Assembly: GCA_030693065.1 (NCBI GenBank)
Contig: JAUYBL010000038.1
Coordinates: forward strand, 248,001 to 312,000
From: Methylococcaceae bacterium
Lineage (GTDB): Bacteria > Pseudomonadota > Gammaproteobacteria > Methylococcales > Methylomonadaceae
Direction: 5' to 3'
DNA: 64,000 nt
The translations under genes and the position numbers were made by a program. The notes under the pieces are model-generated. The model did no database searches. It saw only the letters and a program-made list of their open reading frames with translations, and was not told the DNA's origin. Positions 1-64,000 of the stretch are shown here, piece after piece. Position 1 is the first letter of the stretch. Each line of letters opens with the position of its first letter.

Positions 1-2113
1 CAACTGTTTTATTTTTAGCAAACCCAGTGTATTTAGTCTTAAAAGCTTGAGTCTTTTCTGCCGAATCAATCGTGCCTTTGGGCTGAAAAGTCGGGACCAA
101 ATGCTGTTTACCGTTGCCGATCAAGTCACTTCGACCCATGTCTTTAAGGGCTTCACGTAACAACGGCCAGTTTTTGGGGTCGTGATAACGCAAGAAGGCT
201 TTGTGCAGGCGGCGCTGTTTAAAGCTTTTTGGAATGCTAATGTCTTCGGCACTGCGACTGACTTTTTTCAGGGTGTCTTTGCCGGAATGGTACATGGCGG
301 TGGCGATGGACATTGGCGAAGGCAGGAAGGCCTGCACCTGGTCGGCCCGGAAACCGTTGCGTTTTAGCCATAAGGCCAGGTTGAGCATGTCTTCATCTTT
401 GGTGCCGGGGTGGGCGGCGATAAAGTAAGGGATTAGGTATTGTTCTTTGCCCGCTTCTTTGGAGTATTTATCAAACATCTCTTTAAAGCGGTCGTAAGTA
501 CCAATGCCAGGTTTCATCATTTTCGATAATGGGCCTTGTTCGGTGTGTTCCGGGGCGATTTTAAGATAGCCGCCGACATGGTGCGTTACCAGTTCTTTGA
601 CATATTCTGGCGATTCGACGGCCAAGTCGTAACGTAAGCCCGATGCTATAAAAATCTTTTTGATGCCGGGCAGGGCGCGGGCGCGGCGGTACAGTTTAAT
701 TAATGAACTGTGATCAGTGTCCAAATTGGGGCAAATACCGGGAAATACGCAGGACGGTTTACGGCAGGCGGTTTCGATGGCTTTATCTTTACAGGCCAGT
801 CGGTACATGTTGGCGGTGGGGCCGCCCAAGTCGGAAATATGGCCGGTAAAAGCGGGCGACGTATCGCGGATGGCTTCGATTTCTTTGATGATGGAATCTT
901 CCGAGCGGCTTTGAATGATGCGGCCTTCGTGTTCGGTGATCGAGCAAAAACTACAGCCGCCGAAACAGCCGCGCATGATGTTGACCGAATGCTGAATCAT
1001 CTCAAACGCCGGTACATTGGCATTGCCGTAAGTTTTGTGCGGCACGCGCGAGTATGGCAAATCAAAAACGCCGTCCATTTCTTTCATGGTCAGTGGAATC
1101 GGCGGCGGATTTACCCAAAGTTGCCGGTTGCCGTGTTGTTGAATCAATGGGCGGGCATTGCCGGGATTGGTTTCACCATGCATGACCCGCGAGGCGTGGG
1201 CGTAGAGTATGGAATCGTCTTTGACGGCTTCAAAAGCAGGTAGGCGAATCACGGTTTGCGCGCGTTGATCGCGGATTATCTGTTTATCAAAACGGATGAC
1301 TTTTTCGTTAGTATTGCTGTCGTCCGGTTTTTTATCGCAAGCCGGTTCCATTTGATACGGGTCTTGCGGCGGCATCGGCGTGCCCGGAATATCAATGTCG
1401 GTGGAGTCTTTAACCAACCAGCCTTCCGGGATTTGCTTAACAAAATGCACGGTGCCGCGTATGCCTTTCAATTCGGAAATCGCTTCGCCATTGGCTAAAC
1501 GATGGGCGATTTCCACCACTTGCCGCTCGGCATTGCCGTATACCAACAAATCGGCTTTGGAATCCAGCAGTACCGATTTACGCACTTGATCGGACCAATA
1601 ATCGTAATGAGCAATGCGCCGCAAGCTGGCTTCTATGCCGCCGATGATGATCGGCACATCTTTAAAGGCTTCACGACAGCGGTGCGAATAGACATTGACG
1701 GCGCGATCAGGACGTTTGCCCGCTTCGCCGTTCGGGGTGTAAGCGTCGTTGGAGCGGATTTTTTTATCGGACGTATAGCGGTTGACCATGGAATCCATGT
1801 TGCCGCCAGTAACGCCGAAAAACAGGTTTGGACGGCCCAGTTTTTTGAAATCGCCGGCGCTGGTCCAATCCGGTTGCGAGATAATGCCGACCCGAAAGCC
1901 TTGCGCCTCCAGCACTCGGCCAATCAGTGCCATACCGAAGCTGGGATGGTCGATATAGGCATCGCCGGTGACTAAAATGACATCGCAACTGTCCCAGCCC
2001 AGCGCGTCCATTTCGGCACGGGTCATGGGTAAAGACGGTGCGACGCCAAAGCGCTGCGCCCAGTATTTACGGTAACTAAAAAGGTTGGGTGGCGTGGTGG
2101 AAGCTAAAGACAT
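1..2113 (-). CDS. ygiQ: YgiQ family radical SAM protein (3' end outside the window)
   Basis: Uncharacterised radical SAM enzyme of the YgiQ family. The frame is open from the ATG at 2113 down to position 1, giving about 704 residues; the E. coli protein is 739, so only a short C-terminal tail is missing. An N-terminal B12-binding-like region ([20 protein letters not shown] near residue 40) precedes the radical SAM core, whose cluster motif [11 protein letters not shown] (CxxxCxxC) lies near residue 380 and should ligate a 4Fe-4S cluster for S-adenosylmethionine cleavage. The start codon shares one base with the stop of the upstream gene (TAATG), so the two are probably cotranscribed and translationally coupled. 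Family assignment is firm; the reaction and substrate are not known. Confidence 0.93.
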
Positions 2114-2970
2114 TAGGATTTAATTGTATTGTTGATGATGCTGGTATTGTGTTTTACCAAGTCTCTTAAAAAGAGGGGAAACTCAATCCGATACTGTTGT
2201 TCAAGGGCGGCGGCGCGAAGTCGCAATGCTTTTAAGGAGTAAACAGGGGTTTTAGAATTAAACGCCAAGCCAATAATGTTGCCCCGGTCCAATACCGGAA
2301 GAAACAAAATCTTCCAATCGAAAATCCGCCCCAACCATAATGCAACCTGTTGAAATTCAGGGTTATTCGTGCCGCCCCACAAGTTAATGACCATCATACC
2401 ATCGGTTTTCATTATCGCCTTGCAAGCATCGAAAAAAGCTTCATTGCGGATTGATTCAGCCATGCCGACATCGTCGAAGGCATCAATAAACAGCAAACTA
2501 AAACGTTCCGCATGGCTATCGCTGCGTTGCCTGATAAAGCGCGCGCCATCATCGACAATGATTTTTAAACGAGGATCGAACGGCACATCAAAGTGACTGC
2601 GCGCGACTTTGACGACATCGCGCCGATATTCGACGACTTTTAACTTGCAATCAGGAAAATTCTGTAACAAATGTCGGGTTAACGAGCCGCCTCCTAAACC
2701 AACCACCAACGCCTCGTCATCTAAAGACTCTTTAAATAAAAGCCAGCTGGCCATAGCGCGCACATAAGGCAGTTGCAACTGGTCTGGATCAGTCAATTTT
2801 ATCGTGCTTTGCCGAGGCAACGACCCAAAATGCAGCGAGCGCAGACCATCAACTTCGACAACCTCTAAAATGCCTTCATCATCGTGGCTTTGATAAACCA
2901 CGCGACCATCGTATTTGTACATAAGTAATGCTGTTAGTGAATGAATGTGTTGATCATTATACTGAATCAA
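2113..2970 (-). CDS. Spermidine-synthase-like methyltransferase-fold protein
   Basis: A 285-residue protein with the Rossmann-type fold of polyamine aminopropyltransferases. The nucleotide-binding glycine loop [14 protein letters not shown] is near residue 90, an acidic residue follows in [10 protein letters not shown], and LLFIDAFDD near residue 165 corresponds to the SpeE active-site loop. It is shorter than true spermidine synthases at the N-terminus and resembles the large group annotated as spermidine-synthase-like, so an aminopropyltransferase reaction should not be assumed. Its stop codon overlaps the ygiQ start by one base (TAATG), indicating a two-gene operon. An internal ATG about 16 codons downstream (MYKYDG) is a possible alternative start. 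Confidence 0.8.
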
Positions 2971-3048
2971 CGCGGATGGCTTTAGATGGTATTGACTTGA
3001 TCACTTAACTTCGGGCGCAAGCACTGCTCGCAGCCATAACAAACAACG

Positions 3049-5337
3049 TTAATGTTTAACGCCGCCGGTTAATTGTTCCGGCGCAAAGTCATCGACGCTT
3101 ATCGCGATCAATCGGGCTTGTTCGGCCTGATTGATTAACTCTGCTTCAGCTGAAGTGATGACGTCTTTTGCTAACGCCTCCGGCACTAAATCTTTCAATA
3201 TCCCTTTGCTGAGCTGACCTTGCTTTTGGGCATTACGCAGTTTTGTTTCGATGGGTGCGGCCTGCAATACCGCCTTAAAGGCAGTTTCAATGCGGCCGGT
3301 CGCGTCATTGGGATTGTCGTTAATGTAGATACCGGCAGTCAAACGATCACGAGCCGGATTATCGGTCATCAGCAACTGCGCCAATTGCCCCACCAATCGA
3401 TCTTGCGGCGGCGCATAAGGTTTGCCAAGCGGAAACAGCGCGGAGCGTATTAATACTGCCGGAATTTTGGAGGGCAATAACCAAAACACCGCCAACAGCG
3501 ATTGTTGCGCGCGATGCAGGCTGTGTTGGCAAGCCCAATGCAGCAAAGGCAGATCGTCTATTTGGGCACCTTGGTTTTCAAAGTGTTTGAGTGCGCAGGA
3601 ACACAAATACAAATAACTCAGCACATCCGCAAAACGCCCGGAAATGCGTTCTTTACGTTTGAGATTGCCACCCAGTGTCAGCAACGCAAAATCGGCGACT
3701 AGCGCAAAACCAGTACTAAGCCGAGTTAATTGCCGGTAATAACGCCGCGTATGTTTATCGCCCGGCGTTTTCGCTAGCGCCGCGCCGCCGAAACCGAACC
3801 AGAATCCACGACTTATGTTATTCAAGAAAAATCTGATATGCCGCCAAAGAATCGCATCAAATTGCGCCGAGTCTGCTGCATTCAAAGCGGCCATTTCGCT
3901 TTGAATAAAAGGGTGACAACGAACTGCGCCCTGACCAAAAATCATCATGGTGCGCGTCAATATATTCGCGCCTTCCACGGTAATCCCGACCGGAATCACC
4001 TGATACAGTCGACCGATATAATTAGACGGCCCCAGGCAAATACCCGAGCCACCTTGTATATCCATGCCGTCGTTAACGATCCGGCGCATGCCTTCGGTCA
4101 ATTGGTATTTCAAAATCGCGGAAATCACCGCCGGTTTTTCACCCTCGTCCAATGCAGCGCAAGTGACTTGGCGCGCCGCATCCATTAAATAAGTTGTGCC
4201 AGCCATGCGCGCTAAGACTTCTTCAATACCTTCAAAAGCGCCAATCGGCAGATTAAACTGAGTGCGAATACGCGCATACGCGCCAGTATTACGACAGACA
4301 AATTTAGCCGCACCAACGCTAAGCGCGGGCAATGAAATTGCTCGTCCGGTGGCAAGGCTCTGCATCAACATGGTCCAACCTTTGCCAACTTGCGCCTGAC
4401 CGCCAATGATCCAGTCGATAGGAATAAATACATCTTTGCCCCAATTGGGGCCGTTCTGGAAGCCTGAATCCAGCGGAAAATGCCGTTTGCCGATGGCGAT
4501 ACCCGGTGTATTGGTTGGGATTAACGCCAAGGTGATACCGATGTCTTCCTGTTGACCAAGTAAATGCTCAGGGTCGTACAACTTAAACGCCAAGCCAAGC
4601 ACAGTAGCCACCGGCCCGAGCGTGATGTAACGTTTTTCCCAATTTAGGCGAATGCCCAGCTGCTCCCGGCCTTCAAACGTGTCGTAACAGACCACACCGG
4701 TATCGGGCATGGCCCCGGCGTCGCTGCCTGCATGCGGTCCCGTCAGTGCAAACGCCGGGATCTCTTTACCCTCAGCTAACCGCGGCAAGTAGTAATTTTT
4801 TTGCTGTTCGGTGCCGTAAGCCAACAGCAACTTGGCCGGTCCCAAGGAATTGGGCACCATCACCGTCACTGCCGCGGTGGTGCTGCGGCTGGCAATTTTC
4901 ATCACCACTTGCGAATGGGCGAATTCGGAAAACGCCAAACCCCCGTATTGTTTGGGGATGATGATGCCGCAAAATTTATGCTGCTTAATATACGTCCAGA
5001 CTTCCGGCGGCAAATCCCGGCGATGATGAGTAATGTCCCAATCGTTGAGCATGCTGCACAATATTTCTACCGGGCCATCGAGATAGTCTTGTTCCTCCTC
5101 AGTTAAGCAAGCGGCAGGCAAATTATTGAGTTTGCGCCAATCGGGCTTACCGGTGAAAAGTTCCGCATCCCACCAGGGTTTGCCCGCCTCCAACGCTTCG
5201 CGTTCGGTTTGCGACATAGGCGGCAGCAATCGGCGCATTTTATTGAACAGCGGACGAGTTAAGACATTGCGCCGGATTGGCGGCACGCTGAAGGCGATGA
5301 TTCCGAGTACAGCAGTGATCAGGATAGCTTCAAACAT
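3049..5337 (-). CDS. fadE: Acyl-CoA dehydrogenase FadE
   Basis: Catalyses the first beta-oxidation step, FAD-dependent dehydrogenation of acyl-CoA to trans-2-enoyl-CoA. The 762 residues match the long FadE form (E. coli 814), with a hydrophobic N-terminal anchor (ILITAVLGIIAFSVPP), the dehydrogenase core including LTGPHAGSDAGA near residue 205 and the GGSGICLGPSN loop near residue 430, and the long C-terminal extension specific to FadE. The ribosome site CAGGAGAA lies 6 bases before the ATG. The gene is convergent with nothing nearby; its leader is occupied by a group II intron whose inferred 3' end is only about 22 bases upstream of the start codon, so transcription from any distal promoter must cross the intron. 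The other beta-oxidation enzymes are about 9 kb away (14518-17969). Confidence 0.93.
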   Translation of the reverse strand: MFEAILITAVLGIIAFSVPPIRRNVLTRPLFNKMRRLLPPMSQTEREALEAGKPWWDAELFTGKPDWRKLNNLPAACLTEEEQDYLDGPVEILCSMLNDWDITHHRRDLPPEVWTYIKQHKFCGIIIPKQYGGLAFSEFAHSQVVMKIASRSTTAAVTVMVPNSLGPAKLLLAYGTEQQKNYYLPRLAEGKEIPAFALTGPHAGSDAGAMPDTGVVCYDTFEGREQLGIRLNWEKRYITLGPVATVLGLAFKLYDPEHLLGQQEDIGITLALIPTNTPGIAIGKRHFPLDSGFQNGPNWGKDVFIPIDWIIGGQAQVGKGWTMLMQSLATGRAISLPALSVGAAKFVCRNTGAYARIRTQFNLPIGAFEGIEEVLARMAGTTYLMDAARQVTCAALDEGEKPAVISAILKYQLTEGMRRIVNDGMDIQGGSGICLGPSNYIGRLYQVIPVGITVEGANILTRTMMIFGQGAVRCHPFIQSEMAALNAADSAQFDAILWRHIRFFLNNISRGFWFGFGGAALAKTPGDKHTRRYYRQLTRLSTGFALVADFALLTLGGNLKRKERISGRFADVLSYLYLCSCALKHFENQGAQIDDLPLLHWACQHSLHRAQQSLLAVFWLLPSKIPAVLIRSALFPLGKPYAPPQDRLVGQLAQLLMTDNPARDRLTAGIYINDNPNDATGRIETAFKAVLQAAPIETKLRNAQKQGQLSKGILKDLVPEALAKDVITSAEAELINQAEQARLIAISVDDFAPEQLTGGVKH

Positions 5338-5359
5338 TGGGTTCTCCTGGGATATCGAG

Positions 5360-7230
5360 ATCGGGTCGGGGTGACGGGATTGCGCCCGTCACCTCTCCCA
5401 CACCACCGGTAATGCGGTTTTCCGCAACGGCGGTTGGATCCAACAGGTTAAGCTGCTGAGAGCTCTGATGGTGCGTATAAACCATAACGTCTTAAAGTAG
5501 CATTGTTCAGTGCTTTGTGGAGCGCTGGGCTAGCTGCAATTCGCCAAGCGCCGCGCGAACTGCTCGCGGTCTTTTGCAAATCGACATTAACCCCCAATCG
5601 GCGTAAAGCATTAAGTCGCCCCTTCTTGTTATGCCAGCGTTGCCAGAAACATTTCCTTATATGCCGGTGTGTCCAACCGGCCCAGCGCCTGATATGCCAA
5701 CGCTTCGTCGCCAGCTTAAAGTAATTCCACCAGCCAATGCAGTATTTCCTCCATTGCTCAACCAGTTGCTTACTTGTTAAGCTTTGCCGGGCATCCCACA
5801 GTCTGCGCACGCTTGCTTTGTATCTTTCGATGCTCTTGGGTGCAATAGCAATCTCTCCTCCGTCCCGGGTAATCCGAAAACCCAGAAATTGACTTTCCCA
5901 CGGTCGCCCTGTACCACTTTTATTCTGATTAACGCTCAGCTTTAAATGCTTTTCTAGCCATTTAATGAGACTTGCCAGGATGCGTTTCGCACTGCGTTCA
6001 CTGCTTGCATAGATCGTTAGGTCATCTGCATAACGGCAAAAACTGAGCTCACGCTTCTCCAATTCTTTGTCCAGCTTATCCAGGTAACAATTCGCCAGTA
6101 GCGGGCTTAATGGGCTACCTTGCGGAACCCCTTTGCCTCGGCGCTCTATCTTGCCATCAACTATGATCCCCGCTTTAAGATACTTTCGGATCAAATCCAA
6201 AATATCGTTGTCGGTGACTGTTTGGCTAATTTGATGAAGTAGTATGTCATGGTTAACTTCGTCAAAGAATGCGCTAATGTCGAGGTCGATTACCCAGTTC
6301 TTGCCTTGTTGAACAAAAAGCTGTGCCTGCTTTACGGCATGATGTGCACTTAAGTAGGGTCGAAACCCATAACTGTACTGACTAAAACCCCTGTCAAATT
6401 GCACGGTTAAGATTCGGTTCATGGCTTGCTGAATAATTCGGTCTTGTACCGTGGGTATCCCCAGCAATCTTTCACCCCCATTCGGTTTTGGAATTTTCAC
6501 ACCTTTAACCGGACTGGGTATGTAGCTTCCCGTTCTTAACTTGGCTTCGATTTGCGGCCAGTATTGCTCTATATGCCGTTCTGTCTCGGCAATGCTTTTG
6601 CCGTCTATTCCTGCCGCGCCTTTGTTACGTTTTACCGCATCAAGCGCTTCTTGCAGGTTTAACCAGTTAAACATTGCATCCATCATAGACTCTGTTGTCA
6701 TCTTCTTTCGCCTTTTACCGCTAATCCTGGCTTGCATCTTACGGATTGTCGTCCTCAGAGAATCCACTCTGGCTGTTCTTTACCGTCAAGGGGATGGCTG
6801 CCGCAGTTGCAACGTCCGCTTGTTTCAAAATACTCTGTGCTTCCGATTAGCCTCGTTTGGTTTGATGATCTCGATCCTTCGGCCCTTCGCTCCATCCCCA
6901 TTACAAGAACTTCCTCGCTACTATGGCCTCTGCTGACTTCTCCAACACTCTCATGTCGAAGATCTCCCCGGGAAAGGTGCTAAAACTTTCTGCCCGTGCC
7001 GCCAAGCTCTACTTGATGTGTCTTTTGGTAACGGTTGGATTTCGTGTTCCCTAGCACACTCATCGCCCACACCTGCCTCACTGCTTGTTCGTGTTCCTGC
7101 GGTCGTGCATTTGCTACGCGCTTCTTTCAGGCGGGTCTCGCGACTTCCCCCTTGCGTTTCGCTACGGTTGTCGTTACTACTTCCGGTTATCTCCTTTCAG
7201 ATAACAAGTTTTAGCCCATGCCGGGCACAC
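5360..7230 (-). mobile_element. Group II intron, apparently complete (class C-like)
   Basis: The minus strand begins at 7230 with GTGTGCCCGGCATGGGC, a typical bacterial group II 5' end. Near the 3' end a domain V hairpin is visible at 5403-5433 (CCGCCG / TGCGG / AAAA / CCGCA / bulge / CGGTGG), with the CGC-type catalytic triad, followed by a domain VI hairpin at 5370-5393 (GGTGACGGG / CCCGTCACC). The inferred 3' terminus is CCCGAT at 5360, with an A seven bases before the end. The total of about 1.87 kb, an intron protein without an endonuclease domain, and insertion directly beside a strong stem-loop all point to class C. Exact ends are inferred from conserved termini, not from an empty site. 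Confidence 0.88.
5448..6767 (-). CDS. ltrA: Group II intron reverse transcriptase/maturase
   Basis: The 439-residue intron-encoded protein copies intron RNA into DNA during retrohoming and helps the intron fold and splice. Reverse-transcriptase blocks are in order: LQEALDAVKRNKGAAGIDG (residues 35-55), GIPTVQDRIIQQAM near 105, the FSQYSYGFRP block near 130, VIDLDISAFFDEVNHD near 160, KGVPQGSPLSPLLAN near 215, and the catalytic FCRYADDLT near 245. The maturase (X) domain follows, then a short basic C-terminus (RRWAGWTHRHIRKCFWQRWH). There is no HNH endonuclease domain, as in class C introns. The frame is intact with no stops, so the intron may still be mobile. The gene occupies intron domain IV and is read in the same direction as fadE. 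Confidence 0.96.
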   Translation of the reverse strand: MDSLRTTIRKMQARISGKRRKKMTTESMMDAMFNWLNLQEALDAVKRNKGAAGIDGKSIAETERHIEQYWPQIEAKLRTGSYIPSPVKGVKIPKPNGGERLLGIPTVQDRIIQQAMNRILTVQFDRGFSQYSYGFRPYLSAHHAVKQAQLFVQQGKNWVIDLDISAFFDEVNHDILLHQISQTVTDNDILDLIRKYLKAGIIVDGKIERRGKGVPQGSPLSPLLANCYLDKLDKELEKRELSFCRYADDLTIYASSERSAKRILASLIKWLEKHLKLSVNQNKSGTGRPWESQFLGFRITRDGGEIAIAPKSIERYKASVRRLWDARQSLTSKQLVEQWRKYCIGWWNYFKLATKRWHIRRWAGWTHRHIRKCFWQRWHNKKGRLNALRRLGVNVDLQKTASSSRGAWRIAASPALHKALNNATLRRYGLYAPSELSAA

Positions 7231-7276
7231 TAGGAGCGGGCCATGCCCGCGAATTAAAATAAACGCGGGCATGGCC
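7231..7276. repeat. Large palindrome at the intron 5' junction; terminator-like on the plus strand
   Basis: Perfect 13-bp arms GGCCATGCCCGCG (7239-7251) and CGCGGGCATGGCC (7264-7276) enclose a 12-base AT-rich loop. On the plus strand the second arm is followed by a T-rich run (7277 onward), which makes an intrinsic terminator. The left arm extends outward as TAGGAGC (7231 to 7237) and the intron begins at the next base, so the palindrome forms the intron's 5' exon. It is either a REP-like repeat or a true terminator chosen as target by the intron. Confidence 0.8.
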
Positions 7277-7461
7277 TTTTTATTTAATTTTTTTTAACAG
7301 CTTGTCATTCTTCAGCATAAAGCTTAAGTCTTATCAATCTATCGAACTGTTACAAAACCGTCAAATCGTGACCAAAGTTGCATTGTCTGCATCAATAGTT
7401 TTTACCAGCAACGATTGCTGTCGATATAAATATTTTTGCAACCCCAAAAGCGGTCAATTTC

Positions 7462-7522
7462 CATAAAGTGTGGCATATCACCTATAAATTTTTGCAAAGT
7501 ATGTCGATTGACACACTTTATG
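7462..7522. promoter_or_regulatory. Inverted repeat of 11 bp overlapping a possible promoter
   Basis: CATAAAGTGTG (7462-7472) and CACACTTTATG (7512-7522) are perfect inverted arms 39 bp apart. The right arm contains most of a consensus -35 hexamer TTGACA at 7508-7513, with a weak -10 (GCTAAC, 7531-7536) at 17-bp spacing. This could be an operator for a dimeric regulator acting on a plus-strand transcript. No regulator can be named. Confidence 0.4.
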
Positions 7523-7542
7523 CGCCATAGGCTAACGCGCAC

Positions 7543-7653
7543 TGCCCTGCGGCAATTTGCCGCATTGTAAAAAATCGATTATGACCATGGCATCCTCCCC
7601 GAACTTCACGTTCATACCTTCCCTAAGCGGCCACATCTCTTGGCCGCCTTTTT
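7543..7653 (+). ncRNA. Possible small RNA or untranslated leader ending at an intrinsic terminator
   Basis: No credible gene fits here. A transcript starting after the TTGACA promoter candidate would contain a short hairpin GCGGCA/TGCCGC (about 7550-7564) and end at the terminator GCGGCCA/TGGCCGC with T5 at 7627-7653. The length would be about 110 bases. It could be a free small RNA or an attenuated leader of the HEAT-repeat gene at 7861. The minus-strand frame in this stretch has no ribosome site. Confidence 0.35.
7627..7653 (+). terminator. Intrinsic terminator
   Basis: Stem GCGGCCA (7627-7633) and TGGCCGC (7641-7647) with a 7-base loop, followed by CTTTTT. No annotated plus-strand gene ends just before it, which is the main reason for proposing a small transcript here. 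Confidence 0.65.
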
Positions 7654-7860
7654 GGAAATCAAGTAGATTCAAAGCTTGCGTAATCCCTTGAGCATTACTT
7701 GGATACAAACAAAAAATTAGGACAAAGCATGGCCTGGAATCAAGACACGGCACACTATCGTTTGGTTGCCAATCAAGACAAGCTGTACCCATATTTTGCT
7801 AAGCAATGTTTATGCTGGGGTTGGCCCAGCGAATTTCGGCGCACTATATTTAGTTTGCTG

Positions 7861-8733
7861 ATGAATACGCCTAGAACTTTAGCTTTATTAGCCTGCCTCG
7901 CACTGTATACAGCGAGTGGTTTTGCAGCGGCAGAGGATGTAAGCAATAACTCACCTGTCAGTCCGCCCAGCAGTATCCAGTTGACCTTATCAAAGCAAGC
8001 TCCGGACGCTATTCGCCTAGAAGCCAGACAAGCGCCGTTAGGGAAAATACTGAAAGCAATCGCTGACAAAACCGGCGTAAACATCCATTACTCCGTGTTG
8101 CCCGATGCCCCGGTGACCGCAACCTGCATAGGCGAAAACGTCGGCCAGATCATGGATTGTCTGCTCGCCAAACAAATTGGGCTGGTTACCCATAAGGCCC
8201 AGAAGGACAAACCGGCAGAATTCTGGTTATTGGGTTCCAGCGTCGGCAGCTGTCAGGCGGTGACGATTGAGCCAACAGCGCCGCCTGCGGAACAATCAGT
8301 CATCGAAGCAGGCGATAACTCTCCGCCCCAAGCCAGCAAGGAACAAACAGACGCCGTGCTGGCAGAGTTAAAGAATGCGAAAACTGTTGCTCAGCGCAAC
8401 GAAGCGCTGAGCCATATCACAATGGGTGCCGACATCAATGATCCAGGCATTCGTAAGGCTATGGACGATGCCTTGAGCGATCAAAATGCCGGTATTCGGG
8501 TGCAGGCTCTGGCGACATTGTCAGTCATGGATAAGGACAACGCGGCACAAGCCCTCAACCGCGCCTTACAGGATAAAGACAGCTCGGTACGCACTGCGGC
8601 TATTGAAAACGCAGCCGACAATCGAGAGTTACTGGAACGGGCACTGACCGATAGAGATGCCAGTGTCAGCAGTTTTGCAGCTGCCAAGCTGGCTGCGCTA
8701 AAGCGTAAAGAGGAACGCCAAGCCCAACAATAA
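7861..8733 (+). CDS. Exported HEAT-repeat protein with secretin/TonB-like N-terminal domain
   Basis: Of unknown function. The start at 7861 is chosen because it begins a clear signal peptide (MNTPRTLALLACLALYTASG, cleavage likely after AAA near residue 24), although its ribosome site is poor; the frame is open further upstream, and an ATG near 7729 with AGGACA before it is the alternative. Residues about 45-105 (IRLEARQAPLGKILKAIADK ... TGVNIHYS) resemble the short STN domain found at the N-terminus of secretins and TonB receptors. After a Pro/Glu-rich linker, residues about 165-285 contain HEAT-like helical repeats with the recurring pattern DxxxxVRxxAIxxL. The protein is probably periplasmic and used for protein-protein contact. 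A second anchored HEAT protein lies at 56035. Confidence 0.75.
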   Translation: MNTPRTLALLACLALYTASGFAAAEDVSNNSPVSPPSSIQLTLSKQAPDAIRLEARQAPLGKILKAIADKTGVNIHYSVLPDAPVTATCIGENVGQIMDCLLAKQIGLVTHKAQKDKPAEFWLLGSSVGSCQAVTIEPTAPPAEQSVIEAGDNSPPQASKEQTDAVLAELKNAKTVAQRNEALSHITMGADINDPGIRKAMDDALSDQNAGIRVQALATLSVMDKDNAAQALNRALQDKDSSVRTAAIENAADNRELLERALTDRDASVSSFAAAKLAALKRKEERQAQQ

Positions 8734-9024
8734 GCTGTCACTCGTTCGCCCTGAGCCTGTTGAAGGGCATGAGCAAGATGAATTTATTCAGCGCTGCCTT
8801 AGGCTAAACAACCCAGTTCAAATACGGACATCGCCAGGTGTCCGTCAATGAAACCAGAGCAAGACAGGCTGTCAGCTCTGGCCGGACACTTCGCTTCGAA
8901 GCTCTGGAAACTGCGACAAACGTAAAATCATTTGCGTTTACTCGTGCTGATAGCATCAGGACAGATGTGATGCAGCTTTTTAACTTAAATCCATCATGGC
9001 AACAGCCATACTCAGGAGAACTAC

Positions 9025-9702
9025 ATGAAAAGAAGCAACCTTAAAACCGCCATTTTATCTGCAGCCATCTTATCAGCAGTTAGCGTGTCAGGCGTCAGCT
9101 CAGCGCATGATGTACAAGGCTCATTGGCTAATATTATCCCATCCATTGATGTGTATCACACCAGTTGCTTTACTTGGTCTGCTGCTGGCGCTGCTCCTAA
9201 TGGCGCATCCACATTGGCTACACAACGCTTTGTTGCTCGTGTTGGCAAAAAATGTACGACTAACAATGCAGCCTGTAATGCACAAGGAGGCACTGTGAGA
9301 GTCTCCATCGGTGCAATATCACCAATTGCTGCTTCCACAACCGGTGCTAACGCTTCTACTACAACAGCCATTAACGGCGGTGCATTTCATGGTGAAGTAG
9401 GGACTGGAGCCTGGACAGCTACGCCATCAGCATGGGCGCGAGTCGCCAACAATGGTGCTGTGGATAAAAACGGCTTATATGTAGTTGCCATTTCCCATGC
9501 CGATACCATCGCCCATAACTACCTAGCGCAATTCCATTGCGAAAAAGAAACCGTAGGCTCAGCAGTGCCGGCGAGCGATACAAACAATGCGATCCATACA
9601 GGCACTGGCGTGACCCTCACGGGTGGTCAAATTGCCAGTCCGTTCACTGGCGCTCCTGCGGGTGCTGTGCCATTGGAACTTAGCAATGACATCAATCAGT
9701 AA
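9025..9702 (+). CDS. Secreted protein of unknown family
   Basis: I do not recognise this 225-residue protein. It has a typical signal peptide (MKRSNLKTAILSAAILSAVS, cleavage after SSA near residue 27) and a strong ribosome site AGGAGAA 6 bases before the ATG. The mature part is rich in Ala, Thr, Gly and Asn with low charge, and has four cysteines (YHTSCFTW, KKCTT, AACNAQGG, QFHCEK) that could form two disulfides. The composition suggests a beta-rich extracytoplasmic protein. A clear terminator follows at 9780. The downstream genes encode an outer-membrane-associated pair (DUF4266, DUF3570), so this may be part of an envelope cluster, but no function is proposed. Confidence 0.75.
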   Translation: MKRSNLKTAILSAAILSAVSVSGVSSAHDVQGSLANIIPSIDVYHTSCFTWSAAGAAPNGASTLATQRFVARVGKKCTTNNAACNAQGGTVRVSIGAISPIAASTTGANASTTTAINGGAFHGEVGTGAWTATPSAWARVANNGAVDKNGLYVVAISHADTIAHNYLAQFHCEKETVGSAVPASDTNNAIHTGTGVTLTGGQIASPFTGAPAGAVPLELSNDINQ

Positions 9703-9779
9703 GCGCAATAACAGTTAAGTCGTTGGAGCCGACGCTGTGATTATGTGACAGCATTGGTTTAGTGACGCTGGTAAAAAGG

Positions 9780-9810
9780 ACGGGTATTGCTGAGGTAATA
9801 CCCGTTTTTT
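9780..9810 (+). terminator. Intrinsic terminator of the secreted-protein gene
   Basis: Stem ACGGGTATT (9780-9788) and AATACCCGT (9797-9805) followed by T6. It lies about 80 bases after the 9702 stop codon and separates this gene from the DUF4266 gene. Confidence 0.85.
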
Positions 9811-10132
9811 GACCTAACAACAGCTGCTTGGTTCTTGCTAAGTAGCTGCAACAGAAAGTCAGCGTTTTTATACGATAAATAACATAGTTTAATTAAAAGC
9901 ACTTTACGTAAATCGCCTAAAACCCAGCAAATAAAGGCCCTCCAGATGTTGGCATTAGATCTGCTTTAACTTATGCAGACTTTATGGGCGTTTGCGCAAA
10001 AGTTAACGGGCATCATGCAGTGATGGCCGTTGTGGATAAAAACAAAAAACAGCCAAATTCTATTGCTAGACCCAATTGCAAAATTCGGAGTGCAGTCAGG
10101 CTGATAAAAAAGGGAACTATCAGGAGTTATCA
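9811..10132. other. Intergenic stretch, leader of the DUF4266 gene
   Basis: No gene was found. The minus-strand frame across 9966-10433 has no ribosome site and no recognisable protein features. The only clear signal is the ribosome site AGGAG at 10122-10126 serving the next gene. Confidence 0.5.
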
Positions 10133-10345
10133 ATGCAATCACGTAAACATTTAGTACTCGCGCTGAGTATTGGGCTCTGCGCCTGCGCCCCGGTGCAACC
10201 CTGGGAACGCGGCAACCTCGCCAAACCGCAAATGGCTTTGGATCCGCATCCGCTCCAAAGCAGCTTACGGGGGCATAACTATGGCAGCCGGGAAGCAACA
10301 GCGGGCGGCAATGCCGCACAGGGAGGCGGTTGTGGTTGTTATTAG
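10133..10345 (+). CDS. DUF4266 family small lipoprotein
   Basis: A 70-residue lipoprotein. The start at 10133 is set by AGGAG 6 bases upstream and by the signal peptide MQSRKHLVLALSIGLCAC; the lipobox is GLCAC, with the acylated cysteine at residue 16 or 18. The mature part has the family signature VQPWERGNLAKPQM, and the end is Gly/Cys-rich (GGGCGCY). DUF4266 genes are commonly found next to DUF3570 outer-membrane genes, as here (10553), and the two are presumed to work together; the role is unknown. A longer frame beginning at 10076 is rejected because it lacks a ribosome site. Confidence 0.88.
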   Translation: MQSRKHLVLALSIGLCACAPVQPWERGNLAKPQMALDPHPLQSSLRGHNYGSREATAGGNAAQGGGCGCY

Positions 10346-10390
10346 AAAGTTTCAGCTTAAGGAAGCTCTGAACGTGTTGAATCCCCGCAT

Positions 10391-10469
10391 GGTTCGACAA
10401 GCTCCCCATGAACGGATTCAACGAATCCATCATGGGCAGTAAATTACCGTTCGTACTGAGCTTGTCGAA
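10391..10469. repeat. REP-like inverted repeat pair
   Basis: TTCGACAAGCTC (10393-10404) is the exact reverse complement of GAGCTTGTCGAA (10458-10469). The left unit reads GGTTCGACAAGCTCC then CCATGAACGG, the core motif of the repeat family also found at 14461, 36210 and 52440. Two inverted units between genes give a BIME-like arrangement. Confidence 0.7.
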
Positions 10470-10552
10470 GGACGAATGCTAACAATGACAAGGATCATTA
10501 GCCTGGAACCACACACAACAAAACTGCCTCTAACAGCACAGCGTGACAGATT

Positions 10553-13363
10553 ATGAAAGACAACAAACACAACAATATCCACCAACAAAAAAATAAGCCT
10601 GGTAAGTCCGCTCTTGAAAGCTTAAACGCCGCCGCTTTAATCTTGCCCGGCCTATTACACTCGCCCGCTCATGCTGCTGATTACGACGAAGTCGACTTCC
10701 AATACAGCCATTACCAGGAAGGGAGACGCGAGATTTGGGTTGATCAAATGTTTAACCTTGATGGTATTTATCCCGCTGGTTCGGTGGTAAAGGCACCTAA
10801 TCCGCTCAATCCGATTGAAGTCGAGAGCCTGCATGGCAGCGCCCGCGTTAGCTTAACCGATCGTGTAAAGTTTGGTTTTAATTATACGCAGGATACCTGG
10901 GGCGGCGCCACGCCGATTGCTAGTGCCCCGGTCGTCACAAGTGCTATGCATGCTTTTAATTTACGCGGCACTGATGTTCTAATAGGCGCCAGCCCTTTAG
11001 CACAAGCGGTATCTGGCAAATCCTATATGGATTTAAACGGCAACTGGTACGATATTAAGTATGGGGGCTTTGATCCCATTCAAGGTGTAGAGCTGCCTAA
11101 TACGCCCGGCGTGTTAAGCAACAGAATCACTCACACCCTGGTATCCGCCTCGCCGGAAATCCGTCAACAAGGCGACTTTAAACTCAGTTACGACTGGGAC
11201 GAGGCGGCAGTGAATGTTGGCGGCGGCCTGTCGGTCGAAAACGATTATGAATCGCGCTTTGGCAATCTCGGCCTGCGCCTGGATTTTAATCAAAAGCGTA
11301 CCAGTGTTAATTTGGGCCTGAGTTACACCAACAGCGACACCCATGCCACCCTTGATCCCTATTCATTTAACTTTACCCTTGCTGGTCCCTATGAAGCGCC
11401 CGATGCGCAAGGTAATTTACTGTATGCACAACAACTTGGTGAAAGCATTGCCCATGTTTATTCTTACAGCCCACGTACAGAAGGCACACTGATGATAGAG
11501 TCTACGCCCTCAGGTTCTGGGCGAATGATTTTTGATAAGGCGACTGTGACCGGTAACCGGCAGGATTGGGGTACCGATCTTGGCCTGACGCAGGTGCTGA
11601 CTAAAAACGCTGAGCTTGAGCTAGGACTGGGTTATACCCATAGCACCGGCTATCTTAGTAACCCCTATAAGGCCGTGTATGGGTTTGATATTTCAGTAGC
11701 GCCGGATCAGGATCTCAATGTCCCGTTGTTGGTGAGTGGTGCCGCCCAGATAGAAGCACGCCCGAATGAACGCAATCAGATTACCGGCAACCTGGGCCTG
11801 CATTACTATGTCGAAGCTTTGGATGCTGGTCTGCACGGACGTTATAAGGTGTTCCATGATGACTGGGGCATTACTTCGCACACCTTTGATGCCGACTGGG
11901 TGCAACCGCTTGGTGCCGGTTGGTCGCTCACCCCGAATGTGCGTTATTACTCGCAATCTGCAGCAGATTTTTATGCACCATTTTTCACTAGGGTCACTGT
12001 ATTTGATCCCAACACCGGCGAAGAGATTGCTTCTCCGTTGACTAAGAAAATGCCGGATTACTACTCCAGTGATCAGCGCCTGTCTGGCTTTGGTGCCTTA
12101 AGCGGTGGCGTGACCCTTAACAAGCAGTTTGCCAAAGGCGTGCAGCTACAAGCGGGGGTGGAATACTACACCCATCAGGGTGATTTAAAAATTGGGGGCG
12201 GTGGCGAGCAGGGCTTTGCTGATTATGATTATTGGACGGCCAATGCCGCACTTAAGTTGAATTTAGGGGCCTTACGATTTAAGGCCGGTAGTGCTGATGG
12301 CAGCAATATTCATCATCATGCCGCCAGTCATGTTTTAACTCCGGCCGGTATCATGTTTAACCATGCCTTGAGCCATGCCGGTGACATGATGGTGGGCTAT
12401 CGCTACCAGCGCAGCGAACAGGCGGGTGAGATTTTGCACGGCAGTTCACCGGCCAATGCCGACGCAATCGCCACCCAGGGCTGTGGCCAGAGCGAGTGCT
12501 TTATGGTGCCGGCATCAATGACTATGAATATGCACATGCTGGATTTAATGTATGCGTCCACCGACTGGCTGACGCTGATGCTGATGCCGCAGTGGACCGA
12601 CATGGCGATGACCATGGACCTTATTGGAAGCCTTAACGTCGGCCATCATGGCGGGGGCGGGTCGCAAGGTATTCATGCTCACCAAACCGGTGGCATTGGC
12701 GATACTGGCTTCTATGCCTTGTTTAAACTTTTTGAACACCCCCATCATCAAGTGGTGCTGAGCCTGGGTGGTACTGCCCCGACCGGGGCGATTGATATGA
12801 AAGTGCGTCGCAATAGTCGAGAGTCTTATGGGAATACGCCTGAGGAAACACCGCTGCAATACGATATGCAGCTGGGCAGCGGCACCTGGGATTTAAAGCC
12901 TAGTTTAACCTACAGCGGTGCGATAAGTGACGTTGCCTGGGGTGCGCAGGCCACCGGCACCAAACGCCTGGATAGAAACAGCCAGCACTATGCGCTAGGT
13001 GATATGTTTCAGGGCAGTGTTTGGGGCGGATATCAGCTGACCAACTGGCTGTCGACCACCGTGCGCGGCATTTATACCTGGCAGGACCAAATTCGCGGCG
13101 AATTTCCGGCACGGGTTTATTTTGATGGAACGAGTACAACTTACCCAGAAACTGTTGAGCATCTCGGTCCCTATTCTCTCACCAGCAACTACGGTGGCCG
13201 CTTTGTCGATTTAGGCTTGGGCGTTAACGTCACCGTACCCAGCGGCACCTTTGCCGGTAACACCATCAAATTCGAATGGCTACAACCCCTGCACACCGAC
13301 TACAACGGCTATCAGCTGGATCGCGATGGTGCGCTGACGGCGACGTGGGGGGTGGAGTTTTAA
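10553..13363 (+). CDS. Fused outer-membrane protein: DUF3570 barrel plus transporter-family barrel
   Basis: A 936-residue protein in two parts. Residues about 1-580 are a DUF3570 protein: a twin N-terminal leader ending LLHSPAHAADY, the family start EVDFQYSHYQEGRREIW, then many alternating amphipathic strands. Residues about 590-936 match a separate family usually annotated only as transporter: a His/Met-rich start (HHHAASHVLTPAGIMFNHAL), the MVGYRYQRSE block, MTMNMHMLDLMYASTDWLTL, LSLGGTAPTGAID, and MQLGSGTWDLKPSLTYSG, ending in the outer-membrane-type terminal ...GVEF. DUF3570 proteins normally stop after their own barrel, so this is a natural fusion; there is no frameshift or stop at the joint near 12310. 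The Met/His-rich segments could bind copper or another soft metal, which is inference only. Confidence 0.85.
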   Translation: MKDNKHNNIHQQKNKPGKSALESLNAAALILPGLLHSPAHAADYDEVDFQYSHYQEGRREIWVDQMFNLDGIYPAGSVVKAPNPLNPIEVESLHGSARVSLTDRVKFGFNYTQDTWGGATPIASAPVVTSAMHAFNLRGTDVLIGASPLAQAVSGKSYMDLNGNWYDIKYGGFDPIQGVELPNTPGVLSNRITHTLVSASPEIRQQGDFKLSYDWDEAAVNVGGGLSVENDYESRFGNLGLRLDFNQKRTSVNLGLSYTNSDTHATLDPYSFNFTLAGPYEAPDAQGNLLYAQQLGESIAHVYSYSPRTEGTLMIESTPSGSGRMIFDKATVTGNRQDWGTDLGLTQVLTKNAELELGLGYTHSTGYLSNPYKAVYGFDISVAPDQDLNVPLLVSGAAQIEARPNERNQITGNLGLHYYVEALDAGLHGRYKVFHDDWGITSHTFDADWVQPLGAGWSLTPNVRYYSQSAADFYAPFFTRVTVFDPNTGEEIASPLTKKMPDYYSSDQRLSGFGALSGGVTLNKQFAKGVQLQAGVEYYTHQGDLKIGGGGEQGFADYDYWTANAALKLNLGALRFKAGSADGSNIHHHAASHVLTPAGIMFNHALSHAGDMMVGYRYQRSEQAGEILHGSSPANADAIATQGCGQSECFMVPASMTMNMHMLDLMYASTDWLTLMLMPQWTDMAMTMDLIGSLNVGHHGGGGSQGIHAHQTGGIGDTGFYALFKLFEHPHHQVVLSLGGTAPTGAIDMKVRRNSRESYGNTPEETPLQYDMQLGSGTWDLKPSLTYSGAISDVAWGAQATGTKRLDRNSQHYALGDMFQGSVWGGYQLTNWLSTTVRGIYTWQDQIRGEFPARVYFDGTSTTYPETVEHLGPYSLTSNYGGRFVDLGLGVNVTVPSGTFAGNTIKFEWLQPLHTDYNGYQLDRDGALTATWGVEF

Positions 13364-13435
13364 GCGGCAATGTCTTTGTTTTTTAAAATTAAATAGATAA
13401 TTTTTAATGCATGTTTTAAATTTTTAAGAGGGCCT

Positions 13436-14233
13436 ATGACTATTAAATTTTATTTCGCCATTTTCCTGATTACTGTTTTAACCGGTTGTGCAACTTCAGC
13501 ACCGGACAAGCAGACCAGTATTGAGCCGCTTTTACAAACCGACCAGCAAAAATCCAGTTATGCCCAAGGTGTGGGCTATATGCAGAATCTGCAAAAAAGC
13601 GAAATTCCGCTGGATCAGGATTTGTTTGTGCAGGGTCTAAATGATGTGTTGGCAAAAAAACCGTTGCGTCTGGACGCTGCCGAGATCCAGAAAGGCCAGG
13701 ATTGGGTGTTTGTGCAAAGTGTGCTTTATAACGAAAAGCACAGTGCGGCCAATCTGGTCAAGGGACAGGCTTTTCTGGACGCTAACAAAGACAAACCCGG
13801 TGTAGTGACAACGGCCAGTGGTTTGCAGTACAAAATTATTGAATCTGGTAAATCAAGCCATAAGCCCAGATTGGAAGATAGTGCCCGTGTGCATTATCGT
13901 ATTACCCGTTTGGACGGTCAGCAGTTAACCAGCACTTATGGACAACCGGCACCGCCCCAGGTAGTTATCAGTCAATTGGTGCAAGGTTGGCAAGAAGCTA
14001 TGCTGCTGATGCCGGAAGGCGCCAAGTGGCAGTTGTTTATACCCAGCGAATTGGCTTATGGTGAAGCCGGTGCGCCGGAGGGGAAATTAGGGCCAAATGA
14101 ATTGCTGATTTATGACGTAACACTGGTCAGCATCGATGCCCCAGGACAAACCAAAAACAAGGACAACGGCATTCGCACGCTAACCGCAGAGGACATGAAG
14201 CAAACTTCGAGCTGGAAGCGACCAAATCCATAA
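13436..14233 (+). CDS. FKBP-type peptidyl-prolyl isomerase, lipoprotein
   Basis: A 265-residue isomerase that should catalyse cis/trans isomerisation of Xaa-Pro bonds in the periplasm. The signal peptide ends in the lipobox VLTGC with Cys18, so it is membrane-anchored. An FKBP N-terminal dimerisation region (QKSSYAQGVGYMQNL, residues about 38-110) is followed by the FKBP catalytic domain (about 125-235), with TTASGLQYKIIESG, DSARVHYRITRLDG, QLVQGWQEAMLLMPEGAKW and IPSELAYGE. This is the Mip/FkpA layout. The usual substrate loop F/D-D is altered here (TSTYGQPAPPQ). The ribosome site AGAGGG precedes the ATG. It follows the outer-membrane fusion by about 70 bases and may serve in its folding. 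Confidence 0.9.
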   Translation: MTIKFYFAIFLITVLTGCATSAPDKQTSIEPLLQTDQQKSSYAQGVGYMQNLQKSEIPLDQDLFVQGLNDVLAKKPLRLDAAEIQKGQDWVFVQSVLYNEKHSAANLVKGQAFLDANKDKPGVVTTASGLQYKIIESGKSSHKPRLEDSARVHYRITRLDGQQLTSTYGQPAPPQVVISQLVQGWQEAMLLMPEGAKWQLFIPSELAYGEAGAPEGKLGPNELLIYDVTLVSIDAPGQTKNKDNGIRTLTAEDMKQTSSWKRPNP

Positions 14234-14364
14234 GCAAAGGTGGGGCTATTGATCGGGATAGCATAAAATATTTGATTATTCTTCCTGGGCTAACTCCAAT
14301 CAGTTTGTGTAGGGGTACACAGAGCCTTTAAGTTAAGGATTTTTTACGATCGCCCTCGGCTGCA

Positions 14365-14487
14365 CGTATGCAGGAGTTAGAGCAACGCATGGAGCAGTTG
14401 CCGAGAGCCCGTCGAAGGGCGAATGGAAAAAATCCGAAATCCTTCGTTGAGCCATTCGTGGTTCGACAGGCTCAGCACGAACGGCTT
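14365..14487. repeat. Modular REP-like repeat
   Basis: Contains the module GAGCAACGCATGGAGCAGTT GCCGAGAGCC (about 14381-14410), shared with 52579-52600 and 55770-55800, and the palindromic core GGTTCGACAGGCTCAGC then ACGAACGG near 14460-14484. It lies between the convergent FKBP and beta-oxidation genes. Confidence 0.65.
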
Positions 14488-14517
14488 AAGTTTATGTCGG
14501 TGAGTGCTTTAATAAAT

Positions 14518-16830
14518 TCAATTCCTAAGAGGCTTGCCGGTCTTAAGCATATGCTCCAATCTCGCCAATGTACCGGATTGTTGCACCAGCGTTAAAAACG
14601 CTTTCAATTCCAAATCCAGCAAATCTTGCTCGGTCAAAGTCTGAGTAATATCGGTATCGCCACCGGTTAAAACGTAAGCCAATTGCTGAGAGATTTCCAC
14701 ATCGTAGGCACTGGCTTTGCCTGCTAATAACAAATTACGCACGGCAATATCCAGCGTCGCTCGTGCCGAGGCGCCGGGTAACGCATACACCGTTGGTTCC
14801 GGCACTTGGTAACCGGCAACCAACGCCAATACACGGGTTTTAGCGTCGGCCAGCAAGCGGTCTTTATTCATGGTGATACCATCGTTCTTGGACAGAAATA
14901 ACAATTCTCTGGCTTCTTGCGCCGACTTAGAGACCTTGGCGAGGCCGATGGTTTCAAAGGTTTGGGCAATAAACGGCATCGGCCCGCCGGGGCGTTTCGG
15001 GAAGGCTTGCCAGCGCCGCAGCAATTCTTTACAACCGCCCCAACCCGGCACCAAACCGACACCAACTTCCACTAAGCCCATGTAAAGTTCGGCATGCGCT
15101 TGGATCGCGTCGCAATGCAGCAAAATTTCACAGCCGCCGCCCAACGCCAAACCGGAAGGCGCGCCGACTATCGGAAACGGTGCATACTTGAGCAATTGGT
15201 AGCTTTGCTGACCGAGTTTAACGATGGCTTTAACCGTCTCCCAATCTTGTTGAAGGATGGCGGGCACCAACAAAGTCAAGTTGGCTCCTGCGGAAAAATG
15301 CTCGGCTTCGTTGTAAATCACCAGCCCACTAAAACCTTGCTTGATGATGTCGATGCTTTGCTGAATCAGCCCCAAACTATCGGTATCCAGCGCATTCATT
15401 TTGCTGTGAAATTCCAGGCAGGCGATACCGTCGCCGATGTCCCAAAGACTGGCAGAGGCGTTGCTCAATACCGGCGATCCGTGCCGTTTAATATCGCTTA
15501 GCAGCAACACGCCATCCGGGCGTTGCACAGGAACATAACCGCCGGACTTGTCTCTAAACTGCAGCTCTGCGTTTTCTACTCGATATAAACTTTGCTTGCC
15601 CGCTAATAGCTCAGGAATCTGGCGTTGTTCCTGCGCCAATTGCTTGACAAACCAACCCACGCCTAAGCGATCCAGCAATTCAAACGGGCCGTAGCGCCAG
15701 TTATAACCCAAACGCATTGCGGTATCGACAGCAACAATGTCAGCGGCAATTTCGGGAATCAACCCGGCTGTGTAACTCAAGGTAGCGGACAACACTCGCC
15801 AAACATAACGACTTAGCGCATCGTCACCGGTCAAAAACGCCCGCAAAGCATCGGGTTGATGTGAAACACCTTTAATGTCGAATTTCTCGCTGGGGCGGTA
15901 CTCTCCGCTCTGTAAATCAATAGCTTGTTTAACCTTATGACCGGCACCGGGTTGCAACCGATAGAAACCGCCCTGCCCTTTTCTGCCGATCAGGCCTTTA
16001 GCGATCATGGTTTGCAGCAAAGGCGGGACTTCGGCGATTTGATTTAATCGGTCGTTTGACGGCAAGGTGTGTTTATAGCTGTCCAGAATGTGCGGCATTA
16101 AATCCAGGCCGACCAAATCCAATAATCCGAACACGCCGGTTTTCGGAATGCCGAATAAGGTCATCGCGGCATCGCATTGTTCCGCAGTCAGTTTCATTGC
16201 AATGGCTTCGAGCAAAGCCGTTTGTATCCAAAACGTGCCGATGCGGTTGGCGATAAAACCCGGCGTGTCGTTACAAAGCACGCAGCCTTTACCCAATCTG
16301 ACATCGGCAAAAGTACTGACGATTTTAAGCAACTCCGCATCCAATACCGGCGATGCGACCAGCTCTAACAACCGCATGTAACGCGGCGGATTGAAAAAGT
16401 GCGTAATCATAAACCGCCGCTTGAAGCTGTCCGGCTGATTGCGGGTCAACAAGCTCAACGGCAGCGTCGAGGTATTCGAGGAAATCAGCGTTTCTGGACG
16501 ACAAACTGCGTCGATTTTTTGATAAAGCGTCTGCTTGATTTCAAGGTCCTCAAGCACCGCTTCAATCACCCAGTCCGCTTTCGCGAGGCGTGGTAAATCA
16601 TCTTCAATATTGCCGGGCGTTAGCAATTGGGCATTTTTGTGATGCATGAAGGCTTGCGGTTCGGCTTTTAGCAATTTGGCGATAGCGCCTTCTGCGATTG
16701 CATTGCGGTTGTCACCTTGCTTGGGAACTATGTCCAGCAAATCAACCGGAATACCCGCATTGGCAAGATGGGCGGCAATACTTGCACCCATTACTCCCGC
16801 CCCGATGACAGCGACACGTTCAATGATCAT
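14518..16830 (-). CDS. 3-Hydroxyacyl-CoA dehydrogenase / enoyl-CoA hydratase fusion (FadN-type)
   Basis: A bifunctional beta-oxidation enzyme of 770 residues. The NAD-binding dehydrogenase is N-terminal (AVIGAGVMGASIAAHLANAG at residues 6-25; ISSNTSTLPL near 125; ITHFFNPPRYM near 150). A second dehydrogenase C-domain follows (LGYNWRYGPFELLDRLG near 385), then a crotonase/enoyl-CoA hydratase domain (SAGANLTLLV near 515; LALGGGCEILLHCD near 565; VGVGLVPGWGGCKELL near 595). This order is the reverse of E. coli FadB/FadJ and matches Bacillus FadN. The start at 16830 is preferred over an upstream in-frame codon because its ATGA overlaps the thiolase stop by four bases, a classic coupling. It completes the cycle together with FadE. 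Confidence 0.92.
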   Translation of the reverse strand: MIIERVAVIGAGVMGASIAAHLANAGIPVDLLDIVPKQGDNRNAIAEGAIAKLLKAEPQAFMHHKNAQLLTPGNIEDDLPRLAKADWVIEAVLEDLEIKQTLYQKIDAVCRPETLISSNTSTLPLSLLTRNQPDSFKRRFMITHFFNPPRYMRLLELVASPVLDAELLKIVSTFADVRLGKGCVLCNDTPGFIANRIGTFWIQTALLEAIAMKLTAEQCDAAMTLFGIPKTGVFGLLDLVGLDLMPHILDSYKHTLPSNDRLNQIAEVPPLLQTMIAKGLIGRKGQGGFYRLQPGAGHKVKQAIDLQSGEYRPSEKFDIKGVSHQPDALRAFLTGDDALSRYVWRVLSATLSYTAGLIPEIAADIVAVDTAMRLGYNWRYGPFELLDRLGVGWFVKQLAQEQRQIPELLAGKQSLYRVENAELQFRDKSGGYVPVQRPDGVLLLSDIKRHGSPVLSNASASLWDIGDGIACLEFHSKMNALDTDSLGLIQQSIDIIKQGFSGLVIYNEAEHFSAGANLTLLVPAILQQDWETVKAIVKLGQQSYQLLKYAPFPIVGAPSGLALGGGCEILLHCDAIQAHAELYMGLVEVGVGLVPGWGGCKELLRRWQAFPKRPGGPMPFIAQTFETIGLAKVSKSAQEARELLFLSKNDGITMNKDRLLADAKTRVLALVAGYQVPEPTVYALPGASARATLDIAVRNLLLAGKASAYDVEISQQLAYVLTGGDTDITQTLTEQDLLDLELKAFLTLVQQSGTLARLEHMLKTGKPLRN

Positions 16831-17969
16831 GACACGGCCTCCAGAATGGTAGCGATGCCCTGCCCGCCACCGATGCATTGCGTCGCGAGTGCATATTGCT
16901 TGTTTTCTCGTTGTAACAGACTGGCCGCTTTGCCGGTGATGCGCGCACCGCTTGCGCCCAAGGGATGTCCCAGGGCTATTGCACCGCCATCGAGATTGAG
17001 TTTTTTAGCAGGAATGGGTAACTCTTTTAATACGGCAAGCGCTTGAGCAGCAAAGGCTTCGTTCAATTCAACAATATCAATATCGACCAGTGACAAACCA
17101 GCTCGATACAGGGCTTTTTGGGTTGCCGCAACCGGCCCAATGCCCATGATTTCCGGCAGACAACCTGAGACGGCAATGGACTTGATGCGTGCCAATTTAT
17201 TAAGTCCATGCTTGTCTGCATAAGCCTCACTGCATACCAGCACCGCCGCCGCGCCATCGGTCAATGGCGAAGAAGTCCCCGCCGTTACGCTACCGTTTAG
17301 CAAAAAGGCAGATTTAAGTTCTGCCAAGCCTTCGGCTGTGGAATCGGGACGCAAACAACCGTCCTGGGTGACAGTTTGGCCTTTGCCGGTAACGATCGGG
17401 ATGATTTCATCAACCAGTAGACCTTGCTGCTGGGCGGCATAAGCTTTGTGCTGGCTGGTTAACGCGAAAGCTTCCTGGTCGACGCGGGCTATGTGATAGT
17501 TAAGCGCCAGATTTTCCGCCGTTTCGCCCATGCCGATATAAGCTTGCGGGTAGTTCCGGTACAAATCCGGATGCGGCAGCATGTTAAAACCGCCCATCGG
17601 CTCCCGGCTCATGGATTCAACACCGGCGCAAATAAACGCATCACCAGCGTTCATTTGAATAGCACCAGCAGCAATGTGTATCGCCTGCATCGACGAACCA
17701 CAAAATCGATTAACGGTAACGCCGGCAATACTGACTGGAAGCTGTGCCAAATGCCCCACCAATCGGGCCAGATTAAGTCCCTGCTCACCTTCAGGAAACG
17801 CGCAGCCCAAAATTAAATCTTCAATGTCATTGGGATCGATACCACTTTCATGCACCAGAGCAGTGATGACTTGCGCGACTAACTCATCCGGCCTGACACC
17901 TGCCAATTCGCCTTTAAAAGCGGGTGTAAACGGCGACCTTGCGTAACCTGCGATAACAACATTTTTCAT
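16827..17969 (-). CDS. fadA: Acetyl-CoA C-acyltransferase (thiolase)
   Basis: A 380-residue thiolase that cleaves 3-ketoacyl-CoA with CoA to acetyl-CoA and a shortened acyl-CoA. The acylated cysteine is in TVNRFCGSSMQAIH near residue 89, the catalytic histidine in GGAIALGHPLGASGAR near 337, and the general-base cysteine in ATQCIGGGQG near 367. It is the first gene of a two-gene operon with the FadN-type protein (4-base overlap ATGA). A ribosome site GGAGGCAG lies about 6 bases before the ATG. The symbol reflects role in beta-oxidation rather than strict orthology. Confidence 0.92.
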   Translation of the reverse strand: MKNVVIAGYARSPFTPAFKGELAGVRPDELVAQVITALVHESGIDPNDIEDLILGCAFPEGEQGLNLARLVGHLAQLPVSIAGVTVNRFCGSSMQAIHIAAGAIQMNAGDAFICAGVESMSREPMGGFNMLPHPDLYRNYPQAYIGMGETAENLALNYHIARVDQEAFALTSQHKAYAAQQQGLLVDEIIPIVTGKGQTVTQDGCLRPDSTAEGLAELKSAFLLNGSVTAGTSSPLTDGAAAVLVCSEAYADKHGLNKLARIKSIAVSGCLPEIMGIGPVAATQKALYRAGLSLVDIDIVELNEAFAAQALAVLKELPIPAKKLNLDGGAIALGHPLGASGARITGKAASLLQRENKQYALATQCIGGGQGIATILEAVS

Positions 17970-18309
17970 GTTACTGCCTCCTGAATTTTGTAAGCAAAAA
18001 ACAAGTCAAACAACTACCTACAGTATCCATTGTTATTTCTTAATGTAAAAGAAAACGTAACTGTTCATCGTAATGCTTTTGTTACGAAAATAAAGGAGTG
18101 TAGGATGTGCTGAGGCACGAAGCGCACTTGTGCCCTAGAGGGTATCGATTTGCGACCGATGCGCTCACATCCTACTCATTAAATTTTCTCTGAATAGTTA
18201 CTAACTGTGAAAGCAATCAATGCCTGTTTAAACTCGTGGCAAACTTGGTTTTACTTTAGTAGCGCTAGTATCGCCAGTTCTGTTACTCAATCTATAGAGG
18301 GAGTGGATC
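17970..18309. other. Divergent intergenic region with a REP-like palindrome
   Basis: Separates the minus-strand thiolase operon from the plus-strand TVP38-flavoprotein gene and should hold both promoters; no convincing hexamers were identified. At 18100-18175 a repeat has perfect 10-bp ends GTAGGATGTG (18100-18109) and CACATCCTAC (18166-18175), with imperfect inner pairing. The same GTAGGAT-type ends recur at 43162-43236. Confidence 0.6.
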
Positions 18310-20457
18310 ATGAAAGTATCGAAAAATTTATTGTTAGCCATCATCGCAGCACTAATTGCGGCTTTTTTCATTTTCGATCTTCAGCAATATCTGAACTTAG
18401 ATGCCTTGAAGTTACAACAGGCCGGAATTGAATCTTATCGAAACGCGCATCCTGGCTTGGCTGTGCTTATCTATGGGTTAATTTATATAGCAGTGACCGG
18501 CTTATCTCTACCGGGTGCAACCGTGCTGACCTTAGCGGGCGGCGCAGTATTTGGGTTGTTTTGGGGCACGCTGATCGTATCTTTTGCCTCGACCATTGGC
18601 GCAACCCTGGCGTTTTTAGCCGCGCGTTTTTTGTTTCGGGATGCTGTTAAAGCGCGATTCGGCAGTCGTTTGCAAGCTATCGACGCAGGGGTTCAACGGG
18701 AGGGCTGGTTATATTTGTTTACGCTCCGACTGGTGCCGGTGTTTCCGTTTTTTGTAATCAACCTGGCAATGGGGCTGACATCAATTAATACCAAGACGTT
18801 TTATTGGGTCAGCCAAGTCGGCATGTTGGCGGGTACCTTGGTGTATGTGAATGCCGGAACGCAACTGGCGCAACTTCAATCATTAGCGGGCATTTTGTCA
18901 CCCGGACTATTAGGCTCGTTTGCCTTACTGGGCATTTTTCCGTTACTTGCCAATAAAATTGTCGACGCCATCAAAGCCAACAAAATCTATGCAACCTGGA
19001 CTAAACCCACGCACTTTGACAATAACATCATCGTGATCGGCGGCGGCTCCGGCGGACTGGTGACTGCTTACATTGCCGCTGCCGTCAAAGCCAAAGTGAC
19101 TTTGATCGAAAAGCACAAAATGGGCGGCGACTGTTTAAATACCGGCTGTGTGCCCTCAAAAGCATTGATTCGTTCGGCGAAATGGCTGTCGCAGCTAAAC
19201 CGATTCCAAGAGTTCGGCATCAAAAAAGCCAGTGCGGAATTTGATTTTGCCGATGTCATGGCACGGGTGCAAAAGGTGATTAATTCCGTCGAACCGCATG
19301 ATTCGGTTTCCCGATATACCGAGCTGGGCGTGGATGTTATCAACGGAGAAGCCAAGATAATCTCGCCATGGGAAGTTCAGGTTAAAACCGATGAGGGCGT
19401 TAAAACCTTAACGACACGGTCAATCGTGATTGCTGCCGGTGCCCGCCCGCTGTTGCCGCCGATTCCGGGCATCGATAACATCAATCCACTGACTTCGGAC
19501 AATGTCTGGAATCTCCGGGAACTGCCCAAACGTTTACTGGTACTTGGCGGCGGACCGATCGGCAGCGAACTTGCGCAAAGTTTTGCTCGTCTTGGTAGTC
19601 AAGTGACCATTGTGGAAATGCTGCCTCGTTTGTTGTTTCGTGAAGATCTCGAAGTATCTGCAGCAGTGGCGGCAAAATTCAGGCTCGAAGGTATCGATTT
19701 ACGCCTTGAGCATACAGCTAAAGAGTTCATTATCGAGAACGGCGAGAAAGTATTGCTTGCCGAACAGCAAGGCGCATCGGTCAAACTGCCGTTCGATCAA
19801 GTGCTGGTCGCACTTGGTCGCGTTGCCAATGTCAACGGTTATGGCGTGGAAGAATTAGGCATTAGCTTGTCGCCAACTAAAACTATCGATACCAATGTCT
19901 TTCAGGAAACCAATTACCCGAATATTTACGCGTGCGGCGATGTTGCCGGGCCTTACCAGTTCACCCATGTCGCGGCTCATCAAGCTTGGTATGCGGCTGT
20001 TAACAGTTTATTCGGGCAGTTTAAAAAGTTCCGTACCGATTATTCGGTAATCCCATGGGCGACTTTTACTGACCCGGAAGTGGCTCGAGTCGGTTTAAAT
20101 GAATTGGATGCAAAGGCTCAGGGCATTGCTTATGAGGTATCGACTTACGGCATCGACGAACTTGATCGCGCCATTACCGACGGCGAGGCGCATGGTTTTG
20201 TAAAAGTGTTAACACAACCGGGCAAGGACAAAATTCTAGGGGTGACTATCGTCGGTGAGCATGCCGGAGATTTACTGGCTGAATTTGTCCTGGCAATGAA
20301 ACACGGCATCGGCTTGAACAAAATTTTGGGCACCATCCATATTTATCCGACTCTAGCTGAAGCTAATAAATACGTGGCCGGTGTCTGGAAACGCAAGCAT
20401 GCGCCGCAAGGATTATTGAGCTTGGTGGGGAAATTTCATGCCTGGCGAAGAGGCTGA
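18310..20457 (+). CDS. TVP38/TMEM64 membrane domain fused to an FAD-dependent disulfide oxidoreductase
   Basis: A 715-residue fusion. Residues 1-225 are a TVP38/DedA-like membrane domain with several transmembrane helices and the family motif LSLPGATVLTLAGGAVFG near 70, followed by RFLFRDAV and LRLVPVFPFFVINLAMGLT. From about 237 a pyridine-nucleotide disulfide oxidoreductase begins: the FAD loop NNIIVIGGGSGGLVTAYIAA, the redox pair CLNTGC (Cys275 and Cys280), the NAD loop RLLVLGGGPIGSELAQSFARLG, the second FAD motif NIYACGDVAGPYQFTH, and the C-terminal HIYPTLAE with the catalytic His near 677. It resembles mercuric reductase and dihydrolipoamide dehydrogenase without a metal-binding extension. 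The membrane domain probably tethers a reductase to the inner membrane; the substrate is unknown. GAGGGAG precedes the ATG. Confidence 0.92.
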   Translation: MKVSKNLLLAIIAALIAAFFIFDLQQYLNLDALKLQQAGIESYRNAHPGLAVLIYGLIYIAVTGLSLPGATVLTLAGGAVFGLFWGTLIVSFASTIGATLAFLAARFLFRDAVKARFGSRLQAIDAGVQREGWLYLFTLRLVPVFPFFVINLAMGLTSINTKTFYWVSQVGMLAGTLVYVNAGTQLAQLQSLAGILSPGLLGSFALLGIFPLLANKIVDAIKANKIYATWTKPTHFDNNIIVIGGGSGGLVTAYIAAAVKAKVTLIEKHKMGGDCLNTGCVPSKALIRSAKWLSQLNRFQEFGIKKASAEFDFADVMARVQKVINSVEPHDSVSRYTELGVDVINGEAKIISPWEVQVKTDEGVKTLTTRSIVIAAGARPLLPPIPGIDNINPLTSDNVWNLRELPKRLLVLGGGPIGSELAQSFARLGSQVTIVEMLPRLLFREDLEVSAAVAAKFRLEGIDLRLEHTAKEFIIENGEKVLLAEQQGASVKLPFDQVLVALGRVANVNGYGVEELGISLSPTKTIDTNVFQETNYPNIYACGDVAGPYQFTHVAAHQAWYAAVNSLFGQFKKFRTDYSVIPWATFTDPEVARVGLNELDAKAQGIAYEVSTYGIDELDRAITDGEAHGFVKVLTQPGKDKILGVTIVGEHAGDLLAEFVLAMKHGIGLNKILGTIHIYPTLAEANKYVAGVWKRKHAPQGLLSLVGKFHAWRRG

Positions 20458-20481
20458 TACCAGAATGGTATCAACATAAAA

Positions 20482-20523
20482 GTCGGCATGGCGGAGCATT
20501 CGGGCTTCGCCATGCCGGCTTTT
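20482..20523. terminator. Bidirectional terminator between convergent genes
   Basis: Stem GTCGGCATGGCG (20482-20493) and CGCCATGCCGGC (20508-20519) with TTTT on the plus strand and an A/T-rich sequence on the other side. It sits between the flavoprotein gene and accA, which converge. Confidence 0.8.
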
Positions 20524-20543
20524 AAGGTGAATCAAACAGATAG

Positions 20544-21509
20544 CTATTTTGCTTCTTCGGCAAACACACCAAACGACATGATGCGTTGGTAGCGCTTTTC
20601 TAATAACTCATCGAGCGGTTGACGGGCTAAGTCACGTACATGCCGTCCCAACGCGTCTTTTAAATTTAACGCCACCGCATGGAAGTTTCTATGCGCACCG
20701 CCTAATGGCTCTCTGACTACTTCGTCGAGAAAACCTTGCTCACGAATTCGATCAGAAGTAATGCCCATCGCTTCAGCCGCCAACTGCGATTTATCAGCAC
20801 TTTTCCATAAAATAGACGCGCAACCTTCTGGGGAAATCACTGAATAGGTACTGTATTCAAGCATCAATAATCGATCACCCACACCAATGGCTAAGGCGCC
20901 GCCGGAACCGCCTTCACCGATGATGGTGCAAATAATGGGGGTTTTTAATTTGGCCATTTCAAACAAGTTTCTGGCGATAGCTTCACTTTGGCCGCGTTCT
21001 TCGGCACCGATACCGGGATAAGCCCCTGGGGTGTCGATTAAACAGATAATTGGTAGCTTGAAGCGTTCCGCCATTTTCATAACGCGTAAGGCTTTACGGT
21101 AGCCTTCCGGGCGAGGCATGCCAAAGTTGCGATAAATCTTTTCTTTGGTATCCCGACCTTTTTGATGACCAATGACCATTACCGGCTGATCATCAAGACG
21201 CGCCAAGCCACAGACAATGGCCGGGTCGTCGGCATAGGCTCTATCACCATGCAATTCATGAAAATCGGTGAATATGCTGTCAAGATAATCCAGTGTGTAA
21301 GGGCGTCCTGGATGGCGTGATAACTGCGAAATTTGCCAATCAGACAGGTTGGTAAAAATCGACTCTGTCAGCGCCAAACTTCTATCTTCTAATTGCTTGA
21401 GTGCATCAGAAATATCAATGTTGTTATCAAACTCTACGTTACGGAGTTCCTGGATTTTTGCTTCTAATTCAGCGATGGGTTGTTCGAAATCGAGAAAATT
21501 TAAGTCCAT
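20544..21509 (-). CDS. accA: Acetyl-CoA carboxylase carboxyltransferase subunit alpha
   Basis: The 321-residue alpha subunit of the carboxyltransferase that, with AccD, transfers CO2 from biotin to acetyl-CoA to make malonyl-CoA, the committed step of fatty acid synthesis. Length matches E. coli (319). Signature segments are [19 protein letters not shown] at the N-terminus, [45 protein letters not shown], the oxyanion-type [22 protein letters not shown] near 155, and [15 protein letters not shown] near 200. It stands alone here, about 90 bases downstream of the 21603 PBP stop in the same direction, so cotranscription from the PBP gene is possible but not required. Confidence 0.97.
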
Positions 21510-21602
21510 GATGGGAATGTCTGCAGAATTTTTACGAAACGGCGATTTTATAGAATTCCGGCAATTTATTCCTGCCTATTTTGTATCGCCAAGGGTTTAT
21601 AG

Positions 21603-24600
21603 CTATTGTGGTTGATGCACTGAAACTATATTTTCGCTAGTTGTAGCCGTTCTTAAGCTGGATGCCTGGCTTGCCGTTCTATTCAGAAGTGGCGTCAACG
21701 TGGGTTGTAAAAACTTCACAATTTGCACGGGTAACGAGCTGGTAAAGTGATAATTTCCGGCATTCGACCCGGCTACATAAGCGGTAATCACACCAAAAAA
21801 ACGCTCACCCAAGAAAAATGTGAAGACGGCTGCACGGCTGATAAATTTTGATTCAATCAACCGTCCGCCCGGCCCCCAAATTTCTTTTCGATGGTCGCCG
21901 GTGCCGGTTTTCCCACCCACTGATAATGGTGAGCCGTCGGCATTGGTATAAACACCTCGCAAACGTGACGCTGTGCCGCCTTCTACGACGCCTATCATAG
22001 CGCCTCGTGCAACTCTTGCGACTTCCGGCGGTAGCACTTGTTGACCGCTTTCAACCGCTTTATCCAGCACGGTTTCGTAAGGTGTATCTGTGGCAAAGTG
22101 CAAGTTCTCAAAACGCACAATCGGAAGCTTAACGCCATCGTTACGCAAAATACCAACTAGCTCGGCCAATGCCGCCGGTCTGTCGCCAGAAGCGCCAATG
22201 GAGGTAGCGTAAGAAGCGGTCAATGCACCAAACGGATAGCCAACACGCTCCCAAGCCGAATGTATTTGTTTAAACGCCTCATCTTCCAGCAAGGTCATAA
22301 TTCGCCGCTGCTGGGCATTTTGTCGGTTACTTTTAAACAACCAGCGATACACTTCTTGGCGTTGTTCAACGCTGGCGGCAATCACTTCGTCCTTGGTCGC
22401 TTGGGGGTGTTTAGTCAGATAACCCACCAGCCACAGTTCCAGCGGATGAATTTTGATAATGTAACCTTGATCCTGGAGATTAAAATTCTCAGGCGAATAT
22501 TTGTAATACAGCTTATCTATATCTTCTGTAGCCAACACCGATGCTGGAATACGCGTCTTTAGATAGCGCGTTAGTGCGGTAACGTTATGCTCAGGATTGA
22601 CAGCCGTATACAGCATGGTTAAGCGCGACGGCTTGGCAAACACGCGCTGAGTGATTAACTCCATAATCTCCTTAGGCGCCTTACCCTGATAGCGGTCATA
22701 AAAACGCCGCATATACACAATGCCTTCTTTATCGGCAAAGCGTTGCAGGTATTCCAGGCGGCGCGGGTCATCAGGAATTTCCAACCATCGGGCAATACCT
22801 TCCGGTTTGTAGAGATGGTGATACGTTAAATCGCGCATCAAGCGAATAAACACTAAGTTGACGGAATCGCGTAAGGCTTCGCGCACCGACATGATTTTGT
22901 AATCTTCATCATGGGTGAAGTTATTAAAATGATGCACACCGCCACCGGTGAAAAAATTTTCTCCAGGACTGGCTGAGTAACGTCTATCTAGGGCCTGATT
23001 GAGTAAATCTTCAAGTTTAATACGGGGGGTAGCGCGTAATTGTTCGATAACCCAGGCTGACAAGTAATCTCTAGGATGTACTTCAACCCGGTTTAATACC
23101 TGTGCGGAACGGCCATGATATTGTTGGTACAAATCAGCGACCAGCTCCAAATAATGCACCATGGTACGTAATTTGGCAGTTGAACCAAGATCCAGGCGAA
23201 TGCCTTCGTTAATGTCCAGAGGCTGGTCGTAATTATCCGTTTGCACGCGTAACAAATTGCCTTTGGTACCGCGTTCAAACAACATCAAGCTATACACAAT
23301 CGGCGACAGATCGTTGGTTTGATTGAGCATTCTGACGCCCAATAGCCCGGCTGCCGTGGCATTGCTCTGCGCGCTTAAGCTTCGCAATGCCGCGGTTACC
23401 GCTTGTTGGGCGTCATAATCGATGGTGGTTTTTACGGTTAAATCCAGCCTGTCTAAATCATAAATTGAAGGCACGCCCAACGTAGTGGCGAGGCGGCTAC
23501 GCAACACATTTTGAGTTTTTTGCCGTACTTGAAATTTACTTGCTGGCTCCGCTTTAAGTAATTGCCGAGTGTCGACTTTTAAAGCGGCATCTCTTAATGC
23601 TTCAGGTATTACGCCTTGTGCGGCTAATATCCGTAAATGGCTGTCAGTGAGTTTTTGCAAGGCTTCGCTGCCGCGCCCGAGTAAATAGGATGGTCTTCGT
23701 TGCGATAATAAAATGCTCAGCACTTGCCGATAAGCTTGCGCCTGTTTGGGCGAAATGCGTTTGCTTGAATTAATGTCCGGCGGGCTAAGCAGCTTATTAA
23801 TTTCGTTGAAATCGGCGCCGAACCAAGCCACCAAGCCATCACCTAATCCGTGAATTTCACCTTTACTGGCGGTTGCCGCTAAGGGCATTGAATTTAAGTA
23901 GGCAAGCGCTATTTGCTGACGCATGGTCAGTGTATTGGCACCCAACAAATAAGCCCTAATTGAAGCGGTGGCCATCTGCCGAAATTTTTCTGAAATAGAT
24001 TTGGTATAGCCATCCGGTGAATGCCGGTACTTTTCCAGCTGCGTTGCCAGCGTGCTGCCACCTGGCACATTAATGTCAGCACCTAGCTTTTTAGCCATCA
24101 TTTGCACGGTTGCAAAGCCAAATCTATCCCACTCTACCGCGGGATTGACTTGCTTGTTTTTCGAGTCCAGCAATTCCCGATTTTCAATAAACAACAAGGT
24201 ATTCAATACCAGTGGCGGTATTGCCTGAAAACTGGCGTAACCATGTGCAGGATAAGAAGCGTTGAAAATTACTTGATCGGACCGGTCAACAATTTTTAAC
24301 CCGGCCTGGTTTTTCTCGTGGTAAATGGAAAATAGTCCGTAGTCATCGACTAATCTGGCCATCATTGGCGAGATACTGGCTTGAGCGGAAATTTTAAAAC
24401 CCGATTTTTGTAAGCGTTCAATCTCGTCCGCTAACAGCGTATAGCCGAGGCGCTGATCATAAGGCCCATGTTCAGGGTAACGAATTGAGCTGCTAGGACC
24501 AGTCTGTAACTTATAGGAAAGTTGTTTGCTAATGTCAGTTAAAAAACGCGCCTGGTATTTTGAGGTTTCTACTTCATCAATTACTAATTTGTATATAACC

Positions 24601-24674
24601 AAGCCGATAAGCAGCCAGCCCAACAAAATGTAGAGCAATAGCAATCGAGAAAGAAGTTGATTACTTTTTGGCAT
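21603..24674 (-). CDS. Divergent class A penicillin-binding protein (glycosyltransferase 51 plus transpeptidase)
   Basis: A 1023-residue peptidoglycan synthase candidate with one N-terminal transmembrane helix (LLLLYILLGWLLIGLVIYKL). The glycosyltransferase-like region spans about residues 150-270: the GT51 motif 2 is recognisable as PGGSTLATQLEKYRHS, but the usual EDxxFxxHxG motif is replaced by FIENRELLDSKNKQVNPA. The transpeptidase domain has all three motifs: STAK in DLGSTAKLRTMV near 495, SVN in LRDSVNLVFIR near 590, and KTG in GGKTGTGDH near 925. It is longer than PBP1a/1b (about 750-850) and belongs to a separate long family annotated only as transglycosylase-domain protein. The transpeptidase is probably active; glycosyltransferase activity is less certain. 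The upstream region (24675-24956) is shared with a divergent diguanylate cyclase. Confidence 0.85.
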   Translation of the reverse strand: MPKSNQLLSRLLLLYILLGWLLIGLVIYKLVIDEVETSKYQARFLTDISKQLSYKLQTGPSSSIRYPEHGPYDQRLGYTLLADEIERLQKSGFKISAQASISPMMARLVDDYGLFSIYHEKNQAGLKIVDRSDQVIFNASYPAHGYASFQAIPPLVLNTLLFIENRELLDSKNKQVNPAVEWDRFGFATVQMMAKKLGADINVPGGSTLATQLEKYRHSPDGYTKSISEKFRQMATASIRAYLLGANTLTMRQQIALAYLNSMPLAATASKGEIHGLGDGLVAWFGADFNEINKLLSPPDINSSKRISPKQAQAYRQVLSILLSQRRPSYLLGRGSEALQKLTDSHLRILAAQGVIPEALRDAALKVDTRQLLKAEPASKFQVRQKTQNVLRSRLATTLGVPSIYDLDRLDLTVKTTIDYDAQQAVTAALRSLSAQSNATAAGLLGVRMLNQTNDLSPIVYSLMLFERGTKGNLLRVQTDNYDQPLDINEGIRLDLGSTAKLRTMVHYLELVADLYQQYHGRSAQVLNRVEVHPRDYLSAWVIEQLRATPRIKLEDLLNQALDRRYSASPGENFFTGGGVHHFNNFTHDEDYKIMSVREALRDSVNLVFIRLMRDLTYHHLYKPEGIARWLEIPDDPRRLEYLQRFADKEGIVYMRRFYDRYQGKAPKEIMELITQRVFAKPSRLTMLYTAVNPEHNVTALTRYLKTRIPASVLATEDIDKLYYKYSPENFNLQDQGYIIKIHPLELWLVGYLTKHPQATKDEVIAASVEQRQEVYRWLFKSNRQNAQQRRIMTLLEDEAFKQIHSAWERVGYPFGALTASYATSIGASGDRPAALAELVGILRNDGVKLPIVRFENLHFATDTPYETVLDKAVESGQQVLPPEVARVARGAMIGVVEGGTASRLRGVYTNADGSPLSVGGKTGTGDHRKEIWGPGGRLIESKFISRAAVFTFFLGERFFGVITAYVAGSNAGNYHFTSSLPVQIVKFLQPTLTPLLNRTASQASSLRTATTSENIVSVHQPQ

Positions 24675-24956
24675 TGCTGGGGACTACTCTAAAAATTCGA
24701 CCAATCCTCAGTAATTGTTTGGATGGGCTTAACGATAAATACTCAGACATGGTTCCCTATATAGGAGGATTTTTTATGTGTTTGCACAATGAACTTTACA
24801 AAGTTGGCTGATTTTAGCAAAGAAAACACCGACTTGGCAGAACGCATTTTTCGCCTATGGCATCATGTTATGATAACAACCACAAACTGATTCGCTCTGA
24901 TCAACCTGGATCTCATATCGCGGCTCATACACGACAACACACATTTCACGATAGTC

Positions 24957-26594
24957 ATGTCAGACAACTCTAACCAAAATCGACTAAAGCAGCAGCTTGA
25001 TACTAAAGAAATGATTTTTACCCAGACAGTGCCGAGCGCAATTGCCGCAATCAGCAAAGCTTGGCAACATTGTAAATCTCAACTTGATGCACCGGCTATC
25101 ACGACACTGCTTGATGAATTACAGCAGCTTGCACATGCAAGCGCAGCCGCTGGTTTTCTGGATATTGCCGAAATTGCCGAAGCCTCAACAGAGACGCTGT
25201 CAAAAACCAACACCGAGCTACCGCTATTACAAATCCATTCCGAACAAACCCTGGATGTGTTGTTTTTAGCTCTGGAAACAGCGGCTCACAACATCATCAA
25301 CAAACAAAACACCAATATTCCACCTTATAGACGCACCGGGGACGAACCGCTAGTTGTTGTGATGGGTGATACCGACGCTATTTTTGACGGCATCAGCAAA
25401 CAGCTGAACAATGAAGGAATACGCACTCGACAAGTCAGCAGCATTGAACAGTTTCTAACCATAAACTCAGCGCTTAAGCCAGCGGTTATATTAATACAGC
25501 TTTCTTCAACCACGCTTGGCTTAGGCTTGAGCCAAATTGAGCTGCTCAAACACCAGGTACTTGAATTACCTTCGATTGTAGTAATTGCCGAACAAGACGA
25601 CATATTCAGCCGTTTAAATGCCGCACGCGCCGGTGCAGCAGCTTATTTCGCTCACCCATTACCGATAAACCAAATGGTGGAGTTTATCCGTTCCCAGCAA
25701 CATGCGGCCCAACGCTCAGCCTATCGTGTGCTGATTATTAATGACGATGCGACCTCGGCCAAACAATCGCTGTCGATCATGCAAAAAAACGGCATTAAAA
25801 CCCGCCTGCTAACCAACCCCGCCAACGTGCTGGCAACATTGATTGAATTTCAACCGGAATTGATTTTGATTGATCTGCATATGCGCGAAACCAATGGCTT
25901 GGAATTAGCCGCCAATATTCGACATCACTACGCTTACAGCAGTACCGCAATCGTATTTTGGGCGGATGATAATGTTATTGATGATCATCGAAATGCTTTA
26001 AATGCTGCAGACGAGGAGTTTTTTATCAAGTCCATGTCGCTCAAGCAGTTTATCGCCGCGATTGAGGTCAAAGTTAAACGCTCCAGAATTATTCAGGAAA
26101 TGATGGTACGTGACGGTCTGACAGGCTTGCTTAATCGAAGCACGCTGGATGAACATTTACAATTAGAAATCAGCAAAAGTAAGCATCACCCCAACCCTTT
26201 TTCCTACGTGATGCTGAATCTAGATCACTTCAGTACTGTCAATGCGGAATTTGGTTATCAAGTCGGCGATGAAGTTTTGAAAGCGTTGGGGGCATTATTC
26301 AATCGGCGGCTGCGTGCGGTAGATACGGCGGCACGGTTTGGTGGAGAAGAAGTCGTGTTAATCCTGCCTAACACCAGCGCCAACCAGGCCAAACTATTGG
26401 TTGCCGAATTATTGCGAAAATTCAGCACCCTTAAGTTCAGCGTAAATAATCGACAATTTTCTGTCACTTTTAGCGCAGGTATTGCTGAATTCCCTAGATT
26501 TCAAGATATGCCCGCACTGATTGATGCTGCCAACCAAGCGCTCTATCAAGCTAAAACTGAAGGTAGAAACCGTGTTCGTCTGGCTAACTGTTAA
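24957..26594 (+). CDS. Diguanylate cyclase with Hpt-like, pseudo-receiver and receiver domains
   Basis: A 545-residue signalling protein without transmembrane segments, so cytosolic. Residues 1-115 are helical and Hpt-like. Residues about 128-245 form a receiver-like domain in which the phosphoacceptor position reads VILIQLSS, so Asp is missing. Residues about 255-370 are a second receiver with the acidic pair IINDDAT and the acceptor in LILIDLHM near 302. The GGDEF domain starts at RDGLTGLLNR near 384; its active site is RFGGEEVVLIL near 461 and an inhibitory RxxD site (RAVD) lies five residues before it. It should make cyclic di-GMP from two GTP under phosphorelay control. The cognate kinase is not adjacent. 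Confidence 0.92.
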   Translation: MSDNSNQNRLKQQLDTKEMIFTQTVPSAIAAISKAWQHCKSQLDAPAITTLLDELQQLAHASAAAGFLDIAEIAEASTETLSKTNTELPLLQIHSEQTLDVLFLALETAAHNIINKQNTNIPPYRRTGDEPLVVVMGDTDAIFDGISKQLNNEGIRTRQVSSIEQFLTINSALKPAVILIQLSSTTLGLGLSQIELLKHQVLELPSIVVIAEQDDIFSRLNAARAGAAAYFAHPLPINQMVEFIRSQQHAAQRSAYRVLIINDDATSAKQSLSIMQKNGIKTRLLTNPANVLATLIEFQPELILIDLHMRETNGLELAANIRHHYAYSSTAIVFWADDNVIDDHRNALNAADEEFFIKSMSLKQFIAAIEVKVKRSRIIQEMMVRDGLTGLLNRSTLDEHLQLEISKSKHHPNPFSYVMLNLDHFSTVNAEFGYQVGDEVLKALGALFNRRLRAVDTAARFGGEEVVLILPNTSANQAKLLVAELLRKFSTLKFSVNNRQFSVTFSAGIAEFPRFQDMPALIDAANQALYQAKTEGRNRVRLANC

Positions 26595-26642
26595 TTCCGA
26601 TCCATGTGCTGAAAGCATAAAATTATCAACCACCCCAGTTCT

Positions 26643-26987
26643 TTAATTACTGATGTTACGCAAACTAAAAGAAATGACTTTTATCGATGCTCAAGGATTG
26701 CTGGTGTCGCTATCGCGACAGTTTATTTTAATGTCGGTTCTCGCACCGACAGGCGAGCTACTTTCTTTTGCTTCGCCAAAAGAAAGTATCCAAAGAAAAG
26801 GCGACCCGGATTCCGCCTATATCCTGCGCTTCTCGCTTTTGGCGAGGGTTTTCGAAGGGCCATCCCTGGCCCTGCGAAAACGAGCGGCATCCATGCCACT
26901 CCCCTTGCGGGCCTATTTCACCAAAAGCTGCGATGCTCGGGGCGGAATAACGGGAGACAAACCGCTCTGCGTAACATCAGTTAATTA
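26643..26987. mobile_element. MITE-like element with 13-bp inverted ends and 7-bp flanking repeats
   Basis: CTGATGTTACGCA (26650-26662) is the exact reverse complement of TGCGTAACATCAG (26968-26980). Both ends are flanked by TTAATTA in direct orientation (26643-26649 and 26981-26987), as expected for a target duplication. Inside are three further hairpins: TGTCGC/GCGACA near 26705-26720, GTCGGT/ACCGAC near 26733-26750, and a perfect 12-bp pair TACTTTCTTTTG (26759-26770) / CAAAAGAAAGTA (26777-26788). It encodes no transposase. A plus-strand frame of 111 codons runs through it but has no protein features. Confidence 0.7.
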
Positions 26988-27032
26988 GTTGATAATCCCT
27001 AAAGCGCTTCTAGTCATCTCATCCAAATAGCC

Positions 27033-28520
27033 ATGGGCATCTTAAAAAAACTAGCCTCACAAACAGCCATCTACGGGCTTAGCAGCATTTTTGGCCGTTT
27101 CTTAAATTACTTATTGGTGCCGCTGTATACCTATTACTTTTCGGCCGCGGAATACGGGGTAGTGTCGGAGTTTTATGCCTACGCGGGTTTTTTTTCCGTG
27201 TTGTTGTTATTCGGCTTTGAAACCGGCTATTTTCGGTTTCGTGACAAAGAACAGCCCGAACGTGATGTTGCTTATTCAACTGCGCTGCTATTTATCGTAC
27301 TGATCAATGTGTTTTTTTTGCTGATCATTTTACTTATTAACCAACCTCTTTCCGCGGCGCTGCATTATGCCGACCACCCTGAATATTTGTTGTGTTTTAC
27401 CGCCATCCTGATTTTTGATGCTGTTGCCGCCCTGCCCTTTGCCCGGTTGCGCGCAGAAGATAGAGCCATGCGCTTTGCCAGTATCAAAATTACGGAAATC
27501 TTGATTACAGTTCTACTCAGCCTGTTTTTTATTGCCTACTGTCCCAAAGCCTACGCAGAAAACCCGCAATCTTGGCTTGCTTATGTTTACTATCCGACCA
27601 TTGGCATCGGTTATATCTTCATCGCCAATTTGTTGGCTAGCGTGGTTAAGTTTTTACAACTTAGCCCGCAATTACAAGGCGTTATCTGGGGCTTCGATTG
27701 GGCGCTATTCAAGCGTATGGCAAGATATTCACTGCCAATGGTCGTCATTGGTTTTGCTGGCATCATTAATGAAATGCTCGACCGGGTGCTACTCAAGCAT
27801 TTACTGCCTTACGACTGGCAAACCAACATGAAGTTATTGGGTGTGTACAGTGCCTGTTACAAATTATCTATCCTGATGTCATTGTTTATTCAGGCTTTTC
27901 GTTATGCTGCGGAACCGTTTTTCTTTGCTTATGCCGACAAAAATGACGCCCGTAAGATTTACGCCGTTGTGCTCAAGTTTTTCGTTATTTTCTGCGTATT
28001 CATCTTTTTACTGGTGACGTTGTATATCGATTTCTTTAAGTATTTTGTCGGCGAAGAGTTCCGCGCAGGACTAGACGTGGTGCCTATTTTACTTATGGCA
28101 AATTTATGTCTGGGCATTTACGTCAACCTTTCTATTTGGTACAAATTGACTGATCGAACGCTGCTAGGCGCCTTCGTATCGATCGCTGGTGCGTTGCTGA
28201 CCATTGCCCTCAATATTATCTGGATACCGCAATTTGGTTATATTGGTTCGGCGTGGGCAACGCTGGCGTGTTACAGCAGTATGGCGGTGGCTTCTTATCT
28301 GCTGGGACAACTATTTTACCCGGTGAATTATGAAGTAAAGCGCTTGCTGGCTTATATTGGTTTAGGCGTAGCGATATATTTTGCCTATAAGCATTTGCAG
28401 TTTATTAACGACTGGCCGCCCGGGCTGTTATCATCAACTTTGTTATTACTTTATTTACTTACCGCGACTCTCTTTGAAGGGCGATCAATCAGGCGGGCCA
28501 TCGCTAGCCAACCAAATTGA
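27033..28520 (+). CDS. Polysaccharide flippase (MOP/Wzx-like membrane protein)
   Basis: A 495-residue inner-membrane protein with about 12-14 hydrophobic helices, beginning MGILKKLASQTAIYGLSSIFGRFLNYLLVPLYT cut across the typical oligosaccharide-flippase start. Such proteins move lipid-linked oligosaccharides across the inner membrane for O-antigen, capsule or exopolysaccharide assembly. The mid region RYSLPMVVIGFAGIINEMLDRVLL is the usual second-half repeat start. No glycosyltransferases are adjacent, which is unusual for Wzx. The next gene, cti, starts 12 bases downstream in the same direction, so the two are likely cotranscribed. Confidence 0.85.
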   Translation: MGILKKLASQTAIYGLSSIFGRFLNYLLVPLYTYYFSAAEYGVVSEFYAYAGFFSVLLLFGFETGYFRFRDKEQPERDVAYSTALLFIVLINVFFLLIILLINQPLSAALHYADHPEYLLCFTAILIFDAVAALPFARLRAEDRAMRFASIKITEILITVLLSLFFIAYCPKAYAENPQSWLAYVYYPTIGIGYIFIANLLASVVKFLQLSPQLQGVIWGFDWALFKRMARYSLPMVVIGFAGIINEMLDRVLLKHLLPYDWQTNMKLLGVYSACYKLSILMSLFIQAFRYAAEPFFFAYADKNDARKIYAVVLKFFVIFCVFIFLLVTLYIDFFKYFVGEEFRAGLDVVPILLMANLCLGIYVNLSIWYKLTDRTLLGAFVSIAGALLTIALNIIWIPQFGYIGSAWATLACYSSMAVASYLLGQLFYPVNYEVKRLLAYIGLGVAIYFAYKHLQFINDWPPGLLSSTLLLLYLLTATLFEGRSIRRAIASQPN

Positions 28521-28532
28521 GGTTTTTCTGAC

Positions 28533-30899
28533 ATGATTAGTTTGAACCGGTTTTTATTATTCATTCCATTACTTAGCCTATTACTGATGGCTAATGCAGC
28601 CTTAGCGGATGACATATCACCCGCTGCTATCGAACAAAAACAACAATCTTATATTAATGACATAAAACCCATTCTCGATAACCGCTGTGTTGCCTGCCAT
28701 GGCTGTTATGACTCGCCCTGCCAACTTAAACTCACGGCTTTTGAAGGCCTGGAGCGCGGTGCAAGCAAACATCCCATTTATGACTACGAAAGACTAACAG
28801 CAGTCGAACCCACGCGGCTGTTCATTGATGAAACCACAACAACAGGTTGGCGAAACAAAGAGTTTTTCCCTGTCATCAACGAACAAAATTCCACGCCCGA
28901 AGACAATATCAACAATTCCCTGATTGCTAGATTGCTGCAATTGAAACGCCACCATCCGTTGCCTGAATCTGGCAAATTACCTGCCGAAATAAAGTTGGAT
29001 CTGGATCGAACCCTACAGTGTCCCAACCTGGAAGAATTTGACGGCTATCAAAAAAAGCACCCGCTCTGGGGCATGCCCTATGGCTTACCAACACTTTCTC
29101 AAGAACAAGAAGCCACGTTAATAACCTGGCTCAAACAAGGTGCAAAAAACGACACTCAATTTGCGTTATCACCGGCGGCAACAGCTGAAATCAAAAAATG
29201 GGAAGACTTCTTTAACGGCAATTTCCCTGAAGGCCGTAAGTCGTTAAAGCAACAGCTCACTGCCCGTTATATTTACGAGCATTTATTCATCGGCGATCTG
29301 CATTTTACCGGCCAGCCAAATAATGAGTTTTACAAGTTGGTGCGATCAAAAACACCTTCTGGTCAGTCGATTGATGAATTAAAAAGTGTGCGGCCTTTCG
29401 ACGATCCAGGCGGCAGTTTTTTTTATCGCTTGCGACCTATCATGTCGACCATTGTTGATAAAGATCATTTCGTTTATCAGCTAAGCAACAGCAAAATGCA
29501 GCGGCTACGGCAATTGTTTTTACAAACTGATTACAAAGTTACCGAACTGCCTGGTTACCTGCAAGATGCGGCGGCCAATCCTTTTAAAACCTTTGCGCAG
29601 CTACCGGCAACGTCCCGCTACCAGTTTTTACTGGATGACGCGCAATACTTCTTCTCCGGTTTTATTAAAGGTCCGGTATGCCGTGGGCAAGCGGCTCTCA
29701 ATGTAATCCGCGATCAATTTTGGGTGGCTTTCTTAAAACCTCACCCCGAACTTAATCAGCAAACCACACGCTTTCTGGCAGATAACCACCACACGCTTCG
29801 TATGCCCGCATCCGACGGTGAAAACATTGGCTTTTTAGAATGGCGTGAATTTAACGGCCTACAACAAACCTACCTAAAGAACAAAGAGACTTTTACCCGC
29901 AATCAACTGCCAGGATCCGTTAATCTCGATTCTCTCTGGGATGGTGATGGCCAAAACGAGAATGCCCTGTTAACCGTATTCCGCCATGACGATAATGCCA
30001 CCGTCGTCAAAGGTCTATTAGGTAAGCCGCCGCTAACTGCTTGGGTCGTTGATTATCCGCTCTTTGAACGCATTCATTACCTGCTGGTTGCCGGTTACAA
30101 CGTTTATGGCAGTGCCGGTCATCAAGTCACCACGCGCCTATATATGGACTTTTTGCGCATGGAAGCAGAAAACAACTTCCTAAGATTTATCCCAATCAAA
30201 CAACGCAAAATTCTGCACGATAGCTGGTATGAAGGTATCGACTTAAAAATTTACAATTTTTTTGAGACCCCTGCTTTCAGTAACGAGACAGAACCAGCTA
30301 TTACCTATCAGTCAAGCAATTACAAACAGGAATTTTTTAGCCAGCTACAACAAAAAATAGCCAATGCCGGTGGTAACGCGGACTTAATCAATCATTGCCA
30401 ACAAGCCAGTTGCATGCGCCCAAACACTTCACCAGAGCAACAACAAACCGATGAGATGATGCGTCAACTGGCTAATCTTACCGGCGATCAAATTGCCGCT
30501 TTACCTGAAGTCTCTTTCCTTCGCGTACTGACCAGTAACCCTGAAAACGACTTGGTGTATACCTTAATTCGAAATCGAAAATTATTGAATGTCTCTTTTA
30601 TATTCGCGGAAAATTTAAGGCGTGAACCAGAAAAAGACACGCTTACGGTAGTACCTGGATTTATCGGCAGCTACCCGAATCAATTTTTTGCCGTCCCCAA
30701 ACAACAGCTATCAACATTTATCGAGCATTTACAGCACACACAAACCGAAGCTGAACTAAACTTGTTCTTCGGCCAATATGCGATTCGCCGGACTAATCCT
30801 GAGATCTGGCAAACTTACGATTGGTTTAACAAGAAATATCGGCAACAAAACCCTGAAAGCGCCGGTCTATTTGACATTAGCAGGTATCAAAACCGGTAA
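28533..30899 (+). CDS. cti: Fatty acid cis/trans isomerase
   Basis: A 788-residue periplasmic haem protein that converts cis-unsaturated fatty acids of membrane phospholipids to the trans form, stiffening the membrane under solvent or heat stress. A signal peptide (MISLNRFLLFIPLLSLLLMA, cleavage after ALA near 25) is followed by the c-type haem site CVACH (Cys52, Cys55, His56) within ILDNRCVACHGCYDSPCQL, a family hallmark. Further family blocks are IARLLQLKRHHPLPE, PNNEFYKLVRSKTPSGQ and LVAGYNVYGSAGHQV near 520. Length matches Pseudomonas Cti (about 760). It follows the flippase gene by 12 bases. AGGTTTTTCTGAC before the ATG is a weak ribosome site. Confidence 0.93.
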   Translation: MISLNRFLLFIPLLSLLLMANAALADDISPAAIEQKQQSYINDIKPILDNRCVACHGCYDSPCQLKLTAFEGLERGASKHPIYDYERLTAVEPTRLFIDETTTTGWRNKEFFPVINEQNSTPEDNINNSLIARLLQLKRHHPLPESGKLPAEIKLDLDRTLQCPNLEEFDGYQKKHPLWGMPYGLPTLSQEQEATLITWLKQGAKNDTQFALSPAATAEIKKWEDFFNGNFPEGRKSLKQQLTARYIYEHLFIGDLHFTGQPNNEFYKLVRSKTPSGQSIDELKSVRPFDDPGGSFFYRLRPIMSTIVDKDHFVYQLSNSKMQRLRQLFLQTDYKVTELPGYLQDAAANPFKTFAQLPATSRYQFLLDDAQYFFSGFIKGPVCRGQAALNVIRDQFWVAFLKPHPELNQQTTRFLADNHHTLRMPASDGENIGFLEWREFNGLQQTYLKNKETFTRNQLPGSVNLDSLWDGDGQNENALLTVFRHDDNATVVKGLLGKPPLTAWVVDYPLFERIHYLLVAGYNVYGSAGHQVTTRLYMDFLRMEAENNFLRFIPIKQRKILHDSWYEGIDLKIYNFFETPAFSNETEPAITYQSSNYKQEFFSQLQQKIANAGGNADLINHCQQASCMRPNTSPEQQQTDEMMRQLANLTGDQIAALPEVSFLRVLTSNPENDLVYTLIRNRKLLNVSFIFAENLRREPEKDTLTVVPGFIGSYPNQFFAVPKQQLSTFIEHLQHTQTEAELNLFFGQYAIRRTNPEIWQTYDWFNKKYRQQNPESAGLFDISRYQNR

Positions 30900-30977
30900 A
30901 AAAATTAACAAAGTGTTTCTAACCCTGCCCCGTGTATGTAAGAATGTACCGACAATCATTAGTAGAAGGTGATAGCA

Positions 30978-31286
30978 GTGAATATAATTAATTTGCGCAA
31001 AGAACTACGCAGATCGCAAGAAACTCGTCGAGTTGAAGACAGACGTAAAGTGCCCTACCCATTTGGTACGCCTGAGTGGGAGGAGCATATTAAAAGACAC
31101 TACTTGGCTTGGCCCAAAACTAATCGCCGTGTAGATAACAGACGCAGCAACGAAAGACGCTCACCAGACCGCCGTGAGCAACAACTTACAGAGCAAAGCC
31201 GCTCACTAAAGAAATACGCCAGAGTCTTGTTGACTGCAGAAGAAAGAAAGTTGATTGAAGACTTGTACTTAAGCGATTTGGAATAA
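30978..31286 (+). CDS. Small arginine-rich protein of unknown function
   Basis: A 102-residue protein I do not recognise. The GTG at 30978 is chosen because AGAAGGTGA lies 7-10 bases upstream; an in-frame GTG at 30969 lies inside that site. The sequence is strongly basic and Arg-rich with two similar segments, RRSQETRRVEDRRKV and NRRVDNRRSNERRSPDRRE, around the block YPFGTPEWEEHIKRHYLAWP, and an acidic helical end (LTAEERKLIEDLYLSDLE). No signal peptide or membrane segment is present. The composition would suit nucleic-acid or anionic-surface binding, which is only an inference. A strong terminator follows immediately. Confidence 0.75.
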   Translation: MNIINLRKELRRSQETRRVEDRRKVPYPFGTPEWEEHIKRHYLAWPKTNRRVDNRRSNERRSPDRREQQLTEQSRSLKKYARVLLTAEERKLIEDLYLSDLE

Positions 31287-31314
31287 CTTGCTTAACGCGT
31301 AAGACCAAACACAA

Positions 31315-31348
31315 AATCCGGGGTGCGGTTAGACCCCGGATTTTTTTT
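31315..31348 (+). terminator. Strong intrinsic terminator
   Basis: Stem AATCCGGGGT (31315-31324) and ACCCCGGATT (31333-31342) followed by T8. It ends the transcript of the flippase/cti/small-protein region before mutM. Confidence 0.93.
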
Positions 31349-31372
31349 ACCCCGCCATAACGTCATCCCATC

Positions 31373-32188
31373 ATGCCTGAATTACCCGAAGTCGAAACCA
31401 CCTGCCGAGGCATTTCACCACACATTACCGGCCAAGCGATCCAGCAAGTGATTGTTCGACACCCTCAACTACGCTGGCCGGTACCGGACAATCTTGATCA
31501 AACCTTATCCGGATTGACTATAGAATCCGTTATAAGACGCGCTAAATACCTGCTGTTAAACACGTTTAAAGGAACGTTGATAATACATCTTGGCATGTCA
31601 GGCAGCTTAAGGATTGTGTCCACTACACAGGCACCAGGCAAACACGACCATATTGATTTTATTTTTTCAGCAGATACGGTGCTTAGATACAACGATCCGC
31701 GCCGTTTCGGCTCGGTATTATGGACGACCGTCCCAGCCGAAACGCATCCATTACTTAAAGACTTAGGCCCGGAGCCATTGTCACCCAACTTTAGTGGCGA
31801 CTTGCTTTACAGCTTATCCAGAACGCGAAAAGTATCGGTCAAAACATTCATTATGGACAGTCACATCGTGGTTGGCGTCGGCAATATTTATGCAAATGAA
31901 GCGCTGTTTATGGCAGGTATATCTCCAGCTCGCCAAGCCGGCTTAGTATCGTTGGCGCGTTATCAGCAATTGGCAGAATGCATTCGCGTAGTGTTGCAAC
32001 ATTCCATTGATCAAGGCGGTACGACATTGAGGGATTTTGTTAACGAAGCAGGTAAGCCTGGGTATTTTAAACAACAGCTCCGCGTATACGGCCGCGCTGG
32101 TCAACCCTGTATTAACTGCCAACGGCCATTAACTGAAATTAGACTAGCCAATCGGTCTACAGTCTACTGCAGCGAATGCCAGCACTAA
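31373..32188 (+). CDS. mutM: Formamidopyrimidine-DNA glycosylase
   Basis: A 271-residue bifunctional DNA repair glycosylase and AP lyase that removes 8-oxoguanine and formamidopyrimidines. The N-terminal catalytic residues are intact after Met removal (MPELPEVETTCRG: Pro2, Glu3). The conserved lysine is in GRVLxxx-equivalent RRAKYLLL, and the H2TH region contains VGVGNIYANEALF near 165. The zinc finger at the end is complete: CINCQRPLTEIR ... CSECQH. Length equals E. coli Fpg (269). The short gap after the upstream terminator must contain its promoter. Confidence 0.97.
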   Translation: MPELPEVETTCRGISPHITGQAIQQVIVRHPQLRWPVPDNLDQTLSGLTIESVIRRAKYLLLNTFKGTLIIHLGMSGSLRIVSTTQAPGKHDHIDFIFSADTVLRYNDPRRFGSVLWTTVPAETHPLLKDLGPEPLSPNFSGDLLYSLSRTRKVSVKTFIMDSHIVVGVGNIYANEALFMAGISPARQAGLVSLARYQQLAECIRVVLQHSIDQGGTTLRDFVNEAGKPGYFKQQLRVYGRAGQPCINCQRPLTEIRLANRSTVYCSECQH

Positions 32189-32196
32189 AGAAGTAA

Positions 32197-32439
32197 TCAG
32201 TCTTGTTTGCCATGTATTTCCGCCATTATTTTATCCACTTCTTTTCTAGGCAGATAATCTAAATCCCAGTGGCTAGTAAAGCTTTCTTTTACTCTTCTTC
32301 TACCTGGATGAAGCTGTTTAGGTTCTTCAGGACCCGGTACCGCCGCGGTATTAGTAACAATTTTATTTATGTCACTGACATCATCTGCCAGTTGCTCACT
32401 TTTAATAAGTCTGTATATTTTCGTAATTAGCGCATTCAT
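32197..32439 (-). CDS. Small hypothetical protein
   Basis: An 80-residue frame, convergent with mutM and only 8 bases from its stop. The sequence is hydrophilic, begins MNALITKIYRLIKSEQLADD and contains PGPEEPKQLHPGRRRVKESF and DYLPRKEVDKIMAEIHGKQD. I do not recognise it. No signal peptide or transmembrane helix is seen and the ribosome site (GATGGAAA) is weak. It is kept because its codon composition looks ordinary and there is no better gene on either strand here. Confidence 0.45.
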   Translation of the reverse strand: MNALITKIYRLIKSEQLADDVSDINKIVTNTAAVPGPEEPKQLHPGRRRVKESFTSHWDLDYLPRKEVDKIMAEIHGKQD

Positions 32440-32789
32440 TGCATTTCCATCGGGCTTTGCCCATTACCAGAACTGTTTAAATTCGAACTAGCCTTTGACG
32501 CTTTATTGACCAATAAACCTATATTTAAACTATCCCGGATTTTATTTTAAGCAAGTCAAATCATCGCCCAGCAAAGCAGAAAGGATTTAACCTGAGATTT
32601 ATTGGGAGCATGGATTAACAATCCAGCAAACAGCGTTATGCCAATTTCAGATGTGATTTATGCGAGAAGCTTTGCTATTTATCGGGCGTATAGCCCTAAG
32701 GGGACGTGTCTGAGACATTGGATTAGTCTCAAATATTAGGTTCCGTCATAGTGCAGATTGACTAAGAACGGAACCTAATTTAGGAAGCT
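32440..32789. other. Intergenic region with an 11-bp inverted repeat downstream of aspS
   Basis: No gene found. TTAGGTTCCGT (32736-32746) and ACGGAACCTAA (32768-32778) are perfect inverted arms with a 21-base loop, just beyond the aspS stop on the minus strand. The hairpin could end or stabilise the aspS message, although the T-run after it is weak. A second small pair TGAGAC/GTCTCA lies at about 32711-32730. Confidence 0.55.
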
Positions 32790-34574
32790 TTAAACTTTGT
32801 CTTTTGCGGCAGTTTTTATTAAACGAATACCTAATTCTTTCAATTGCTCATCGCTTACAACGGCTGGCGCGCTTACCAGTGGGCACGCTGCTGATTGCGT
32901 TTTGGGGAAGGCAATCACGTCGCGTATCGAAGTTGATCCGGTCATTAACATAACTAATCTGTCCAAACCGAATGCCAAACCGCCATGTGGAGGCGCGCCG
33001 AATTTCAGCGCATCTAATAGAAAGCCGAATTTTTCTTTGGCTTCATCTTCGCCAATACCTAAAATTTCCAGCACGGTTTGCTGCATCGCACTGCGATTGA
33101 TACGGATTGAGCCACCGCCAACTTCGGTACCGTTCAGCACCAAATCATAAGCGCGTGACAAAGCAGCGCCAGGATTGGCAACCAATTCTTCAACTGAACA
33201 ACTTGGCGCGGTGAATGGATGATGGATCGCGTTGTAGCGGCCCGCCTTTTCATCCCAATCAAACATTGGGAAGTCGACGACCCAAACCGGTTTCCAATCG
33301 CCTTGAGTCAAGTTAAGGTCATGGCCCAGTTTAACGCGTAATGCGCCCATTGCTTCGTTGACGATGCTGGTTTTGTCAGCGCCAAAGAAAATCAAATCGC
33401 CGGTTTGTGCGCCGGTTTTGGTAAGGACTTTGGCCCAAACATCGGCTGGCGCAAATTTGACGATAGGTGATTGCAAGCCTTCAATACCGGCGCTTAAATC
33501 GTTAACTTTGATGTAAGCCAAGCCTTTGGCTCCGTAGATGCTGACGAATTTGGTCAGATCTTCAATGTCTTTACGGCTTAAGTCGCCGCCGTTCGGCAAG
33601 CGTAAAGCGACTACGCGACCTTTAGGATCGTTAGCAGGGCCGGAGAAGACTTTAAAGTCGACGTCTTTCATTTCGTCGGCAATATCAACCAATTCCAACG
33701 GGATACGTAAATCCGGGCGGTCGACACCAAAGCGGGACATCGATTCTTGATAAGTCATGCGTGGGAAAACGTCATCCAGCTTGACGTTGATGACTTTGGC
33801 AAACAGTTGCCGGATCATTTCTTCCATGATGTTCATGATTTCGTCTTCAGTCATGAACGAGGTTTCAATATCCAGCTGGGTGAATTCCGGCTGACGGTCG
33901 GCGCGTAAATCTTCGTCGCGGAAGCAACGCACGACTTGATAATAGCGGTCCATGCCGGCAATCATCAGCATTTGTTTGTACAGCTGCGGTGATTGCGGCA
34001 ACGCGAAAAATGAATTTTCGTGGGTACGACTGGGAACGATATAGTCGCGTGCGCCTTCTGGTGTGGCTTTAGTCAGGTAAGGCGTTTCAATTTCAAAAAA
34101 TTCGTTATCATCCAGGAAGTTTCTTAACACGCGGGTAACATCCCGGCGAACTTTCATTTTCTCCTGCATCGCAGTGCGGCGCAGGTCGATGTAACGGTAG
34201 CGCAAGCGCAGTTCTTCGTTGACTTCGATGTCGCTTTCGATCGGGAATGGTGGTGTTTCTGACTCATTCAACACTTCGATATGAGTGGCCAGCACTTCAA
34301 TTTCGCCGGTACGCATATTGGGATTATGCGTGCCTTCCGGACGACCACGAACCACGCCTTCAATGCGTAAGACATATTCGCTGCGTACATGCTCTGCAAT
34401 GGCAAAGGTATCGGGCGCGTCAGGATCAAATACCACTTGCACCAAACCTTCGCGGTCTCGTAGGTCGATAAAAATAACCCCGCCATGATCGCGGCGCCTA
34501 TGAACCCAGCCGCATAATTGGACCGCTTGATCTGTGTGTTGCTTATTTAATTCTCCGCACTTGTGAGTACGCAT
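32790..34574 (-). CDS. aspS: Aspartyl-tRNA synthetase
   Basis: A 594-residue class II aminoacyl-tRNA synthetase that charges tRNA-Asp. The N-terminal anticodon-binding OB fold includes [21 protein letters not shown] near residue 20. Class II motif 1 is in [26 protein letters not shown], motif 2 in [25 protein letters not shown] near 215 (cut here: [16 protein letters not shown]), and motif 3 in [13 protein letters not shown] near 540. The bacterial GAD insertion is present between motifs 2 and 3. Length matches E. coli AspRS (590). It lies 47 bases downstream of the FmdB-like gene in the same direction, a common gammaproteobacterial pairing. Confidence 0.97.
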
Positions 34575-34621
34575 AGTTTGTCCCTGTGTTAAAAAAGTTA
34601 TTGAATCGATTTAGAAGAGTG

Positions 34622-34909
34622 TTAATCGCTTTTAGCGGCACTGCTAGGCGTGCCGACAGGTTTGGGGGTGCTGGAAGAGGCATCGGTGGCTTTGGGGGAT
34701 TCACTGGCAACATTTTTCTTGCTGTTACCCGTTTTAAAGTCAGTTTCGTACCAGCCAGTGCCCTTTAATCTAAAGCCTGCTGCCGATATTTTTTTCATAA
34801 GTTCAGGCTTACTACAAGCCGGGCAGACTATTAACGGCTGATCACTTAGTTTCTGCAGTGCTTCGTGCTCATGGCCGCAGGACTGGCATTGATATTCGTA
34901 AATTGGCAT
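34622..34909 (-). CDS. FmdB-family zinc ribbon protein
   Basis: A 95-residue small regulatory-type protein. The FmdB zinc ribbon is at the N-terminus: MPIYEYQCQSCGHEHEALQK and IVCPACSKPELMKKISAAGF, giving a CxxC...CxxC site. The C-terminal third is low-complexity Ser/Thr/Pro/Ala. Such genes often precede aspS, as here with a 47-base gap, and are probably cotranscribed with it. The family takes its name from a formamidase regulator, but no such role can be inferred here. Confidence 0.9.
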   Translation of the reverse strand: MPIYEYQCQSCGHEHEALQKLSDQPLIVCPACSKPELMKKISAAGFRLKGTGWYETDFKTGNSKKNVASESPKATDASSSTPKPVGTPSSAAKSD

Positions 34910-35093
34910 TGTCTTAATTCCTTTAGAAAAATAATAGCTACGTTAGCAGGGTGTTCCCCCTGTCAAGGCAAGCCAAAGATGGCCGAGTTGAAAAAGGTCA
35001 AATTTTTTTTCAACAACTTAATAGTGTGCTGCGTTAGTTTTTCAAGGCACTTACTATAAAATAGCCAGCCATTTTACAGGCTCACCGTCAACA

Positions 35094-36125
35094 ATGAAAA
35101 CATTAACCCTTACCAGACCGGATGATTGGCACTTACACGTTAGAAACGGCGCTGTTTTAAAAACCGTTATTGCTCACACTGCCAAGCAGTTTGCCCGTGC
35201 CATCATCATGCCCAATCTTAAGCCACCGGTAACTACGGTGCTGCAAGCGCTGGCTTATCGTGAGGAAATACTGCAAGCCATACCTACTGGAATCAATTTT
35301 ACGCCCTTAATGACGTTGTATATGACGGCATCAACGACAATTGAAGAGATCAAGTTAGCCGCCGAATCATCTTATATTCATGCGTTTAAATTATATCCTG
35401 CCGGTGCGACTACCAATTCCGATGCGGGTGTCGCCGATATTAAGACTATTTATCCGCAACTGGCTGCCATGGAAAAGTACAATCTTCCGCTGCTTATTCA
35501 TGGTGAAGTTGTTGATGCTCAGTGTGATATTTTTGACCGGGAACGGGAGTTTGTTGATACCCATCTTGTTGCCATCACACGCGACTTTCCGGCTTTACGG
35601 GTTGTTTTGGAACACGTTACCACTTTTGAAGCAGTGCAATTTGTGCAGTCTGCGAACGCAAATGTTGCGGCAACCATTACCCCGCAACATTTGTTATTTA
35701 ATCGTAATGCTATGTTGGCAGGCGGCATACGCCCGCATTTTTACTGCTTGCCGATTTTAAAACGAGAGCAACATCGCTTGGCATTGGTTACAGCCGCGAC
35801 TAGCGGTAGTAGTAAGTTTTTTTTAGGTACGGACAGTGCGCCGCATCTGACGAAATTAAAAGAAAATGCTTGTGGATGCGCGGGTTGTTACAGCGCCCAT
35901 GCGGCGTTGGAACTGTATGCGCAAGCGTTTGAGGCAGCAGGCGCCCTGGACAAATTAGAAGGCTTTGCAAGTTTTTATGGTGCAGATTTTTATCGACTCC
36001 CCAGAAACTCAGACACTATTACGTTGCTGAAAAACACCTGGAAAGTGCCTGAAAACTATGGGACGGATGGCGTAAACATCACGCCACTGCTGGCAGGTGA
36101 AGAGCTGACTTGGCAATTGCAATAA
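35094..36125 (+). CDS. pyrC: Dihydroorotase (class II)
   Basis: The 343-residue zinc enzyme cyclises carbamoyl-aspartate to dihydroorotate in pyrimidine synthesis. The metal site is visible as [10 protein letters not shown] near residue 11 (HxH), the carboxylated lysine in [17 protein letters not shown] near 100, HGEV near 140, LEHVTT near 177 and GTDSAPH near 250. Length matches E. coli PyrC (348). A promoter may lie in the A/T-rich gap upstream (TTACTATAAAAT near 35050). A terminator follows at 36136. Confidence 0.96.
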
Positions 36126-36135
36126 TTTTTACATT

Positions 36136-36172
36136 AAAAAGCCGGAGGCTAAAAGTAGCTCCCGGCTTTTTT
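36136..36172 (+). terminator. Intrinsic terminator of pyrC
   Basis: A/T-flanked stem AAAAAGCCGG and CCGGCTTTTT with additional inner pairing, ending in T6 about 10 bases after the pyrC stop. The A-run makes it usable in both directions. Confidence 0.85.
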
Positions 36173-36184
36173 AGATTAACTAAC

Positions 36185-36322
36185 GGGAACCTCGAAAAAC
36201 CCATTCCGATCATGGTTCGACAAGCTCACCACGAACGGAACTTATTGATTTAAATAGGTCCGTTCGCATTTATGCCCTGTGGGCACTAAGTTTATCGAAG
36301 TGCATGGTTTTTCGAGGTTCCC
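36185..36322. mobile_element. MITE-like element, copy 1 (138 bp)
   Basis: Perfect 17-bp inverted ends GGGAACCTCGAAAAACC (36185-36201) and GGTTTTTCGAGGTTCCC (36306-36322), flanked by a direct TAAC on each side (36181-36184 and 36323-36326). The interior contains the core GGTTCGACAAGCTCACC then ACGAACGG and has no coding capacity. A related copy with different flanks is at 52414-52628. Confidence 0.78.
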
Positions 36323-36334
36323 TAACGTGCCATT

Positions 36335-37129
36335 TTAATGCGTTCTGATTGGTGCGCCGTTATTTAGATCAAACTCTTTATCAATATCGAAAGCCTCGTG
36401 ATCAAGTGGCAATTTGCCATCATGAATTAGATACTCACGTCGCTGAAAATAGGCATTCTTAAAAAATTCGTACCTATCTATTGCCGCCTCAGAGGCTATT
36501 TTTTCTGTACCTAAGTTATCAGCTCTTAGATCTATCGCATTCAGTGTAAATGCTCCCCCGCTAATAGCGCTACCTACGCCACTTTCAATGCCTGGGATAA
36601 CGCCAAAACTTAAGTAAGTAAAAGGATTCATTGCCGCATCACCGACTAATCCACTCACGCCACGGGGTGAACTAGGTCCCAATAAGGGCAATACCAAATA
36701 AGGACCGGCCGGAACGCCCCAAAAACCTAATGTTTGGTCAAAATCTTCGTTGTGTTTAGGTAAATCGATCAAGCTTGCCACATCAACCAAGCCACCGACA
36801 CCCGCGACGGTATTGACTATAAAACGCGAACCATCAAGACCAGTTTGGGTCAGTTTGAATTGTAATAAGTCATTTATGGTGACAGCAATATCGTTAATGT
36901 TGCTGAAAAAATTGCTTACACCTTGATCTACAAATGACGGGGTTATCCATTGATAGCCTTTGGCTATCGGCTTCATGGCATAGTCATCAAGATTATCGTT
37001 AAATGTTTGCACACCTCGATTCCAGTTTTCCAATGGATCTCTGATGTCTCTGGCGCTAGTTGCACACCCACCCAAAGTGCCTGCTAAGGTCAGGCAAACC
37101 AATTGGGTGAGTAATTTTTTCTTATGCAT
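36335..37129 (-). CDS. mlaA: Phospholipid-trafficking lipoprotein MlaA (VacJ)
   Basis: A 264-residue outer-membrane lipoprotein of the Mla pathway, which removes misplaced phospholipids from the outer leaflet. The start at 37129 is set by AGAGGACA 5-6 bases upstream and by the signal peptide MHKKKLLTQLVCLTLAG, with lipobox LGGC and acylated Cys22 or so. Family blocks follow: DPLENWNRGVQTFND, FFSNINDIAVTINDLLQ, RFIVNTVAGVGGLVDVAS, FDQTLGFWGVPAGPYLVLPLLGPSSPR (shortened: GVPAGPYLVLPLLGPS) and NPFTYL. The other Mla genes are not in the window. Confidence 0.94.
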   Translation of the reverse strand: MHKKKLLTQLVCLTLAGTLGGCATSARDIRDPLENWNRGVQTFNDNLDDYAMKPIAKGYQWITPSFVDQGVSNFFSNINDIAVTINDLLQFKLTQTGLDGSRFIVNTVAGVGGLVDVASLIDLPKHNEDFDQTLGFWGVPAGPYLVLPLLGPSSPRGVSGLVGDAAMNPFTYLSFGVIPGIESGVGSAISGGAFTLNAIDLRADNLGTEKIASEAAIDRYEFFKNAYFQRREYLIHDGKLPLDHEAFDIDKEFDLNNGAPIRTH

Positions 37130-37261
37130 GTAGATGTCCTCTGCTTTTGTTATTGTTTTCATTCCAGGTTGCATCGCTTAACATAGCACAGGTGGTCAAA
37201 GTCTTCGAGCAAGCAAGGCCTATTTTTATTTCATTTTATTCCGGGTCGGACAGTCTCATAC

Positions 37262-37906
37262 ATGGACATACTTGCAGAAAATCCTTTAGATAAGCGCTTT
37301 AGAGGCTATCTCCCGGTAGTTATTGATATTGAAACTGCAGGATTTAATCCTAAAAAAAATGCAATGCTGGAAATTGCTGCGGTGATTGTTGAGCTGGATA
37401 CTCAAGGGGAGTTGATCATTACCGAAAGATATACAACTCACGTTATTCCTTTCAAAAATTCTGAGTTGGACGAGGCTGCACTTAAATTTAATGGCATTGA
37501 TCCTCATCATCCGTTCCGTATGGCTATTGAGGAAAAAGAAGCATTGCACATGCTGTTTAAACCTATCAGGGAAGCGGTAAAACGCAATGAGTGTAATCGT
37601 GCCATTTTGGTTGGACACAACCCGGCGTTTGATATTGCCTTCTTAAATGCGGCTATTAGTCGCACGCAAACAAAACGCAGTCCATTTCATCCTTTTAGTT
37701 CGTTTGATACTGCTACTTTGGGTGGTTTGATGTACCAACAAACCGTGTTAGCTAAGATTGCGCAGGCCGCAGGAATAGTCTGGGACAATGAAAAAGCGCA
37801 TTCGGCTTTGTACGATGCGGAAAAAACAGCGGAGATATTTTGCAAGATAGTTAACCGCTGGAAGCGGCTTGATGCTCTGGCTGATGAAAGCATCGAAACG
37901 GGATAG
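37262..37906 (+). CDS. rnt: Ribonuclease T
   Basis: A 214-residue DEDDh 3'-5' exonuclease that trims the 3' ends of tRNA, 5S and 23S rRNA and turns over the tRNA CCA end. Catalytic residues are in VVIDIETAGFNP (Asp and Glu near residue 22-24), VGHNPAFDIAFL near 118, and HSALYDAEKTAEIF near 180. Length matches E. coli RNase T (215). The 3' end of the gene lies inside a terminator stem shared with the convergent grxD gene. Confidence 0.96.
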   Translation: MDILAENPLDKRFRGYLPVVIDIETAGFNPKKNAMLEIAAVIVELDTQGELIITERYTTHVIPFKNSELDEAALKFNGIDPHHPFRMAIEEKEALHMLFKPIREAVKRNECNRAILVGHNPAFDIAFLNAAISRTQTKRSPFHPFSSFDTATLGGLMYQQTVLAKIAQAAGIVWDNEKAHSALYDAEKTAEIFCKIVNRWKRLDALADESIETG

Positions 37907-37926
37907 CTTGCCGTTTCGATGCTGTT
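37890..37926. terminator. Bidirectional terminator overlapping the rnt stop codon
   Basis: Perfect 12-bp stem GCATCGAAACGG (37890-37901) and CCGTTTCGATGC (37911-37922) followed by TGTTTT. The rnt stop codon (37904-37906) sits in the loop, so the coding sequence itself supplies the 5' arm. grxD converges from the other side. Confidence 0.85.
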
Positions 37927-37940
37927 TTGATGTTACTCAG

Positions 37941-38261
37941 TTACTCAGTTGCTCCGGCAGCTGCGAGTAAGTTTTGTAATTCACCTTTTTTGTAAAGGTC
38001 AATAACAATATCGCAGCCCCCGACTAATTCGCCTTTGATGTATAACTGCGGGTAAGTCGGCCAGTGTGAGTACTCTTTTAAGGCTTCTCTTAATTCGGGA
38101 TCCTCAAAAATATTGACGTGCGCGTACTTAGCTTGGCAAGCATCAAGAATTTGTACAGTTTGCCCGGAAAAGCCACACTGAGGAAAATCAGGCGTACCCT
38201 TCATGTACAAGATCACTGGGTTAGTCTCAAGTTGCTGTTTAATTCTTTCTGTAACACTCAT
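37941..38261 (-). CDS. grxD: Monothiol glutaredoxin
   Basis: A 106-residue CGFS glutaredoxin that carries and delivers 2Fe-2S clusters. The motif TPDFPQCGFSGQTV holds the active cysteine near residue 30, preceded by the glutathione/cluster lysine in ILYMKGTPD, and the later WPTYPQLYIKGELVGGCDIV block completes the thioredoxin-fold glutathione site. The start MSVTERIKQQ at 38261 is preferred to a GTG 12 bases upstream because it matches the family N-terminus. Confidence 0.95.
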   Translation of the reverse strand: MSVTERIKQQLETNPVILYMKGTPDFPQCGFSGQTVQILDACQAKYAHVNIFEDPELREALKEYSHWPTYPQLYIKGELVGGCDIVIDLYKKGELQNLLAAAGATE

Positions 38262-38273
38262 GGCTATTAACAC

Positions 38274-38579
38274 TCTATTTAAATAAAAACCAAGTTATTC
38301 TATCAACTTTTATTAGCTTTGATAAAGGTAACTTCCATTCATAGTCTTGCCTTTTTAAGGTAAGACTTAATTAAGGTTTTACATTGCCTAATATGCAGAC
38401 AACGGCCAAGCACCTCAAAAGCTATTGCGTTAATACTTTCGATACCCTCGATTTTGCTATATCAAGTGCATCAAAGCCTTTCGACAAAACTTGCTTGAGG
38501 TTGGCTTGAATCCTATAATCGAGCGCTTTTTCAACAGGCTGCGGTTTGCAGCCGGTTTTATGTTTACGGACAGTGAGTT
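38274..38579. other. Divergent intergenic region between grxD and argD
   Basis: No gene found in this 306-base gap. It carries the argD promoter listed separately, and an A/T-rich stretch next to grxD that should hold the grxD promoter. Confidence 0.55.
38491..38519 (+). promoter_or_regulatory. Sigma-70 promoter of argD-argF
   Basis: A -35 hexamer TTGCTT (38491-38496) and a perfect -10 TATAAT (38514-38519) at 17-bp spacing. The expected transcription start is about 55 bases before the argD ATG. No clear ARG box was identified next to it. Confidence 0.7.
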
Positions 38580-39752
38580 ATGACCAGTCATATCATGCCA
38601 ACTTACGCACGCTTACCAGTCACCTTTGAACGGGGCGAAGGCGCGTGGCTCTGGGATGTCAATAATAATCGCTATTTGGATGCTATCTCCGGCATTGCCG
38701 TGTGTAGTTTGGGACACGCTCATCCGGCTGTTCATCAAGCTATATGTGAGCAAAGCGCCAAACTGTTACACACATCCAATTTATACAATATTGCGGTGCA
38801 GGTAGATTTAGCGGCCAAGCTTGCTGAAAAAAGCGGCATGGATAATGTATTTTTCGGCAATTCCGGAGCCGAGGCAAATGAAGCGGCAATCAAATTAGCG
38901 CGCAAATATGGCAATGAGCTTGGTGTTGCCACGCCTGGGATTATCGTCACAGAAAAAAGTTTTCATGGTCGCACGCTGGCAACTTTGAGTGCGACCGGCA
39001 ACGCAAAGGTTCAACAAGGCTTTGAACCTTTGGTCGAAGGCTTTGTGCGCGTGCCATACAACGACATCCCTGCTATTAAAAAAGCACTAGCGGAAAACGA
39101 TAATATCGTTGCTGTTTTGGTTGAGCCCATACAAGGTGAAGGCGGCATTAACATCCCAGCCGATGACTATCTAAATCAAATACGCACGTTGTGTGATCAG
39201 CATAAATTGCTGATGATGCTTGATGAGATTCAAACCGGCGTCGGCCGTACTGGAAAATTCCTGGCTTTTCAACACAACAACATCGTTCCTGATGTATGTA
39301 CCTTGGCAAAAGCTTTAGGAAATGGCGTGCCTATAGGCGCTTGTTTAGCAAAAGGAAAGGCGGCGCAATTACTGAAGGCAGGCATGCATGGCTCTACTTT
39401 TGGCGGCAATCCATTGGCTTGTAGCGCCGCACTGGCGGTACTGGCAACACTTGACCACGACGATCTTATCAATCAAGCAACAGTAAAAGGCGACGCTATT
39501 TGTGCCGGATTTAACCAGCAGCTAAAAGACAATCCACATGTTCTGGAAATTCGTCATAAAGGCTTGATGATCGGTATTGAGCTGGACACGCCCTGCCCTG
39601 ATCTAGTTGCTGCAGCCCTGCAACAGGGCCTACTGATTAATGTGACTAACGAGCGCGTCATTCGGTTATTGCCGCCGTTGATTATCGACGATCAACAAAT
39701 CGCTCAACTTGTAGAAACCTTATCGGCGCTTATCAACGCGCGCTTTGCATAA
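38580..39752 (+). CDS. argD: Acetylornithine aminotransferase
   Basis: A 390-residue class III PLP enzyme that converts N-acetylglutamate semialdehyde to N-acetylornithine. Signatures are [13 protein letters not shown] near residue 38, [18 protein letters not shown] near 98, [14 protein letters not shown] near 133, [16 protein letters not shown] near 215, and the PLP lysine in [15 protein letters not shown] near 245. It is shorter than E. coli ArgD (406) and similar to other gammaproteobacterial forms. argF starts 10 bases after its stop, so the two make an operon. Confidence 0.95.
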
Positions 39753-39762
39753 TTTACTTACT

Positions 39763-40665
39763 ATGAAACCTAGACATTTCATCAGTCTGCTTGATCTGAC
39801 CGGCGACGAATTTCGTAGCTTGATCAATCGAGCCGCAGCGCTTAAAAACCATCGCGACCCTAACTATCAGCCGCTAAAAGGCCAAGTGCTGGCGATGATT
39901 TTTGAAAAATCTTCAACGCGTACCCGCATCTCATTTGAAGCGGGTATGAGTCATTTTGGTGGTAGCGCTTTGTTTTTATCGCCTCGTGACACCCAACTGG
40001 GACGTGGTGAACCTCTCCAAGATAGTGCGAAAGTAATTTCTAGCATGGTTGACTGCATCATGCTCAGAACCAACAAACACGAAACCGTCACTACCTTTGC
40101 GGAACATTCCCGTGTGCCGGTCATCAATGGCTTGACCGATCAACAACACCCGTGTCAATTGTTGGCCGATATGCAGACTTACTTTGAGTTTCGTGGCGAA
40201 ATTAAAGGCAAAACAGTTACCTGGATTGGCGATGGCAACAATATGTGCCATTCCTATATTCATGCCGCAATGGTGCTTGAGTTCAACCTTAACATTGCCT
40301 GTCCATCGGGCTATTTACCAGAACAAGCGATTGTCGATGCGGCTGGCGATAAAGTTAAGTTTTTTGATACCGCATTGGCTGCTGCCGAAAACTCTGATCT
40401 TATAGTGACTGACGTTTGGGCCAGCATGGGTCAAGAAGAAGAACAAAAACTTCGTGAAATTGCTTTTGCCGATTACCAAGTCAATGCGGCAGTTATGAAC
40501 GCGGCTAAATCCGATGCTTTATTTATGCACTGCCTGCCGGCGCATCGTGGTGAAGAAGTCACCGCAGAGGTAATTGATGGCCCTCAAAGTGTTATTTTTC
40601 CTGAAGCGGAAAATCGCCTACATGCGCAAAAAGCCCTGTTGGAATTTCTTATCTGTGGCAAATAA
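39763..40665 (+). CDS. argF: Ornithine carbamoyltransferase
   Basis: The 300-residue enzyme joins carbamoyl phosphate and ornithine to give citrulline. The carbamoyl phosphate site is [16 protein letters not shown] near residue 49, followed by [11 protein letters not shown] near 130, the ornithine-side [11 protein letters not shown] near 222 and the active-site [12 protein letters not shown] near 258. The ATG at 39763 ([14 protein letters not shown]) is preferred to an upstream in-frame codon that overlaps argD. The gene is the second of the argD-argF operon. Confidence 0.96.
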
Positions 40666-40708
40666 CGTTAAAATCCCATCCAATTTACCATTATCATCAG
40701 GGACTCTC

Positions 40709-41377
40709 GTGAAAAAAATCCTCAGTTCGCTTTTTATTTGCTTGGCAGTTATCAGTATTGCACAGGCAAAAACGGTTTACGTGACAGATAATCTAAGCCT
40801 GTCTCTGCGTAGCGAAGCAGATAATCAAAGCAAAAGCATAAAACTTGTACCTACCGGCACGCCTTTGACGGTATTAGAAGAAAACAAAGCCAGCGGATTT
40901 CTACGTGTGCGTACCAATGATGGCACGGAAGGTTACTTTCCAATTCGCAGCACTATTGATCAACCGCCGAGTAAGCAACAACTGGAATCAGCCACTAAAA
41001 GTCTCGCTGCCTTACAATCTGAAAATGCCACTCTTAAAGCTGAGCTGGCAACAGTAAAAGAAGCTATTACACCGGGAACGTCATTGGAACAATCGCTTGC
41101 TAATGATCGTGATCAATTAACTCGAGAATTGGCCGATATTAAAAAAGCAGCTGCCAATGCTATACAAATTAAAGAACAACGTGACGAACTCCAAGAACGC
41201 GTCGTTAATGTTGAACGTGAACTTGAGCAAATCAAACTTGAAAATAAAGCCCTACTAGACAGCACCAACCAAGATTGGTTTATTTATGGTGGCACACTCG
41301 CTTTAGTCGGTGTGTTGCTGGGATTTATCCTACCTAAGCTCAGCTGGCGCCGTAAAAATAGCTGGGACTCTTATTAA
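40709..41377 (+). CDS. SH3-domain membrane protein (YgiM/TIGR04211 family)
   Basis: A 222-residue inner-membrane-anchored envelope protein. The GTG at 40709 follows CAGGGA and starts a signal peptide (MKKILSSLFICLAVISIAQA). Residues about 20-85 are a bacterial SH3 domain (VYVTDNLSLSLRSEADNQS, VLEENKASGFLRVRT, EGYFPIR). A long coiled coil follows (about 90-185, leucine/glutamate heptads), then one C-terminal transmembrane helix (FIYGGTLALVGVLLGFILP) and a short basic tail. E. coli YgiM has the same plan. It probably links peptidoglycan and membrane, function unknown. It starts 43 bases after argF. Confidence 0.9.
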   Translation: MKKILSSLFICLAVISIAQAKTVYVTDNLSLSLRSEADNQSKSIKLVPTGTPLTVLEENKASGFLRVRTNDGTEGYFPIRSTIDQPPSKQQLESATKSLAALQSENATLKAELATVKEAITPGTSLEQSLANDRDQLTRELADIKKAAANAIQIKEQRDELQERVVNVERELEQIKLENKALLDSTNQDWFIYGGTLALVGVLLGFILPKLSWRRKNSWDSY

Positions 41378-41462
41378 GTCAGGTTTATTTAAGCCCTTTC
41401 TCGCAAATAGCAGGCAGAATCTCCTCTGCCTGCTCAAACAGAATTATTCAGGAATCTCATAG

Positions 41463-43160
41463 ATGGCCACAACAGACGACAAAAATACCCGGCATTTTTC
41501 TTCTTTGGTAGTTGACGGTATGGAGCGTGCACCAAGCCGCGCTATGCTGCACGCAGTCGGCTTTAAAAATGAAGATTTCAAAAAGCCGCAAATCGGTATC
41601 GCTTCGACCTGGAGCATGGTCACTCCCTGCAATATGCACATTAATCGTTTGGCTGATGATGCTGCACGCGGTGTCAATAATGCCGACGGCAAGGCTGTTA
41701 TCTTTAATACCATTACCATTTCCGACGGTATTTCCATGGGTACCGAGGGCATGAAATATTCTTTAGTATCTCGGGAAGTAATTGCCGACTCGATTGAAAC
41801 CGTAGTCGGCTGCCAAGGCTTTGATGGCATAGTTGCCATTGGTGGTTGCGACAAAAACATGCCCGGCTGCCTGATTGCTATATCACGCCTAAATCGCCCA
41901 AGCGTGTTCGTTTATGGCGGTACTATTTTATCCGGTTGCCATAACAATAAAAAACTCGACGTTGTTTCGGTATTTGAAGCCGTCGGCGCCCGCGCCAACA
42001 ACAAAATCGATGATGCCGAATTGGCGGCTATTGAAGAAAAAGCTATCCCTGGCCCTGGCTCGTGCGGCGGTATGTACACCGCTAACACCATGGCATCAGC
42101 CATTGAAGCGTTGGGCATGAGCTTACCGAACAGCTCCGCGCAAACCGCAATTTCCGATGATAAACGCCTGGACTGCGAACGCGCCGGTGCAGCGGTATTA
42201 GAATTATTGAAAAAAGACATCAAGCCGCGCGACATCATGACCAAAGCGGCGTTTGAAAATGCCATCACGGTGGTAATTGCATTGGGCGGTTCGACCAATG
42301 CGGTATTGCATTTGTTAGCAATGGCTAACGCCACCTATGTGGATTTAACATTGGACGATTTCACCCGCATCGGTGAACGCGTACCGATGTTGGCCGATTT
42401 AAAACCCAGTGGTCAGTATTCAATGGCCGAATTGGTGGAAATCGGTGGCATTCAACCGTTAATGAAAGAGTTATTAAATGCTGGCCTGTTACACGGTGAT
42501 TGCTTAACCGTTACGGGTAAAACACTGGCCGAAAACCTTGCCGACGTTAAACCGTATTTGGAAGGCCAGGACATTATTCGTCCACTAAACAACCCAATCA
42601 AAAAAGACAGCCATTTATCGATACTTTATGGCAATTTGGCCACCGAAGGTGCAGTTGCCAAAATCACCGGCAAAGAGGGTTTAGTTTTTACTGGTAAAGC
42701 AAAAGTATTTGAAGCTGAAGAGCAGGCGCTGAAAAGTATTTTGGACGGTAGCATTGTCAAAGGCGATGTTATTGTTATTCGGTATGAAGGCCCCAAAGGC
42801 GGTCCCGGCATGCGCGAAATGCTCACCCCCACTTCAGCAGTAATGGGCAAAGGTTTGGGTAAAGAGGTTGCATTGATTACAGACGGTCGTTTTTCCGGTG
42901 GCACCCACGGTTTCGTCGTTGGTCACATCACGCCAGAAGCCCATGTCGGCGGAGCGCTGGCCATCGTTCAAGAGGGTGACCAAATCACCATTGACGCTGA
43001 AACCAAACAATTGACCCTGCATGTCGATGAACAAGAAATCGCTCGACGCTTTGAAAAATGGCAACAACCAGCACCGCGTTATACTCGCGGTGTATTGGCA
43101 AAATATGCCAAATTGGTGAGCTCAGCATCTAAAGGTGCTGTTACGGATAATTTGGATTAA
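41463..43160 (+). CDS. ilvD: Dihydroxy-acid dehydratase
   Basis: The 565-residue Fe-S enzyme dehydrates dihydroxy-acids to the keto-acid precursors of valine, isoleucine and leucine. Cluster cysteines are visible in [12 protein letters not shown] (near residue 128) and [14 protein letters not shown] (near 200), plus the early TPCNMHI near 58. The C-terminal block [17 protein letters not shown] near 480 is characteristic. It is the shorter form of the family (E. coli IlvD 616), typical of the 2Fe-2S enzymes of many bacteria. It is a single-gene unit here. Confidence 0.96.
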
Positions 43161-43161
43161 T

Positions 43162-43236
43162 GTAGGATGGGGAGAACGTAGTGAAACCCATCGGTTACAT
43201 TGATGATGGGTTTCGTTATCACTCTACTCATCCTAC
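43162..43236. repeat. REP-like palindrome with GTAGGATG ends
   Basis: Outer arms GTAGGATG (43162-43169) and CATCCTAC (43229-43236) and inner arms GAAACCCATC (43183-43192) and GATGGGTTTC (43205-43214) form a two-part cruciform just after ilvD. The inner stem could also act as its terminator. The outer ends match those at 18100-18175. Confidence 0.7.
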
Positions 43237-43377
43237 TACGTGCTATCTATCCTTTATAAAGCCAAGTAGTACCCAACGCGTACCATTTTAAAAACCTCAA
43301 TTACAAAAGGTACGCAATGCGTATCCTACCAAAGCATTCCCCTATAAATTTTAGTTAACCGAATACAAGGATATTTA

Positions 43378-43719
43378 ATGAGTGATTTACCTAATTGCCC
43401 GAAGTGCGGATCTGAATACACTTATCTGGATGGCGATATGTACATGTGTCCAGAATGCTCGCACGAATGGCCACAAGGCGCGGCAGTTGAAAGCGGTGAT
43501 GATGCAAAAGTAATCAAGGATGCCAACGGTAATGTATTGCAAGACGGCGATTCCATTACTGTCATTAAAGATCTCAAGGTTAAAGGCTCATCGTTGGTCG
43601 TTAAAGTTGGTACCAAAGTTAAAAATATTCGTCTGGTTGATGGCGATCATGACATTGATTGCAAAATTGATGGCATAGGCGCGATGAAACTGAAATCAGA
43701 GTTTGTGAAAAAGATCTAA
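43378..43719 (+). CDS. yjdM: Zinc ribbon protein YjdM (PhnA family)
   Basis: A 113-residue cytosolic protein formerly called PhnA. The N-terminal zinc ribbon has two CxxC pairs ([11 protein letters not shown] and [10 protein letters not shown]), and the C-terminal part is the conserved YjdM barrel ([59 protein letters not shown]). Despite the old name, involvement in phosphonate use is not supported. It is preceded by AAGGATA and is followed by argA after 34 bases. Confidence 0.93.
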
Positions 43720-43753
43720 TCCCTCAGCTATCTACTAAGAATCCAACACGCTA

Positions 43754-45070
43754 ATGCAGCAACAATCCACATTCGTAAGTTGGTTTAGAAATTCGTCACC
43801 CTATATCCACGCCCATCGCAATCGCACGTTTGTGATTTTTTTCAGCGGCGTGGCGGTAACCGAGCCGGATTTTGACAACCTAATTCACGATTTTGCCTTG
43901 CTGAAAAGCTTGGGCGTCAGGTTGGTGTTGGTGCATGGCATTCGTACACAAATCGACGAACGCTTGTTGGAGCAAGGCGATACACCTAAGTTTCATCATC
44001 ATTTACGTATTACCGATGCCACCACACTGCAATACGTTAAGCAGGCGGCTGGGCTGGTACGTATTGAGGTCGAAGCCTTACTGTCGATGGGCGTGTCGGG
44101 TTCGCCGATGGCGGGTGCCAAGATTCGGGTGGCATCCGGTAATTTCGTCACAGCTAAACCGTTGGGCGTGCTGGATGGTATCGATTATTGCTATACCGGC
44201 AAGGTAAGGCGTATCGATAGCCAGGGTATTCATCAGCAGTTGGATCAAAACAACGTAGTGCTAATTTCACCGATCGGCTATTCGCCCAGCGGCGAGGTGT
44301 TTAATCTGTCGGCCGAAGAAGTGGCAACAGAAGTGGCAATTTCTCTACAAGCGGAAAAACTGATTTTACTGACGGAACAAGCGTGTGTTTCGCCACAAGA
44401 TCAGCAACCGATCCAGCAACTCACTACCGTGCAGGCTAATGAGCTGTTGCAGCAAAACCCAACGTTATCGGAGATTATTGCTCGTTCATTGCGAGCCGCA
44501 ATACAAAGCTGCCAGCAAGGCGTGCAGCGCGCACATTTAATCAATCGCCATGTCGACGGTGCATTGCTGCTAGAACTGTTTACCCGCGACGGCATTGGTA
44601 CCTTAATCAGTTCAACAGCATTTGAAACCATCCGCACAGCCACACTCGACGACATCGGCGGCATTCTGGAACTCATTAAGCCACTAGAACAGCAAGGCAA
44701 GTTGGCTAAACGCTCCAGAGAAAAGATTGAAATGGAAATCAGCGATTATGTGGTCATTGAACGCGACGGTTTAATTATCGGCTGCATCGCTTTGCACGCT
44801 GATTTGCCAGGGCAGTTCGGCGCTATTGCCTGTTTGGCCGTACACCCTGATTACCAGGGCGGCGCGCGTGCAAAGCGAATGCTGGAATTTGTCTATGACA
44901 AAGCCAAACAACTGCAGCTTAAAACCTTATTCGTGTTATCGACACAAACCATGCACTGGTTTATTGAACAAGGATTTCTCCCAACCGATTTACAACATCT
45001 GCCCGAATCGCTCAGGTTGTTATACAACCCAGCGCGAAACTCAAAGATTCTTTACAAGACTACCGATTAA
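43754..45070 (+). CDS. argA: N-acetylglutamate synthase
   Basis: A 438-residue enzyme that acetylates glutamate with acetyl-CoA, the first step of arginine synthesis. It has the E. coli-type architecture: an amino-acid-kinase-like domain (residues about 1-285, with LVLVHGIRTQIDERL near 60 and VLLISPIGYSPSGEVFNL near 175) that senses arginine, and a C-terminal GNAT acetyltransferase (about 290-438, with LACLAVHPDYQGGARAKRML near 360). Arginine feedback inhibition is expected from the family. It lies just upstream of cpdA (9-base gap), so the two may be cotranscribed. Confidence 0.95.
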   Translation: MQQQSTFVSWFRNSSPYIHAHRNRTFVIFFSGVAVTEPDFDNLIHDFALLKSLGVRLVLVHGIRTQIDERLLEQGDTPKFHHHLRITDATTLQYVKQAAGLVRIEVEALLSMGVSGSPMAGAKIRVASGNFVTAKPLGVLDGIDYCYTGKVRRIDSQGIHQQLDQNNVVLISPIGYSPSGEVFNLSAEEVATEVAISLQAEKLILLTEQACVSPQDQQPIQQLTTVQANELLQQNPTLSEIIARSLRAAIQSCQQGVQRAHLINRHVDGALLLELFTRDGIGTLISSTAFETIRTATLDDIGGILELIKPLEQQGKLAKRSREKIEMEISDYVVIERDGLIIGCIALHADLPGQFGAIACLAVHPDYQGGARAKRMLEFVYDKAKQLQLKTLFVLSTQTMHWFIEQGFLPTDLQHLPESLRLLYNPARNSKILYKTTD

Positions 45071-45079
45071 GACTGGCAC

Positions 45080-45889
45080 ATGAATACTTCCGACGAAAAT
45101 GTCCTATCGATACTGCAATTGTCTGATATGCACATATTGTCGCAACCCGGTGCCACATTATTAGGCGTAGATACGCTGCATTATTTTCAAGCTTGCTTAA
45201 AACAAGCGCTCAGTTCCGACCAGCACTTTGATTTACTGTTATTGACCGGGGATTTGGCACAAGAACCTTGCATAACCAGTTATCAGCAGATATTAAAATG
45301 TCTGGAAAATTATCCTGCTCTGCCCTGCCTTTGTTTGCCCGGAAACCACGATGATTATGACTTGATGCTGCAGGTTTTTAATACCGACAAGGTAAGTTGC
45401 AATAAACAACTATTACTGAATAACTGGCAGGTGATTAATTTAAATAGTCAGATTCCTGGAAAACCCGGCGGTCGTCTATCAGAACAAGAACTGCTGTTTC
45501 TTAACCAGTGTTTAGATGATTATCCTGACCTTAATGCCATCATCGGAGTTCATCATCATTTTGTAAACTCCAATAGCACATGGATGGATACTATGATGAT
45601 AGAGAATAGCGAGGAATTGCTGGCAATCGTGAGGCAATATCCGCAGATTAAAGTGTTAATCAATGGACATATTCATCAGGAATTAGGAGCGGAGATAGGC
45701 ACCACTCGAGTATTTGGCACGCCATCAACATGCTTTCAATTTAGTCCCGGCAGCACACAATTTAGTGTCGATGACACGCCCCCAGGCTATCGATTAATAC
45801 ATTTAGGTAAGGATGGGGCCGTCCATTCTGAAGTAATCAGATTACCGGGACGGTTAACTGAACTGAAAGTCACTGACCATGGCTATTAA
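45080..45889 (+). CDS. cpdA: 3',5'-cyclic-AMP phosphodiesterase
   Basis: A 269-residue metallophosphoesterase that hydrolyses cAMP to AMP. All binuclear metal motifs are present: LQLSDMHIL (DxH, near residue 14), LLTGDLAQE (near 56), [10 protein letters not shown] (GNHD, near 90), GVHHHFV (near 157) and INGHIHQE (GHxH, near 195). Length matches E. coli CpdA (275). Its stop codon overlaps the stop of the convergent rppH by two bases in a TTAA palindrome. Confidence 0.93.
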
Positions 45890-46431
45890 CGTTTGTAATC
45901 TGTCCCTATGGCGATTTTATCAATTGCCAAAAAGCCTTCAGCTTTTACTGGTACAGAATCAATAGTAAGAATGCAACCCAGTTCGCTCATCGCCTTTTGA
46001 TACACTTTACGCTTAAAGTAAACCACATCCTTTAAGGGCTCCCAATAATCTACCCAGCGCCAATTATCAAATTCCGGCTTCGGGCTAAGGTCAAAACGCA
46101 CATTAGATTCATGTGATACTAAGCGCAACATAAACCAGATCTGCTTCTGACCAATGCATAAAGGCAATGAGTTTTTACGGATGTAACGTTCAGGCAGCTG
46201 GTATCTCAGCCAATAGCGGGTCCGCCCCAGCACTTCAACATGCTGCCTTTGCAGCCCTGTCTCCTCCCACAATTCTCGATACATCGCTGTTTCTGGGTCT
46301 TCGTTGTCATTGATACCACCTTGCGGAAACTGCCAGGAGTTCATGCCCATCCGCTTTGCCCAAAACACGCGACCCTCGTCATTGCAAAGGATGATTCCGA
46401 CATTGGGCCGGTATCCTTTAGAGTCTATCAT
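45886..46431 (-). CDS. rppH: RNA pyrophosphohydrolase
   Basis: A 181-residue Nudix hydrolase that removes pyrophosphate from mRNA 5' ends and so starts RNase E decay. The start [17 protein letters not shown] is the family N-terminus. The Nudix box contains [20 protein letters not shown] (residues about 38-57) followed by TGL, with the catalytic REXXEE. Length matches E. coli RppH (176). It is convergent with cpdA (stop codons overlap) and divergent from the HAD gene at 46587. Confidence 0.96.
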
Positions 46432-46586
46432 GTCAAAAAACCTGTGTTATTACCTTGCCCGTGTCTTTAATTCGACTGTGTTAGAATCACATCAGGCAAG
46501 CTAGTTTTATAATGCAACCATTGTTCCATAAATAAACTACAGACGCCATAGGGCTTATTTTTTTATTATTTCAGACAGGTTTAACC

Positions 46587-47270
46587 GTGAGCTTAGCAAT
46601 TTTCGATTTGGACAACACCCTAATTGCCGACGACAGTGACTTTTTGTGGGGACAATTTCTTGTTGATAATGGCATCGTCGATAAAGGCTACTACGAGAGC
46701 GCCAATACCAAGTTTTACGATGATTACAAGGAAGGCAACCTGGACATGGTTGAGTTTCTTAAGTTTTCTCTGCAACCTTTAGCCGATAACCCGGTGGAAC
46801 AACTTTACAGTTGGCGCGAGCAATTTATACAAGACATCATCAAGCCTTTAATGTTGACGTCTGCTATAGAATTAATCGCCAAACATAAAGCACGTGGCGA
46901 CACGTTAATGGTGATTACAGCAACCAACCGCTTTGTTACTGAACCAATAGTTAATCTGTACGGTATTGAGCACTTATTAGCCACTACACCGGAATTTGTC
47001 GATGGCAGATATACCGGTGGTTTTAGTGGCATTCCCTGTTTTCGCGAAGGCAAAGTAAAAACCTTGGAAAATTGGTTGCAACAGTCGAACCATACACTTG
47101 AAGGTAGCTGGTTTTATAGCGACTCACACAATGACTTACCGCTTTTACAACGAGTAGATCATCCAGTGGCTGTAGATCCTGATGAAAAGCTGGAACAGTT
47201 TGCCAAATCATCAAATTGGCCGGTAATAACACTAAGAGATGGTGTTTGTCCGGGCAATCACTTTAAATAA
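46587..47270 (+). CDS. HAD-IB family phosphatase (SerB-like)
   Basis: A 227-residue HAD hydrolase of subfamily IB. Motif I is LAIFDLDNTLIADDS (nucleophile Asp near residue 6), motif II is VITATNRF near 108, and motif IV is YSDSHNDLPLL near 178. An insert cap of helices lies between I and II, as in phosphoserine phosphatase and the related phosphotransferases, but the substrate cannot be named. It often neighbours rppH in gammaproteobacteria, as here in the divergent orientation. Confidence 0.92.
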   Translation: MSLAIFDLDNTLIADDSDFLWGQFLVDNGIVDKGYYESANTKFYDDYKEGNLDMVEFLKFSLQPLADNPVEQLYSWREQFIQDIIKPLMLTSAIELIAKHKARGDTLMVITATNRFVTEPIVNLYGIEHLLATTPEFVDGRYTGGFSGIPCFREGKVKTLENWLQQSNHTLEGSWFYSDSHNDLPLLQRVDHPVAVDPDEKLEQFAKSSNWPVITLRDGVCPGNHFK

Positions 47271-47281
47271 CCGCTGAACCG

Positions 47282-47515
47282 TCATTTTTTCTTGATAAAA
47301 AATATTCGGCTGTCGGATTCTTTTATACACGCAATAATTTGATGACCGGTTTGATCGGTATAAACCCCAAAGTCCAAATGCGCCGCCGGATCTGTGGTGA
47401 TAACCTTAACAACTTCATCACTTGCCATTGTTACTAAAGCTTTTTTTAATCTAAGCAACGGCAAAGGACACTGCAGGCCACTAGCATCCACTTCAAAATG
47501 ACATTCAATATTCAT
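47282..47515 (-). CDS. tusA: Sulfur carrier protein TusA
   Basis: A 77-residue sulfur relay protein used for tRNA 2-thiouridine synthesis and related sulfur transfer. The CPxP motif is in ASGLQCPLPLLRLKKAL with the persulfide cysteine near residue 16, followed by DEVVKVITTDPAAHLDF. It is convergent with the HAD gene (11-base gap) and divergent from cysG, so its promoter lies in the 80 bases before cysG. Confidence 0.94.
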   Translation of the reverse strand: MNIECHFEVDASGLQCPLPLLRLKKALVTMASDEVVKVITTDPAAHLDFGVYTDQTGHQIIACIKESDSRIFFIKKK

Positions 47516-47595
47516 GCTGGTTTTAAGTTATCTTGCATTTTGTAAGAGTGCTTATAATACCACCCCTTTTAAATCCAAAAATCATAGCCCTTAAA

Positions 47596-48984
47596 ATGGA
47601 TTACTTCCCCGTTTTCATGAAACTCCGAGGCCAGCCTTGCTTGGTAGTAGGTGCTGGTGAAATAGCCGCCAGAAAGATCGAGTTATTACTAAAAGCCGAT
47701 GCAAAAATAACAGTAATAGCGCGTGAAATAAGTAAACATGTATCTGAACTACAGGCATTACATAGCTTAAATATTCAACAAAAATCATTTTCTGCAGAAG
47801 ATTTGCTTGATTTTAGATTGGTTATTTCAGCAACCGATAATCAACAAACCAATGAATTGGTCGCTCATACGGCTACAGTGAAAAACATCCCCATTAACGT
47901 TGTTGATAGCCCAGAATTATGCAGTTTTATTTTTCCAGCGATCATTGATCGTTCACCCATTATTGCCGCGGTTACCTCGGGGGGATCGGCCCCCGTATTG
48001 GCAAGATTAATTAGAGCTAAGATTGAGACCGTTATTCCCCCGGCTTACGGCAAGTTGGCTGGGCTTGCAGAAAAATTTAGAACCGCGGTTAAACAGACCA
48101 TTAAAGTACCCGCACAACGGCGAATTTTTTGGGAAAACAACTTTCAAGGGTCAGTTGCTGAATTGGTTTTTGCCGGCAAAGATCAAGAAGCTGCACAGCA
48201 ATTATCAGAAAATCTTGCCAAACACGAACAAGGCACCGATTTCGGAGAAGTTTATTTAATCGGCGCTGGACCTGGTGCACCTGATTTACTTACATTTCGT
48301 GCCTTGCGGTTAATGCAGCAAGCCGATGTCATCGTTTATGACCGCTTAGTCTCGCCAGAAATACTTGAATTAGCTAGGCGTGATTCAGAAAAGATTTATG
48401 TCGGTAAGCAACGACACAATCACGCCTTACCGCAAGAAGACATTAATACCCTGCTTGCCGACTTAGCCAAAGCAGGCAAACGTGTCGTTCGTCTTAAAGG
48501 CGGCGACCCTTTCATATTTGGACGCGGCGGCGAAGAAATTGAAACCCTAATGCAACAAGGTATTAATTTTCAGGTGGTTCCTGGCATTACCGCAGCTTCA
48601 GGCTGCGCAAGTTATGCAGGCATTCCACTGACACACCGAGATCATGCGCAGTCCTGCACCTTTGTCACCGGACATTTAAAAGATAACTCTATCAACTTAA
48701 ATTGGGCGCAATTGGCTGCGCCAAATCAGACAATCGTTATTTATATGGGGCTGGTGGGGCTAGAAAAAATATGCGAGGCATTGATAGCTCATGGCAGCCC
48801 AAAAGACCTACCCATTGCTTTAATACAACAAGGCACAACCGTTAATCAACGAGTCATCACGGGCACGTTAGAAACTCTGCCAAGCTTGATTATTGACAAA
48901 GACATTAAGCCGCCGACACTGATAATCATCGGTACAGTGGTAACGTTACACGACAAATTGGCTTGGTTTCATGGCGACAGTTGA
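47596..48984 (+). CDS. cysG: Siroheme synthase (multifunctional)
   Basis: A 462-residue enzyme that turns uroporphyrinogen III into siroheme, the cofactor of assimilatory sulfite and nitrite reductases. The N-terminal half is the dehydrogenase/ferrochelatase (CysGB): LVVGAGEIAARKIELLLKADA near 14-34 and TSGGSAPVLARLIRAKIE near 125. The C-terminal half is the SAM-dependent methyltransferase (CysGA): VYLIGAGPGAPDLLT near 217, YDRLVS, and VVRLKGGDPFIFGRGGEE near 300. The ATG at 47596 matches the family start MDYFPVFMKLRGQ; the frame is open further upstream. Its product is required by NirB, encoded at the right edge of this window. Confidence 0.96.
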   Translation: MDYFPVFMKLRGQPCLVVGAGEIAARKIELLLKADAKITVIAREISKHVSELQALHSLNIQQKSFSAEDLLDFRLVISATDNQQTNELVAHTATVKNIPINVVDSPELCSFIFPAIIDRSPIIAAVTSGGSAPVLARLIRAKIETVIPPAYGKLAGLAEKFRTAVKQTIKVPAQRRIFWENNFQGSVAELVFAGKDQEAAQQLSENLAKHEQGTDFGEVYLIGAGPGAPDLLTFRALRLMQQADVIVYDRLVSPEILELARRDSEKIYVGKQRHNHALPQEDINTLLADLAKAGKRVVRLKGGDPFIFGRGGEEIETLMQQGINFQVVPGITAASGCASYAGIPLTHRDHAQSCTFVTGHLKDNSINLNWAQLAAPNQTIVIYMGLVGLEKICEALIAHGSPKDLPIALIQQGTTVNQRVITGTLETLPSLIIDKDIKPPTLIIIGTVVTLHDKLAWFHGDS

Positions 48985-49235
48985 TATTCTTTACTAACGC
49001 ATATCAATTTATAGGGCGACTTAACATAACAGACGTCATAAAATATGCATTGATTAATACACAATTTAATTCATCTGTTGTTCATTGCAAAGTTTGATAA
49101 TCGATGTCGGGATTTATTCACTATTTGCATAAAACAATTGAAATTTACCGTTAAACTGCCTATCCTTTGCGCCGTTTAACTTTAAGCGAACTGTTCGGAG
49201 AGGATGGTTCTTTTTTTCCACCAAGAGAGGTCAAC

Positions 49236-49577
49236 ATGAAAATAACAACAATAGGTACTATCGCAGCAGTTGCTTTAATTGCTTTGAGTGGGCAAGCAGT
49301 CGCTGATGAAAAGTTGGAAATCGGTCAAAAAATTTATGAGCGTTCTTTCGGTCGCGGTTGTGGCACTTGCCATGACATCTCATCAAACCCACAATTGTTT
49401 GCTTTGGTAAAAGCAGGCACATTGGATAGAGCTAGATTTGAAAAAGTTCTAAAAGAAGGCAAAGGCGGCATGCCAAAAGCTATCGAAGAAGTTCTGAAGG
49501 TAAAAGCTGTTACAACTGCAGGCTACGGCGAAGACCAAGCAGTAGATGCACTTTACGCTTACTTAGGCAGCAAATAA
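49236..49577 (+). CDS. Small periplasmic c-type cytochrome
   Basis: A 113-residue exported monohaem cytochrome. The start at 49236 follows AGAGAGG and begins a signal peptide (MKITTIGTIAAVALIALSGQ, cleavage after VAD near 24). The haem site is GRGCGTCHDI near residue 43-47, and the likely distal ligand is Met in GGMPKAIEEV near 80. It probably transfers electrons in the periplasm; the partner is unknown. A long terminator shared with the convergent gene follows. Confidence 0.88.
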   Translation: MKITTIGTIAAVALIALSGQAVADEKLEIGQKIYERSFGRGCGTCHDISSNPQLFALVKAGTLDRARFEKVLKEGKGGMPKAIEEVLKVKAVTTAGYGEDQAVDALYAYLGSK

Positions 49578-49590
49578 CACCTAAGGTAAG

Positions 49591-49639
49591 ACACAAAAAA
49601 ACCGCCCCACGCTTTGAAAGTTGGGGCGGTTTTTTGTGT
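49591..49639. terminator. Bidirectional terminator
   Basis: A/T-flanked stem CAAAAAAACCGCCCCA and TGGGGCGGTTTTTTG with an 11-base loop, flanked further by matching ACA and TGT. It gives T-runs in both directions and separates the cytochrome gene from the convergent membrane-protein gene. Confidence 0.93.
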
Positions 49640-49649
49640 CTATCAATTA

Positions 49650-50234
49650 TTAATGTCGTTTGCCTAAAAAACTTGTTTTGATATGAGGAAGTCGTCTGCG
49701 AGTTTTTATCCAGATGCCTGCGACAGCTGCCAACATTAATCCACACGAGCCGACAGTCGTATAAATAAGCCGCTTTAGCTGTGACATTTCCTGCAGCACT
49801 TGCTCATTTGAAATGGCAGTTGGTTGGCTTTTTTCTGGCTCATAAGTACGAAGAATTTTAACGTCGTTTTTCAAATCTTCGATAGTGCCTAATGAGTTTG
49901 CAAAAGAACCGCCTTTAATGCTGCTCTCTAATGTTTTCAGCTTGCTTTCGATTGACCCACTAACCAAGCCCACGACTTGCCCTTTTAAGGTATTTACCTC
50001 GGCAGACAAGGCCGGATTCATTCCTTGAGCATAAGTTGCTGAGACTGAGTTTTTATAATCAGCAATAAAATCATCACTCGGCAGTAACCAAGCGCCAATA
50101 ACCATAATCACAGTCATCAAAAACGCAATGACTGCCAGCAGCAATCGATTAACCTTCACCAGTTGCTGATGTGCAGGTATTAACCCGCTATCAATTTTAA
50201 CTAGCGCTGATTTAGTTTCTCGCATATCGCTCAT
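49650..50234 (-). CDS. Membrane protein with two helices and a periplasmic coiled region
   Basis: A 194-residue protein I do not recognise. It has one transmembrane helix near residues 30-52 (LLLAVIAFLMTVIMVIGAWL) and a second near 158-178 (IYTTVGSCGLMLAAVAGIWI), with a helical, charged stretch between them that should lie in the periplasm. Both termini are cytosolic and basic. GAGAGGAAG lies 6 bases before the ATG. It lies downstream of argG in the same direction, but a terminator intervenes. Paired helices around a coiled domain occur in chemoreceptor-like and scaffold proteins; no function is proposed. Confidence 0.75.
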   Translation of the reverse strand: MSDMRETKSALVKIDSGLIPAHQQLVKVNRLLLAVIAFLMTVIMVIGAWLLPSDDFIADYKNSVSATYAQGMNPALSAEVNTLKGQVVGLVSGSIESKLKTLESSIKGGSFANSLGTIEDLKNDVKILRTYEPEKSQPTAISNEQVLQEMSQLKRLIYTTVGSCGLMLAAVAGIWIKTRRRLPHIKTSFLGKRH

Positions 50235-50377
50235 TATTTACTTCCTCTCAAGCCAGAAACAGACCGGCGTACTAACATTCATTTTTTTATAATAGTGATA
50301 ACCGTCAGTTAGTCGGCGATTATACAAGCTTGATTGAAATTTTCCTTGTTTTGGTGCAACCAAATAGCACAAACAAA

Positions 50378-50408
50378 AACGGCATGAAGTGATGAGCTTC
50401 ATGCCGTT
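50378..50408 (-). terminator. Intrinsic terminator of argG
   Basis: Perfect 12-bp stem AACGGCATGAAG (50378-50389) and CTTCATGCCGTT (50397-50408); on the minus strand it is followed by TTTGTTTG. It lies 5 bases beyond the argG stop codon. Confidence 0.87.
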
Positions 50409-50412
50409 AGGA

Positions 50413-51624
50413 TTATTTCAGTCGTTTGGCAGCTATGCGTAACCTTAAAGCATTGAGCTTGATGAAGCCTTCTGCATCTTTTTGATTGTAAGCACCACGA
50501 TCATCTTCAAAAGTAGCGATACTTTCGTCGAATAAACTGTCAGTCTCAGACGCCCGACCGACAACGATAACATTGCCTTTGTAAAGTTTGATTCTGACTT
50601 TGCCGTTAACATTAACTTGCGACTCATCAATCATGGTCTGCAACAACTTACGCTCAGGGCTCCACCAGTAACCGTTGTAGATTAACGAGGCATAACGCGG
50701 CATCAATTCATCCTTCAAATGCGCAACTTCACGATCCAGCGTTAATGACTCAATCGCGCGATGTGCTTTTAACATTATCGTACCGGCTGGGGTTTCATAA
50801 CAGCCGCGAGATTTCATACCCACATAACGGTTTTCAACAATATCTAAACGACCAATACCGTTTTCGCCACCCAATTTATTCAATTTTTCCAGCACTTGCG
50901 CCGGACTGTGCGCCACATCGTCAATCGCAACAATGTCACCATGCTGATAAGTTAACTCAATATAAGTAGCTTGATCCGGTGCGTTCTCTGGTGAAACTGT
51001 CCAACGCCACATATCTTCCTCAGGTTCTGCCCAAGGATCTTCCAAAACACGGCCTTCATAAGAAATATGCAGCAGATTGGCATCCATGGAATACGGCGAG
51101 GTTTTACCCTTTTTCATTTCCACTGGAATGCCGTGCTTTTCAGCATAATCCAACAAAGTTTGGCGTGACGTTAAATCCCATTCCCGCCAAGGTGCGATCA
51201 CCTTAATATCAGGCCGCAGTGCATAGGCGCCCAACTCAAAACGTACTTGGTCATTACCCTTACCGGTTGCGCCATGAGAAATCGCCGTGGCGCCGGTTTC
51301 ATTAGCAATTTCAATCAACCGCTTGGCGATTAACGGCCGGGCAATTGACGTACCCAGTAAATACTCGCCTTCATAAATCGTATTGGCACGGAACATTGGA
51401 AACACGAAATCACGGGCAAACTCTTCCCGCAAATCTTCGATAAAAATGTCTTTAATACCCAAACTTTGGGCTTTTGCACGAGCCGGCTCAACTTCTTCGC
51501 CTTGACCCAAATCGGCAGTAAACGTCACCACTTCACAGTCGTAAACATCCTGCAACCATTTAAGAATAACGGAAGTATCCAAACCTCCAGAATAAGCAAG
51601 CACCACTTTGTTAATTTCTGACAT
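50413..51624 (-). CDS. argG: Argininosuccinate synthase
   Basis: A 403-residue enzyme that joins citrulline and aspartate with ATP. The P-loop-like pyrophosphatase motif is [18 protein letters not shown] at residues 7-24, with further family blocks [34 protein letters not shown] near 115 and [16 protein letters not shown] near 180. Length and sequence match the type common in most bacteria (about 400), not the longer E. coli form (447). It is a single-gene unit with its own terminator. Confidence 0.97.
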
Positions 51625-51848
51625 AGACCTTTCAATAACGTAAGTTAAAACTGCCGGGAATTATAACGGAAAAGCCACCTGCCACGGTAACCAAACAAGC
51701 ACTGAGACAACATAGTTACCCTTGCCTGCCAATTCAACAAATATTGTTCTACTGATAACCTGCCGCCGTCGTTAAACATGGTGAATTCAGAAATGTCGGG
51801 CGAGTTAGCTCATTGGGCATAACACGGCAAGCGACGGAGGCAACGGCT

Positions 51849-52181
51849 TTATTCCAATAACAAAGCTGCAATACCTGACTTAGCATTACACTGCGCTATT
51901 GCTTCTGCTATCTGCAATTCATTCAATTTATGTTTAATGGCTTCAGTACCATTGAACTCAAACATCTGATAATCCTTTTTGGCAAAAGTAACAATTTGGC
52001 ATTTCTTAAACGGCTGATTTTCAAAGGGCATGGTTGTAACCGTTAAATTCACTGGTGCAGTCCCTTCCGGGCTAGGCGCATAAATCAAAAATTCGCCTTT
52101 TATCGCTAGCACAGCACGATATTGATTGGCGGTAGTCAAATATAAGGAGCCTACTTCAACCTCTTGTTCTTTTAACTTCAT
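51849..52181 (-). CDS. Small hypothetical protein
   Basis: A 110-residue hydrophilic protein I do not recognise, beginning MKLKEQEVEVGSLYLTTANQ. The first 75 residues look beta-rich (YRAVLAIKGEFLIYAPSPEG, KKCQIVTFAKKDYQMFEFNG), the last 35 helical (IKHKLNELQIAEAIAQCNAK). There is no signal peptide or membrane segment. GAAATTAGC before the start is a weak ribosome site. The length and codon use support a real gene. Confidence 0.6.
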   Translation of the reverse strand: MKLKEQEVEVGSLYLTTANQYRAVLAIKGEFLIYAPSPEGTAPVNLTVTTMPFENQPFKKCQIVTFAKKDYQMFEFNGTEAIKHKLNELQIAEAIAQCNAKSGIAALLLE

Positions 52182-52413
52182 CTTGCTAATTTCCTCGATT
52201 TATTTCATTAACGACCATTTATAGGCGCCCAATTCTAGTCTCACAAAGCTATTTTGTACTCCGTCAAGCCCTTCGACTTCGGCCAGGAGAGCTATCGAAG
52301 TGCAGAATATTCTAGGTTCCCTGATATTTAAGCAAGAATCGGATTATTATCTTCGCCGGTATTAGTGGTTTTGGTGTTGACAATGCTTGGGCCGAATCCT
52401 GTCATTATTAGTT
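52182..52413. other. Intergenic stretch with degenerate repeat material
   Basis: No gene found. CCTTCGACTTCGGCCAGG and TATCGAAGTGCAG near 52269-52303, followed by CTAGGTTCCCT at 52312-52322, look like fragments of the same repeat family as the element starting at 52414. Confidence 0.45.
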
Positions 52414-52628
52414 GGGAACCTCGAAAAACTCACTCGTTCATGGTTCGACAAGCACGCCACGAACGGAACTCATTGATTTATAAAATGCCGTTCGCACTCG
52501 ACTGCATGGAGAGCCTGCCCCCGCTGTATCGGGCATTTAGGAGTTAGGGCACCAACCGGAGGCACTTTTAGCGACGCCTGGAGCAGTTGCCGAGAGTTTA
52601 TCGATGAGCAGGGGTTTTTGAGGTCTCC
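52414..52628. mobile_element. MITE-like element, copy 2 (215 bp)
   Basis: The left end GGGAACCTCGAAAAACT (52414-52430) and the first 90 bases match copy 1 (36185) with a few changes. The right end GGGTTTTTGAGGTCTCC (52612-52628) is a degenerate inverted copy. Direct AGTT flanks both ends (52410-52413 and 52629-52632). The extra interior carries the modules GACTGCATGGAGAGCCTGCC and GGAGCAGTTGCCGAGAG also seen at 55690-55800 and 14381-14410. Confidence 0.7.
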
Positions 52629-52700
52629 AGTTGTATAGGAAATCTGGCTTATATCGATATTAACTGTTCAGATGTAACAAAAAACCCATGGAGTGTAAAA

Positions 52701-53051
52701 ATGAAAACGTTAAAATTAATCCTAATCGCCACAATGCTGATGCCAATCTCAGCAAACGCTGGTTTCAATGCGTTTATAAATGGCGAGAAGCTTCACGACA
52801 AATCAACAGCCTATAAAAGCGGCGATATAGACAATGCCGAGCTCTATGATGCCGGGGCTTATGTTTATTACATAATGGGCGTTGTCGATGCAACAATTGG
52901 AACAGGTTTATTTTGCCCGCAAAATATCACGTCCGATCAAGCGGCAAATGTTGTGTCCAAATACTTAAATGAGCATCCGGAGTTATGGAACACAAGTGCC
53001 GACTCCCTTGTTAAAGCAGCACTCGCGAAAGAATGGCCTTGCCCAAAGTAG
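52701..53051 (+). CDS. Rap1a/Tai-family exported protein
   Basis: A 116-residue secreted protein. The signal peptide MKTLKLILIATMLMPISANA is cleaved after ANA near residue 20. The mature part matches the Rap1a/Tai fold seen in immunity proteins to type VI secretion amidases: AYVYYIMGVVDATIGTGLFC, DQAANVVSKYLNEHPELW and ALAKEWPCPK, with two cysteines likely forming a disulfide. No effector gene is adjacent and the family also includes housekeeping members, so immunity is not claimed. GGAGTG precedes the ATG. Confidence 0.8.
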   Translation: MKTLKLILIATMLMPISANAGFNAFINGEKLHDKSTAYKSGDIDNAELYDAGAYVYYIMGVVDATIGTGLFCPQNITSDQAANVVSKYLNEHPELWNTSADSLVKAALAKEWPCPK

Positions 53052-53124
53052 TAGGCCTAGAAATAAAAGCACTGCTTTACGTACATCACTTACAACCGTT
53101 TAAACATGATATGCATTGCCTACG

Positions 53125-54174
53125 ATGAATTTTGCATCCGATAACTGGGCTGGCGCGCATCCTGCCATCTCGCAACGCTTGCTGGCAGCCTCCGCCGGAT
53201 TCTCAGCGCCTTATGGTGCTAGCAAACTAGATCTCAAGATCGAGCAACGCTTTAACGAGCTGTTCGAACATGAAGTGGCCGTTTACTTTGTCAGCACCGG
53301 CACAGCGGCGAATTCCCTCGCTTTGGCTGCCGTCAACCGTCCGGGTGGAGTGTCCTTTTGTCACCGCGAAGCGCATATGCTGGAAGACGAATGCGGCGCG
53401 CCGGAGTTTTTTACCCATGGCGCACGCTTAGCTCCGGTTGACGGTGACAACGGTAAAATCGACCCGGATAGTCTTAACGCTGAAATCCAGCGTTTTCCGC
53501 CCGGCTTTATCCACGCTGGGCAACCGATGGCGATTTCCATCACTCAGTCGACCGAAATCGGCACGCTGTATCAGCCGGATGAAATCGCCGCCATTGCCGA
53601 CATCGCTAAATTTTATGGTTTACCCTTGCACATGGACGGAGCCCGTTTTGCCAATGCCTTGGTTGCATTGAACCTCACGCCTGCGGAAATGACCTGGAAA
53701 CGGGGTGTGGACATCGTCTCGTTCGGCGCCACCAAAAATGGTTGCTGGTGTGCAGAAGCCTTAGTATTTATGAACCCGAAAATGGCCAAAGACTTACCGT
53801 TCATCCGTAAACGCGCCGCGCAGCTGCTGTCTAAAAGCCGGTTTATCGCTTGTCAATTTGATGCCTATTTACAGGATGGGCTTTGGTTAACGTTGGCACG
53901 GCATGCCAACACGATGGCAAAGCACTTGCAAAACGGCATTGTTAATTCTAAAAATGCACGCTTAGCGTGGCATGCTCAAGCCAATGAAGTATTTTGCGTG
54001 TTGGATAAAGCGCACGCTGATCAACTCCAGGAAAAAGGTGCTGTTTTTTATCAGTGGAATCCGCCACGCGCAAAACCCGGCCTGCTAAATCAAAACGAAG
54101 TATTGATTCGCTTGGTAACCAGCTTTGCAACAGAGGCTGATCAAGTGGATCGATTTCTTGAGCTATTGGGATAA
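53125..54174 (+). CDS. ltaE: Low-specificity L-threonine aldolase
   Basis: A 349-residue PLP enzyme that splits threonine or allo-threonine into glycine and acetaldehyde. Signatures are MNFASDNWAGAHPAI at the start, VYFVSTGTAANSLALAAV near 58 (PLP phosphate site), LPLHMDGARFANAL near 165, and the PLP lysine in VSFGATKNGCW near 200. The ATG at 53125 is preferred over an upstream TTG. Its stop shares a base with the next start (TAATG), so it is coupled to the DsbA-like gene. Threonine aldolases and related beta-eliminating enzymes are hard to separate by sequence, so substrate is not certain. Confidence 0.87.
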   Translation: MNFASDNWAGAHPAISQRLLAASAGFSAPYGASKLDLKIEQRFNELFEHEVAVYFVSTGTAANSLALAAVNRPGGVSFCHREAHMLEDECGAPEFFTHGARLAPVDGDNGKIDPDSLNAEIQRFPPGFIHAGQPMAISITQSTEIGTLYQPDEIAAIADIAKFYGLPLHMDGARFANALVALNLTPAEMTWKRGVDIVSFGATKNGCWCAEALVFMNPKMAKDLPFIRKRAAQLLSKSRFIACQFDAYLQDGLWLTLARHANTMAKHLQNGIVNSKNARLAWHAQANEVFCVLDKAHADQLQEKGAVFYQWNPPRAKPGLLNQNEVLIRLVTSFATEADQVDRFLELLG

Positions 54175-54806
54175 TGGCCGACTCAATCATTTCCGACACT
54201 TGCTTATTTTATATACATGACCCTATGTGTAGCTGGTGCTTCGCGCTCAGCTCAAACTTAAGTGCCTTACAAAACGACTTACCATCCAATATCCGGATGA
54301 TTTTCTTGCTTGGCGGGTTGGCGCCGGACACAACAGAGCCCATGCCGACAGATTTACAGAAAGCCATTCAACAGACCTGGCGTCAAATAGAAAGAACTGT
54401 CCCCACTACCCGATTTAATTATGATTTCTGGACAGAAAACACGCCGTTACGTTCGACGTATCCTGCCTGTCGAGCAATTTTAGCCGCCAGAAAACAGGGT
54501 GCTAAATTTGAGAGCCAAATGTTACAGGCGATTCAGTTAGCTTATTATCAGCAAGCTAAAAATCCATCGCTGGCAATAACCCTACAGCAATGCGCTGCTG
54601 AAATTGGCTTGGATGAAAATGCGTTTATTAATGACCTGACCAGTCCGGCTATTGAAAGCGAATTACGCAGTGAAATTCAATTGGCCCGCAACATGGAGGT
54701 GACGTCTTATCCCTCATTACGTTTGCTACATAAGCAAAAACTGATTGCTATACCCATTGATTATCTAAATCATCAAACGATGATTGATTTAGTTAATTCC
54801 TATTAA
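54174..54806 (+). CDS. DsbA-family thioredoxin-fold protein
   Basis: A 210-residue protein of the FrnE/DsbA-like group. The redox motif is DPMCSWCFALS (CSWC near residues 18-21), in a thioredoxin fold with a helical insertion (QTWRQIERTVPTTRFNYDFW) and the cis-proline region MEVTSYPSLRLL near 180. It has no signal peptide, so it should act in the cytosol. It is translationally coupled to ltaE (TAATG). The partner and substrate are unknown. Confidence 0.85.
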   Translation: MADSIISDTCLFYIHDPMCSWCFALSSNLSALQNDLPSNIRMIFLLGGLAPDTTEPMPTDLQKAIQQTWRQIERTVPTTRFNYDFWTENTPLRSTYPACRAILAARKQGAKFESQMLQAIQLAYYQQAKNPSLAITLQQCAAEIGLDENAFINDLTSPAIESELRSEIQLARNMEVTSYPSLRLLHKQKLIAIPIDYLNHQTMIDLVNSY

Positions 54807-55145
54807 TCTTTCAATGTCGCTAGGTTCTGTTGACGTGTTGCCATATCGGTAGAATTTGCCATTTTGATTGGCATGAACAGAATAGAGTTAAGCGATAATG
54901 AGTGAGACCGCATACCCAAAATAAAGAAATTGCCGGGCATTCAGGTCGGCTTACCCGACACCTGTAGACGGTTTATTAGTGCGGCCTTGTGGATATTTTA
55001 TCCAATCCCAATAAGTTTTTATTTTGAACCCCACATCCTAATCTTCTACTGCCTGCCCCAATTTTTGCGTGTCACCAAAGAATTAGATTCAAAAACCCAC
55101 ACAATTCAACTAACCTAGCTGCTTTTACTTAAGGAGCAAACTGAA
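54807..55145. other. Intergenic region upstream of the HU gene
   Basis: No gene found. A short inverted pair GTCGG and CCGAC lies near 54940-54962. AAGGAG about 6 bases before the 55146 ATG is the HU ribosome site. Nothing else could be supported. Confidence 0.4.
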
Positions 55146-55421
55146 ATGAATAAATCTGAACTTATCACTGCCATCGCTGAACACAGTAATTTAAGCAAAG
55201 CAGACGCCGGTCGAGGCTTAGACGGCATCATAAAATCCATCGAAGCCGCTTTAAAAGCAGGTGATTCAGTAGCCTTAGTGGGTTTTGGAAGTTTTGAAGT
55301 TAAAGAACGAGCCGAGCGTAAAGGTCGCAACCCACAAAGCGGCGCAGAAATCACCATCGCCGCAGCAAAACTACCGGGTTTTAAAGCAGGCAAAAGTTTA
55401 AAAGACGCTGTTAATGGCTAA
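55146..55421 (+). CDS. HU-family DNA-binding protein
   Basis: A 91-residue histone-like protein that bends and compacts DNA. It begins [20 protein letters not shown] and has the dimer helices and the DNA-binding arm [20 protein letters not shown] followed by [18 protein letters not shown]. Length equals E. coli HU (90). Both hupA- and hupB-like forms fit, so no symbol is given. It is a single-gene unit with a strong ribosome site. Confidence 0.95.
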
Positions 55422-56034
55422 TCCTGGGGTTGATGTCGATACACCTAGTGTAATCCGTTAGATTTTAAAACTGTTTTGCGGTTGCCCGTTGATGATAAGT
55501 TTTCATGGACATTCATGTTGCTATTGACGGGTTCCCACAGCACTATTGATGTTCGACTATGCCGACAACAAATTGTCTCATCCCTCTTTATCAAGATAGT
55601 CCCGCCTCGTATACAAATAATACCGATCACAATATATTTTTAATTAATCCGTCAATTATTCTAAGTCGCCAAGTTAAGCCGTTCGTGGTCGACTGCAAGG
55701 AGAGCCTGCCCCGTTTCATCGGGCATGCAGTAGGTACGACTCCAAGGATGGAGGAGGTAGAGCAACGCAAGGAGCAGTTGCCGAGAGCCTGTCGAACCAT
55801 GAACGGCTCTTGTGCCCTTTGGGTATAACCATTCACCCTGACAGTCTTCACCACAAGGTGATCTATAGACAGACGAATGGTTAATCCTTAAATTATCATC
55901 GTCGATCCAGCTGCCTAACATTTAAATGACAATAAAATATGAACTTATTGGGATTGGTATAATCATTTATAGCTGCTAGCCCTTCCAATTCAGTTAAATA
56001 ATGAATTGCACTTATGAGTTGAATCTAAGAATTT
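55422..56034. repeat. Gene-free region containing a modular REP-like repeat
   Basis: No gene is supported in 613 bases. At about 55680-55880 it carries the modules GACTGCAAGGAGAGCCTGCC, ATCGGGCATGCAGTAGG and GAGCAACGCAAGGAGCAGTT then GCCGAGAGCCTGTCGAACC, shared with 52490-52600 and 14381-14410. The rest is A/T-rich. The frames crossing it are formed by the repeat and look non-coding. Confidence 0.6.
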
Positions 56035-56697
56035 TTACAGTGTGTGCTCACTAATAAAATCAGCGATGTCTTCTTTGGCAAGGCCGGATAACTGTTTGCG
56101 TTTTAGCGTGCTACGCAGGTCTTGCAAAATCATTTTGGTGCGCTTTGAGCCATAAGGTTCACGATTGATATAAATATCCAGCGTCATTAACGCCGCATCA
56201 CGAAGTTCATAGTTATTGGCACTTGCAGCGACAATTAACGCAGACACGGTAGCTTTATTAGGTTGACGCACTGACGATAGCGCATCCGCTGCACTAATAC
56301 GTATTTCTTCATTATTGTTAGCTTGCATTGTTGATACCAGCAACTGCTCGGATGCCTTGGTTGGGTAGGCAGCCAATTGATCAATCGCATCGACACGTGT
56401 ACCAATGTCGGCGCTTTTTAACTCCTTTTGGGCGGAGCGTATTTGACGATCAACAATCGGGGCGGCTTTAGTTTCCGCTTTGGGCTCTTTGTTGGCCTTT
56501 AATCCAGCTGAAAGTGATTGTAAATTCGGCGGTGGTGCCACTGGCTCTTGCGTTGATAGGGATGGCTGTTTAGGGATTTCAGCAATTGGCGGCGCAGATG
56601 CGGGTGGAATTGGTTTGTAAAAATAGCCAGCAAGATACAAATGCGAGGCGATGATTGCGCCAACCAAGAACAGACAAATACCGGTAAAAATTTTCAT
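56035..56697 (-). CDS. Membrane-anchored HEAT-repeat protein
   Basis: A 220-residue protein with an N-terminal anchor helix (GICLFLVGAIIASHLYLAGY), a Pro/Ala/Lys-rich linker (residues 30-85) and a C-terminal HEAT-like repeat region (about 85-190, e.g. DIGTRVDAIDQLAAYPTKAS and EEIRISAADALSSVRQ). The body should be periplasmic. GGGGG lies 6-10 bases before the ATG. It has the same general plan as the exported HEAT protein at 7861. It diverges from the nitrate operon and shares the 581-base gap with its control region. Function unknown. Confidence 0.8.
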   Translation of the reverse strand: MKIFTGICLFLVGAIIASHLYLAGYFYKPIPPASAPPIAEIPKQPSLSTQEPVAPPPNLQSLSAGLKANKEPKAETKAAPIVDRQIRSAQKELKSADIGTRVDAIDQLAAYPTKASEQLLVSTMQANNNEEIRISAADALSSVRQPNKATVSALIVAASANNYELRDAALMTLDIYINREPYGSKRTKMILQDLRSTLKRKQLSGLAKEDIADFISEHTL

Positions 56698-56967
56698 GAT
56701 ATGCCCCCAGAAGCGATAAATTGGCTAACGTGTACCCACTTTATCGGCAGAAATACTCTTAAATTATGGCGTCGACGTAACACCTGTCGCCTAGCAATAA
56801 AAAGTCGCTAATAAGCAAACAAGCCGAACGGTCCGCAGTCTATGGTATTACAAGGATCAATAGAGTCAATCGCCCAGTTGATCACAAAACAATGTCTTTA
56901 AGTTCCTTCTTCAGCAAGATACCGCGATGATTGGGGATGAGAGAAATAGTCAATAAACTCGATCTAC

Positions 56968-56984
56968 AGCACTATTCTGGTGCA
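56968..56984 (+). promoter_or_regulatory. NtrC-type enhancer site 1
   Basis: AGCACTATTCTGGTGCA fits GCAC-N7-GTGC exactly and is nearly identical to a classical E. coli glnA NtrC site. It lies about 160 bases upstream of the predicted nitrate operon start, a normal enhancer distance. Confidence 0.72.
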
Positions 56985-56999
56985 AAAATATCAAAAATT

Positions 57000-57014
57000 G
57001 CACATTTGTGATGC
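57000..57014 (+). promoter_or_regulatory. NtrC-type enhancer site 2 (weaker)
   Basis: GCACATTTGTGATGC matches GCAC-N7-GTGC with one mismatch. Its centre is about 31 bp, three helical turns, from site 1, the same spacing as the paired glnA enhancer sites. On its own it would be weak evidence. Confidence 0.45.
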
Positions 57015-57111
57015 GGCAATTCTCCATTTTCAGCCAAACCCAAAAGCACAGCAAAATTTCAACCTATTGTTTTTAATATATTAATCATTAAAAAAGCCTT
57101 AAAAATAAATC

Positions 57112-57127
57112 TGGCATATCGTTTGCT
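57112..57127 (+). promoter_or_regulatory. Sigma-54 promoter of the nitrate operon
   Basis: TGGCATATCGTTTGCT has the sigma-54 layout TGGCA-N6-TTGC with GG (57113-57114) and GC (57125-57126) exactly 10 bases apart. The start should be near 57138, five bases before the first leader hairpin. Confidence 0.75.
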
Positions 57128-57137
57128 TTATATAAAC

Positions 57138-57278
57138 TGAGAACTCCAACGGCGGAGTAAATTACCTCCTGGTTCATTGAACCTTATGACAACGGCGTCA
57201 ACCAAACGAAATGTCTTCGGCATTTTGTTCAGTTGACGCCTTTTTTTTTGACTTTTTTTAATACTTGATGGAGTAACC
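57138..57278 (+). ncRNA. ANTAR-type antitermination leader of the nitrate operon
   Basis: The predicted 5' leader has two hairpins with the same hexaloop AACGGC. Hairpin 1 is ACTCC (57143-57147), loop 57148-57153, GGAGT (57154-57158). Hairpin 2 is TGAC (57187-57190), loop 57191-57196, GTCA (57197-57200). Each loop has A at position 1 and G at position 4, the known ANTAR recognition rule. Hairpin 2 and the terminator 5' arm share 57194-57200, so the two structures exclude each other: ANTAR binding would let transcription reach nrtA. The Klebsiella nasF leader (NasR) and NasT-controlled leaders work this way. A third small hairpin GGTTC/GAACC (57171-57183) fills the linker. The regulator gene is not in the window. 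Confidence 0.82.
57194..57249 (+). terminator. Leader terminator (attenuator) before nrtA
   Basis: Stem GGCGTCAAC (57194-57202) and GTTGACGCC (57232-57240), extended by inner pairs AAATG/CATTT around a TTCG loop, then T9. It lies entirely upstream of the nrtA start codon, so it must be bypassed for expression. Confidence 0.92.
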
Positions 57279-58679
57279 ATGAACTTAACCAGCCTGGTGA
57301 CTATAAAAAAACTGGCAACAGCGCTTTGCACCCTAGCCGCTGTATCGTCTTTAACCTTGTCGGCTAATGTTTATGCCGCCGAAAAACTTGAGAAAGAAAG
57401 CCTGAAATTAGGCTTCATCAAACTGACCGACATGGCGCCGTTGGCCGTGGCGTTGGAAAAAGGCTATTTCGAAGATGAAGGTTTATCTGTGCAACTCGAA
57501 GCGCAAGCCAACTGGAAAGTATTGTTGGATCGCGTTATCAGCGGCGAACTGGACGGTGCGCACATGCTCGCCACCCTGCCCTTCGGTACCGCCATTGGCT
57601 ACGGTACCAAAGCCGATATTGTCAGCGCCTTTACCATGACTTTAAACGGTGATGCGATAACGGTATCCAATGATGTCTGGAAACAAATGAAACCGCAGAT
57701 TCCGGTTAAAGACGGCAAGCTTGTACATCCAGTCAAAGCCGACACCTTAAAACCGGTACTGGAAAAATACAAAGCCGCAGGCAAGCCTTTCAATATGGCG
57801 ATGACCTTTCCGGTCGGCACTCACAATATGAAATTGCGCTACTGGCTGGCGGCCGGTGGGATCAAGCCCGGATTTTATGCACCGCCTGAAGATACTTCCG
57901 GTCAAATTGACGCCGAAGCCATGCTGTCTGTGACTCCGCCGCCGCAAATGCCAGCCACGATGGATTCAGGCACGATTGTCGGCTATTGCGTCGGCGAGCC
58001 GTGGAATCAACAAGCAGTATTTAAAGGCATCGGTGTACCGGTCATCAGCGATTACGAATTGATGAAAAACAGCGCTGAAAAAATCTTCGGCGTGACTAAA
58101 GAGTTCGCGGACAAAAATCCCAACACTCACAAAGCCATCGTCAAAGCCTTGATTCGTGCCTCAATGTGGCTGGATGCGGAGAACAATAAAAATCGTAATG
58201 AAGGCGTGGAAATGTTGTCGCAAAAACAATATGTCGGTGCCGATTACGAAATTCTCGCCAACAGCATGAACGGCACTTTCGAATATGAAAAAGGCGATAA
58301 ACGTCCGCTGGCTGATTTCAACGTGTTCTTCCGTCATAACGGTTCTTACCCATATTACAGCGATGCCATCTGGAGCCTGACGCAAATGCGCCGCTGGGGA
58401 CAAATCAACGAATACAAACCCGATGCCTGGTACCTTGAAACCGCAAAAAAAGTCTATCGTCCTGATGTGTTCATGGCGGCGGCCAAAGCACTGATTGCCG
58501 ATGGTAAAGCCAAAGCCAGCGATTTCCCTGCTGATAGTGAAACAGGCATTAAACCGGCCAGCGCCGAGTTTATCGACGGCGTTAGCTTCGATGCCAATAA
58601 GCCAAATGACTACCTTGCCAAGTTTGCTATCGGCCTTAAAGGCAAGCAAAAAGTGGTCGGCGGCAAGGTGGTTGAGTAA
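57279..58679 (+). CDS. nrtA: Nitrate/nitrite ABC transporter substrate-binding protein
   Basis: A 466-residue periplasmic binding protein of the NrtA/CmpA family that delivers nitrate or nitrite to NrtB. A signal peptide ends near residue 34 (SLTLSANVYAAEK). Family blocks are LGFIKLTDMAPLAVALEKGYF near 42, SGELDGAHMLATLPFGTAIGYG near 88 (cut: LDGAHMLATLPFGTA), MTFPVGTHNMKLRYWLAAGG near 175 and VGYCVGEPWNQQA near 235. Cyanobacterial NrtA is a lipoprotein; no lipobox is seen here. GGAG lies 6 bases before the ATG. Its leader carries the antitermination signals, and it is the first gene of the operon. Confidence 0.94.
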   Translation: MNLTSLVTIKKLATALCTLAAVSSLTLSANVYAAEKLEKESLKLGFIKLTDMAPLAVALEKGYFEDEGLSVQLEAQANWKVLLDRVISGELDGAHMLATLPFGTAIGYGTKADIVSAFTMTLNGDAITVSNDVWKQMKPQIPVKDGKLVHPVKADTLKPVLEKYKAAGKPFNMAMTFPVGTHNMKLRYWLAAGGIKPGFYAPPEDTSGQIDAEAMLSVTPPPQMPATMDSGTIVGYCVGEPWNQQAVFKGIGVPVISDYELMKNSAEKIFGVTKEFADKNPNTHKAIVKALIRASMWLDAENNKNRNEGVEMLSQKQYVGADYEILANSMNGTFEYEKGDKRPLADFNVFFRHNGSYPYYSDAIWSLTQMRRWGQINEYKPDAWYLETAKKVYRPDVFMAAAKALIADGKAKASDFPADSETGIKPASAEFIDGVSFDANKPNDYLAKFAIGLKGKQKVVGGKVVE

Positions 58680-58684
58680 AAAAG

Positions 58685-58768
58685 GTAGGTTGGGTTAACA
58701 GCTTTATCGTTAACCCAACATCACCGTGCAAACAAGTTGGGTTGCCAAACAGCGGCAGCCCAACCTAC
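58685..58768. repeat. REP-like palindrome between nrtA and nrtB
   Basis: Outer arms GTAGGTTGGG (58685-58694) and CCCAACCTAC (58759-58768) and inner arms TTGGGTTAAC (58690-58699) and GTTAACCCAA (58709-58718) give alternative hairpins. Lacking a T-run, it could instead stabilise the nrtA message and lower nrtB expression relative to the binding protein. Confidence 0.72.
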
Positions 58769-58792
58769 ACAATAAAATTCTAGGTGATCAAA

Positions 58793-59809
58793 ATGACTAA
58801 CCAACTGATCAAATTTTTAAACGTAACCGGCCTGACCTGGTTTGTACCCTTGGTAAAAATTGCGGCGGGAGAAAACCCGGTACTGCAAATACGCCAGCTA
58901 CTGTTGATTATTGGCGTACCGGTTATCGCCTTTATGATATTTCTGGGCCTGTGGAGTGTTTCCGCATCTAAGGTCAACACCAGTTTGGGCGCAATACCTG
59001 GCCCTATTGCGGTTTGGCATGAAGCGGGCGGCTTATTAGATGAGCATTACGCCGAGCGAGCTAAAGAAGATGCTTATTATCAGCGCCAGCAACAACGTAA
59101 TGCTGAAAAAACTGCCGCAGATCCGGCCGCTGAAACCAAAACTCGTCCTTACAACGGCCAAGCCACTTACCTGGATAAAATTTTCACCAGCCTTTACACG
59201 GTGTTCGCAGGCTTTGTGATTGCGACCGTTATTGCCGTGCCGCTGGGTTTATTGTGCGGCATGAGCCCGGTATTCAACATTGCTTTCAATCCGCTGATTC
59301 AAATCTTTAAACCGGTGTCGCCGCTGGCATGGCTGCCGATTGTCACCTTAGTGGTCAGCGCAGTGTATGTCACCACCGATGACTCCTGGTTTGAAAAATC
59401 GTTTCTGACTTCGGCTATTACCGTCACCTTATGCTCATTGTGGCCGACCTTGATCAATACCGCCGTGGGCGTGTCATCAGTTGATAAAGATTTGGTGAAC
59501 GTCGGCAAGGTACTGCGCCTTAGCTGGAGCACGCAAATCAAAAAAATCATTATTCCTTCGTCACTGCCCTACATCTTCACCGGTATGCGACTGTCATTAG
59601 GCGTGGGCTGGATGGTGTTGATTGCCGCGGAAATGCTGGCGCAAAACCCTGGCTTGGGGAAATTCGTCTGGGATGAATTTCAAAACGGCAGTTCCAACTC
59701 CTTGGCCAGAATCATGGTGGCCGTGTTCACCATCGGCCTGATCGGTTTTGCTCTGGATCGCATCATGCAGTCGTTCCAAAAGGTTTTCTCGTTCGGTAAG
59801 ACGATTTAA
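58793..59809 (+). CDS. nrtB: Nitrate/nitrite ABC transporter permease
   Basis: A 338-residue inner-membrane permease. The ATG at 58793 is chosen over a GTG at 58784 because the latter lies within the ribosome site TAGGTGAT. One helix near residue 40-60 is followed by a charged loop (about 85-120, rich in Arg, Gln and Ala), then the binding-protein-dependent transport fold with about five further helices and the coupling region VGKVLRLSWSTQIKKIIIPS near 245. It is longer than cyanobacterial NrtB (about 280) through the N-terminal segment. It follows nrtA after a palindromic gap. Confidence 0.93.
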   Translation: MTNQLIKFLNVTGLTWFVPLVKIAAGENPVLQIRQLLLIIGVPVIAFMIFLGLWSVSASKVNTSLGAIPGPIAVWHEAGGLLDEHYAERAKEDAYYQRQQQRNAEKTAADPAAETKTRPYNGQATYLDKIFTSLYTVFAGFVIATVIAVPLGLLCGMSPVFNIAFNPLIQIFKPVSPLAWLPIVTLVVSAVYVTTDDSWFEKSFLTSAITVTLCSLWPTLINTAVGVSSVDKDLVNVGKVLRLSWSTQIKKIIIPSSLPYIFTGMRLSLGVGWMVLIAAEMLAQNPGLGKFVWDEFQNGSSNSLARIMVAVFTIGLIGFALDRIMQSFQKVFSFGKTI

Positions 59810-59822
59810 ACAGGAGCCGGTA

Positions 59823-61577
59823 ATGACTCAATTAATGATTAAACAGGTAGTTAACATGTCCACGACTTCAACGACATTGTCACCCTCTAACGATGCCTTT
59901 TTGCCGCTGCTGGAATTGAAAGCCGTCAGTAAATCTTATGGCGAAGGCAAAGAGAAGGCTTCGATTCTCAACAATATCAACCTGTCTATCAAACAAGGCG
60001 AGTTTATCGCGATTGTCGGTTTTTCCGGCAGCGGCAAAACCACGCTGGTATCCACTATTGCAGGTCTGATACAGGCCGACAGCGGTGCGGTGCTAAAACA
60101 AGGCGAGCCCATCACCAGTCCCGGCCCCGATCGCGGCGTCGTGTTTCAAAACTACTCGCTGATGCCTTGGCTAACTGTTTTTCAAAACGTTGCCTTGGCA
60201 GTGGATCAAATCTTCAAAGATTGGACCGCCGAGCAACGCAAAGCGCACACCGAAAAATATGTGCGCATGGTGAACTTGGGCAACGCCATGAACAAAAAAC
60301 CCGCTGAACTTTCCGGCGGCATGCGGCAACGGGTTAACGTTGCCAGAGCCTTGGCGGCCAATCCGGACATTCTGTTACTGGATGAGCCATTAAGCGCGCT
60401 GGATGCATTAACGCGCGGCAATCTGCAGGATGAGATTTTGAGAATCTGGGAGCAGGAAAAGAAAACCGTCATCCTGATTACCAATGATGTCGATGAAGCC
60501 ATCTACATGGCCGATCGCGTCATTCCGCTCAATCCCGGCCCGGACGCGACATTAGGCCCGGATTTTACCATCGACATCGAACGCCCGAGGGACAGAACGG
60601 CGTTAAATCACAACCCAAAATTCAAGCAGTATCGGGCAGAAATCACCCAATACCTGATGGACATCGGCATGCAGAAAAACCTGGTCTCAGACCAGAAGCA
60701 AATCAAATTGCCGGATGTACGCCCTAACACCAGCAATGATTTCAAACTGGATACGTCGACCTTAAAACCCGGCAAAAACGATTTAGGCAAACCACGCTAT
60801 CTGGAGTTTTCGCAATTGTCGAAAGTCTACCCAACACCCGACGGCAACAGCACCGTTAAGGTCGTGGACGGCTTCGACCTGAAAATGAAAAAAGGCGAGT
60901 TCATTTCCATCATCGGCCATTCCGGTTGCGGTAAATCGACGGTGTTATCGATGACGGCGGGCTTAAACAGCATCTCGGAAGGCGTGATTATTCTGGACAA
61001 CAAAGAAATTGCCGCAGCCGGGCCGGATCGCGGCGTCGTATTTCAAGCACCCAGTCTGTTTCCGTGGCTCACGGCTTTCGAAAATGTCATGTTGGGGGTC
61101 GATAAAGTCTATCCGCACGCCTCGCAATCGGAGCGCGAAGACATCGTTGAATACTATCTAACCCGCGTCGGCCTAGTCGATTCCATGTTTAAAAAAGCCG
61201 CCGACATGTCCAACGGCATGCGCCAGCGTGTCGGCATCGCCCGCGCCTTTGCCTTGTCACCCAAGCTGTTATTGCTGGACGAACCGTTCGGGATGCTGGA
61301 TTCCTTAACCCGTTGGGAATTACAAGACGTGTTGATGGAAGTCTGGGACAGAACCCAAGTCACCGCGATTGTGGTCACTCATGATGTCGATGAAGCCATT
61401 TTGCTGGCCGACCGCGTGGTGATGATGACCAACGGCCCGCACGCCACCATCGGCAAAATTGAAGAAATCGATTTACCCCGGCCGCGTAGCCGACAAGCGT
61501 TATTGACTCACCCAGATTATTACCGCTATCGGGAAAGCATCTTGAGCTTCCTCACTGAATGCGACCACACCCATTGA
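59823..61577 (+). CDS. nrtC: Nitrate ABC transporter ATPase with two fused nucleotide-binding domains (NrtC/NrtD-like)
   Basis: A 584-residue protein holding both ATPase domains of the transporter. The ATG at 59823 follows AGGAG by 6 bases. Domain 1 (residues about 25-270): Walker A GFSGSGKTT, Q-loop VVFQNYSLMPW, signature LSGGMRQR, Walker B ILLLDEP, switch ITNDVDEA (Asn replaces His). A charged linker (270-320) follows. Domain 2 (about 325-570): Walker A GHSGCGKST, Q-loop VVFQAPSLFPW, signature MSNGMRQR (first Gly replaced by Asn), Walker B LLLLDEP, switch VTHDVDEA. In cyanobacteria NrtC and NrtD are separate, and NrtC carries a regulatory NrtA-like domain; here that domain is missing. The two losses fall in the same ATP site (see findings). 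Confidence 0.92.
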   Translation: MTQLMIKQVVNMSTTSTTLSPSNDAFLPLLELKAVSKSYGEGKEKASILNNINLSIKQGEFIAIVGFSGSGKTTLVSTIAGLIQADSGAVLKQGEPITSPGPDRGVVFQNYSLMPWLTVFQNVALAVDQIFKDWTAEQRKAHTEKYVRMVNLGNAMNKKPAELSGGMRQRVNVARALAANPDILLLDEPLSALDALTRGNLQDEILRIWEQEKKTVILITNDVDEAIYMADRVIPLNPGPDATLGPDFTIDIERPRDRTALNHNPKFKQYRAEITQYLMDIGMQKNLVSDQKQIKLPDVRPNTSNDFKLDTSTLKPGKNDLGKPRYLEFSQLSKVYPTPDGNSTVKVVDGFDLKMKKGEFISIIGHSGCGKSTVLSMTAGLNSISEGVIILDNKEIAAAGPDRGVVFQAPSLFPWLTAFENVMLGVDKVYPHASQSEREDIVEYYLTRVGLVDSMFKKAADMSNGMRQRVGIARAFALSPKLLLLDEPFGMLDSLTRWELQDVLMEVWDRTQVTAIVVTHDVDEAILLADRVVMMTNGPHATIGKIEEIDLPRPRSRQALLTHPDYYRYRESILSFLTECDHTH

Positions 61578-61597
61578 TTTTGTCTTAAGGAATTGCC

Positions 61598-62917
61598 ATG
61601 ACCACATCACAACGCAAAACCAGAGTTTCCATCTCCCTGTTCGCTTTAACTTTAAGTTCAAGCCCGGTCTCAGCCGACATCACCAAAGAAGTCGAAGATG
61701 CCCTTAACTTTTACCATTACGGCAAAAACGGCGCGGTAAAACTTGATCTTAACTATCGCTATGAAAATGTCGATCAGGATAAAGGCACTAAAGTGGCGGC
61801 GGGTAAATACAAAGGCCAATATCCTGATACCGCCAATGCCAATACCGCTCGCTTACGCGCCGGTTTGTTATCGCCCACGTTTTACGGTTTTCAAGGTTAT
61901 GCCGAATACGAAGGCAATCTTGCCATGCAGGAAGACTTCAACAGCACCCGTAATGGACTCACACAGTTTTCAACAGTTGCAGACCCGGAAAAAAGTGAAC
62001 TGAACCAACTATGGCTGAGCTATGCCGGTATCCCAGACACCATGATCAAAGGCGGTCGGCAACGTATCAAGCTTGATGACGACCGGTTTATCGGCAACGT
62101 TGGCTGGCGACAAATGGAAACCACCTTCGATTCGGTGCTGATTACTCATAACAACCAACAGCTATTTGGCCTAACCGTAAACGCAGGCTATATCGGCAAT
62201 ATCCAAACCTTTACCGCAACCACTGAAAACATCAACGCACCGATTCTTAACGTTAGTTACAAAGTGGGAGATTACGGCACTGCAATTGGCTATGGCTACT
62301 GGCTGGATTACACCGAGAAAGAAAATTTCGAAAAATCCAGTGAAACCTATGGGTTACGTTTTACGAATTTTCAAAAACCCGGCGACTCGTTCAAATTAAG
62401 CGACAACTACGGCTTGGTTTACACCGCCGAATGGGGCTATCAACAAGATTACGGACACGGCAAAACAGCTTATGACGCTAATCGGCTCAATTTGATGGGC
62501 GGCTTTACTGCTTACAACTTTACTGTTCAAGGTGCGATGGAGCAGTTGGATGGTAAAGGCGTAAACAAAACGTTTGATACGCCACTGGGCACCAATCATG
62601 CTTTTCAGGGCTGGGCCGACTTATTTTTGGTTACGCCTAAAGACGGTATTCGCGATGTATTCGCGACTGTCAGCAGCATATTTGATCGAGGCGAAGTGGT
62701 TTTAACCGGCGTTTTCCATAACTTTACCGACGACACCGGACAACATCAGTATGGCAAGGAATGGGATTTTCAGGCTACCAAAAAATTCGGCAAACATTAT
62801 TCATTGCTGGCCAAGTACGCTTATTACAGCTCGGACAACTCTATCCCGGCCGCACCCGGTGCCTTTACTACAACAGATACCCAAAAGATTTGGCTTCAAG
62901 GCAATATTAGTTTTTAG
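61598..62917 (+). CDS. Outer-membrane porin, alginate-export-like
   Basis: A 439-residue outer-membrane beta-barrel. The signal peptide MTTSQRKTRVSISLFALTLS is cleaved after VSA near 27. The family start DLNYRYENVDQDKGTKVA, the strand LSYAGIPDTMIKGGRQRIKLDDDRF (cut: IKGGRQRIKLDDDRF) near 150 and the terminal aromatic LQGNISF are typical of the alginate-export/OprE-like porin group. Its place between the ABC transporter and nirB in the nitrate operon suggests it brings nitrate across the outer membrane. It starts 20 bases after nrtC, with AAGGA before the ATG. Confidence 0.85.
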   Translation: MTTSQRKTRVSISLFALTLSSSPVSADITKEVEDALNFYHYGKNGAVKLDLNYRYENVDQDKGTKVAAGKYKGQYPDTANANTARLRAGLLSPTFYGFQGYAEYEGNLAMQEDFNSTRNGLTQFSTVADPEKSELNQLWLSYAGIPDTMIKGGRQRIKLDDDRFIGNVGWRQMETTFDSVLITHNNQQLFGLTVNAGYIGNIQTFTATTENINAPILNVSYKVGDYGTAIGYGYWLDYTEKENFEKSSETYGLRFTNFQKPGDSFKLSDNYGLVYTAEWGYQQDYGHGKTAYDANRLNLMGGFTAYNFTVQGAMEQLDGKGVNKTFDTPLGTNHAFQGWADLFLVTPKDGIRDVFATVSSIFDRGEVVLTGVFHNFTDDTGQHQYGKEWDFQATKKFGKHYSLLAKYAYYSSDNSIPAAPGAFTTTDTQKIWLQGNISF

Positions 62918-63146
62918 CGTTAAGAACTCGTTCCCATTTATGCCCTTTGGGTACGCGCTGCGTCACGGCCCATTAAATTTAGGGTTGGCAGTCCCTTCTC
63001 CCTCCGGGAGAAGGTTAGGATGAGGGGGATCTAATAGAACTTTTTTCCTTTTTTATTCTCCTCACCCCAGCCCTCTCCAGCAGGAGAGGGAGCTAATGGG
63101 AATGACGCTTATCGTTGGAACCATGAAATAAAACTAGAGGTACATC
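62918..63146. repeat. Gap with paired hairpins before nirB
   Basis: CCTTCTCCC/GGGAGAAGG (62994-63002 and 63006-63014) and CCCTCTCC/GGAGAGGG (63071-63078 and 63083-63090) are two strong hairpins in inverted relation, a layout common in dispersed repeats of proteobacterial genomes. No gene or terminator run is present, so nirB may still be read from upstream. AACTAGAGG before the 63147 ATG is the ribosome site. Confidence 0.6.
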
Positions 63147-64000
63147 ATGACCACAAAAAAAACATTAGTCGTTATCGGTAATGGCATGGTCGGGCAAAGC
63201 TTTTTAGCCAGCCTAGTCGCCAGCCCGATTAAAAACGACTATCAAATCGTCACCTTTTGCGAAGAACCCAGAGCCGCTTACGACCGGGTACATTTGTCGG
63301 AATTTTTTTCCGGCAAAACGGCAGAAGATTTGTCCATGGTTGAACCCGGTTTTTTTGAAGAACATGGCATCACCATTCATATCGGCGATAAAGCCTCAAA
63401 AATTTATCGTTTAGCAAAAACGGTACTCTCTGAAAAAGGCGTCAGTATCTCTTACGACAAACTGGTTTTCGCGACCGGCTCTTACCCGTTTGTGCCGCCG
63501 GTACCGGGACATGATCGTCCACAGTGCTTGGTTTATCGAACCATTGAAGATCTTGAAGCAATGGCCGCTGCTGCAAAAAACGGCAAGGTCGGCACCGTGG
63601 TCGGCGGTGGCTTGCTGGGGCTGGAAGCCGCTAAGGCGTTAAAAGATTTAGGCTTAAAAACCCATGTTGTGCAATTTGCACCACGCTTAATGGAAATGCA
63701 GATGGATGATGCCGGTGGCGCGATGCTGCGCCGCAAAATTGAAGAGCTCGGCATCACCGTGCATACCGGCAAAAACACCATCGACATCACCGATGGTAAG
63801 CACTGCACCAATAAAATGGTGTTTGCCGATGGTGATGAACTGGAAACTGACTTGGTGCTGTTTTCTGCGGGCATTCGTCCGCGCGATGAACTGGCCAGAG
63901 ACTGCGCGCTACATGTTGGTGCGCGCGGCGGCATTGTCATCGATAACCAATGCAAGACGTCTGACCCGGATATTTACGCGATTGGTGAATGTGCGTTGTG
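63147..64000 (+). CDS. nirB: Assimilatory nitrite reductase large subunit, NAD(P)H-dependent (3' end outside the window)
   Basis: The first 284 residues of NirB, which reduces nitrite to ammonium using NAD(P)H, FAD, 4Fe-4S and siroheme. The visible part is the FAD/NAD domain: KTLVVIGNGMVGQSFLASL at residues 5-23, RAAYDRVHLSEFF near 43, FATGSYPFVPPVPG near 110, VVGGGLLGLEAAKAL near 152 and DPDIYAIGECAL at the edge. Siroheme and cluster domains would follow to the right. The CysG product made at 47596 supplies siroheme. It is read in the same direction as the transport genes and presumably under the same leader control. Confidence 0.93.
   Translation, partial: MTTKKTLVVIGNGMVGQSFLASLVASPIKNDYQIVTFCEEPRAAYDRVHLSEFFSGKTAEDLSMVEPGFFEEHGITIHIGDKASKIYRLAKTVLSEKGVSISYDKLVFATGSYPFVPPVPGHDRPQCLVYRTIEDLEAMAAAAKNGKVGTVVGGGLLGLEAAKALKDLGLKTHVVQFAPRLMEMQMDDAGGAMLRRKIEELGITVHTGKNTIDITDGKHCTNKMVFADGDELETDLVLFSAGIRPRDELARDCALHVGARGGIVIDNQCKTSDPDIYAIGECAL

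Follow-up and report, generated by a model that had tools for sequence, protein, structure and literature searches.

How is the nitrate assimilation operon of a methanotroph switched on, and which parts of its leader RNA take part in the switch? The question is raised by the DNA directly upstream of nrtA in a stretch of 64,000 nucleotides, the whole of which is referred to here as the window. The host is a Methylobacter-like methanotroph and the region is the control region of its nas operon; a comparison of NasT sequences places metagenome-assembled genomes of Methylobacter and Methylococcaceae as its nearest named relatives. The operon begins on the + strand with nrtA (57279-58679; NMT1_2), whose name as a nitrate ABC transporter binding protein rests on operon context, and continues on the same strand with the permease gene nrtB (58784-59809; a match to the nitrate ABC permease model ntrB below cut-off), the double ATPase gene nrtCD (59823-61577; TIGR01184 ntrCD, above cut-off), a gene for a porin-like outer membrane protein of the Alginate_exp family (61598-62917) and nirB, for the nitrite reductase large subunit (63147-64000), which extends beyond the window. 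Past the window, also on the + strand, nirB is followed by a PhzF-like gene, an FAD oxidoreductase gene and a nasA-like nitrate reductase gene, and we infer that the genes from nrtA through nasA are carried on one transcript. NirB requires siroheme, and a reading frame at 47533-48984 (+), approximately 8 kb upstream of the leader, is presumably that of a CysG-like siroheme synthase. A first-pass annotation had proposed that two layers of control, an NtrC/sigma-54 promoter and ANTAR-type antitermination, meet ahead of this operon.

The promoter layer was examined first within the window. An exact NtrC-type site, GCAC-N7-GTGC (GCACTATTCTGGTGC, 56969-56983), lies 143 bp before the -24 element and a second site with one mismatch (GCACATTTGTGATGC, 57000-57014) lies 112 bp before it, neither being assigned to a strand. 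The centers of the two sites are 31 bp apart, exactly as the annotation had placed them. The sigma-54 -24/-12 element that it had named ahead of nrtA was likewise present (TGGCATATCGTTTGCT, 57112-57127, + strand), with GG-N10-GC spacing and the GC at 57125-57126, from which a transcript start is expected near 57138. Counts of these motifs in the 64-kb window were at chance level: 19 NtrC patterns with up to one mismatch were found versus 29 expected, one exact NtrC site versus 1.08 expected, and 9 sigma-54 patterns versus 7.7 expected, while a close pair of NtrC sites arose in 5 of 100 shuffles of the window. Because the motif counts from this single window were not significant, the weight of the evidence was placed on relatives. 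Both NtrC (732 bits, above cut-off) and RpoN are encoded in the genome, so that the -24/-12 element with its GG-N10-GC, the putative upstream NtrC sites and the two regulator genes that a promoter of this type is predicted to need are all found together.

The leader runs from the expected start near 57138 up to nrtA at 57279 and contains three hairpins and a terminator, all on the + strand. The hairpin that the annotation had listed first, P0 (ACTCC-AACGGC-GGAGT, 57143-57158), has a hexaloop with A1 and G4 and is likely the docking site of NasT. The antiterminator hairpin P2 (TGAC-AACGGC-GTCA, 57187-57200) has the identical hexaloop and shares bases with an intrinsic terminator (GGCGTCAAC...GTTGACGCC followed by nine T residues, 57194-57249), the 5' arm of which (57194-57202) overlaps the loop and stem of P2 and pairs with a 3' arm at 57232-57240. 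Both hexaloops and the overlapping terminator upstream of nrtA were thus as first described. The description as a pair of hairpins was nevertheless incomplete, since a third hairpin, M (GGTTC-ATT-GAACC, 57171-57183), which has a triloop and had been overlooked, stands between P0 and P2, and most relatives have three hexaloop hairpins. RNA folding of 57138-57256 gave -39.4 kcal/mol (z = -5.2), a value equaled by none of 200 shuffles; this is the terminator state, compared to -27.5 kcal/mol with P2 forced, and P0, M, and P2 all fold before the 3' arm of the terminator has been made. A hexaloop pair with an overlapping terminator occurred once in the window and in none of 100 shuffles when the two hairpins were allowed to be up to 40 nt apart, a limit chosen after this leader had been viewed. 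Most of the parts are thus near chance level in the window alone, and the firm evidence for the arrangement is its conservation. P0 and P2 have what is expected of an ANTAR leader, namely two hexaloop stem-loops with A1 and G4 and a closing pair of the C-G type, the second sharing bases with the terminator. Their linker, 28 to 29 nt long and 29 nt when 4-bp stems are counted, is longer than the 5 to 12 nt described for Enterococcus faecalis eut leaders (PMC3369931) and the 2 to 25 nt by which actinobacterial ANTAR RNAs were defined (PMC8164766). We read the leader as a probable three-hairpin form of the ANTAR leader. Scanned against Rfam at gathering score, the window gave no match at the leader; its only hits were the group II intron domains RF02001 and RF01998 at 6882-7147 (-), above gathering score.

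We then compared the region with its counterparts in the family. NrtA was searched for in 151 family genomes and matched in 92, and upstream DNA was retrieved for 85, the window's own genome included; the remaining 7 had broken, fragmented or cut genes and were left out. The P2 motif, the hexaloop overlapping the terminator, was found behind GG-N10-GC before nrtA in 76 of the 85 regions, again including our own, was lost in L047 and was absent in 8 others. These 76 consist of 73 leaders parsed with a sigma-54 element plus L054, which is shortened and has no clear P0 or M, L069, which has the GG-N10-GC element only, and L009, which sits at a contig end. One of the 73, L042, differs in its P2 stem and lacks a T-run; it belongs to the same genus as L047. 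In all 73 parsed leaders TGG-N9-TGC is located 74 to 84 nt before P2 (73/85 regions). An exact NtrC site was present within 260 nt upstream in 23 of the 73, compared to 0.06 in mononucleotide shuffles. When one mismatch was allowed, 59 of the 73 had a site, compared to 2.66. Such shuffles preserve base composition only, and the relatives are not independent. The sites are positioned from -167 to -92 relative to the -24 element.

The distinct leaders were aligned in 72 rows, omitting L009, L047, L054, L069, and L066, the last being identical to L065. In this alignment 94.8% of the cells pair, and 9 of 13 pairs and 69 cells are changed on both sides, a covariation score reached by none of 500 shuffles. 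Changes on both sides were found for all six pairs of P0 and for three of the four pairs of M, and P2 is nearly invariant, as is expected from its double use. The loops are conserved at the positions that define the ANTAR hexaloop: A1 and G4 are present in 61 and 67 of the 72 P0 loops, with the other positions more variable, in 67 and 67 of the M loops, with positions 2, 3, 5, and 6 variable, and in all 72 P2 loops. About 11 of the 72 leaders have an altered P0 (12 by script; by eye, L072 and L085 are intact and L028 is altered). Terminator closing arms with a T-run were found in 67 leaders, and four of the five missed seem by eye to fail only the T-run rule. The distance from P0 to P2 is 27 to 37 nt, 29 nt here, and that from M to P2 is 3 to 6 nt. 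A covariance-model search of the window's genome returned this locus at E 6.6e-12 and, as the next match, one of E 0.67, giving no second leader there. With an E limit of 0.05, the same model matched 90 of the 151 family genomes, several of which have two to four copies, and the matches weaker than E ~0.001 are probably due to chance. Two genomes of genus g15 (G143 and G109) have three such leaders within ~7 kb (L128, L130, and L131), compared to the single one in the window's genome.

Which protein might act on this leader was investigated next. The annotation had named a genome without any ANTAR-domain gene as a finding that would speak against it; two ANTAR proteins are encoded. It had also called for a search for NasR or NasS/NasT genes, and a nasS-nasT pair was found (L004:4588-6493): one of the two ANTAR proteins is a NasT with REC and ANTAR domains, adjoining NasS, as a NasS/NasT system demands. 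A NIT-domain search of the genome gave no match, the control genomes being likewise silent, and neither ANTAR protein shows a NIT domain. The nasS-nasT pair suggests that the regulator is most likely NasS/NasT rather than NasR. The pair lies on a contig other than that of the leader. In three relatives (G149, G064, and G041; L123, L124, and L125), nasS-nasT precedes nrtA by 0.3 to 4 kb in the same orientation, and a gene of 178 amino acids that stands between nasS-nasT and nrtA in L123 is beside nasT in the window's genome, suggesting a rearrangement or an assembly break. The other ANTAR protein is a response regulator beside a HisKA_2/HWE kinase (L005:5465-6938, contig C22). An alignment read by eye, with the EutV residues placed through EutV-like rows, gives it Phe and Arg at the positions of the Tyr and Met by which EutV is described as holding the loop (PMC8934654); its target may be another RNA, or it may not bind RNA at all.

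Leader and NasT were found together. A NasT-like match (E 1e-10) accompanied 75 of the 77 leader loci (L047 included), the genomes of the other two being 93% and 79% complete, and none of the 8 genomes without a leader had such a match (Fisher p = 9e-10, which ignores kinship). This count takes the NasT-like matches as one group, and the one in G076, at 27% identity, may belong to the other ANTAR type. Outside the family, 18 of 369 genomes of the class matched the covariance model at E 0.001. Six of these were dropped since they had no hexaloops with a T-run, and the other 12 were compared with nas proteins: all 12 leaders precede NrtA/NasS-, NasA- or NirB-like genes, and 9 have a NasT match upstream. 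Three hairpins with A1/G4 hexaloops were present in four of the 12 (L248, L253, L255, and L262); in Leeia oryzae (L189), three were found by pattern, the first being missing from the fold. Leaders of Rheinheimera, Alishewanella, and one other gammaproteobacterium have hexaloop pairs 28 to 29 nt apart (L158, L172, L181, L184, L185, and L201), with sigma-54 elements ahead of the five inspected for them (all but L185), and in the Rheinheimera-type leaders the middle hairpin is weak and differs in L158.

In most relatives the close partner of P2 is M, the loop of which is lost here. We asked how this loss is related to the type of NasT. The NasT of the window's genome is shared by six genomes of the family, itself included (window-type NasT, 77 to 100% identical to it), and is only 26 to 39% identical to the family's usual NasT. 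A single clade (99/96) unites the 25 usual NasTs sampled, and the window type groups apart from them, with Methylovulum (99/99). In all six window-type genomes the M stem is kept and its loop is 3 to 5 nt: ATT, ACT, ATT, and AAGAT in the four genomes of the window's genus, AGTTT in G149 of another genus, and ATA in the Methylovulum genome. In each of the six, P0, with the loop AACGGC, is the sole canonical partner of P2. Conversely, M is a canonical A1/G4 hexaloop adjacent to P2 in 59 of 68 leaders from genomes without the window-type NasT, two of which (L046 and L074) had no NasT found. The link between M loop and NasT type was first drawn from five genomes, and the Methylovulum genome, examined afterwards, agreed. 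The difference, 59/68 versus 0/6, has a Fisher p of 2.7e-5, which ignores kinship, and the independent events behind it may be as few as two. On an NrtA tree of 36 rows covering 30 of the 85 regions, two changes are required to explain the window-type label, a single change being enough in 0% of 200 bootstrap trees; the tree includes L029 (G057), which has neither leader nor NasT and was labeled as the usual type.

The 9 other leaders with a non-canonical M have 5-nt loops (L020 and L044), a degenerate hairpin (L045), a mismatched closing pair (L038 and L041) or G at loop position 1 (L053, L061, L076, and L077), so that NasT type does not by itself account for loss of the M loop. Both P0 and M are non-canonical in L076 and L077; together with the leaders in which one of the two is altered, these two indicate that leaders commonly, but not always, retain one or both upstream hexaloops. 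The P0-M-P2 layout was not seen in L140 to L142, from genomes with a window-like NasT (61 to 64% identical), and the Methylumidiphilus leader L268 resembles, by eye, a plain pair with a short linker.

Taken together, the co-occurrence with NasT, the presence of genes for NtrC and RpoN, and the covarying helices bear out the two-layer control originally proposed for this operon, and we consider it very probable that NtrC/sigma-54 and NasT antitermination jointly place the nas operon under control by nitrogen and nitrate. Under nitrogen shortage, phosphorylated NtrC at the two upstream sites would activate the sigma-54 polymerase, as the sites and genes suggest. The transcript would fold into P0, M, and P2 in turn, after which the 5' arm of the terminator would take over part of P2 and transcription would stop. 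In the presence of nitrate or nitrite, NasS would release NasT, as in Paracoccus, where either compound is reported to split NasS-NasT and NasT to bind the nasA leader (PMC3795266). Once free, NasT would dock close to the 5' end, on the hexaloop of P0, and then move to and hold P2, a route like that proposed for a single ANTAR dimer, from the first hairpin to the second (PMC8934654); with P2 held, the terminator would be unable to form. M would be a docking loop in most relatives and a spacer in the window's lineage. That M serves here as a spacer, its kept stem bringing P0 and P2 together, is a suggestion that we put forward tentatively. For EutV, both hairpins and their spacing are reported to matter (PMC3369931, PMC8934654), and small loops may be kept out by the Met plug (PMC8934654). 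We hold with similar reserve the broader interpretation that gammaproteobacterial nitrate operons have three-hairpin ANTAR leaders, that NasTs differ in the hairpins they use, that with the divergent NasT the M loop was lost and its stem became a spacer pairing distant hexaloops, and that NasT type and RNA changed together at least twice.

The alternative that survives best is that P0 and P2 make up a conventional two-hairpin ANTAR leader, with M a decayed duplicate that forms a stabilized linker of no consequence. The loss or alteration of the M loop in several lineages and the two-hairpin leaders with short linkers in other genera are consistent with it. However, compensatory changes preserve the M stem even where its loop is gone, and A1 and G4 persist in the M loops of the alignment while the other four positions drift. 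The 29 nt between P0 and P2 also count against it: in EutV, antitermination is described as cut or abolished by a P1-P2 linker of 14 nt or one lengthened by 20 nt (PMC3369931, PMC8934654), which argues against P0 and P2 as an ordinary pair over this distance unless M folds. We regard this alternative as possible, if rather unlikely. It is more doubtful still, and in our view improbable, that NasT bypasses P0, P2 alone being enough and P0 merely protecting the 5' end of the transcript. P2 is indeed the most conserved part and P0 is altered in some leaders; yet A1 and G4 of the P0 loop are retained more than its other positions, and P0 is the last canonical partner in every window-type genome. 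A leader peptide or other RNA-level signal governing the terminator in place of NasT, for which a 16-codon frame with an ATG at 57186 and the presence of some ATG between start and P2 in 34 of the 73 leaders could be cited, was rejected as highly implausible because an ATG is kept at the equivalent place in just 3 of the 73, and no ribosome site is visible before it, no Rfam family is found at gathering score, and the leader co-occurs with NasT. Equally little credence is given to action at this leader by the second ANTAR protein, the only other one found in the genome, which was set aside because Phe and Arg replace the loop-contact Tyr and Met, many leader genomes show a single ANTAR match at E 1e-10, and it is NasT that tracks the leader.

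Two-layer control by Ntr and nitrate-responsive antitermination is already known. In the open-licence literature searched, represented mostly by titles and abstract openings, neither a third ANTAR hexaloop hairpin nor hairpin use that depends on NasT type was found. There is no settled account of how a single ANTAR dimer makes use of two hairpins, and natural leaders with three docking loops, a long-distance pair, or a kept stem without its loop are ready-made constructs for the study of docking, hand-over, and spacing. Our results also suggest that searches restricted to two hairpins and short linkers would miss such leaders.

The closest known system is Klebsiella nasF, the precedent for joint Ntr and NasR control that the annotation had cited and that PMC5424462 bears out. 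Like nasF, the leader described here combines Ntr control, A1/G4 hexaloop hairpins, and a terminator ahead of a nitrate operon (PMC5424462, PMC7496416). Unlike here, where NasS/NasT are found, NasR itself senses nitrate in Klebsiella, and the nasF leader is described in those sources as having two hairpins, whereas a third stands between them here. In its regulator, the system resembles the NasS/NasT systems of Paracoccus, Azotobacter, Pseudomonas, and Bradyrhizobium, in which an NrtA-like sensor and an ANTAR protein are described as acting on a leader before the nas genes (PMC3795266, PMC5424462, PMC6759348). The Paracoccus nasA leader differs in that hairpins HI and HII are described, the portions available making no mention of a conserved third hexaloop hairpin. 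With the EutV/EutW eut leaders, our leader shares the A1/G4 hexaloop hairpins, the second of which excludes the terminator (PMC3369931, PMC8934654). As described in those papers, the eut system has two hairpins, a linker of 5 to 12 nt, and a kinase partner, whereas the leader studied here has three hairpins, with P0 and P2 separated by 29 nt.
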